Made by a program: the position numbers and the translations under genes. DNA of 31,177 nucleotides from a virus, in the IMG/VR virus record IMGVR_UViG_3300008267_000987, positions 1 to 31,177 of that record. One strand, written 5' to 3'. The notes under the pieces were generated by a model. The model was given only the letters and a program-made list of their open reading frames with translations. It ran no database searches and was not told the origin of the DNA. This document shows positions 1-31,177 of the stretch, piece after piece; positions within the stretch are counted from its first letter, which is position 1; each line of letters opens with the position of its first letter.

Positions 1-109
1 TGCTGATGTTTAGTTCCACAAGCATTGCAGCCGTACTGATTTACGGAGAAGATACCGGAGGTATTGTGGTTGCGCTAATTGATGGTGCGCTAATTGATGG
101 TGCGTTCAT
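1..109 (-). CDS. Possible 5' end of a leftward gene, frame broken, cut by window edge
   Basis: An ATG at 109-107 follows a good ribosome binding site (AAGGAAAA), the palindrome at 124-138 and the promoter at 188-217, so a leftward gene is expected here. The frame from this ATG starts MNAPSISAPSIS and stops after 22 codons at 41-43. A -1 shift shortly before that stop gives an open frame to the window edge that reads VNQYGCNACGTKHQ, with a CxxC pair typical of small zinc-binding proteins. Either the true product is a 22-aa peptide, or one base is missing near 44-60. The product cannot be named. Confidence 0.3.
71..104. repeat. 15-bp tandem duplication
   Basis: The unit TGCGCTAATTGATGG occurs twice head to tail (71-85 and 86-100), followed by four bases of a third copy. 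It encodes the repeated APSIS at the N-terminus of the leftward reading frame. The unit is a multiple of three, so copy-number change would keep frame. Confidence 0.85.
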
Positions 110-123
110 TACGTTTTCCTTTT

Positions 124-138
124 CCTTACACTGTAAGG
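124..138. promoter_or_regulatory. Palindromic operator-like site 1
   Basis: CCTTACACTGTAAGG is a perfect 7+1+7 palindrome. It lies 14 bp upstream of the leftward ATG at 109 and downstream of the promoter at 188-217, next to the Shine-Dalgarno. It is one of four near-identical sites in the first 2.8 kb. It could be a repressor or activator site, or an mRNA hairpin that controls ribosome access. Confidence 0.6.
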
Positions 139-187
139 TTCTGATTGATTGTTGTTAAGTGATACTCGGTCTATCTACTACAACTAC

Positions 188-217
188 ATTATAACACTAT
201 ATGACACACTATGTCAA
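188..217 (-). promoter_or_regulatory. Leftward sigma70-type promoter P1
   Basis: On the minus strand TTGACA (217-212) and TATAAT (193-188) are both perfect consensus, separated by 18 bp. It reads toward the ATG at 109. The TGA stop of the 100-aa gene (216-214) lies inside the -35 box, so the promoter overlaps the end of the upstream gene. Confidence 0.75.
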
Positions 218-516
218 GTTATTACACAACTACTCACTTCTTCAAAGGGTTCAACTTCGCCTTGCTCTGCATCCTTTACGTCCATGCATCCTGCATCAAA
301 ACCTTTCTGGTACTCCTTGCACGTGTCATAGGCATGGATGTTGATCTGATTGTTCACTGCGTCCTGATAACCCATGGTGTAGTCGGCAGGTGTGTGGGTG
401 TGGTACTTCTTCCCATTGCTAGTTGATACGATCCATAAAGGTTCATAGTGATTGCCACTCTCGTTGCCTTGAGGGAAGTACAGATCATTACCTCGCACAA
501 CTTTTACTATATTCAT
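214..516 (-). CDS. Unknown 100-aa protein, third gene of leftward cluster
   Basis: The start at 516 has a strong ribosome binding site (AAGGAG, 7 bp upstream) and overlaps the previous stop as ATGA, which indicates translational coupling. The protein is polar, rich in Tyr, His, Gly and Asp, and has three Cys. The segment around residues 43-88 (ADYTMGYQDAVNNQI, then EYQKGFDAGCMDV) carries two GY/GF-x-D/A motifs like those in small phage proteins that have a tandem GYxDG-type repeat. No membrane segment or known enzyme motif is visible. The sequence supports a real early-type phage gene; the function is unknown. Confidence 0.65.
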   Translation of the reverse strand: MNIVKVVRGNDLYFPQGNESGNHYEPLWIVSTSNGKKYHTHTPADYTMGYQDAVNNQINIHAYDTCKEYQKGFDAGCMDVKDAEQGEVEPFEEVSSCVIT

Positions 517-734
517 CTCGCACTCCTTATGTACTTAGGGTTAAGGTCTTTTAAGTCATCCATGTCGGTTACTACTACGTAGTTACTCTTGTGGGACGGC
601 ACGATTGTGTGCTTGCGTTGTTGTGCTTGCTGCTCACCGCATGGTAGGCACGTGCTGTATCCCAACTTGAAACGCTTGTGCGGCACGTAACCACCAAACC
701 AGGTGGTGCATAAATATCTGGTGTCCTCACTCAT
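513..734 (-). CDS. Unknown 73-aa protein, second gene of leftward cluster
   Basis: The ATG at 734 is preferred over an upstream in-frame TTG (746) because GGAGAG lies 6 bp before it, and it overlaps the stop of the upstream gene by 8 bp (ATGAGTGA). The product begins MSEDTRYLC and has a CxxC-like pair (STCLPCGEQQ) plus an earlier Cys, so it may bind a metal; that is inference. The C-terminus contains VVVTDMDDLKDLNP. No family is recognised. Overlaps on both sides place it in a three-gene leftward operon. Confidence 0.65.
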   Translation of the reverse strand: MSEDTRYLCTTWFGGYVPHKRFKLGYSTCLPCGEQQAQQRKHTIVPSHKSNYVVVTDMDDLKDLNPKYIRSAR

Positions 735-933
735 CAAACTCTCCAATCCCTGCTACCGCAGGGTAACGTTCGCCGGTGTTGATGTCGATGCAGTTACCAA
801 GGTCGATGTCCTTATGCTTGTCGGCGATGTACGCCATGGCACGCAGTAAATCAGCATCGCGGAAAAGACCTGAGTGATACTCACGCAGCACAATGCGAAT
901 TTCGTTGTGCATCTCTTGTTGTTGGGTAGTCAT
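727..933 (-). CDS. Unknown 68-aa protein, first gene of leftward cluster
   Basis: The start at 933 has a clear Shine-Dalgarno (AAGGAAA) about 7 bp upstream. The palindrome at 947-961 and the perfect promoter at 1010-1038 lie directly before it. The product is a predicted alpha-helical N-terminus (residues 1-38) followed by GNCIDINTGERYPAVAGIG. No catalytic motif is recognised. It leads the leftward three-gene cluster and is likely an early or regulatory small protein, judged by position only. Confidence 0.65.
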   Translation of the reverse strand: MTTQQQEMHNEIRIVLREYHSGLFRDADLLRAMAYIADKHKDIDLGNCIDINTGERYPAVAGIGEFDE

Positions 934-946
934 GCTTATTTCCTTT

Positions 947-961
947 CCTTACACTGTAAGG
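947..961. promoter_or_regulatory. Palindromic operator-like site 2
   Basis: CCTTACACTGTAAGG, identical to site 1. It lies 13 bp upstream of the ATG at 933, in the leader between promoter P2 and the Shine-Dalgarno. The matching position relative to site 1 suggests shared control of both leftward units. Confidence 0.65.
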
Positions 962-1009
962 TTTATTGTTAGGTGTCGGTCATGGCGTTTCTTCATTCAC
1001 CATACCTCT

Positions 1010-1038
1010 ATTATACCCCAAGTAGCATACTATGTCAA
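1010..1038 (-). promoter_or_regulatory. Leftward sigma70-type promoter P2 with palindromic -35
   Basis: The minus strand shows TTGACA (1038-1033), a 17-bp spacer and TATAAT (1015-1010), a full-consensus promoter for the cluster starting at 933. The -35 box is half of a palindrome, TGTCAAGTTTTGACA (1033-1047), which could be a second operator. Confidence 0.85.
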
Positions 1039-1200
1039 GTTTTGACAAATAGTGTCAGATCGTCCATGACGTATACTGTATACCCCTCACTTGGTTATGT
1101 ATTGTGTAATAGATGTAGTTTCCGAAGATGACGGGGTTCACAGAGTGAAAGTTCTTGTAAAGTTCTGTGTGTGGTGTGTGCAAGTTATTGATATGGAACG

Positions 1201-1503
1201 AATGTTCGAAAGTTACAATGTTCGCGCATAGTACCTGTCTGAAAGTGGTGTCCGCGTTTTTGGGGCAAAATTGGAACTTTCAAGGCACTTCAAAAAGGGG
1301 TAAAAAAAATTCCTGGGTTAAAAGTCAATCTTAAATAGAACATTAGAACATTCATAATATATTAATATAACTTACTAAAACACAAACTATGGTTTACTAA
1401 ATTGTATCAAGGATGTACGTAAAACTACGTAAAGTGGCGTAAAACTAATGTTCCTAACAAATGGAACATTTGAAGAACTTTAGAACATTTGAAGCAGAAC
1501 ATT
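1201..1503. repeat. GAACATT / CGTAAA repeat cluster, possible replication origin
   Basis: Eight exact copies of GAACATT or its complement occur: complement at 1201, 1217 and 1447; direct at 1338, 1346, 1464, 1483 and 1497. About 0.04 would be expected by chance in this length. Two form an 8-bp tandem (TAGAACAT at 1336 and 1344). Three CGTAAA copies start at 1418, 1428 and 1438, exactly one helical turn apart. An AT-rich tract lies between them. Iterons next to an unwinding region are typical of origins; a regulator array is the alternative. Confidence 0.5.
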
Positions 1504-1547
1504 CGTTTTTTCAACACACCATAACTCTGCATAGTTTAAATTTAGCC

Positions 1548-1699
1548 TGCGCTCGTCGCGACTCGTACAACTATCATTTTACCTCCCCGCTAGCCTTAGA
1601 GGCGTGTGGCTCTCCGCGGTGCTCCCTCGCAGCCTTAGAGGCGTGTGGCTCTCCAGCCTGCTCAAAAACTGCGCTCGTCGCGACTCGAAGAACTATCAT
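1548..1699. repeat. Nested direct-repeat island (A-B-B-A)
   Basis: Repeat A, 30 bp, occurs at 1548-1577 and 1670-1699 (28/30 identical) and contains the palindrome GTCGCGAC. Repeat B, 24 bp, occurs at 1592-1615 and 1631-1654 (identical) and contains the hairpin GCCT-TAG-AGGC. The island is much more GC-rich than its AT-rich flanks. It may be a REP-like element, a structured RNA or a recombination scar. Confidence 0.7.
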
Positions 1700-1820
1700 A
1701 GACCACAAAGAAAAAACTGACTGGTGAATCTAAGCGGCGTTGTGCATGGCATAGGTTGTTCGGTTTGGCATGGGCTTCGCCCATCGGTTTGGCAACGGGA
1801 TGGTTTTTATTGTGCCGATT

Positions 1821-1836
1821 CCTTACAGCTGTAAGG
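1821..1836. promoter_or_regulatory. Palindromic operator-like site 3
   Basis: CCTTACAGCTGTAAGG, a perfect 16-bp palindrome with one more central base than the other three sites. It lies about 22 bp beyond the leftward terminator and is not next to any gene start I can support. Confidence 0.45.
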
Positions 1837-1858
1837 ATTGGTAGGATTCAATAGACGC

Positions 1859-1891
1859 AAAAAAGCCCGCAAGGTTTTCACCAAGCGGGCT
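1859..1891 (-). terminator. Leftward rho-independent terminator
   Basis: The stem AGCCCGC/GCGGGCT (1864-1870 with 1885-1891) has an inner GGT/ACC pair. On the minus strand six T residues follow directly (1864-1859). It closes the leftward unit made of the 203-aa gene and the 31-aa peptide gene. Confidence 0.8.
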
Positions 1892-1910
1892 AAATAAAAC
1901 GTAGTGTAAG

Positions 1911-2006
1911 TTACTGGATTAGGATATCAATTGCCCAGTCTATAAAAAACAAAGCCATTGCGAAAAGCCAAACAAAACAAAAAACATCTGCGAATTTTCT
2001 TAACAT
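1911..2006 (-). CDS. 31-aa single-span membrane peptide
   Basis: This short frame reads MLRKFADVFCFVWLF and continues to residue 31. It has a basic N-terminus and a hydrophobic core of about 20 residues (8-27), the pattern of a single transmembrane helix. It sits between the leftward 203-aa gene and a leftward terminator, so it would be transcribed. The ribosome binding site is weak and a 9-bp hairpin (2014-2035) precedes the start, which lowers confidence. The function is unknown; small inner-membrane phage peptides can affect lysis or exclusion, but nothing here shows that. Confidence 0.45.
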   Translation of the reverse strand: MLRKFADVFCFVWLFAMALFFIDWAIDILIQ

Positions 2007-2013
2007 GGTTTAG

Positions 2014-2035
2014 TAGGACGGGTTTCCCCGTCCTA
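2014..2035. other. 9-bp stem-loop between leftward genes
   Basis: TAGGACGGG pairs perfectly with CCCGTCCTA around a 4-nt loop. It lies 8 bp beyond the stop of the 203-aa gene and 7 bp before the 31-aa start. It has no T-run on the leftward strand, so it is more likely an mRNA processing, stability or translation-control hairpin than a full terminator. Confidence 0.55.
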
Positions 2036-2042
2036 TCCTGTT

Positions 2043-2654
2043 TTAGTTTAAGGGAATCATGCCTTGAGCGGACATGATGCGTTTAATACATTCTGCGACA
2101 TCGTAGTTAGCGTTATCGACTTTCTGCAATTTGACAATCACCGCGGCAAGTGCTGCATGGATTTTTTGATTGTCAGTTTTGACTGATTCGACTTCACTTT
2201 CGGTTTCCTCTGACTTTGCAACAATCACCTCGCCGTTTTTGTCCAGTCCATCAATGGCAAACAAGTGGGTGCGGATGCGGTTCAGATACGTATCTTTTTT
2301 GGTACGTAGGTTTGTACGCTCCGCCTTAGTCACTACGTCAAGGGTTTTCGCATCCTTATGGTAAAGCGCATAATCGGACTTAGAAAACCCCGCGATAATA
2401 GCGTCAATGGTTTGGGCTCGCGCCGATTCAGAACCGCCGTTGTCAATGGTCATTAACATGTGACCAGTAAAGCCATCGGCGTGCAAACCCTCTGAAATAG
2501 TGCGGAGGTTCTTTGCTTGCTTAGCTTCGACAGTCATATCAGTACTAACGTAAGACATGATAGCGGAACGGGTTGTATTGCTCATCAAGACTTCAGAGGG
2601 AACTAAAGTAACTGAAGTGAGAGCGGATACTAGGGGGGAGGGTTGCTTTTTCAT
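2043..2654 (-). CDS. Unknown 203-aa leftward protein
   Basis: I chose the start at 2654 (MKKQPSP) because AAGGA lies about 10 bp upstream; the longer in-frame start at 2693 has no site. The protein is soluble, with a Ser/Thr-rich N-terminus (1-35), a middle region containing EGLHADGFTGHMLM and DNGGSESARAQTIDA, and a Glu-rich helical C-terminal half (about 140-190) likely to form a coiled coil. No known family is recognised. It has its own promoter (2710-2738) and faces away from the terminase genes, as regulators or early functions often do in phages. That role is inference. Confidence 0.65.
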   Translation of the reverse strand: MKKQPSPLVSALTSVTLVPSEVLMSNTTRSAIMSYVSTDMTVEAKQAKNLRTISEGLHADGFTGHMLMTIDNGGSESARAQTIDAIIAGFSKSDYALYHKDAKTLDVVTKAERTNLRTKKDTYLNRIRTHLFAIDGLDKNGEVIVAKSEETESEVESVKTDNQKIHAALAAVIVKLQKVDNANYDVAECIKRIMSAQGMIPLN

Positions 2655-2709
2655 AGCTGTAATCCTTATAAGAGTTTTGAAGTACTGAATCAATTGACTC
2701 AGTAACTAC

Positions 2710-2738
2710 ATTGTAAAGCATATATCGTATTCTGTCAA
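2710..2738 (-). promoter_or_regulatory. Leftward sigma70-type promoter P3
   Basis: The minus strand shows TTGACA (2738-2733), a 17-bp spacer and TACAAT (2715-2710). It serves the 203-aa gene, leaving a leader of about 50 bp. Palindrome site 4 lies 16 bp upstream of the -35, an activator-like position, unlike sites 1 and 2. Confidence 0.75.
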
Positions 2739-2754
2739 ATAGTGTAAAGATGTT

Positions 2755-2769
2755 CCTTACAGTGTAAGG
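2755..2769. promoter_or_regulatory. Palindromic operator-like site 4
   Basis: CCTTACAGTGTAAGG, the same palindrome as sites 1 and 2 with the opposite central base. It is located just upstream of promoter P3. It may also lie in the leader of the rightward late genes. Confidence 0.6.
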
Positions 2770-3175
2770 ATTTGTATTATGGTGTTGTCCAGGTGACGTT
2801 AGGCTTGGCGTTTTCTGGCATGGGGAAACTGTCATAGGCCAAACCCACCGTACCCCCACCCCCTCGATGTGACGTTGCTGTCATGTGCTGTATAGTATTA
2901 CTATTCCGCTCAAACATTTACCTATCCTAAGCGTTCCTTACTTATATATAAAGTTAAACTTAACTCGTATACGACGCCAACTAAAGTTTATTTTAAGTTT
3001 CATAATTGCCTCCTTTATATATTTAGCGCCGCTGTACTCCATCTCCAAAAATAAAAACACCCCCCGGTGCAAAATAAAAGGCCACCTAAAAAATTTTATA
3101 TATAAAAAATATTGCGTTCTAAACACTAAGAAGTTACACTCCGTGCAACGACCTCACGGTGCGCAGAAGGATCTT
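2770..3175. other. Intergenic region ahead of the terminase genes
   Basis: No gene is supported. The terminase small subunit frame stays open back to 2885, but that extension is AT-rich, translates to a Lys/Ile/Tyr-rich string unlike the downstream protein, and the site at 3165 fits the later start. A late promoter should lie here. The best candidate is weak, at 2869-2896. A 5-bp hairpin CCGTG/CACGG occurs at 3141-3159. Confidence 0.5.
2869..2896 (+). promoter_or_regulatory. Weak candidate rightward promoter for head genes
   Basis: GTGACG (2869-2874), a 16-bp spacer and TATAGT (2891-2896) match sigma70 at 4/6 and 5/6. No better rightward promoter is visible before the terminase genes. A phage-specific or activator-dependent promoter is equally possible. 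Confidence 0.25.
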
Positions 3176-3778
3176 ATGGCGATGGTGCTTACACCCGACA
3201 CGGGGGTGCCTCTATTACCGCAACAACCGATCACTGACTTGTACGAACGAGTCAAGGCCACTGCGCACACTGCAGATATTCTTGCTGGCCTCGGTATGAA
3301 GATCGACCCTCCTAGCAATTCAGATAATGATGTCGCTGCAACACTCGCTGCATCGTACGCCGCTGACCCCGAAAAGACTTCCCGTGCGGTATCCAACGCC
3401 CGCGCAGCGACCATGACTCCTGCTTCACTCATACAAACGCGAAGTATTCTTGATGAGTTCGGCACAGCCGTTGTGCGTCATAGTGTCGAGATCCGCCATC
3501 TGGTAACAAATAAGTTACTAATAGAATCAGAAAACCCAGACCCACGCGTGCGTATTCGTGCGTTGGAACTGCTGGGCAAGATCAGCGATGTGGGGCTCTT
3601 CACAGAACGTAGCGAGGTGCTGATTACACACCAGTCTACAGATGACCTGCGCAAAAAACTACGCGAGAAATTCAATCGCATACTAGATAACGACAAGCCT
3701 GATGTTGTTGATGCCGTCATGGTGGGTGGCGACGTAATCGACCTAGATAAAGAACTGGGTATCGTGCCAAATGAGTGA
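3176..3778 (+). CDS. Terminase small subunit (putative)
   Basis: The start at 3176 (MAMVLTP) has an AAGGA site 6 bp upstream; a second in-frame ATG follows two codons later. The 200-aa product is mainly alpha-helical, and residues 150-200 are charged (RKKLREKFNRIL). Small terminase subunits recognise packaging-start DNA and load the large subunit. The evidence is positional and structural: it directly precedes and overlaps the large subunit gene by 8 bp and has the right size. The sequence itself has no universal motif, so the call rests mostly on context. Confidence 0.7.
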   Translation: MAMVLTPDTGVPLLPQQPITDLYERVKATAHTADILAGLGMKIDPPSNSDNDVAATLAASYAADPEKTSRAVSNARAATMTPASLIQTRSILDEFGTAVVRHSVEIRHLVTNKLLIESENPDPRVRIRALELLGKISDVGLFTERSEVLITHQSTDDLRKKLREKFNRILDNDKPDVVDAVMVGGDVIDLDKELGIVPNE

Positions 3779-5309
3779 GGCAATAGATTTCAGTCTTGCT
3801 GAAATTGAGCTGATGCTACAGCGGTTGGATGAGTTTTCCCCCGAAGAACAACGTGAAATAGAACAACTTGCCGATGTGCTGGAGCAACGCAAGCTCGCAC
3901 AGTCTTGTAGAGATGACCTGATTGCCTTCTGCAAGCACATGGAACCCAACTATAAAGTTGGTAAACACCACCGCAGGCTTGCGGATCTGCTAATGAAGAT
4001 GGAACGTGGCGAAGAAGACCGTATTGGGGTGTCCGTGCCACCTCGTCATGGTAAGTCACAGCTCGTATCTATCTTCTTTCCTGCATGGTATCTGGGGCGT
4101 AACCCCGATAAGAAGGTGCTAATGGTCTCGCACACGGCAGATTTGGCGGTCGATTTCGGTCGCAAGGTGCGTAATATAGTAGATAGCCCTGCATACAAGG
4201 CTATATTTCCTACAGTTACACTTGCTGCGGACTCAAAAAGCGCTGGGCGCTGGAACACAAACATGGGTGGAGAGTATTTCGCCTGCGGTGTTGGTGCAGC
4301 GCTCGCCGGTCGTGGTGCGCACTTTCTGATTGTGGATGATCCGTTCTCCGAACAAGATGTTTTGAACGGAAATTACGAAGTTTTTGATCGTGTATACGAG
4401 TGGTTTACGTACGGTGCGCGTACGCGTCTGATGCCACAGGGTAAAGTAGCGATTGTGCACACCCGTTGGCACCCCAACGACCTGATCGGTAAGCTTGGTA
4501 AAGACATGGTGCGTATTCCGAACTCGGATCAGTACGAAATGTTCGAGTTTCCAGCCATATTTAACGAAAATACTGATCACGAGAAGGCTTTATGGCCTGA
4601 ATTTTATGATTTAGAGGCCCTGCACCGCACAAAAGCGTCCATGCCGCTGTTCCAGTGGAACGCGCAGTTCCAACAAAGCCCCTCTGCCGAGGAAGGTGCG
4701 CTGGTAAAGCGTGAATGGTGGAAGCGTTGGGAGGCCGACGAGCCTCCAAGCTGCGAATACATCATAATGACGCTCGACGCCGCAGCAGAAAAGAACACCC
4801 GTGCCGACTTCACTGCACTTTTAACGTGGGGAGTCTTTAGTGACGACCGCCTAACAGGTAGTGCGAGTCATATTATCTTGCTAAATGCAATAAATGTACG
4901 GGTTGAGTTCCCAGAGCTCAAGGAACTTGCGATACGCGAGTATAAAGAGTGGGCACCGGACTCGTTCATCGTGGAAAAGAAGTCTAGCGGCACGCCACTC
5001 TTCCAAGAACTGCGCAGAATGGGTATCCCGGTGCAAGAATTCACCCCACACAGGGGTACAGGCGATAAAATAGCGCGTATTAACGCAATATCAGATATAT
5101 TTAGATCCGGGATGGTGTGGTACCCCGACGGGCGCAAGTGGGCAGAAGAAGTTGTGGAGCAGGTCGCTGCGTTCCCCGCGTCTGAACACGATGACATGGT
5201 TGACTGCGTGTCCATGGCGCTTGCACGGTTCCGAAGTGGCGGGTTTATACGGCTAGATACTGATGCGGAGGATGAAATTATGCGTCCACGCGTGGCGGCT
5301 TACTATTAA
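3771..5309 (+). CDS. terL: Terminase large subunit
   Basis: This 512-aa protein is the packaging motor: an N-terminal ATPase drives DNA into the procapsid and a C-terminal RNase H-like nuclease cuts the concatemer. Visible motifs are a Walker A-type loop PPRHGKS (90-96), Walker B HFLIVDDP (184-191) and a coupling-type segment HTRWHPND (230-237). Nuclease acidic positions are LDAAAEKNTRADF (335-347), EKKSSG (402-407) and EHDDMVD (472-478). Length and motif order fit gp17-like large terminases. The start overlaps the upstream gene by 8 bp. It looks intact. Confidence 0.95.
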   Translation: MSEAIDFSLAEIELMLQRLDEFSPEEQREIEQLADVLEQRKLAQSCRDDLIAFCKHMEPNYKVGKHHRRLADLLMKMERGEEDRIGVSVPPRHGKSQLVSIFFPAWYLGRNPDKKVLMVSHTADLAVDFGRKVRNIVDSPAYKAIFPTVTLAADSKSAGRWNTNMGGEYFACGVGAALAGRGAHFLIVDDPFSEQDVLNGNYEVFDRVYEWFTYGARTRLMPQGKVAIVHTRWHPNDLIGKLGKDMVRIPNSDQYEMFEFPAIFNENTDHEKALWPEFYDLEALHRTKASMPLFQWNAQFQQSPSAEEGALVKREWWKRWEADEPPSCEYIIMTLDAAAEKNTRADFTALLTWGVFSDDRLTGSASHIILLNAINVRVEFPELKELAIREYKEWAPDSFIVEKKSSGTPLFQELRRMGIPVQEFTPHRGTGDKIARINAISDIFRSGMVWYPDGRKWAEEVVEQVAAFPASEHDDMVDCVSMALARFRSGGFIRLDTDAEDEIMRPRVAAYY

Positions 5310-5319
5310 AGGTTAAATT

Positions 5320-7857
5320 ATGGCTATCGAGAAAGGTCTGTACCAAGCACCCATGGGCATCGAGGAAGATGAGGCTCCCGAGCTGGAGATTGATATTGTC
5401 AACCCAGAGATGGTGACACTTGATGATGGGTCTGTTGAGATCACAATTATTCCGGGCATGAAAGATGACGACGAGGATAGCGACATCCCGTTTGATGCGA
5501 ACTTAGCCGAGTATATGGACGACAGCGAGATCATGCAGCTTGCGGGTGATCTGATTGCTGAGTACGACAACGACTTGGCTTCACGTAAAGACTGGGAACA
5601 GGCTTACACAGACGGTATTAAGTTACTAGGTCTTAAGTACGAAGAGCGTACCGAGCCATGGCAAGGCGCGTGCGGCGTGCACTCACCACTGATTGCAGAA
5701 GCTGCTGTGCGCTTCCAAGCTGAAGCGATTATGGAAACGTTTCCAGCATCAGGCCCTGTCAAGACACAGATCATTGGTAAGATCACACCAGAAAATACTG
5801 ACGCTGCACAGCGCGTGCAAGACGACATGAACTACGAGCTCACGACGGTGATGAAAGAGTACCGCTCCGAGCACGAGAAGATGTTATGGAACCTGCCAAT
5901 CGCGGGTTCAGCATTCAAGAAGGTGTATTTCGACCCATCCCTTGGTCGTCAGGTATCTATATTTGTACCTGCAGAAGATGTCATTCTGCCCTACGGTACA
6001 AGCGAAATTAGTATGAGTGAGCGCGTGACACACCGTATGCGTAAGACGCATAACCAGTTGTTGAAACTACAAGAAAGTGGTTTCTACCGCGCGGATATTG
6101 ATATCCCTGAAGGCCCGGTTATGCAGCCTGACTCTATCCAGAAGGCTAAGGATGAAGAGACCGGGTTTAGCGCAACGTATGACGACCGCCCCCTCTTGCT
6201 TGAAATGCAGGTAGAGCTCGATATCCCCCAGTTCCGTATCAAGAACGCTAAGGGCGAGAAGACCGAAATCGCCCTGCCCTATGTCGTGACAATGCTCAAA
6301 GACACTAACGCGGTGTTGGCGATCCGACGTAACTGGGAACCAGATGGTGAAGATAGCTTCCCCGCGCACGTGTTGCAGAAAGAAGAGGATGACGAGGACT
6401 TTGATCCCAAGTCGCCACGCCAGTATTTTGTGCACTACCAGTACGTACCGGGCTTTGGTTCATACGGCTATGGTCTCATCCACCTGATTGGTAACAGCGC
6501 CAAGAGCGCGACATCTATTACTCGTCAGTTGGTCGATGCGGGTACGCTATCTAACTTGCCCGGTGGTATGAAGACTCGCGGCTTGCGCATCAAGGGCGAC
6601 GACACACCGATTTCACCCGGAGAATGGCGTGATGTAGATGTGAGCTCAGGTACCCTGCGCGACAACATGATGCCCCTGCCGTACAAAGAGCCAAGTCAAG
6701 TGTTGCTGGCACTGCGTGGCATTATTAGTGAAGAAGCTCAGAAGTTTTCTGCTGCTCCTGACATGAAAATTAGCGACATGTCGGCTAATGCCCCAGTGGG
6801 TACGACGCTTGCACTGATTGAGCGTAACTTGAAAGTGATGTCGGCTGTTCAAGCGCGTATGCACTTCAGTATGAAGCATGAGCTTCAACTCTTGGCAAGA
6901 CTGATCCGTGACTACGCTAAGCGTGAGTATGGATATCAACCCATCGAGGGTTCACGTCGTGACCGCAAGGCCGACTACGCCCTTGTTGAAGTTTTACCTG
7001 TTAGCGACCCGAACGCGTCCACTCTTGCACAACGCGTGGTGCAGTATCAGGCAGTGATCCAGCTCGCACAGATGGCTCCACAGATTTATAACTTGCCCAA
7101 GTTGCACCGCCAGATGTTGGAGGTGTTAAACATCAAGCAAGCCGACCAGCTCGTGCCGCTAGAAGATGACCAGAAGCCGACAGACCCAGTGTCAGAGAAC
7201 ATGAACATTCTCATGGGTAAACCGGTCAAAGCGTTTATCTACCAAGATCACGAGGCGCATATCCGCACTCATATGGCAGCAATGCAAGATCCCAAGATCG
7301 CACAAGTCATGGGGCAAAACCCGCAAGCGCAAATATTGATGCAGGCCGCGCAAGCGCACATCACCGAGCACGTCGCAATGGCGTATCGCCAGAAGATCGA
7401 GCAGCAACTTGGGGTGTCTCTACCAGAACCCGATGCAGAACTCCCACGCGCAGTCGAGTACCAGATGTCAGGACTGATCGCACAAGCTGCGGGTCAGCTC
7501 TTAGGTAAGAACCAAGCTGAAGCCCAAGCGGAACAGAACGCACAGACGCAGCAAGATCCGATTGTGCAGATGCAGCAAGCTGAACTCCAGATCAAGACTA
7601 AAGAAGTTGAGATTAAAGAGAAGCAGATGATGATCGACGCCGCTGCCCAAGCCGACAGATTGGCACTAGATCGTGAGAAGTTAAAAGCCGACCAAGAACG
7701 TGAAGGCTTAAAGCTTGGCCTTAAAGCTCAGGCTGATCAGCGCAAGATGCAAGCCGATCAAGAGCGCGAGGGGCTACGTATTGGAGTTGACATCGCTAAG
7801 ACTAAAGCTCAGATGGAGCAGGCTGCGCGAGATAACCAGAAAGGAGAAAGTAAATAA
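5320..7857 (+). CDS. Portal protein, large type
   Basis: The 845-aa product follows the large terminase by 10 bp, the usual place for the portal, which forms the dodecameric DNA channel and docks the terminase and adaptors. Residues 1-65 are very acidic. Residues 66-650 form the core, with WQGACGVHSPLIAEAAVRFQ and YGYGLIHLIGNSAKSAT segments typical of large podovirus-type portals. Residues 700-840 are Gln/Glu/Lys/Ala-rich with repeated ADQEREGL(K/R) units, a long coiled coil that could form a barrel inside the head as in P22. A weak AGG lies upstream. Its stop overlaps the next start (TAATG). Confidence 0.88.
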   Translation: MAIEKGLYQAPMGIEEDEAPELEIDIVNPEMVTLDDGSVEITIIPGMKDDDEDSDIPFDANLAEYMDDSEIMQLAGDLIAEYDNDLASRKDWEQAYTDGIKLLGLKYEERTEPWQGACGVHSPLIAEAAVRFQAEAIMETFPASGPVKTQIIGKITPENTDAAQRVQDDMNYELTTVMKEYRSEHEKMLWNLPIAGSAFKKVYFDPSLGRQVSIFVPAEDVILPYGTSEISMSERVTHRMRKTHNQLLKLQESGFYRADIDIPEGPVMQPDSIQKAKDEETGFSATYDDRPLLLEMQVELDIPQFRIKNAKGEKTEIALPYVVTMLKDTNAVLAIRRNWEPDGEDSFPAHVLQKEEDDEDFDPKSPRQYFVHYQYVPGFGSYGYGLIHLIGNSAKSATSITRQLVDAGTLSNLPGGMKTRGLRIKGDDTPISPGEWRDVDVSSGTLRDNMMPLPYKEPSQVLLALRGIISEEAQKFSAAPDMKISDMSANAPVGTTLALIERNLKVMSAVQARMHFSMKHELQLLARLIRDYAKREYGYQPIEGSRRDRKADYALVEVLPVSDPNASTLAQRVVQYQAVIQLAQMAPQIYNLPKLHRQMLEVLNIKQADQLVPLEDDQKPTDPVSENMNILMGKPVKAFIYQDHEAHIRTHMAAMQDPKIAQVMGQNPQAQILMQAAQAHITEHVAMAYRQKIEQQLGVSLPEPDAELPRAVEYQMSGLIAQAAGQLLGKNQAEAQAEQNAQTQQDPIVQMQQAELQIKTKEVEIKEKQMMIDAAAQADRLALDREKLKADQEREGLKLGLKAQADQRKMQADQEREGLRIGVDIAKTKAQMEQAARDNQKGESK

Positions 7858-8048
7858 TGGATGCATTTGACGTTCTACGTAAAAAAATTCGTGAACGCAT
7901 GAACGCCCTAGCCGACGATGTCGCAACCGGGCGCTGTACTGATTTTGGTTCCTACCAAAAACTCTGCGGAGTAATAGAGGGATTGGCTTACGCAGAGCGA
8001 GACCTGCTTGACCTCAAGCAAACAATGGAAGACCACGACAATGAGTGA
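7857..8048 (+). CDS. Unknown 63-aa head-operon protein
   Basis: This small acidic helical protein (MDAFDVLRKKIRERM) is translationally coupled to the portal by a TAATG overlap, with GGAG 13 bp upstream. It has heptad-like Leu/Ala spacing in residues 30-60 (EGLAYAERDLLDLKQTM), so it may be a coiled coil. No family motif is recognised. Placement between portal and co-chaperonin suggests a role in head assembly. That is inference. Confidence 0.7.
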   Translation: MDAFDVLRKKIRERMNALADDVATGRCTDFGSYQKLCGVIEGLAYAERDLLDLKQTMEDHDNE

Positions 8049-8457
8049 AATACTAATTGGCGCTAATCCTAACAATCCACAAATTGTTGGATCAGTAAAT
8101 CTTGAGGCATCCGCCGAAGAGAAAGCACGGCAACTCCCGCAACCTTCTGGGTACCACATCTTATGTGCACTACCCGAGATCGACAAAGAGTTTGAAAGTG
8201 GTATCGCTAAATCGGACGAAACACTTCGTTACGAAGAGCTACTTACTACAGTGCTGTTTGTTGTAGAGCTTGGCCCCGATTGCTATGCGGATAAAACTAA
8301 GTTTCCGTCTGGCCCTTGGTGCAAGAAAGGCGACTTCATTTTGGTTCGCCCGAACGCCGGTTCCCGATTGGTCATTCACGGTCGAGAGTTTCGCATGATT
8401 AACGACGACACCGTTGAGGGTACAGTATCTGATCCTCGTGGTATCCGTCGCAAATAA
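8041..8457 (+). CDS. GroES-like co-chaperonin (putative)
   Basis: I chose the ATG at 8041, which overlaps the previous stop by 8 bp, over the in-frame ATG at 8008. The 138-aa protein has the order expected of a Cpn10 fold. A beta strand (GYHILCALPEI, about 35-45) is followed by a flexible loop with a GI pair (EFESGIAKSDETLRYEE), like the GroEL-binding mobile loop. Then come VLFVVELGPD, a KKGDFILV strand and an acidic end (FRMINDDTVEGTV). Co-chaperonins cap GroEL and help fold capsid proteins, as T4 gp31 does. Its place between portal and scaffold fits. Sequence similarity to bacterial GroES is remote by eye. Confidence 0.6.
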   Translation: MSEILIGANPNNPQIVGSVNLEASAEEKARQLPQPSGYHILCALPEIDKEFESGIAKSDETLRYEELLTTVLFVVELGPDCYADKTKFPSGPWCKKGDFILVRPNAGSRLVIHGREFRMINDDTVEGTVSDPRGIRRK

Positions 8458-8467
8458 GGAGTAACTG

Positions 8468-9451
8468 ATGGCTAACCAAGAATATAAGTTTCCAGATGAG
8501 ATCGACGCTGATGAGTCCGCTGATCAGATAGAACTAGATCTAGAAACAGATGGTAAAGTTGAGATTGAGATTGTCGATGACACTCCCGCTCAAGACCGTA
8601 ACCGCAAGCCGCTCGATAGGGAAGTAGCTGATCCGACGGACGACGAGCTCAACGAGTACAGTGCCAAAGTCCAGAAACGGATGAAGGAACTTACTCACAA
8701 GAGCCACGATGAACGGCGTAAAGCTGAAGCCCTCGCGCGCGAGAAAACAGAACTCGAACGCGCTGCTAAAGCATTAGCTGACGAGAACCGTCGCTTACAA
8801 GAGTATGTACAGGTAGGGCAAAACGCCTATATAGACAAGTCTAAGTCCCTAGCGCAAATTGCTATGGATAACGCTAAGTCTAAGTTCAAGGCCGCGCTTG
8901 ATATTGGCGATACCGATGCCGCAACCGCTGCGCAACAAGAGATGATGTCCGCGCAGATGGAAATGGAGCAGGTAAATAATTTTAAGCCTACCCCCTTGCG
9001 CGAACCGGAACAACCTGCATATACTCAGGCATCACAACCTACACAAGCACCACAAACTACGTTAGACGACCGCAGTATTGACTGGGCTAGTCGAAATCCA
9101 TGGTTTGAGAGGCGCGGTGATGAGGATATGACAGGTTATGCGTACGGTGTGCATAACAAGCTAGTACGAGAGTATGGGCCTGAGTACACACGTACCGATG
9201 AGTATTTTACTAAAATCGACTCTGCAGTACGGAGAGCATTCCCCGAACGCTTTGATGACCTCGAAGACAACGCGGATGCTCAGCCTAGAAAGCAGAGCCG
9301 CCCGAAAACCGTTGTTGCTCCGGCGCAACGCTCAACGGCACCGAAAAAAATTCGGTTGTCGCTTACCCAACAGAACGTAGCCAAGCGGCTGGGTATCCCG
9401 CTTGAACTTTACGCTAAGAAACTTGCAGAATTGGAGAACTCAAATGGCTGA
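8468..9451 (+). CDS. Scaffolding protein (putative)
   Basis: The 327-aa protein lies between portal and capsid genes, with AAGGAG upstream. Its composition is that of an internal scaffold: an acidic N-terminus (1-50), a long charged coiled coil (about 65-165: EKTELERAAKALADENRRLQ), a Pro/Gln-rich linker (170-200), a Trp/Tyr-containing segment (WASRNPWFERRGD), and a basic C-terminal helical end (KKIRLSLTQQNVAKRLGI). Scaffolds guide coat assembly, and a basic C-terminal helix pair contacts coat in P22-type systems. No protease signature is seen. Confidence 0.8.
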   Translation: MANQEYKFPDEIDADESADQIELDLETDGKVEIEIVDDTPAQDRNRKPLDREVADPTDDELNEYSAKVQKRMKELTHKSHDERRKAEALAREKTELERAAKALADENRRLQEYVQVGQNAYIDKSKSLAQIAMDNAKSKFKAALDIGDTDAATAAQQEMMSAQMEMEQVNNFKPTPLREPEQPAYTQASQPTQAPQTTLDDRSIDWASRNPWFERRGDEDMTGYAYGVHNKLVREYGPEYTRTDEYFTKIDSAVRRAFPERFDDLEDNADAQPRKQSRPKTVVAPAQRSTAPKKIRLSLTQQNVAKRLGIPLELYAKKLAELENSNG

Positions 9452-9893
9452 AAATCGTATTCCACGTGACCTCGCGACCCGCGCTCAAGAAGCTCGCCCG
9501 ACTCACTGGCAACAACCGGAATTGCTTCCGGAACCCGATAAACAGCCCGGTTATGACTACCACTGGGTTCGTGTTGCAACATTAGGCCAAGCTGACCCCC
9601 GTAACCTCTCCGCTAAAATGCGCGAGGGTTGGGAGCCAGTAAAGCTTGAAGAGCAGCCCAAAATGCAATTATTAACAGACCCAAATAGCCGATTCAAAGA
9701 CAACGTTGAAATTGGCGGGTTATTGCTCTGCAAAACACCTTCTGACTTTGTTAAGCAACGCACAGATTACTATGCCAAGCAAACACAAGCTCAAACGGAC
9801 GCTGTAGACAACAACTTGATGCGCCAAAGCGATGCGAGGATGCCTATCTTTAAGGAAGGTAAATCTTCGACAAGTTTTGGTAAAGGTTCTTAA
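9444..9893 (+). CDS. Unknown 149-aa head-operon protein
   Basis: The start at 9444 (MAENRIPRDLATRAQE) has GGAG 8 bp upstream and overlaps the scaffold stop by 8 bp; an earlier in-frame ATG lacks a site. The protein is hydrophilic, with a Pro-rich N-terminus, a beta-rich middle (YHWVRVATLGQADPRNLSAK, GGLLLCKTP) and a C-terminal end with MPIFKEGKSSTSFGKG. This pattern resembles an uncharacterised protein often found between scaffold and coat in related phages, from memory. A virion or capsid-assembly role is inferred from position only. Confidence 0.65.
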   Translation: MAENRIPRDLATRAQEARPTHWQQPELLPEPDKQPGYDYHWVRVATLGQADPRNLSAKMREGWEPVKLEEQPKMQLLTDPNSRFKDNVEIGGLLLCKTPSDFVKQRTDYYAKQTQAQTDAVDNNLMRQSDARMPIFKEGKSSTSFGKGS

Positions 9894-9914
9894 ATTTAAT
9901 CTTCGGAGCTAAAT

Positions 9915-10535
9915 ATGGCTTACCCTACTATTGAAAAGCCTTACGGCTTTAAGCCGATCAATCTGATCGGTGGTCAGGTGTTCGCCGGTGCTACTCGTAA
10001 GATGCGTATTGCTAGTGCATATGCAACTTCGATTGGTTACGGTGATCTACTTATTCGTGCAACTGACGGTACTGTTGAGCGATCAGCAGCTACAACTACA
10101 AAACCCACTGGCGGCTTTGCTGGCGTGTTTCTTGGTTGTGAGTTCATTAACCCAAGTACTGGTCAACTGCAATTCCAGCAAAACTTTATTGGCGGCACAA
10201 CAGTGACTTCCGGCTACATTACAGCTTATGTCTGTGATGATCCAGATGCATTGTTCCAAGTCGCTGTAGTTTCTGGCACAACGGTCGTTACTGGCGTTCA
10301 ATATACTTCGGTTGGCAATAACGCTACCATCGTAAACAACACCACAATTACCAATGCTGGTAACTCACAGGTCGCACTCCTTGATTCGACTGCTGATACA
10401 GCTACGCTGACTATCCGCATCGTTGACGTTGTGCCTGATACCGCCTACATCTCTGGCGGCAACACGCTGTATCCTGAAGTGATCGTAAAGTTCAACTTCG
10501 GCATGCATGCTTACGACACCGCCGTTGGCGTTTAA
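9915..10535 (+). CDS. Structural protein upstream of capsid, possible decoration protein
   Basis: The 206-aa protein is almost all beta in composition, rich in Thr, Gly, Val and Asn, starting MAYPTIEKPYGFKPINLIGG. It has no enzyme motif. Directly preceding the coat gene, and coupled to it by 11 bp, it is likely an abundant capsid-associated protein such as a decoration or head-fiber protein. The upstream site is CGGAG. The function is inferred from composition and context. Confidence 0.6.
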   Translation: MAYPTIEKPYGFKPINLIGGQVFAGATRKMRIASAYATSIGYGDLLIRATDGTVERSAATTTKPTGGFAGVFLGCEFINPSTGQLQFQQNFIGGTTVTSGYITAYVCDDPDALFQVAVVSGTTVVTGVQYTSVGNNATIVNNTTITNAGNSQVALLDSTADTATLTIRIVDVVPDTAYISGGNTLYPEVIVKFNFGMHAYDTAVGV

Positions 10536-10546
10536 GGAGCATATAA

Positions 10547-11455
10547 ATGGCTATTTCACGCGCACAACTACTTAAAGAATTGCTTCCCGGCCTGAACGCA
10601 TTGTTCGGTTTGGAGTATGCAACTTACGGCGAACAGCACAAAGAGATCTACGAAACAGAGACCTCTGAGCGTTCCTTCGAAGAAGAGACCAAACTTTCTG
10701 GCTTCTCGGCTGCACCTGTTAAGAACGAAGGTTCTGCAATTGCATACGACAACGCTCAAGAAGCTTGGACTGCTCGCTACAACCACGAAACCATCGCTTT
10801 GGGCTTCTCGCTCACGGAAGAGGCAATCGAAGATAACCTGTATGACTCCTTGTCAGCTCGTTATACAAAGGCTCTCGCCCGCGCAATGGCATACACCAAG
10901 CAGGTTAAAGCTGCTGCTGTGTTGAACAACGGCTTCTCCGCATCCTACACGGGCGGTGACGGTGTTGCTCTTTTCAGTAATGCTCACCCTCTGGTTGGTG
11001 GTGGCACAAACAGCAACATTCCCAGCACAGCCGCTGACTTGAACGAGACTTCCTTGGAAGCCGCCGTTATTCAAATCGCTGCATGGACTGATGAACGTGG
11101 TCTGTTGATCGCCGCTAAGCCTGTCAAGTTGGTCATTCCTCCCGCACTCCAATTCGTTGCAACTCGTTTGCTCGAAACAGAATTGCGTGTTGGTACGGCT
11201 GATAACGACATCAACGCAATCAAGAACAACGGTTCGATCTCGGGTGGTTACACAGTTAACAACTTCTTGACCGACACCAATGCTTGGTTCTTGACGACTG
11301 ACGTGCCTAACGGTATGAAGCATTTTGTCCGTACTCCTATGAGCACAGGCATGGATGGTGATTTCGATACCGGTAACGTACGTTACAAGGCTCGCGAGCG
11401 TTATTCGTTCGGCTGGTCTGATCCCCTCGGCATGTACGGCTCTGCAGGCGCTTAA
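10547..11455 (+). CDS. Major capsid protein, Mu gpT-like
   Basis: The 302-aa product has the features of an HK97-fold coat protein of the Mu gpT-like group: an N-terminal helix (RAQLLKELLPGLNALFG), an E-loop-like charged stretch (ETETSERSFEEETKLSGF, 36-53), GFSLTEEAIEDNLYDSL (86-102) typical of the spine region, a VIPPALQFVATRLL segment (195-208), and a beta-rich C-terminus with YKARERYSFGWSDPLG. A strong AAGGAG site precedes it, and a strong terminator follows 32 bp after the stop, as expected for the most expressed late gene. Confidence 0.88.
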   Translation: MAISRAQLLKELLPGLNALFGLEYATYGEQHKEIYETETSERSFEEETKLSGFSAAPVKNEGSAIAYDNAQEAWTARYNHETIALGFSLTEEAIEDNLYDSLSARYTKALARAMAYTKQVKAAAVLNNGFSASYTGGDGVALFSNAHPLVGGGTNSNIPSTAADLNETSLEAAVIQIAAWTDERGLLIAAKPVKLVIPPALQFVATRLLETELRVGTADNDINAIKNNGSISGGYTVNNFLTDTNAWFLTTDVPNGMKHFVRTPMSTGMDGDFDTGNVRYKARERYSFGWSDPLGMYGSAGA

Positions 11456-11486
11456 GCCTTATAAATCAAGCACTTAGCTGATTTAG

Positions 11487-11511
11487 CCCCCGCCAAAAGC
11501 GGGGGTTTTTT
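11487..11511 (+). terminator. Rho-independent terminator after capsid gene
   Basis: CCCCCGC (11487-11493) and GCGGGGG (11499-11505) form a 7-bp GC stem around a CAAAA loop, followed by six T. It separates the head operon from the endonuclease insert. Confidence 0.92.
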
Positions 11512-11586
11512 ATTGTTATTTGTTAGCTTGGTGTGTTACCTGTATCGTAATTTAACCCGGTTATTTTCGTAAATAATAATAGGTAT

Positions 11587-11615
11587 TTGTAATTCTCCGT
11601 CCATAGTGTTATAGT
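11587..11615 (+). promoter_or_regulatory. Promoter of the homing endonuclease
   Basis: TTGTAA (11587-11592), a 17-bp spacer and TATAGT (11610-11615) match sigma70 at 4/6 and 5/6. The site is between the capsid terminator and the endonuclease start at 11641, so the insert can be expressed independently of late transcription. Confidence 0.55.
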
Positions 11616-11640
11616 TATTCCAACACTTAAGGAGAAACAC

Positions 11641-12393
11641 ATGTTTTACGTTTACGTATACCGAGATCCACGCCCTTCCAAAAACAACCAACCTGTCTAT
11701 GTAGGAAAAGGCACAGGTGATCGTGACATATCCCATTGGTCACGAGGTTCGCACAACAAACCATTCCAAGACTTTATAGCCCACCTAAAACGTCGAGGTT
11801 TGATTGCCCTATGTCAGCGAGTGTTTGAAACCGAAAATGAGAAAGAAGCCTTTACTAAAGAGGTGGAACTAATCCAACTATATGGGCGTCGAGATTTAAA
11901 TACGGGCACATTGTTTAACAGAACCGACGGCGGGGAAGGCGCATCTGGGTATATAAAAAGCGATACGGAAAAGCAAATTGACATAAATAATTCTTTACTA
12001 AACTGGCAAGACCCTAAATACCGTGCCAAAGTCGTCGATGCACAAAAATTTGTACAAGGAACACCTGAAGCGCGAGCGATGAAAGCTGAGAACAGCGTTG
12101 CTACGTGGACTGATCCAGTAGTCAGGACTAAACGCCAGATGGGGATAAAGAAAGGGCGTAGCACTGATGTATCCAAAGCCAAGACCAGTAAGCAGGCTAA
12201 GGCGCAATGGGCAAATCCAGAATACGCTGCTAAACAAACAGCAAACAATCAAGAAATCGCAAATCGAGCGGAGGTTAAGGCAGCAAAAGCTGCGGCTAGT
12301 AAAGCACTGTGGGCAGACCCTGTCTGGAAAGCCAAGATGTTGGAAGCAAGAGCTGCTAAAAAAGCAGCGAAACTCCTTGCACAGCAATCCTAA
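11641..12393 (+). CDS. GIY-YIG homing endonuclease with four W-x-[DN]-P repeats
   Basis: The 250-aa protein has an N-terminal GIY-YIG nuclease: YVYVY (3-7), PVYVGKGTGDRD (18-29) with the conserved Gly and R28, a catalytic-type Glu in EAFTKEVELI (E74), and FNRTDGGEG (92-100), common in Seg-type free-standing endonucleases. The C-terminal half carries four DNA-binding-like repeats: WQDP, WTDP, WANP and WADP at 122, 156, 190 and 224, exactly 34 residues apart. The tail is Ala/Lys-rich. Such enzymes cut a site in an uninvaded genome and copy themselves in. The site AAGGAGA is strong. It looks intact. Confidence 0.88.
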   Translation: MFYVYVYRDPRPSKNNQPVYVGKGTGDRDISHWSRGSHNKPFQDFIAHLKRRGLIALCQRVFETENEKEAFTKEVELIQLYGRRDLNTGTLFNRTDGGEGASGYIKSDTEKQIDINNSLLNWQDPKYRAKVVDAQKFVQGTPEARAMKAENSVATWTDPVVRTKRQMGIKKGRSTDVSKAKTSKQAKAQWANPEYAAKQTANNQEIANRAEVKAAKAAASKALWADPVWKAKMLEARAAKKAAKLLAQQS

Positions 12394-12425
12394 AAGAAGT
12401 ATAAATAAGCATCTGGGAACCTCCA

Positions 12426-12468
12426 GCTTTACTGACCGCCCCAGCGGACGATGCAGAGACAGTAAAGC
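12426..12468. other. Two-level stem-loop upstream of 12496 gene
   Basis: GCTTTACTG (12426-12434) pairs with CAGTAAAGC (12460-12468); inside, CCGC/GCGG (12436-12439, 12444-12447) forms a smaller hairpin with loop CCCA. There is no T-run, so it is probably not a terminator. It may be an mRNA 5' structure of the connector operon or part of the endonuclease insertion boundary. Confidence 0.6.
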
Positions 12469-12495
12469 GTAGTACTGCATATACAAGGAATTACT

Positions 12496-12798
12496 ATGGC
12501 CTCGACCACCTTCTCCGGCCCAGTCACATCGACAAACGGTTTTATCGGCAACATGACTGGCAACGTCACTGCCACAACCGTAACAGCCACTGGCGCTATT
12601 GCTGGTTTGACCCTTGCTGCTACTGGCACAGGCGGCGTTAAATTAGCTGTCCGTACACTTGCTTCTCTTCCCGCCGCCGCTGCTGGCAACGCTGGCACTA
12701 TTTACTTTGTCTCTGGTACATCCTCGGGCAGCACAATGGTGTTTTCAAACGGTTCAGCCAACATCGACCTCGTGACTGGCGTTGCTGTTATTGCCTAA
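12496..12798 (+). CDS. Small Thr/Gly/Ala-rich structural protein
   Basis: This 100-aa protein begins MASTTFSGPVTSTNGFIGN and is dominated by Thr, Gly, Ala and Val, with alternating beta-type strands (NVTATTVTATGAIAGLTL). That is the composition of a phage surface or fiber-base protein. A segment LPAAAAGNAGTIYFVSG resembles fiber or head-fiber repeats. GGAA lies 10 bp upstream. It opens the gene block downstream of the endonuclease insert. Assignment as a virion surface protein is inference. Confidence 0.6.
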   Translation: MASTTFSGPVTSTNGFIGNMTGNVTATTVTATGAIAGLTLAATGTGGVKLAVRTLASLPAAAAGNAGTIYFVSGTSSGSTMVFSNGSANIDLVTGVAVIA

Positions 12799-12823
12799 TC
12801 GCTCCAACTAAAAGGAGCCGAAC

Positions 12824-13111
12824 ATGGCTATGCAATATGATGTAAAAGCAACAAAAATCGCGGCTAGTACTACTGACGGCGCTGTCTTTGCGGGGCCTGC
12901 TCGTATTAAAGGAATTGTTATTTCTTTTTCGTCTAGCCCAGCAGTGCTTACCCTTAAAAATGGGGCTGCTGGCACCACAGTATTTTCGTATGATGCCGCA
13001 GGAACCGCCGGAACTTTTAACATCGTCATTCCCGGCGAAGGTATTCGTTGTGATAATGGTATTTACGCAACTACTACTGCCAGTATGATTGCAACGGTGT
13101 TCTATGGCTAA
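12824..13111 (+). CDS. Small beta-rich virion-type protein (95 aa)
   Basis: The protein starts MAMQYDVKATKIAAS and ends ATTTASMIATVFYG. It is a compact beta-sandwich-like sequence with a PGEGIRCDNGIYA motif. I recall similar short proteins in many marine and freshwater phages next to coat genes; the role is unknown. It has a strong AAGGAG site 8 bp upstream, and the next gene starts inside its stop region. Likely a structural or decoration component. Confidence 0.6.
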   Translation: MAMQYDVKATKIAASTTDGAVFAGPARIKGIVISFSSSPAVLTLKNGAAGTTVFSYDAAGTAGTFNIVIPGEGIRCDNGIYATTTASMIATVFYG

Positions 13112-13358
13112 AAAAACCCCCTCTTTAGCAGTCGGTCGTGGCGAAAAGCTTCCCGTCTCTAAGGGGGCTGGTTTAACTGCCAAAGGTCGTGCCAAGTACA
13201 ACGCTGCGACTGGGTCTAATCTAAAGGCTCCACAGCCCGAAGGTGGCCCACGTAAGAAGTCATTCTGCGCCCGCATGAGCGGTATGCCCGGCCCGATGAA
13301 GGACGAGAAAGGTCGTCCTACTCGCAAAGCCGCAAGCCTTAAACGATGGAAATGTTGA
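13104..13358 (+). CDS. Small basic protein with C-terminal Cys, 84 aa
   Basis: The ATG at 13104 (MAKKTPSLAVGRGEKLP) overlaps the previous stop by 8 bp. The protein is strongly basic and contains GAGLTAKGRAKYNAATGSN, GPRKKSFCARMSGMPGPM, KGRPTRKAAS and a WKC end. This motif order is familiar from uncharacterised proteins in many tailed phages, including cyanophages. The charge and small size suggest nucleic acid or virion binding. The function is unknown. Confidence 0.7.
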   Translation: MAKKTPSLAVGRGEKLPVSKGAGLTAKGRAKYNAATGSNLKAPQPEGGPRKKSFCARMSGMPGPMKDEKGRPTRKAASLKRWKC

Positions 13359-13359
13359 A

Positions 13360-13599
13360 ATGGAAGATCCCGTGCAAACAGCCCGTGAGTTAGCCACCCA
13401 CGCTAATGAAATCAAGCATATCCAGTCTGATATGGATCAAGTTCTTCAAGAGCTTAATGCTATGAAGACTACGATAGACGCTATTAACCAGAAGCTCGAT
13501 AAAGCTGAAGGCGGCTGGAAAACATTAATTTGGATTGGTAGTATCGCAACGACCGTAACGGGTGCTGTGGGTTTCGTAGTCGGATATTTCCGAGGTTGA
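13360..13599 (+). CDS. Coiled-coil protein with C-terminal membrane helix (79 aa)
   Basis: Residues 1-50 form a predicted amphipathic coiled coil (ANEIKHIQSDMDQVLQEL, then TIDAINQKLDKAE). Residues 53-76 are a hydrophobic helix (LIWIGSIATTVTGAVGFVVGYF) with a short basic end. This is the architecture of XhlA-like phage membrane proteins, some of which assist lysis. A canonical holin lies elsewhere (26701), so here it could be an accessory lysis or membrane protein. It follows the previous stop by 1 bp. Confidence 0.65.
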   Translation: MEDPVQTARELATHANEIKHIQSDMDQVLQELNAMKTTIDAINQKLDKAEGGWKTLIWIGSIATTVTGAVGFVVGYFRG

Positions 13600-13600
13600 T

Positions 13601-13948
13601 ATGCCGTCCACCAGCTTAAAACAAAAGAAGTTTATGGACGCAGCCGCTCATAATCCAGCGTTTGCTAAGAAGGTCGGTATACCCAGTAAAGTAGCAAAAG
13701 AATATTCACAGGCCAGTAAAGGTCAAACTTTTAAAGAAGGTGGTGTTATGAAAAACGATATGATGCAAGATAAAGCTATGGCTAAAAAAGCTGTCGGTAT
13801 GCATGAGAAGCAGTTGCATGGCGGCAAAAAGTCAAACCTGACCAAGCTCAAGAGCGGCGGCTCCGCTTCTAGTCGCGCCGATGGCTGCGTTATGAAAGGT
13901 AAGACCAAAGGCACCATGATTAAGATGAAGTCCGGCGGGATGTGCTGA
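13601..13948 (+). CDS. Basic Lys/Gly protein with RADGC motif (115 aa)
   Basis: The N-terminus PSTSLKQKKFMDAAAHNPAFAKK resembles short DUF3008-like basic proteins. The middle is Met/Lys-rich. The C-terminus carries RADGCVMKGKTKGT (92-105) followed by SGGMC. The RADG-x-x-x-KG-x-T-x-G pattern recurs in two later small genes of this block. It has no membrane segment. The high positive charge suggests DNA binding or packaging in the virion, which is inference. Confidence 0.65.
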   Translation: MPSTSLKQKKFMDAAAHNPAFAKKVGIPSKVAKEYSQASKGQTFKEGGVMKNDMMQDKAMAKKAVGMHEKQLHGGKKSNLTKLKSGGSASSRADGCVMKGKTKGTMIKMKSGGMC

Positions 13949-13949
13949 G

Positions 13950-14234
13950 ATGAGAGCCTCTCGTGGCATGGGTGCGATTAACCCCGCTAAAATGCCCGGG
14001 GGTAAGACTAAAGCTCGTCGGGACGATACTGATTTTACGCAGTATGCTGACGGCGGTAAGGTCAAGTCTAAGGTCAATGAGGCTGGCAACTACACCAAAC
14101 CCGGAATGCGGAAGTCAATGTTTGAAAGCATCAAAGCACAAGCAACACAAGGGACAGGAGCAGGCCAATGGTCAGCTCGTAAGGCGCAGCTTCTCGCGAA
14201 GAAGTACAAAGCGTCAGGCGGTGGGTATAAATGA
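13950..14234 (+). CDS. Basic protein with NEAGNYTKPGMRK motif (94 aa)
   Basis: This starts MRASRGMGAINPAKMPGGK. It contains FTQYADGGKVKSKVNEAGNY and a C-terminal block AGQWSARKAQLLAKKY. From memory this combination is highly recurrent among marine and freshwater tailed phages, usually in the neck region, without a known role. The start overlaps no gene and follows the previous stop by 1 bp. The next gene overlaps its stop (ATGA). Confidence 0.7.
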   Translation: MRASRGMGAINPAKMPGGKTKARRDDTDFTQYADGGKVKSKVNEAGNYTKPGMRKSMFESIKAQATQGTGAGQWSARKAQLLAKKYKASGGGYK

Positions 14235-14482
14235 AATCACCACAGAAGTCGTTGAAGGCATGGGGCGACCAGAAATGGACGACCAAAAGCGGGAAACCTT
14301 CAAGTCAGACTGGTGAGCGGTATCTGCCTGAGAAGGCGATTAAAGCATTATCCCCCGCTGAATACGCAGCCACAACCAAGGCCAAGCGAGCAGGGAAGGC
14401 AGCAGGAAAACAGTTTGTGCCCCAGCCAGACAAAGTAAAGAGTAAAGTGAAGCCCTTCAGGAAAACATCAAGCGACTGTTAA
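14231..14482 (+). CDS. Small basic protein, C-terminus possibly altered by insertion (83 aa)
   Basis: The core, KAWGDQKWTTKSGKPS then GERYLPEKAIKALSPAEYAAT and KRAGKAAGKQFVPQP, is a conserved-looking basic phage protein. It is coupled by ATGA to the upstream gene. The last six residues (KTSSDC) are read from DNA that in another frame encodes part of a homing endonuclease (KHQATVNKYG). The natural end was therefore probably near PFRK and was replaced when the endonuclease arrived. The function is unknown. Confidence 0.65.
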   Translation: MKSPQKSLKAWGDQKWTTKSGKPSSQTGERYLPEKAIKALSPAEYAATTKAKRAGKAAGKQFVPQPDKVKSKVKPFRKTSSDC

Positions 14483-14963
14483 TAAATATGGTAAAGCAAA
14501 TATTTTAGTTGGCATGTTGGAATGTTCTACTGATAATATTGCTTATGATCTTGAGCGTGGAATTATAAAGTGCTTACGCAGACAGGACGTACAGCTTACT
14601 AACTTCACTGATGGTGGGGAAGGGACATCCAACCCTACACCGGAAACTCGAAAGAGATTGTCAGAAGCCGCTAAAAAACGTGGGGTCTCAGCGGCATGTC
14701 ATCAGGCTCGCGCTATAGCAAAGACCGGCAAGCCATTGTCCGAGGAACAAAAGAAAAAACAATCTGAAGCAATGCGTGGTATTGTTTTTACAGAACAGCA
14801 TAAAGAAAATATTAGGGCTAGTGCTAAAAAGCGTGGGGTATCTCCAGAATTATTAGCAAAAGCTCATGCAGCGTCACGTGGTAGAGTGCAAACTGTTGAG
14901 GAGCGATTGAAACGTGGAGCCGCTATTAAAGCTGCGTTGGCTAAAAAGCGAGAAAAGCTATGA
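14451..14963 (+). pseudogene. Decayed GIY-YIG/NUMOD homing endonuclease, 5' truncated
   Basis: From a stop at 14448 the frame is open and reads KHQATVNKYGKANILVG, ECSTDNIAYDLERGIIK (with the E of the nuclease core) and NFTDGGEG. It then carries NUMOD3-like repeats (TPETRKRLSEAAKKRG; LSEEQKKKQSEAMRG; FTEQHKENIRASAKKRG). The N-terminal GIY and YIG strands are missing. The first ATG (14514) has no ribosome binding site. It appears to be the remnant of a second homing endonuclease, inactive as a nuclease. Its stop overlaps the adaptor start (ATGA), so it may survive as a link in translation. Confidence 0.75.
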
Positions 14964-15676
14964 CAACATCTGGTTTAAGCAGTTTTAATTTAGATTTGAG
15001 CGAACTCTGCGAAGAAGCCTTCGAGAGATGCGGGCGTGAGATGCGTACCGGCTATGACCTGCGTACAGCTCGTCGCAGTTTAAACCTGCTGACTATTGAG
15101 TGGGCAAACCGTGGCATAAATCTCTGGACGATTGAGCAAGGCTCGATCCCAATGGTCACAGGGCAGTCTACATACAACTTACCCGTAGATACAATTGATC
15201 TATTGGATACCGTGATCCGTACAGGCACGGGGCAGAACCAGACTGACATCAACATCAGTCGTATCTCAGAGTCTACATACTCAACTATTCCTAACAAGAA
15301 CGCACAGGCGCGACCTATTCAGGTATGGATTAACCGTCAGTCAGGCGCAGACTACCCCGTGACTGGTGTGAATAACCCCAAGATTGTGGTCTGGCCTACG
15401 CCAAACGCACCGGGCGATCAATACACTTTCGTGTACTGGCGTTTAAGACGCATTCAGGACTCCGGTACTGGTGTGTCTACACAAGATATCCCGTTCCGTT
15501 TCTTGACCTGTATGGTGGCTGGCTTGGCGTTTTACTTGGCAGCAAAGCTTCCTGAGATGGCACCTGATCGTATTATGTTTTTGAAGTCCGAATATGAACA
15601 GCAGTTCCAACTTGCTGCCGACGAGGATCGCGAGAAAGCCCCGATTCGCCTTGTTCCTAGAACGCTGCCTTATTGA
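14960..15676 (+). CDS. Head-to-tail adaptor-like protein 1 (238 aa)
   Basis: The N-terminal helix set (SELCEEAFERCGREMR, then YDLRTARRSLNLLTIEWANR) followed by NLWTIEQGSIPMVTGQSTYN and a C-terminal helix (MAPDRIMFLKSEYEQQFQ) matches the layout of podovirus neck proteins of the P22 gp4 type that bind the portal. The beta region (IVVWPTPNAPGDQYTFVYWR) is also typical of this group. An ATGA overlap with the decayed endonuclease replaces a normal leader. The exact family is uncertain. Confidence 0.7.
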   Translation: MTTSGLSSFNLDLSELCEEAFERCGREMRTGYDLRTARRSLNLLTIEWANRGINLWTIEQGSIPMVTGQSTYNLPVDTIDLLDTVIRTGTGQNQTDINISRISESTYSTIPNKNAQARPIQVWINRQSGADYPVTGVNNPKIVVWPTPNAPGDQYTFVYWRLRRIQDSGTGVSTQDIPFRFLTCMVAGLAFYLAAKLPEMAPDRIMFLKSEYEQQFQLAADEDREKAPIRLVPRTLPY

Positions 15677-15684
15677 GGTGAGTC

Positions 15685-16068
15685 ATGCCCTCTAAGTTCG
15701 CTTCTGGTAAGTTTGCGATTGCCCAATGCGACCGATGCAACTTTCGGTACAAGCTCAAGCAATTACGCAACCTGATTATTAAGACCAAAAACGTAAATAT
15801 CTTGGTTTGCCCTGAGTGCTGGGAACCAGATCAGCCGCAGCTATCGCTAGGTCTCTACCCAGTAAACGACCCACAAGCTGTACGTAATCCTCGCCCTGAT
15901 AGCTCGTATGTTGTGGCAGGTTTGGATGTAGAAGGCGATCCTTCTGGTGGTAGCCGAATCTTTCAGTGGGGCTGGGCACCGGTTGGTGGTTCAAGAGATG
16001 GTGGAATAACACCGAATGACTTACAATTAAGCATTACCCTTGGCACCGTTACGGTCGCCGTTACTTGA
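15685..16068 (+). CDS. Zinc-ribbon structural protein (127 aa)
   Basis: CDRC (15-18) and CPEC (42-45) with basic spacing (FRYKLKQLRNLIIKTKNVN) form a four-Cys zinc ribbon. The rest is Pro/Gly-rich (WEPDQPQLSLGLYPVNDPQA) with a beta-type C-terminus. This kind of protein recurs between adaptor genes in related phages by recollection. It may bind DNA or stabilise the neck. GAGG lies upstream. The specific role is unknown. Confidence 0.7.
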   Translation: MPSKFASGKFAIAQCDRCNFRYKLKQLRNLIIKTKNVNILVCPECWEPDQPQLSLGLYPVNDPQAVRNPRPDSSYVVAGLDVEGDPSGGSRIFQWGWAPVGGSRDGGITPNDLQLSITLGTVTVAVT

Positions 16069-16078
16069 GGAGTACAGC

Positions 16079-16270
16079 ATGTACAAACGTGGCGCAGATG
16101 GCGTAGCAAAGAAAGGCAAGACCGAGGGTAAGAACCTTGGTAACAGTGGCCCAACCGTTGCCGCTCTAAAAGGCAAAGGCACACCGACATCGAAAGGCGG
16201 CAAGACTAACGCCGACATGAAGGCAATGGGTCGTGGCTTGGCTAAGGTTGCAGCACAAAAGCGAGGCTGA
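16079..16270 (+). CDS. 63-aa basic Gly/Lys protein with RGADG motif
   Basis: The ATG at 16079 has GAGGAG 8 bp upstream, so it is preferred over an earlier in-frame ATG. The N-terminus MYKRGADGVAKKGKTEGKN shares the R-x-DG-x-x-KG-x-T-x-G pattern with the 115-aa protein. The rest is Lys/Gly/Thr-rich with a short C-terminal helix (MKAMGRGLAKVAAQ). It is net positive, with no hydrophobic core. Possibly nucleic-acid associated; function unknown. Confidence 0.65.
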   Translation: MYKRGADGVAKKGKTEGKNLGNSGPTVAALKGKGTPTSKGGKTNADMKAMGRGLAKVAAQKRG

Positions 16271-16271
16271 C

Positions 16272-16454
16272 ATGAAACCCACTAAGAAGCAAGACCCCAA
16301 CACTATGGCTGCAAAAGACTTTACTTGCTGCGGCCCCGCTATGCGTGTCAGTACTGGAGACCCAGCCCGTGAGAATGTCAAGACTACCGGCATTAAGACT
16401 CGTGGCAATGGCTGTGCGACGAAGGGCACAATGGCTCGTGGGCCAATGGGTTAA
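16272..16454 (+). CDS. 60-aa basic protein with CC and RGNGC motifs
   Basis: The start at 16272 follows the previous stop by 1 bp, with GAGG 5 bp upstream. It has DFTCCGPAMR and a C-terminal TRGNGCATKGTMARGPMG, a third variant of the shared motif. Three Cys could bind metal or cross-link. It has no known family. Confidence 0.6.
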   Translation: MKPTKKQDPNTMAAKDFTCCGPAMRVSTGDPARENVKTTGIKTRGNGCATKGTMARGPMG

Positions 16455-16456
16455 AG

Positions 16457-17131
16457 ATGAACTACGCTGAACTCTCCGCTGCTATTCAGGCTTATTCGGA
16501 AAGCGATGAACCACTGTTCGTCGATAATATTCCTGTCTTTGTTAGGAATGCAGAGCAGCGTATCTATAACTCTGTTCAGCTCGCGTACCTGCGTAAGAAC
16601 GTTACTGGGTCAACAACGCCTAGCAATAAGTACTTGTCTACACCGCCTGACTTCTTGTCAGCATATTCAGTGGCAGTCGTTAAAGCCAACGGTGACTACG
16701 AGTACTTGCTAAACAAGGACGTGAACTTTATCCGTCAAGCGTATCCATCCGCAAGCGATGTTGGTCTGCCTAAGTACTACGCTATTTTTGGGCCGACTAC
16801 GACTGCGGACAACCCTCCTGCGTTGACAAACGAAATCTCGTTGATTCTTGGCCCGATGCCTGATGCGACATACCCAGTGGAGCTGCACTACTTCTTCTAC
16901 CCAGAGTCTATTGTGACTGCGGGTACGACTTGGTTGGGCGATAACTTTGACACAGTATTGTTGTATGGCGCAATGCGCGAGGCTTGTATTTTCCAGCGTC
17001 AAGAGCCTGATGTGGTTGCTAATTACGAGCAGAAATACCAAGAGGGTATGATCTTGCTCAAGCAGCTCGGAGACGGTAAGGAAAGGGGCGACGCATATAG
17101 GAACGGGCAAGCCCGTTATCCGGTGAAATAA
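16457..17131 (+). CDS. Head-to-tail adaptor-like protein 2 (224 aa)
   Basis: This protein starts MNYAELSAAIQAYSE and has IPVFVRNAEQRIYNSVQLAYLR, YLSTPPDFLSAYSVAV and PVELHYFFYPESI, then a C-terminal helical region (FDTVLLYGAMREACIF; YQEGMILLKQLG). This order is characteristic of the phage adaptor or tail-tubular-A type proteins (T7 gp11-like) that join portal and tail nozzle. It follows the preceding stop by 2 bp, and the next ATG follows its stop without a gap. Confidence 0.75.
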   Translation: MNYAELSAAIQAYSESDEPLFVDNIPVFVRNAEQRIYNSVQLAYLRKNVTGSTTPSNKYLSTPPDFLSAYSVAVVKANGDYEYLLNKDVNFIRQAYPSASDVGLPKYYAIFGPTTTADNPPALTNEISLILGPMPDATYPVELHYFFYPESIVTAGTTWLGDNFDTVLLYGAMREACIFQRQEPDVVANYEQKYQEGMILLKQLGDGKERGDAYRNGQARYPVK

Positions 17132-17542
17132 ATGGCGTTTACAGGCAATTTCACATGCAATGTGTTTAAGACGGGGCTGCTCAATGCTGACTTCGACTTT
17201 ACATCCGGTACGTTTTACATTGCGTTGTACACCAATGCGGCGACTCTTGACCAAAACACGACTGCCTACACAACGACTGGTGAGGTTGTAGCATCTGGTT
17301 ACACAGCGGGTGGAGAATTACTGACGCCTTCTGTTGCGGCTTTAGATGGTACGTCTTATGCTTCGTTTGCAAACGTCTCATGGAGCGCTGCCTTTACAGC
17401 TCGTGGTGCGTTAATTTATAAAGCCGGTGATAACGGTGCGGTGTGTGTACTGGATTTTGGTGCTGATCGTACATCGACCTCAACATTTACCGTACAGTTT
17501 CCCGCAGCAACCAATACTTCGGCAATTATTCGCATTAATTAA
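17132..17542 (+). CDS. Tail-associated beta protein (136 aa)
   Basis: The ATG at 17132 directly follows the adaptor stop. The sequence (FYIALYTNAATLDQNTTAYT, then GEVVASGYTAGGELL) is almost wholly beta with Thr/Ala/Gly/Ser, ending in TFTVQFPAATNTSAIIRIN. Such short beta-sandwich proteins are common in phage tail operons and serve as decoration or tail-spike attachment parts. No catalytic motif. The role is inferred from context. Confidence 0.6.
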   Translation: MAFTGNFTCNVFKTGLLNADFDFTSGTFYIALYTNAATLDQNTTAYTTTGEVVASGYTAGGELLTPSVAALDGTSYASFANVSWSAAFTARGALIYKAGDNGAVCVLDFGADRTSTSTFTVQFPAATNTSAIIRIN

Positions 17543-17552
17543 GGAGTTTTAA

Positions 17553-18128
17553 ATGTTACAAGTTAAAGCAAAAGCCGGAGAAGTTGTTGGTGCTTCGGTA
17601 GATCAGAATACCGGTGCCTCTGAATGCGCTCGTGGCGGTGGTGTCTATACCGTTCAGTGTATTGGTGCTGATGGTCAGTTGAAATGGGAAGCTTCAAGCC
17701 CTAACCTTGTGGTTAACCAAGGTCTAAAGGACATGAACGACAAGTACTTCTCAGGCTCAACCTACACAGCCACATGGTACTTAGGACTGATTACAGGCCC
17801 CGGCTCTGGTACAGTATTTGCAGCGGGCGACACGCTTGCCTCACACGCTGGCTGGACTGAGTTTACGGACTATTCTGGTAACCGTGGTGCGATTACATTT
17901 GGTGCAGCAACACTAGCTGATCCTTCAGTCATTACAAACGGTACTGCTGTGCAGTTCAACATCACGGGCGCAGGTGGTACGGTTGCTGGTGCCTTTTTGT
18001 GTAGCGTGGCAACAGGTACATCAGGAATTTTATTCTCTGAGTCAGACTTCCAGTCTCCCGGTGATCGTGCGGTAGTGTCGGGTGACGTCTTGAATGTCAC
18101 GTATTCCTTCTCCCTTGACGCTGCGTAA
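17553..18128 (+). CDS. Tail structural protein (191 aa)
   Basis: AAGGAG lies 7 bp upstream. The sequence has NLVVNQGLKDMNDKYFSGS, ATWYLGLITGPGSG and AGWTEFTDYSGNRGAI, a recurring virion-protein pattern in environmental tailed phages. It ends in GDVLNVTYSFSLDAA, a beta strand. It shares an overall plan with the preceding 136-aa protein (short beta domain with a C-terminal strand), so they may be related. A tail or neck decoration role is inferred. Confidence 0.6.
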   Translation: MLQVKAKAGEVVGASVDQNTGASECARGGGVYTVQCIGADGQLKWEASSPNLVVNQGLKDMNDKYFSGSTYTATWYLGLITGPGSGTVFAAGDTLASHAGWTEFTDYSGNRGAITFGAATLADPSVITNGTAVQFNITGAGGTVAGAFLCSVATGTSGILFSESDFQSPGDRAVVSGDVLNVTYSFSLDAA

Positions 18129-18137
18129 GGAATAGAA

Positions 18138-18317
18138 ATGGCTACTAAATTCATTAAAGATCAGGTTATTAAGGTCAACGCCGTTGTGCCACAAGGCCCG
18201 GTCAGAAAGCTTCGCATGGATGAGGATGGCAACTTCTTCTACATGATTGAGTGGATTGACGCCAATGGTCAGGTACAGTCTCGTTGGTTTGCTGAATCTG
18301 AATTGACAGAGGTTTAA
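18138..18317 (+). CDS. Unknown 59-aa SH3-like small protein
   Basis: A clear small gene with AAGGAATAG before the ATG. It reads MATKFIKDQVIKVNAVVPQG, then VRKLRMDEDGNFFYMIEWID and WFAESELTEV. The strand-turn pattern with a WF near the end resembles short SH3-barrel proteins of the YodC (DUF2158) kind, a weak resemblance. It sits between two structural genes. Function unknown. Confidence 0.65.
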   Translation: MATKFIKDQVIKVNAVVPQGPVRKLRMDEDGNFFYMIEWIDANGQVQSRWFAESELTEV

Positions 18318-18322
18318 ACGGT

Positions 18323-19234
18323 GTGTTTGCCGGATCACCTTTTGCTTCCGCCCCATTTGCCGCATTAAGCGGCAATAGCTTTTTTGTATTCATTCAAGAA
18401 AGCGCCACCGCCTCTGACTCCGTATCCGCTCTTGCTTCGTTTGTTTCGTCTATCAGCGAGACTTCAACTGCCTCGGATTCTGTATCATCCTTAGCCACGC
18501 TTCTGGCTAGTATCGCTGAGTCTGCAACAGGCTCTGATACGGTTGTCGCAAACTTTACCACTAACAATACGATTTCTGAGTCTGCGACTGGCAGTGATAC
18601 GGTATCGGCTGCCCAGAGTTTTTCTGTTGCAGTGCAAGAAATTGGTAGTATTTCAGACTTAACATCAGCGATTGTTGAGTTTGGTGGGGTCATTAGCGAG
18701 TCTAGTGTTGCAGCGGATTCTGTATCGGCGTTGGCAAGATTTGTAGTATCTATCCTTGAAACAAGCGCGGCTGCTGACTCAGTTACAGTTGCTCCCAGTA
18801 CGTTTAACGCTACAATTGGTGAGGCTGTGGTAGCCGCAGAAAGCGTATCTGCTGGTGTGTTGCTATTTGTAAACTTGCAAGAAAATGCCGCAGGCTCTGA
18901 TTCTGTACGTAGTAATACGGAGTTTGATGCAGCGGTTGCTGAGTTAGCTAGTGGATCGGCTTCTACGCAGGTTATTGTGCAGTTTGGAGCCTTGATTCAA
19001 GAACTTGGGATTGCGTCGGATAGTGTGCTGGCGCGGTTCTTGTGGGAACTTATCAATGACAGCCAAAGTGTTGCATGGCAAAATATAGGCAGTGGTGGCG
19101 GTTCGGCTTGGCAATCCATCGGGACTAACCAGAACGTTGCGTGGGGCAGCATTAACACAAGCGGTGATTCTGGCTGGGGTGTTATTGACAACACCGACGA
19201 TCCCGATTGGAACCTGATCGACAACGCACCTTAA
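18323..19234 (+). CDS. Two-array repeat protein, probable fiber (303 aa)
   Basis: The start is a GTG at 18323 (GAGG upstream); no ATG fits. After 23 residues, eleven tandem units of 20 residues (one of 21) fill 24-244, with pattern I-x-E-x(5)-D-S-V and small residues between. Residues 251-303 hold five 11-residue units with W at 252, 263, 274, 285 and 296, each W-x-x-I. Exact periods like these fit a beta-solenoid shaft and a second solenoid or lectin-like tip. It is likely a tail fiber or whisker. No known family is recognised. Confidence 0.6.
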   Translation: MFAGSPFASAPFAALSGNSFFVFIQESATASDSVSALASFVSSISETSTASDSVSSLATLLASIAESATGSDTVVANFTTNNTISESATGSDTVSAAQSFSVAVQEIGSISDLTSAIVEFGGVISESSVAADSVSALARFVVSILETSAAADSVTVAPSTFNATIGEAVVAAESVSAGVLLFVNLQENAAGSDSVRSNTEFDAAVAELASGSASTQVIVQFGALIQELGIASDSVLARFLWELINDSQSVAWQNIGSGGGSAWQSIGTNQNVAWGSINTSGDSGWGVIDNTDDPDWNLIDNAP

Positions 19235-19245
19235 AGGAAAAAAAC

Positions 19246-19746
19246 ATGGCACTTGTTGTCCGCGACCGAGTTAAATCGAGTACCACAACGACTGGTACGG
19301 GAACCATTACGCTTGGCGCTGCTGCCTCGGGGTTTCAGTCTTTCTCAGTTATTGGTGACGGCAACACAACGTATTACACCATTACAGACACAGTCACAGG
19401 CGTATGGGAAGTTGGCATCGGTACGTACACATCGTCTGGCACTACACTTTCTCGTGCGGTGGTCTTGGATTCGTCAAGCGGAGGTTCGCTGGTTAACTTC
19501 GTGGCTGGCAGTAAAGATGTGTTTGTGGTCTACCCTGCCGAACGTGCGGTATATCAAGACGAATCTACAGGCACAGCATACGCACCAATCTTTGCTTCAT
19601 CTAATGGCTTGATTGTCAACAACATGACTGTGAGCGCAAATTACACAATCCCAACAGGCTACAGCGCTTCGAGTGTTGGCCCAATAACTGTAGACTCCGG
19701 TGTAGCTGTAACTGTTGATCCCGGTTCAAGGTGGGTAATTCTATGA
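19246..19746 (+). CDS. Tail fiber-type protein (166 aa)
   Basis: The ATG at 19246 has AAAGGAAA upstream. It starts MALVVRDRVKSSTTTTGTGT. It has GFQSFSVIGDGNTTYYTI and WEVGIGTYTSSGTTLSRAVV segments that recur in phage fiber genes, and DVFVVYPAERAVYQD. The C-terminus is beta-rich. It is translationally coupled to the next fiber gene by ATGA. Likely a base or shaft element connecting the fiber to the tail; inferred from sequence type and order. Confidence 0.7.
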   Translation: MALVVRDRVKSSTTTTGTGTITLGAAASGFQSFSVIGDGNTTYYTITDTVTGVWEVGIGTYTSSGTTLSRAVVLDSSSGGSLVNFVAGSKDVFVVYPAERAVYQDESTGTAYAPIFASSNGLIVNNMTVSANYTIPTGYSASSVGPITVDSGVAVTVDPGSRWVIL

Positions 19747-20855
19747 GTATTATTCTTAAAACCCCAAGCAACGGTAGCGTCACGCTTGCTGAACAAGATA
19801 CCGCTAGTGATGTAGTTGTGACAATTCCTGCCACGACGGGTAATGCTGTTATTTCTACACCAGACCTTGCCTACTCGCCATTTATTGGCTTCCGTAACCG
19901 CATCATCAACGGTGCGATGGTTATAGATCAGAGGAACGCTGGTGCGGCGGTTACGTACACAAATTCTAATTCATACAATTTAGATCGCTACCTGACGGAT
20001 ATGAGTCCCAATGGATCTTTACAAATACAACAAGTTTCCGATGCGCCTGCGGGCTTTGTGTATTCTATGAAGGGGACGATATTAACCGCCACTGCCGGAT
20101 CAAGCGGGCAAGCTGCCTATCTTGCAAGGCATATTATTGAGGGCAACAATATTGCCGATTTTGGCTGGGGATCAGCCAATGCACAAACAGCTACTTTGTC
20201 TTTTTGGGCAAAAAGCAGCGTAACAGGAACTTTTTCCGTTGGTGTGGCAAATGGGGCTTTTAATAGAGGTTATGCCGCAACGTACACTATAAATGTTGCA
20301 AACACATGGGAGTTCAAGTCTCTAATAATCCCCGGTGATACTTCTGGAACATGGCTTACAACCAACGGTATTGGAATTCGTTTGTACTGGAATATTGGCA
20401 GCGGTTCGAGTTTTCTTGGAGCAGCAAATGTTTGGCAAGGCTCTGGGTTAATTGGAGCAACTGGCAGCACTTCAATTATTAACACATTAAATGCTACCTT
20501 CTACATCACCGGCGTCCAGCTAGAAAAAGGCTCGACTGCTACTCCGTTTGAGTTTAGAAGTATTGGTGATGAGTTTGCGCTTTGTCAGCGGTATTATGAG
20601 ACCTGCCCTTATGACATTTTGAATGTTGGATATGGCACTAGTGGACAGCCGTTTTACAAATATTCTTCGTTTAATACGGCTAAAAGAGCTGCGCCTACTG
20701 TGACATATACAAACGTGGGAGCAAGTGGATTTAATGGCGCATACGCTACAAACACGGCTCATATAAACGGTGTTTCATGGACAACAACATGCAATTTTAC
20801 TGGTGCAGGGACTTTATTTGCTGTGCCAATTTGGTTCGCAAATGCGGAGTTATAA
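19743..20855 (+). CDS. Tail fiber protein, first copy (370 aa)
   Basis: The start at 19743 overlaps the upstream stop by 4 bp. Residues about 40-60 hold [19 protein letters not shown], a common fiber module start. The middle (TATLSFWAKSSVTGTFSVGV; WEFKSLIIPGDTSGTW) is a carbohydrate-binding-like beta sandwich. Then come [20 protein letters not shown] and LCQRYYE, which precede a variable tip. A close relative follows at 21026. Receptor binding is inferred from the family type. Confidence 0.75.
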   Translation: MSIILKTPSNGSVTLAEQDTASDVVVTIPATTGNAVISTPDLAYSPFIGFRNRIINGAMVIDQRNAGAAVTYTNSNSYNLDRYLTDMSPNGSLQIQQVSDAPAGFVYSMKGTILTATAGSSGQAAYLARHIIEGNNIADFGWGSANAQTATLSFWAKSSVTGTFSVGVANGAFNRGYAATYTINVANTWEFKSLIIPGDTSGTWLTTNGIGIRLYWNIGSGSSFLGAANVWQGSGLIGATGSTSIINTLNATFYITGVQLEKGSTATPFEFRSIGDEFALCQRYYETCPYDILNVGYGTSGQPFYKYSSFNTAKRAAPTVTYTNVGASGFNGAYATNTAHINGVSWTTTCNFTGAGTLFAVPIWFANAEL

Positions 20856-21029
20856 ATGTATAAACTAATAAAAAACTTAATTACTGGTGAAATTGTTATC
20901 GTTCAGCGCCTATCCGACAACGCTTTTATCCCAATGGACGAAGCCAACACAGACTACCAAGCCTACCTAGCATGGCTTGCAGAAGGCAACACACCCTTGC
21001 CCGCAGATGAACAAGGAGCATCAGAATGA
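20856..21029 (+). CDS. 57-aa partner of fiber 1, fiber-assembly-like
   Basis: This short gene starts at the base after the fiber stop and reads [19 protein letters not shown] then [27 protein letters not shown] second copy (60 aa) follows fiber 2, with a block of about 60 bp that is nearly identical. Small proteins with DEANxDYQAYLxW ends follow fiber genes in many phages and resemble fiber-assembly chaperone fragments. It overlaps the next ATG by ATGA. Confidence 0.7.
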
Positions 21030-22087
21030 GCATTTCCTACGGTGGGACTAACATCACATTCCCCGATGCTTCTACGCAGAACACATCACCTAAGACTGGG
21101 TTTGTAAACAGAATCATCAACGGTGGCATGACGATTGACCAAAGGAATGCTGGTGCTGAAATTAATCCAGCAGTAAACGCTACTTATTATTTAGACCGCT
21201 GGGTGGTTGGTCAATTAGTAAGCGGAAAATTTAAAATTGGTCAAAACGCAGGCTCTGTAACACCACCTGCGGGGTTTACAAATTATTTAGGATGTACATC
21301 TTTATCTGCTTATTCTGTTGGCGCTGGAGAGTATCTGGGCGTCAGTCAAAAAATTGAGGGCTTTAATGTCGCTGATCTAGGATGGGGAACTGCTAATGCA
21401 CAGACAGTAACTTTGTCTTTTAAGGTGTATTCGAGTTTGACAGGAACATTCTCAGGTTCGATTCTAAATTCCGCATCAGACCGTTCGTATATTTTTTCTT
21501 ATTCGATTGCGTCAGCAAACACTTGGACTAATATTTCAGTAACGATTGCTGGTGACACTACAGGCACTTGGTTAAAAACAAACGGTACAGGTATAGAGGT
21601 GTATTTCAATCTTGGTTCAGGATCGGGATACAACAATACGGCTGGCGCATGGGCTGGTGCTGGTTATCGTGGTGTTACTGGTGGGGTATCCGTAGTCGGC
21701 ACAAACGGAGCAACCTTCTACATCACCGGAGTCCAACTAGAAAAAGGCTCGACCGCTACACCGTTTGAGTTTAGGAGTTACGGGCAAGAGTTGGAGTTGT
21801 GCCAAAGGTATTATGTAGGCGCAAATGGAGTTTCCTACTTTACTGCGGGTTATGACAGTGCTTATACCTCGATTAATACCGGAGGATTGTCGTGGGGTTA
21901 TCAAATGCGAACTACGCCCACCATTGTTATTGTTAGTGGTGGCATGGATGGGCATCACGCTGTTGCTCCAACTGTACGCACCGGGCCAACGTATTATGGC
22001 GTTGGGCTTCAGTTTAGTGGTAGCGGACTACGTACTAATGCAAATTGTTCAGCATATGTGACGTACACGCTTAGTGCGGAGCTATAA
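21026..22087 (+). CDS. Tail fiber protein, second copy (353 aa)
   Basis: This is a paralog of the 19743 fiber. It has [55 protein letters not shown], and then [20 protein letters not shown] and LCQRYYV. The first 20 residues ([17 protein letters not shown]) differ from copy 1 but resemble the start of the glycine-rich protein at 22270. The C-terminal about 80 residues are unlike copy 1. GGAG lies upstream in the 57-aa gene. Probably a receptor-binding fiber with a divergent tip. Confidence 0.75.
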
Positions 22088-22090
22088 ATC

Positions 22091-22273
22091 ATGTATCAAA
22101 TAATCAACGACACAATTACAGGCGTACCCTCATGCATCAAACGCCTATCCGACAACGCCTTTATTCCAATGGACGAGGCTAACACAGACTACCAAGCCTT
22201 TCTTAAATACCAAGCAGAAGGCGGTAAGGTATACGCAGCCGATGAGCAAATCCCAGAAGGAGAGGCGCAATGA
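22091..22273 (+). CDS. 60-aa partner of fiber 2, fiber-assembly-like
   Basis: A homolog of the 57-aa gene. It shares [19 protein letters not shown] with it, and continues FLKYQAEGGKVYAADEQIPE. The start follows the fiber stop by 3 bp, and the next start overlaps its stop by 4 bp. The pair of homologs, each behind a fiber paralog, shows a duplicated two-gene module. Confidence 0.75.
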   Translation: MYQIINDTITGVPSCIKRLSDNAFIPMDEANTDYQAFLKYQAEGGKVYAADEQIPEGEAQ

Positions 22274-22983
22274 CAACGATTGTTGACGGAACGCTTGGTA
22301 TTACATACCCCGACACTTCTACGCAAATTAGCAATAAAGTTCCAGAAATTACGGTTTATACGTCAGGTTCAGGCACTTATACCGTACCTGCAAACGCACA
22401 GTATCTTATTGTTGAGATGGCTGGCGGCGGTGGGGGTGGTAGTGGCGGAGGACAAGCAAGTTGGGGTGCTGGTGGTAGTGGCACGGCAACAACTTTTGGC
22501 TCAAACACGGCTGGTGCAGGTGTCGGCGGCCCTATACCATTTAACAGCGGTGGCAATGGCGGAGAAAACACCGTTTCTGGTGCAACTGCAATATTAAATA
22601 TTCGTGGCGGTATTGGTGGCATAGGTGACTTAACAACCACGGGCGGCACAAGCGTGACAACTATGGCTGGCGCAGGGGGAAGTTCTTTTTTCTCGGCTGG
22701 TGGCCCCGGAGGAGCATACGTTTCTGCTGGTTACAGTCCAAGCCCAAATAGCGGAGCAGGCGGCGGTGGTGGGTCAAGTGGAAATGCGGCAGGAACAAAT
22801 TACGCAGGCAACGGAGGCGGCGGTGGTGGATATTTAAAGCTTTTAATTACATCACCATCCGCAACTTATTCTTATGCTGTAGGAGCAGGCGGAACTGCTG
22901 GTGCTGCTGGAACAGGTGTAAACGCCGCTGGGGGAGCGGCTGGTGCGGCGGGTCAAATCTCAATTACGGCGTACTTCTCATGA
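22270..22983 (+). CDS. Glycine-rich fiber tip / adhesin (237 aa)
   Basis: The N-terminus (MTTIVDGTLGITYPDTSTQ) shares the ITxPDxSTQ element with fiber 2. Then TYTVPANAQYLIVEMAGGGG leads into poly-glycine blocks (AGGGGGGSGGG, GAGGGGGSSGN, GNGGGGGGY) separated by beta strands, ending AAGQISITAYFS. Poly-glycine sandwich adhesins (T4 gp38/S16-type) use such Gly stretches to carry variable binding loops. It is coupled by ATGA overlaps on both sides. Host-range function is inferred. Confidence 0.7.
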   Translation: MTTIVDGTLGITYPDTSTQISNKVPEITVYTSGSGTYTVPANAQYLIVEMAGGGGGGSGGGQASWGAGGSGTATTFGSNTAGAGVGGPIPFNSGGNGGENTVSGATAILNIRGGIGGIGDLTTTGGTSVTTMAGAGGSSFFSAGGPGGAYVSAGYSPSPNSGAGGGGGSSGNAAGTNYAGNGGGGGGYLKLLITSPSATYSYAVGAGGTAGAAGTGVNAAGGAAGAAGQISITAYFS

Positions 22984-24050
22984 GCGACGATACCGCATAC
23001 GTTCAACAATCCGTGGATGCGGGCGGTGTAGTTTATTTCCCCGACACCTACAGATTGACTGCGCCGATTAACATCACAAAACCTGTCACCATCGTTGGTG
23101 CGCCTGCTTCCGTATCGACCATGGACGGGACTTGGTTTCACATTGACCACCCCGGCGTAGGCTTTAACATCACAAACACGAACGGTTATTACAACGGTGT
23201 GCATTTTGTTGACATCGGAACATACCGAACGCAACCAGAACCTGCACCCGGTTGGCAAGCATACGACTACGACTTTGACATCTACATAAACGGCATCACA
23301 GACGTTAATCTGACAGGTCTAACCCTACTGAACCCTACACGGGGGATTGGTCAGTTTAGCGGTGGTGGCAGGATTAACATCAACAACCTGAACATGCAGC
23401 CGTTTAAGATTGGCGTCCAGATCAATGAGGCTTATGACGTATGCCGCATCAGCAATGTCCATGCGTGGGTATTTTGGAAAGACCATCCTGACGTACAAAA
23501 GTATATGTTGGCTAACTTAAAAGCTATCAGTCTTGGGCGGTGCGATAACCCAATGCTGACCAACATCTTTAGTATTTTTGCTCAATCAGGACTGCATTTT
23601 TACCAAAACATCTACGGTGCAACGTCTAAAATGCACTTAGCAAACGCTGATTTTGACGCAGGAATCAACGGCATTTGGATCGACTCCTCTGTAACAAACG
23701 GTGTGTCAGGTCAGTTTGCTAATGTTACCCATCAGGGCGTAGACGGTTCGGACAATGCAATCGGATTGCTTGTTGCAGGTACAAGTTCCAACCTTGGATT
23801 TTCTTCGCTTAAAACCATGTTTAGCGGTGCAAACGGCATCAGAGTGGACGGTTCAGGCAATAAGTTAACCTTTGGGGACGCTACGGTTTTATACTACGAT
23901 CAGGGCAGAAAAGGCTTTCCCGGGGTGGAAGTCGCTGCCAACAATACTGCATCATTCGCACAGACCCCATTTATTGCAACAGATGCACCCGGCCCAAGAT
24001 ATGGCGGAGCAGGTGAAATAACCGTCTCTGTATCACAAAAAGTCAACTAA
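22980..24050 (+). CDS. Parallel beta-helix spike-like protein (356 aa)
   Basis: It begins MSDDTAYVQQSVDAGGVVYF PDTYRLTAPINITKPVTIVG (split here for length), the typical opening of pectate-lyase-fold spikes. It then has repeats of I/V/L with Asn ladders (INGITDVNLTGLTLLNP, ININNLNMQPFKIGVQI). A beta-helix of about ten coils (30-330) is likely. Such proteins often degrade surface polysaccharide, but I cannot point to catalytic acids, so depolymerase activity is unproven. It starts inside the previous stop and has no obvious trimer tip. Confidence 0.7.
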   Translation: MSDDTAYVQQSVDAGGVVYFPDTYRLTAPINITKPVTIVGAPASVSTMDGTWFHIDHPGVGFNITNTNGYYNGVHFVDIGTYRTQPEPAPGWQAYDYDFDIYINGITDVNLTGLTLLNPTRGIGQFSGGGRININNLNMQPFKIGVQINEAYDVCRISNVHAWVFWKDHPDVQKYMLANLKAISLGRCDNPMLTNIFSIFAQSGLHFYQNIYGATSKMHLANADFDAGINGIWIDSSVTNGVSGQFANVTHQGVDGSDNAIGLLVAGTSSNLGFSSLKTMFSGANGIRVDGSGNKLTFGDATVLYYDQGRKGFPGVEVAANNTASFAQTPFIATDAPGPRYGGAGEITVSVSQKVN

Positions 24051-24088
24051 AATACCGCAAACGCTGGACGTTTAAACAAGGATATATT

Positions 24089-25066
24089 ATGCCAAGTACC
24101 TATTCCCCCGCGCTTAGAATTGAACTCATCGGTGACGGCGAGCAAGACGGAATCTGGGGACAGACCACAAACAACAACCTTGGCGACTTGGTTGAGCAAG
24201 CCATTACTGGAATCACAACGGTCGATGTTACCGCTGCTGACGTCACCCTCACATCGTTTAACGGCACAGAAGACCAAGCGCGAAGTGCAGTGCTTGTGGT
24301 CAATGGCTCGAACGCTGTAACTAGAAACGTCGTGATACCGAATGTGCCAAAGACTTACATTGTCCGAAATAACACATCGCAGACCGTAGGCATTAAGACG
24401 ACATCTGGCTCTGCTTATAACTGCACAACCGGCACCCAAGCACTTGTCTACTGTGACGGTGCAAACGTCGTACTTGGCGTCAATACAAACACAGGCACTG
24501 GCCCCGGTGCGTTTACTACACTGTCTGCCTCTAGCACTGTCTCTGGCGCGGGGTTTACTGCTCTGTTTGCCTCTCCTCCAGCGATTGGTGGCACGGCTGC
24601 TGCTGCGGGTACATTTACAAGTGTTAGTTACTCCGGCGCTTTAACTGGCGGCACAGCTTCATTAACAACCACACAAATAACATCTTTAGGCGTTGGTACA
24701 GCACCAAGCGGCACTACAGGCGAGATTCGTGCCACCAACAACGTCACAGCCTTTTACTCGTCTGACCGCAAGTTTAAGGAAAACATAGCCCCCGTCGCCA
24801 ATGCGCTGGAGAAAGTGCAAGCTATTGGAACAAAGACGTTTGACTGGACAGATGCGTACCTTGAATCTAAGGGTGGCGAAGATGGTTACTTTGTGCAAAA
24901 AAACGATTTTGGTGTAATTGCTCAAGACGTTCAAGCCGTGTTCCCAGAAGCCGTCAGAAGCCGTGACGATGGCTCATTAGCGGTGGACTATGAGAAACTT
25001 GGCACATTAGCATTTCAAGCAATCATTGAGCTTACAGAGCGAGTCCGTGCCTTAGAGGTGAAATAA
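24089..25066 (+). CDS. Tail spike/fiber with S74 intramolecular chaperone (325 aa)
   Basis: The N-terminus (LRIELIGDGEQDGIWG, TTNNNLGDLVEQAITG) is a fiber-type entry domain. Residues 100-220 are Ala/Thr/Gly-rich beta. The C-terminal about 105 residues are a Peptidase S74 domain: SSDRKFKENI with S225 and K230 as the likely Ser-Lys dyad, then FDWTDAY, FGVIAQDVQAVFPEAV, DYEKLG and a final helix. S74 domains trimerise fibers and then cut themselves off. AAGGA lies 10 bp upstream. Confidence 0.85.
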   Translation: MPSTYSPALRIELIGDGEQDGIWGQTTNNNLGDLVEQAITGITTVDVTAADVTLTSFNGTEDQARSAVLVVNGSNAVTRNVVIPNVPKTYIVRNNTSQTVGIKTTSGSAYNCTTGTQALVYCDGANVVLGVNTNTGTGPGAFTTLSASSTVSGAGFTALFASPPAIGGTAAAAGTFTSVSYSGALTGGTASLTTTQITSLGVGTAPSGTTGEIRATNNVTAFYSSDRKFKENIAPVANALEKVQAIGTKTFDWTDAYLESKGGEDGYFVQKNDFGVIAQDVQAVFPEAVRSRDDGSLAVDYEKLGTLAFQAIIELTERVRALEVK

Positions 25067-25350
25067 TGGCTCTTAATCTATCTGGCCCGATTAGTCTAGC
25101 TGGCTCAACTGCCGGACAGAGTATTGCTGTCGAGCTTGGGTTAAGTCCAACAGGCGCAATATCTCTAAACCAAGCCAACGTCAGAACGCTTGCCGGAGTG
25201 CCTAGCGGCGCCATCACAATGCCTACAAACTTCTACGGTAAAGCTAACGCCTATTCAATTGAGTATCTGATTGTTGCGGGTGGCGGCGGCGGTGGGAGAC
25301 CGTATTCTTCGCCTGACCCGTTTAGCGGGTTCTGGTGTATCGCAAACTAA
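25066..25350 (+). CDS. Glycine-rich fiber, N-terminal part before frame break
   Basis: This part reads MALNLSGPISLAGSTAGQSI, continues with LSLN-type and PTNFYGK segments and IEYLIVAGGGGGGRPYSSPDPFSG, then stops early at 25350. Downstream, the next frame continues the same protein type without a start. Removing one T at 25330-25331 (GGGTTCTGG to GGGTCTGG) joins the two frames as PFSGSGVSQTNGG, giving a single 285-aa glycine-rich fiber. So this is one gene broken by a single-base insertion, real or from assembly. The start overlaps the S74 gene stop. Confidence 0.75.
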   Translation: MALNLSGPISLAGSTAGQSIAVELGLSPTGAISLNQANVRTLAGVPSGAITMPTNFYGKANAYSIEYLIVAGGGGGGRPYSSPDPFSGFWCIAN

Positions 25351-25924
25351 CGGCGGAAACAGTTCAGCCTTCTCCCAAACAGCCATTGGTGGTGGTTATG
25401 GCGGCAATGGTGAATCTTCATCAGGTCAAAACGGTGGGTCTGGTGGCTCTGGCGGTGGCGGTGGATATGCTAACCGTCCGGGTGGTTCAGGAACGGCTGG
25501 TCAAGGTAACAACGGCGCTACGGCAACGCTTACAGTCGGTGGTGGTGGTGGTGCTGGTGCTGCTGGTGGAGTGCCTAACGGCGGAACAGGCGTAGCTTCT
25601 AGCATTAGCGGTTCATCTGTAAATTATGCGGGTGGCGGCGGTGGCGGTGGAAGTACGTCATTTAGCCAGCCAACGGGCGCTGGCGGTGCAGGAGGCGGTG
25701 GCAATGGTGGCGATGATGCGTCCGGTTCTAATGGCACTGCAAATACCGGCGGCGGTGGAGGTGGTGCAGGAGGCAATAGTGCTTTGCGTGTAGGCGGAAA
25801 TGGCGGCTCGGGTATTGTCATTCTTCGTTATGCAGGCGCACAGCGTGGCACAGGTGGGGTTGTTACTTCCTCTGGCGGTTATACAATCCATACCTTTACA
25901 TCAAGCGGTACATATACAGCATGA
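25271..25924 (+). CDS. Glycine-rich fiber, C-terminal part after frame break
   Basis: The frame open over this span contains GVSQTNGGNSSAFSQTAIGG, many poly-Gly blocks (GGGGGGGSTS, NTGGGGGGAGG) and the typical end NGGSGIVILRYAG followed by GYTIHTFTSSGTYTA. The only initiation codon (TTG 25271) has no ribosome binding site and gives an atypical first 20 residues, so this is best read as the second half of the gene starting at 25066. The protein would be a poly-Gly fiber tip similar in design to the 22270 product. Confidence 0.7.
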   Translation: MLRVAAAVGDRILRLTRLAGSGVSQTNGGNSSAFSQTAIGGGYGGNGESSSGQNGGSGGSGGGGGYANRPGGSGTAGQGNNGATATLTVGGGGGAGAAGGVPNGGTGVASSISGSSVNYAGGGGGGGSTSFSQPTGAGGAGGGGNGGDDASGSNGTANTGGGGGGAGGNSALRVGGNGGSGIVILRYAGAQRGTGGVVTSSGGYTIHTFTSSGTYTA

Positions 25925-26607
25925 CAACGACTAAAAAACCTGCCGTTAAAAAGGTGCCAACCCGAGCGCCAGTCAAACGTGCGCCTATTGCACGAGCCAA
26001 GCCTGCTGCAAAACAGGACATGACGGATAAGATTCTTGACCTAATCAAGTGGGTGGATAATCCGTTTAAACTGATCTCCGTCATTCTACTGTCAACTATT
26101 TTTTTCTTGGGCTACCTGACTTGGGATAGCCGACAGGTCATTCTGGCAGCGATTAGTAGCAACAGTGCAATGCCGCAGCTTAAAACCCATGATGCATTAA
26201 TACCTATTGCAAACGCACTTGTAAAAGATACACAAGCTGTTGGGTTGATTGTGCATAAAGTAAACCTTGCCACAAACAGTCGCACAACCGTGCTTGCAAT
26301 AGCAAACGGCGAGCGCAACCATAAGCTAGAAGGTCTAACAGTTAGCTTATTTAACCCAAGCCCAACACGCAATGCGGACGTAATTAGTATGCTAAACAAC
26401 GAAGTTGCTTGCCGACATTTTGAATCTTCCACCCCTGCGGGTGAGTGGGCTAAGTCTGTGGGCGTAACCTACGCTTGCCGTGCGCCTATCCCCAATGAGA
26501 TTGGGCGGTTTGCAGGATATGTGACTGTTGGCTTTAAAACTGAACCACAAGACCTGACTGCTGTTAAAACCCGCATCATTCTAGCTGCTACGGAGATGGA
26601 TAAATGA
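25921..26607 (+). CDS. Membrane-anchored protein of the lysis cassette (228 aa)
   Basis: The start overlaps the fiber stop (ATGA). Residues 1-45 are basic (KKPAVKKVPTRAPVKRAP), residues about 48-68 are a hydrophobic helix (PFKLISVILLSTIFFLGYLTW), and the remaining 160 residues form a soluble domain with two Cys (VACRHF, YACRAP) that could make a disulfide. Positive-inside charge suggests the domain is in the periplasm. It lies directly before holin and endolysin, so a lysis or membrane role such as antiholin or spanin-like is possible. No family is recognised. Confidence 0.6.
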   Translation: MTTTKKPAVKKVPTRAPVKRAPIARAKPAAKQDMTDKILDLIKWVDNPFKLISVILLSTIFFLGYLTWDSRQVILAAISSNSAMPQLKTHDALIPIANALVKDTQAVGLIVHKVNLATNSRTTVLAIANGERNHKLEGLTVSLFNPSPTRNADVISMLNNEVACRHFESSTPAGEWAKSVGVTYACRAPIPNEIGRFAGYVTVGFKTEPQDLTAVKTRIILAATEMDK

Positions 26608-26699
26608 ACTGGATCAAAGCAAAGTGGGAAGCACTCAAGGCTTGGTGTCATGCCAAGTGGACAGCAATTAAAATACGGTTTTCAGGCGTGAGGTTTTAA
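26604..26699 (+). CDS. 31-aa basic Trp-rich peptide
   Basis: This short frame reads MNWIKAKWEALKAWCHAKW and continues TAIKIRFSGVRF. Its start overlaps the upstream stop by ATGA and its stop lies 1 bp before the holin start. The amphipathic, Trp/Lys-rich helix could sit on a membrane surface. Conserved spacing at both ends favours a real gene. Function unknown. Confidence 0.5.
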   Translation: MNWIKAKWEALKAWCHAKWTAIKIRFSGVRF

Positions 26700-26700
26700 T

Positions 26701-27132
26701 ATGATCCCAATCATGGAAATATTTAACATCGGTGGCAAGATTATCGACAAGATTTGGCCTGATCCCGCACAAGCAGATCAAGCAAAGCTCAAACTTTTAG
26801 AGATGCAGCAAAACGGCGAACTTGCCAAGATGCAAGCGGATATGCAAGAGCAGGGAGAGCTTACCAAGCGTCAAGAAAATGACATGAAATCGGACTCTTG
26901 GCTGTCTAAGAACATTCGCCCGATGACCCTGATTGCTATCCTTGCTGGGTATTTCACGTTTGCCATGATGTCCGCTTTCGACATGGAAACAAACAAGGCG
27001 TATGTCGAACTGCTTGGGCAATGGGGTATGTTGATAATGAGTTTTTACTTTGGCGGGCGTACGCTCGAAAAGATTATTGACATGAAAGCTAAAGAAAAGA
27101 TCACTGAAACGGAGATTAAGAATGCAAAGTAA
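26701..27132 (+). CDS. Holin, 3TM family (143 aa)
   Basis: The N-terminal 70 residues are an amphipathic charged helix (GGKIIDKIWPDPAQADQAKL) typical of 3TM holins. Two hydrophobic segments follow: RPMTLIAILAGYFTFAMMSAF (73-93) and LLGQWGMLIMSFYFGGRTLE (104-123). A basic tail ends in KAKEKITETEIKNAK. Holins form membrane lesions that release the endolysin. It overlaps the endolysin gene by 11 bp, the classic holin-endolysin order. Confidence 0.85.
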   Translation: MIPIMEIFNIGGKIIDKIWPDPAQADQAKLKLLEMQQNGELAKMQADMQEQGELTKRQENDMKSDSWLSKNIRPMTLIAILAGYFTFAMMSAFDMETNKAYVELLGQWGMLIMSFYFGGRTLEKIIDMKAKEKITETEIKNAK

Positions 27133-27634
27133 TTGGCAGAAAGCATTTGAACAGATGCTTGCCTCAGAGGGTGGCTATGTGAATCATCCTTCCGACCCCG
27201 GTGGTATGACGAATCTTGGTGTGACCAAACGTGTCTGGGAAGAATGGGTTGGGCGCGAGTCCAATGAGAAAGAGATGCGGGCTTTGACTCCTGAGCTTGT
27301 TGCTCCACTGTACAAGCGTAAGTTCTGGGATGCCTGCAAGTGTGACGAATTGCCCACAGGCGTTGACTATCTGGTGTTTGACTTTGCCGTAAACGCTGGC
27401 CCCGGACGCTCTGCCAAGATTCTACAGACGGCTGTGGGTGTTCCTGCGGACGGTGGGATTGGCCCGATTACGCTTGCTGCTGTTAAAGCCCAAGACCCTG
27501 CTGAACTCATTCAGAAGTTCAGTGATGCCAAAGAAGACTTCTATCGAAGTTTAAACACCTTTGAGACGTTCGGCAAAGGCTGGCTAAATCGGGTTGCGGC
27601 AGTTAAAATCAAAGCATCCTCAATGCTAGGGTAA
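27122..27634 (+). CDS. Endolysin, GH108 lysozyme-like (170 aa)
   Basis: The sequence has SEGGYVNHPSDPGGMTNLGV (15-34), with E16 as the catalytic acid of GH108 muramidases. It also has LYKRKFWDACKCDELP, VDYLVFDFAVNAGPGRSAKI and DGGIGPITLAAVK, which match the PG_binding_3 type C-terminal end. It hydrolyses peptidoglycan and needs the holin to reach it, since no signal peptide is present. A GAGAT site lies upstream within the holin gene. It appears intact. Confidence 0.92.
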   Translation: MQSNWQKAFEQMLASEGGYVNHPSDPGGMTNLGVTKRVWEEWVGRESNEKEMRALTPELVAPLYKRKFWDACKCDELPTGVDYLVFDFAVNAGPGRSAKILQTAVGVPADGGIGPITLAAVKAQDPAELIQKFSDAKEDFYRSLNTFETFGKGWLNRVAAVKIKASSMLG

Positions 27635-27638
27635 ATCC

Positions 27639-30035
27639 ATGCCAATTCAGAAACTAGCGATCCAGCCGGGCGTATACCGTGAAGGCACTTCTTACAGTGC
27701 TGAAGGAAAGTGGTTCGATTGCGACAAGATTCGCTTTCGTTCTGGCAACGCTGAAAAGATTGGCGGTTGGATTCGTGCGTCTAACTACACCTATGAGGGT
27801 GTTGCACGTTCGCTGTGGAACTGGGTTGACCTGCAAGGCACCAACTACCTTGGTGTAGGCACAAACCTCAAGTACTACATTGAGAAGGGCGGCTTTTATT
27901 ACGACGTTACACCTATTCGTAAGATTGTTAGTCCGATGGCTAACAACACGTTTGCTTCCGCTTTTAGCACATTAAATGGTGGGATTGGTGCAACAGACAC
28001 ATCGATTACTGTAACTGCAGCGGTATCTTTCCCCAATAGCGGTGGGATTATTCAGATTGGCACAGAAGAAATTCTATACAACAGCGTCACAAGCAACACC
28101 TTAACCGGCTGCATACGAGGCTTTAACGGCACCACTGCGGCTGCTCATCTAACTGGTGCCAACGTAGGTTGTTCGACTATTACAGTTACAGATGTTGCAA
28201 GTACTGTTGTGCAAGATGATTTTGTAACTTTTAGTGGCGCCACTGCTTTTGGTGGGTTTGCTACAGACAATTTAAACGCAGAGCAGCAAGTCTTTCGTGT
28301 TATTAATTCAAACGCTTACACATTTAACATAGACGGTGTATTTTCTACAAGCGTTGCTTCTGGTGGTGGGGCTGCTGTTGTAGCTGAGTATCAAATTAAT
28401 ACGGGGCTGGATGTTTACCTTGTAGGCACCGGTTGGGGCGCTGGTGTTTGGCCTAACCCGCTTGTTTACACGCTGACCAACCCGTTTGACACGACAAGCG
28501 GAAGCGGCACGATAGTCGTTACTCACACTGCACATGGTCTTGTAACCGGGCAATATGTCCGATACTCAGGTGCCACGGCTGTTGGTGGAATCTCTGCTGC
28601 CCTGCTAAACCGCACGTACCAGATTACATTTATTGGAGCTAACTCATACTCAATCGCCTTGGGTAATGACGGCTACGGCACTCCTATTGTCGCAACCTCA
28701 ACTGCGAACGGCGGTGGGACTGTAACGGCGTACTACCAAGTGGGTACACGAGGCTGGGGTTCGGCATCTACAACGACAGGTATTGGTCAACAACTACGTC
28801 TCTGGTCTGCTGAGAACTTTGGTCAAGACTTGGTTTTAGCTCCTCGTAATGGTGCTGTGTACTACTGGGAAGATTCTGGTGGTGTAACAACTCGCGCAGA
28901 AGAGCTTGCTGTTCTTTCTACTGCCGCAGGGTTTGATGGTACGTTTGTACCAAACAGAACATTAGAAGTTTCAGCGTCTTCTATTCAACGGTTTATTATT
29001 TGTCTTGGTGCAAACCCTTACGACCCGGGCGATTCCGAGACTGACTTTGACCCAATGATTGTGCGTTGGTCAGACCAAGAAAATCCTTATCAGTGGGTGC
29101 CAGACGTTACTAATCAATCCGGTGAGTTTAGGCTATCAAGCGGCTCAACCATCATTACATACGTTAATACCCGTCAAGAAATCTTAGTGTGGACAGATTC
29201 TGCGCTGTATTCTATGCAGTATCTCGGGCCTCCGTTTGTGTGGGGCTTTAACATCTTGATGGACAACATTTCCATCATTTCCCCGAATGCTGTTGTAACG
29301 GTAAACAACGTGACCTACTGGATGGGCGACGGTAAGTTCTACCAATACACAGGTCGTGTTGAAACGCTTTATTGCGCTTTGCGTCAGTACATCTTTAATG
29401 AGTTAAACAAGGATCAGGCATACCAAGTTTTTGCCGGTGCAAACGAGGCGTATAACGAAGTGTGGTGGTTCTATTGCTCGAACGGCTCGAACGTCGTAGA
29501 CAAGTACGTCATCTATAACTACCTTGAGAACGTCTGGTACTACGGCACCCTTGGACGCACTGCTTGGGTTGACTCTTCACTGCGTCAGTATCCTATGGCT
29601 GCTGATTACAATAACCGCATTTTATTTCACGAAGCCAACGTTGATGACGTATCAGGGTTAACCCCAGAGCCTATTAATGCTTACATTCAGTCTGCCGACT
29701 TTGACATCGGGGACGGTGATCGGTTTGCATTTGTGTGGCGCATCTTGCCTGATATTAACTTTACGGGTTCCAACGTAGATAAGCCTACCGTGCAGATGGA
29801 AATCAGACCACGTCGAAATGCTGGTGCTCCTTACAGCCCTGCGGATAACCCAACGGTGCAGAGTCAGGACAACTACACCAACGTGCGCTCGTACAACATT
29901 CAAGAGTTTGATGGTCAGGTTTATACAAGACTTCGTGGTCGTCAGATGGCATTGCGCATTGAATCTAACGCATTAGGCGTGGCGTGGCAGCTTGGTAGTG
30001 TCAGAGCGGACATTAAACCGGACGGACGTAGATGA
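27639..30035 (+). CDS. Tail nozzle / P22 gp10-like protein with inserted beta domains (798 aa)
   Basis: The N-terminal 100 residues (MPIQKLAIQPGVYREGTSYS; KWFDCDKIRFRSGNAEKIGG) and the C-terminal half (WSDQENPYQWVPDVTNQ; RQEILVWTDSALYSMQYLG; NEVWWFYCSNGSNVVDKYVI) resemble a tail-nozzle beta-propeller of the P22 gp10/T7 gp12 type. Residues about 112-368 contain three extra beta modules. One has FPNSGGIIQIGTEEILYNS and GTTAAAHLTGANVG. Two, at 178-253 and 285-368, have VxFSGATAxGG and FCCH-like features. This insertion makes it longer than P22 gp10. The start has no strong site and lies 4 bp after the endolysin stop. Confidence 0.75.
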   Translation: MPIQKLAIQPGVYREGTSYSAEGKWFDCDKIRFRSGNAEKIGGWIRASNYTYEGVARSLWNWVDLQGTNYLGVGTNLKYYIEKGGFYYDVTPIRKIVSPMANNTFASAFSTLNGGIGATDTSITVTAAVSFPNSGGIIQIGTEEILYNSVTSNTLTGCIRGFNGTTAAAHLTGANVGCSTITVTDVASTVVQDDFVTFSGATAFGGFATDNLNAEQQVFRVINSNAYTFNIDGVFSTSVASGGGAAVVAEYQINTGLDVYLVGTGWGAGVWPNPLVYTLTNPFDTTSGSGTIVVTHTAHGLVTGQYVRYSGATAVGGISAALLNRTYQITFIGANSYSIALGNDGYGTPIVATSTANGGGTVTAYYQVGTRGWGSASTTTGIGQQLRLWSAENFGQDLVLAPRNGAVYYWEDSGGVTTRAEELAVLSTAAGFDGTFVPNRTLEVSASSIQRFIICLGANPYDPGDSETDFDPMIVRWSDQENPYQWVPDVTNQSGEFRLSSGSTIITYVNTRQEILVWTDSALYSMQYLGPPFVWGFNILMDNISIISPNAVVTVNNVTYWMGDGKFYQYTGRVETLYCALRQYIFNELNKDQAYQVFAGANEAYNEVWWFYCSNGSNVVDKYVIYNYLENVWYYGTLGRTAWVDSSLRQYPMAADYNNRILFHEANVDDVSGLTPEPINAYIQSADFDIGDGDRFAFVWRILPDINFTGSNVDKPTVQMEIRPRRNAGAPYSPADNPTVQSQDNYTNVRSYNIQEFDGQVYTRLRGRQMALRIESNALGVAWQLGSVRADIKPDGRR

Positions 30036-30697
30036 CAATACTACGCCCAACTAAAGCACCAAACTTACCGGTTGCCCCTACCGAATATCAGTCTCGGCAC
30101 CAAGAGGTATTGACCAACATTTTGCGTTTGTATTTTTCGCAGATTGACAACATTAACAGTGCAGTTCTTGGCATAGATGGCGGGCGGTATCTTGAGAACC
30201 CACATATTGCCGCGCAAAATAATGCTGACCAATACGCCACGGCAGACAATACACCTACGCTTGTCTTGTTTGATGTATTAGACTCAATATCAGGGTTTAC
30301 CCTAGACCCATCTGGGTATGCAACAGCTAACCAAAACGGTGTTTACAAGATTGACTTTAGCTTGCAGCTTGCCAATACAGACAATGTACAACACGATGCT
30401 TTTGTGTGGCTGCAAACCAATGGCACGGTGGTTCCCGGATCGTCTAGCCGATTTACTATTCCTGCAAGAAAAAGCGCGGGTGTGTTTGCGTATGTGGTTG
30501 GGTATTCGTCAATCACGTTTGAGATACAGAAAGACGACGAGATTCGTTTGTGGTGGGCAACTGAGAAGGCTGCAACGTCTGGTGGGGTTCTAGGTGTGTA
30601 TTTAGATTCTTTGCCCGCCCAAGCATCGCCTTACATTCGCCCTGCTAACCCCTCTGCTGTAGGTAGCATTGTCTTTGTGTCTAGGCTACCTGCATGA
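30032..30697 (+). CDS. Short fiber/tail protein with C1q/TNF-like fold (221 aa)
   Basis: The start overlaps the nozzle stop by ATGA. Residues 1-60 carry PTEYQSRHQEVLTNILRLYF, a common phage fiber-base motif. The rest is a jelly-roll-like sequence (GVYKIDFSLQLAN, HDAFVWLQTNGTVV, SGVFAYVVGYSSITFEIQ-like strands, EIRLWWATEKA). Such TNF/C1q-type domains trimerise and act as knobs. It ends IRPANPSAVGSIVFVSRLPA. Function inferred from fold pattern and location. Confidence 0.6.
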   Translation: MTILRPTKAPNLPVAPTEYQSRHQEVLTNILRLYFSQIDNINSAVLGIDGGRYLENPHIAAQNNADQYATADNTPTLVLFDVLDSISGFTLDPSGYATANQNGVYKIDFSLQLANTDNVQHDAFVWLQTNGTVVPGSSSRFTIPARKSAGVFAYVVGYSSITFEIQKDDEIRLWWATEKAATSGGVLGVYLDSLPAQASPYIRPANPSAVGSIVFVSRLPA

Positions 30698-30731
30698 TAA
30701 TATTAACTAAATTGACCCACTGGGTGACACT

Positions 30732-31177
30732 ATGAGTTTAAATAAAGTTGCCAGCCATTTAGCTGCGCAAGGCCGCGGGCCTGATACAACACTGGTACAC
30801 ATGTCACCACGTGAAGTTGGTGCGCTTCAAGGCATCGCTCGTCAGCATGGTGGCAGCTTAACAATCAATCCACAAACTGGGTTGGCTGAAGCTGGGTTTC
30901 TCGATGCAATCCTCCCTATGGTTGCGGGCGCGGGTCTAAGTTTAATCCCCGGTGTTGGCCCGTTGATGGCTGCAGGTATCGTCGGTGCGGGTACTGGGCT
31001 ACTTACCAAGGATCTAAATAAAGGTCTGCTGGCGGGTCTCGGCGCATTCGGTGGCGCAAGCTTAGCCGGATCTACTGCCGCCGCTGCCGAAGCCACTGCC
31101 GCCGCTGGGTCGCTATATACTCCCGCTGAAATTGCTTCTATGCAAGCGGCTGGGCTTTCCCCCGCTGAAATTGCTAC
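30732..31177 (+). CDS. Internal virion / tape-measure-type protein, 5' part
   Basis: The gene begins at an ATG at 30732, with GGTGA 6 bp upstream, and is open to the window edge (148 codons). It reads MSLNKVASHLAAQGRGPDTT then VHMSPREVGALQGIARQHGG and SLTINPQTGLAEAGFLDAI, followed by hydrophobic Gly/Ala segments (LPMVAGAGLSLIPGVGPLM, AGIVGAGTGLL). This N-terminus is familiar from large internal proteins ejected into the host envelope by podovirus-like phages. Two copies of CCCGCTGAAATTGCT (31120 and 31160) give repeated PAEIA units. The rest is outside the window. Confidence 0.55.
   Translation, partial: MSLNKVASHLAAQGRGPDTTLVHMSPREVGALQGIARQHGGSLTINPQTGLAEAGFLDAILPMVAGAGLSLIPGVGPLMAAGIVGAGTGLLTKDLNKGLLAGLGAFGGASLAGSTAAAAEATAAAGSLYTPAEIASMQAAGLSPAEIA

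Follow-up and report, generated by a model that had tools for sequence, protein, structure and literature searches.

Architecture of the repeat protein

The window, by which we mean the whole 31,177-nucleotide stretch of viral DNA analysed here, carries on its plus strand (positions 18,323 to 19,234) a gene for a repeat protein of 303 amino acids. The GTG start is kept in relatives and is supported both by a Shine-Dalgarno-like AGAGG stretch on the same strand (18,308 to 18,312), recognized from sequence 10 bases before it, and by the homology of the relatives, which begins at the very same residue. The protein opens with a leader peptide of 21 residues, MFAGSPFASAPFAALSGNSFF (18,323 to 18,385), in which the pattern xFxxxxFxxxPFxxL is kept in relatives and which is a possible virion anchor. 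It is followed by a body of about 11 units of 20 residues (18,386 to 19,033; consensus xxIxExAxASDSVSAxxxFx), each with a predicted pair of beta-strands; in places, this array contains a one-residue insertion. A junction motif, ARFLWELINDSQ (19,031 to 19,066), leads over to the W-module (19,043 to 19,231), which comprises six W-x-x-I units of 11 residues, five of them full and the sixth partial, with tryptophans spaced by exactly 11 residues (W241, W252, W263, W274, W285 and W296).

Both periods lie far beyond what shuffled sequences yield. In the body, BLOSUM autocorrelation has maxima at lags 20, 40 and 60 and reaches 1.02 at lag 20, where 2000 shuffles gave a mean of -0.35 (standard deviation 0.13, maximum 0.15). 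The C-terminal tail shows peaks at lags 11 and 22, with a value of 2.11 at lag 11, against a mean of -0.74 in the shuffles (standard deviation 0.35, maximum 0.47). An earlier sequence-only reading, which had described eleven 20-residue and five 11-residue repeats with conserved I-x-E...DSV and W-x-x-I positions, is confirmed, and the positions it named are right. One point needs amending: at the DNA level, the 60-bp units of the gene are only 28-62% identical to each other in pairwise comparison (mean 44%) and Tandem Repeats Finder, run on the window, did not report the array. The array is accordingly old and did not expand recently.

The gene resides in a tail-fibre module

All neighbours of the repeat gene in the window are encoded on the same, plus strand. 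Upstream lie the genes for a virion structural protein (phrog_2941; 16,457 to 17,131), a phrog_644 protein (17,132 to 17,542) and a phrog_8123 protein (17,553 to 18,128), which are syntenic in 115, 117 and 118, respectively, of the 138 relatives that have the window's body type. A gene for a 59-aa protein (18,138 to 18,317), syntenic in 56 relatives, directly precedes the repeat gene and its stop is located 5 bases before the GTG. The gene directly downstream (19,246 to 19,746) encodes a fibre-type protein starting with MALVVRDRVK, found at the same position in 89 of the 138 relatives with a median gap of 10 bp, and is followed by a gene for a tail fibre protein (phrog_4492; 19,743 to 20,855) and, farther downstream, by those for a second phrog_4492 fibre protein, a pectate-lyase-like protein and an S74-type fibre. 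The order phrog_2941, phrog_644, phrog_8123, repeat gene, fibre gene constitutes a collinear tail module that recurs in relatives, and the repeat gene is a member of this tail and fibre gene cluster.

The portal protein of the window phage is 40-42% identical to those of phages DSL-LC04, HTVC027P and Pag-Yong1, and its portal relatives comprise DSL-LC04, HTVC027P, Planktothrix phage Pag-Yong1 and Roseobacter phages CRP-901 and CRP-902. The latter two have structural modules in common with HTVC023P and HTVC027P (PMC10149686). Among cultured or complete relatives, tail or fibre genes occupy the equivalent place in HTVC027P (gp69, tail protein; gp70, tail collar), in CRP-902 (gp50, tail fibre) and in MW202675 (tail fibre), and the phrog_644 gene also adjoins the W-unit protein gene of DSL-LC04 and the repeat protein gene of HTVC027P. 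The window would accordingly come from an uncultured, aquatic tailed phage whose kin include pelagiphage HTVC027P and lake phage DSL-LC04. HTVC023P has the same module without the repeat gene, such that phrog_644 is followed by a fibre-type gene resembling the one at 19,246 in the window; the repeat gene is therefore not essential to the tail.

Three further features of the window deserve mention. The adjacent phrog_4492 fibre genes (19,743 to 20,855 and 21,026 to 22,087) have a 20-residue stretch in common and appear to be a tandem pair of paralogues. Two open reading frames inside the structural gene cluster (11,641 to 12,393 and 14,514 to 14,963) resemble, as judged by eye, homing endonucleases of the GIY-YIG/NUMOD type. 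Upstream of the structural genes, a 39-bp tandem repeat is present in 2.1 copies (1,583 to 1,663).

A large family with exchangeable bodies

A first scan of IMG/VR yielded 69 loci with identities of 28-100%. A C-terminal profile search of the same resource returned at least 599 matching stretches, 519 of which were confirmed among the matches listed, and three scans with W-unit patterns added many further loci. In all, IMG/VR contains hundreds of genes of this kind. Whole-protein identity among relatives falls to about 25-40% and the bodies diverge, whereas RFLWELIND in the junction is invariant in a 15-member tail alignment that includes distant members. The consensus of the units that follow is W-x-x-I-[DN]-D-S-Q-T-[PA]-[NG]. 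In two members (L192 and L213, minus strand), the spacing within the W-module alternates between 11 and 10 (11, 10, 11, 10, 11), which suggests that units may pair in some members of the family.

The same W-module also caps a second type of body, built from V-TGV-x-G-x-VG repeats, and the gene downstream then encodes an S74-type fibre (median gap 13 bp). Bodies of this type with W-units include two proteins annotated as 'hypothetical protein', WJZ48131.1 of DSL-LC04, a metagenome-assembled lake phage (PMC10611076), and, in degenerate form, gp68 of HTVC027P (QGZ17849.1). Like the window gene, both are encoded directly after a phrog_644 gene, and in both W-units end the repeat body, four in DSL-LC04 and two degenerate ones in HTVC027P gp68. 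They differ from the window protein, whose body is of the E...DSV type, by their V-TGV-x-G-x-VG repeats and a Trp-Gly-rich N-terminus. The capping of two different repeat bodies by one W-module, along with synteny with tail-fibre genes, supports that part of the sequence-only reading which assigned two modules to one fibre.

The sequence-only reading knew of no named family with this layout, and our searches agree. Pfam and NCBIfam hold no model that fits the repeat protein, stray Pfam matches being below the cut-off or plainly due to chance; no enzyme family was matched, and the weak PHROGs match (phrog_12240) is to a group of unknown function. Nor did we find a description of these 20-residue and W-unit repeats in the literature, and searches turned up neither mass-spectrometry nor cryo-EM data on any member. 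The family is thus not named in protein databases. INPHARED gave no match with the window protein; with relative L043 it returned DSL-LC04 and chiefly low-complexity matches to Natrialba phage PhiCh1, whose tail fibre, encoded in an invertible locus, likewise contains repeats (identity of about 33% within the repeats, E 1e-6). PhiCh1 is an archaeal virus, and the match is of low complexity and shows no W-module; the resemblance likely reflects convergence. A bacterial or prophage origin of the family was rejected, as searches of 84,980 genomes of bacteria and archaea by profile and by DNA pattern found no relative, which is weak negative evidence given the strictness of the patterns.

Body length changes by whole units

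In the 140 relatives whose start can be recognised, the size of the body ranges from roughly 4 to 36 units and is near-integer, so the repeat number is far from constant within the family. As expected of a beta-solenoid fibre, the units are of equal length and are gained and lost as wholes. The proteins of loci L044 and L049, whose upstream flanks are 98.7% identical, differ in length by exactly 20 residues; the additional 60 bases of L044 are a perfect (60/60) tandem copy of the adjacent body unit. This is a recent expansion. Metagenome assembly may err at perfect duplications, but assemblers usually collapse copies rather than add them. L044 resides on one contig with a second locus, L072. 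L036 exceeds L024 by exactly 100 residues, and the W-module changes in steps as well: exactly 22 residues of it that L023 has are missing from L068.

Pairs of 60-nt units that are at least 90% identical occur in 4 of 246 genes. Body length is constant between the window's nearest relatives, L002 to L015, in which position-matched units resemble each other far more than different units do (0.64 and 0.56, against 0.21 for different units), and unit turnover there is therefore slow. The proposal that repeats in the DNA alter the length of the fibre protein is supported by relatives, and not as a recent event in the window itself.

Predicted structure and comparison with known proteins

Two AlphaFold2 runs, based on 16 and 64 sequences, gave models of low confidence (mean pLDDT 50 and 59). 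Both show two strands per 20-residue unit along the body and leave the W-module without regular structure. When PDB entries from Foldseek's list were ranked with VIA-align, nearly all neighbours of the low-confidence model proved to be beta-solenoids or beta-helices: the CsgA fibril (Z 11.4 at an rmsd of 8.2 over 97 residues), SufD (Z 10.5, 3.1 Å over 142 residues), FHA (Z 9.1) and the tail fibre of Agrobacterium phage 7-7-1 (PDB 9rkv; Z 8.1, 3.2 Å over 136 residues). Foldseek alone found no match in the PDB at E <= 0.001, and against BFVD the first model mostly hit unnamed proteins of uncultured phages with poor superposition. On the strength of these models, the 20-residue body is likely a beta-solenoid. 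Of the two solenoids postulated from sequence, the first is thus retained as probable while the second finds no counterpart in the models; neither a globular fold nor a known enzyme domain emerged from models or family searches.

With CsgA of curli, the best structural neighbour of the low-confidence model, the body has units of about 20 residues in common, each with two short strands that in the window protein are predicted. The 22-residue Ser/Gln/Asn pattern of curlins is absent from the window protein, its consensus differs, no curlin Pfam model matches, and the context here is a phage tail, such that the protein is not a curlin by sequence. The tail fibre of phage 7-7-1 contains a solenoid-like part comparable with the predicted body; identity is 8%, and no common 20-residue sequence repeat or W-module is apparent. 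Tape measure proteins, such as that of Lactobacillus phage JNU_P10, also carry tryptophan every 11 residues, and position +3 is frequently aliphatic. Their 11-mers have extra hydrophobic positions and a helical look (e.g. WNGIVSTTEGI), whereas the loop of the window protein is polar (DDSQTP). We rejected kinship with them, since only the spacing is common, the protein has just 303 residues with polar DDSQTP loops and neither low-confidence model contains a helix.

Proposed function

We consider it reasonably probable that the protein is a spacer in the virion's tail fibre, namely a beta-solenoid whose length can evolve and whose cap is a W-repeat segment for docking or oligomerisation. The protein would be part of the tail-fibre module, with its short N-terminal peptide as an anchor. 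The two short strands of each 20-residue unit would stack into a beta-solenoid and form a rigid spacer. The rise of a beta-solenoid is about 0.48 nm per coil, which would give a spacer of about 5 nm in the window and of 2-17 nm over the family. The RFLWELIND junction and the W-x-x-I 11-mers may form a compact C-terminal segment that joins chains or docks onto a neighbouring fibre protein. Gain or loss of whole 60-bp units would then change the reach of the spacer, which is probably an adjustable-length part of the host-attachment apparatus.

A different division of labour is conceivable, in which the W-units themselves bind a carbohydrate or the cell envelope and the body only displays them. 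Regularly spaced aromatic residues, loops rich in D, N and Q and a varying number of units recall the logic of tryptophan-rich cell-wall-binding repeats, to which a faint PDB profile match exists. With an E value of 0.19 this match is not significant, the roughly 20-residue aromatic/Gly profile of cell-wall- and choline-binding repeats has no Pfam match in the protein, and the conservation of the W-module junction next to a diverging body is the opposite of the usual pattern in receptor-binding tips. We regard a binding protein as unlikely. Position after the genes for the virion protein phrog_2941 and for phrog_644, the latter also present in phages with long tails and in jumbo phages (Caulobacter phiCbK, for example), would suit a whisker-like decoration fibre of head or neck that is encoded near the tail genes and stands outside the tail fibre proper; the fibre genes directly downstream in most loci make this quite improbable. 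Least credible is an assembly or scaffold protein absent from finished virions, or a fibre chaperone acting in trans: the gene is missing in HTVC023P, but very variable, extended repeat bodies are unusual for chaperones and no chaperone family was matched.

The family is widespread in aquatic phages, large and unannotated, and consists of modular fibre-type proteins whose repeat bodies can be exchanged while the conserved W-module stays; the whole-unit length changes provide a natural series for relating fibre reach to host attachment. Cultured HTVC027P carries a distant member, which makes tests on virions possible.

Restricted numbers of W-units

Counted in register, the 343 distinct complete tails among the matches listed have two (24 tails), three (43), four (168), six (107) or twelve (1) W-units, and five or seven to eleven occur in none of them; this regularity was noticed after the fact, the tails are related by descent and the first profile search was biased towards tails with six units. 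Removal of redundancy at 70% left 215 tails with the same set of counts. A flexible recount produced one apparent five (L157), but its sixth tryptophan stands 12 residues on. A strictly even count, as seen in the first 71 tails (2, 4, 6 and 12), was refuted by the 43 tails with three units and by single-unit duplications in the DNA (L160, L113 and L206). As such duplications exist, a count of five should be reachable.

A tree of two neighbour genes implied at least 69 changes in count, but fibre genes recombine. Of the 58 independent pairs on it that differ in count, we therefore rely on the 16 whose bodies are orthologous: nine differ as 4/6, six as 3/4 and one as 2/6. The allowed counts 2, 3, 4, 6 and 12 are divisors of 12. 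It is a speculative and rather doubtful idea that, on assembly of the chains, their W-units complete a ring or prism of set size; this would restrict the number per chain, and the product of units per chain and number of chains could be 12. Were it true, a closure of 12 units would fit the 12-, 6- and 3-fold symmetry of phage portal and tail, and the 20-residue solenoid would be the freely variable part of the protein. The restricted counts thus represent a structural rule that can be tested.
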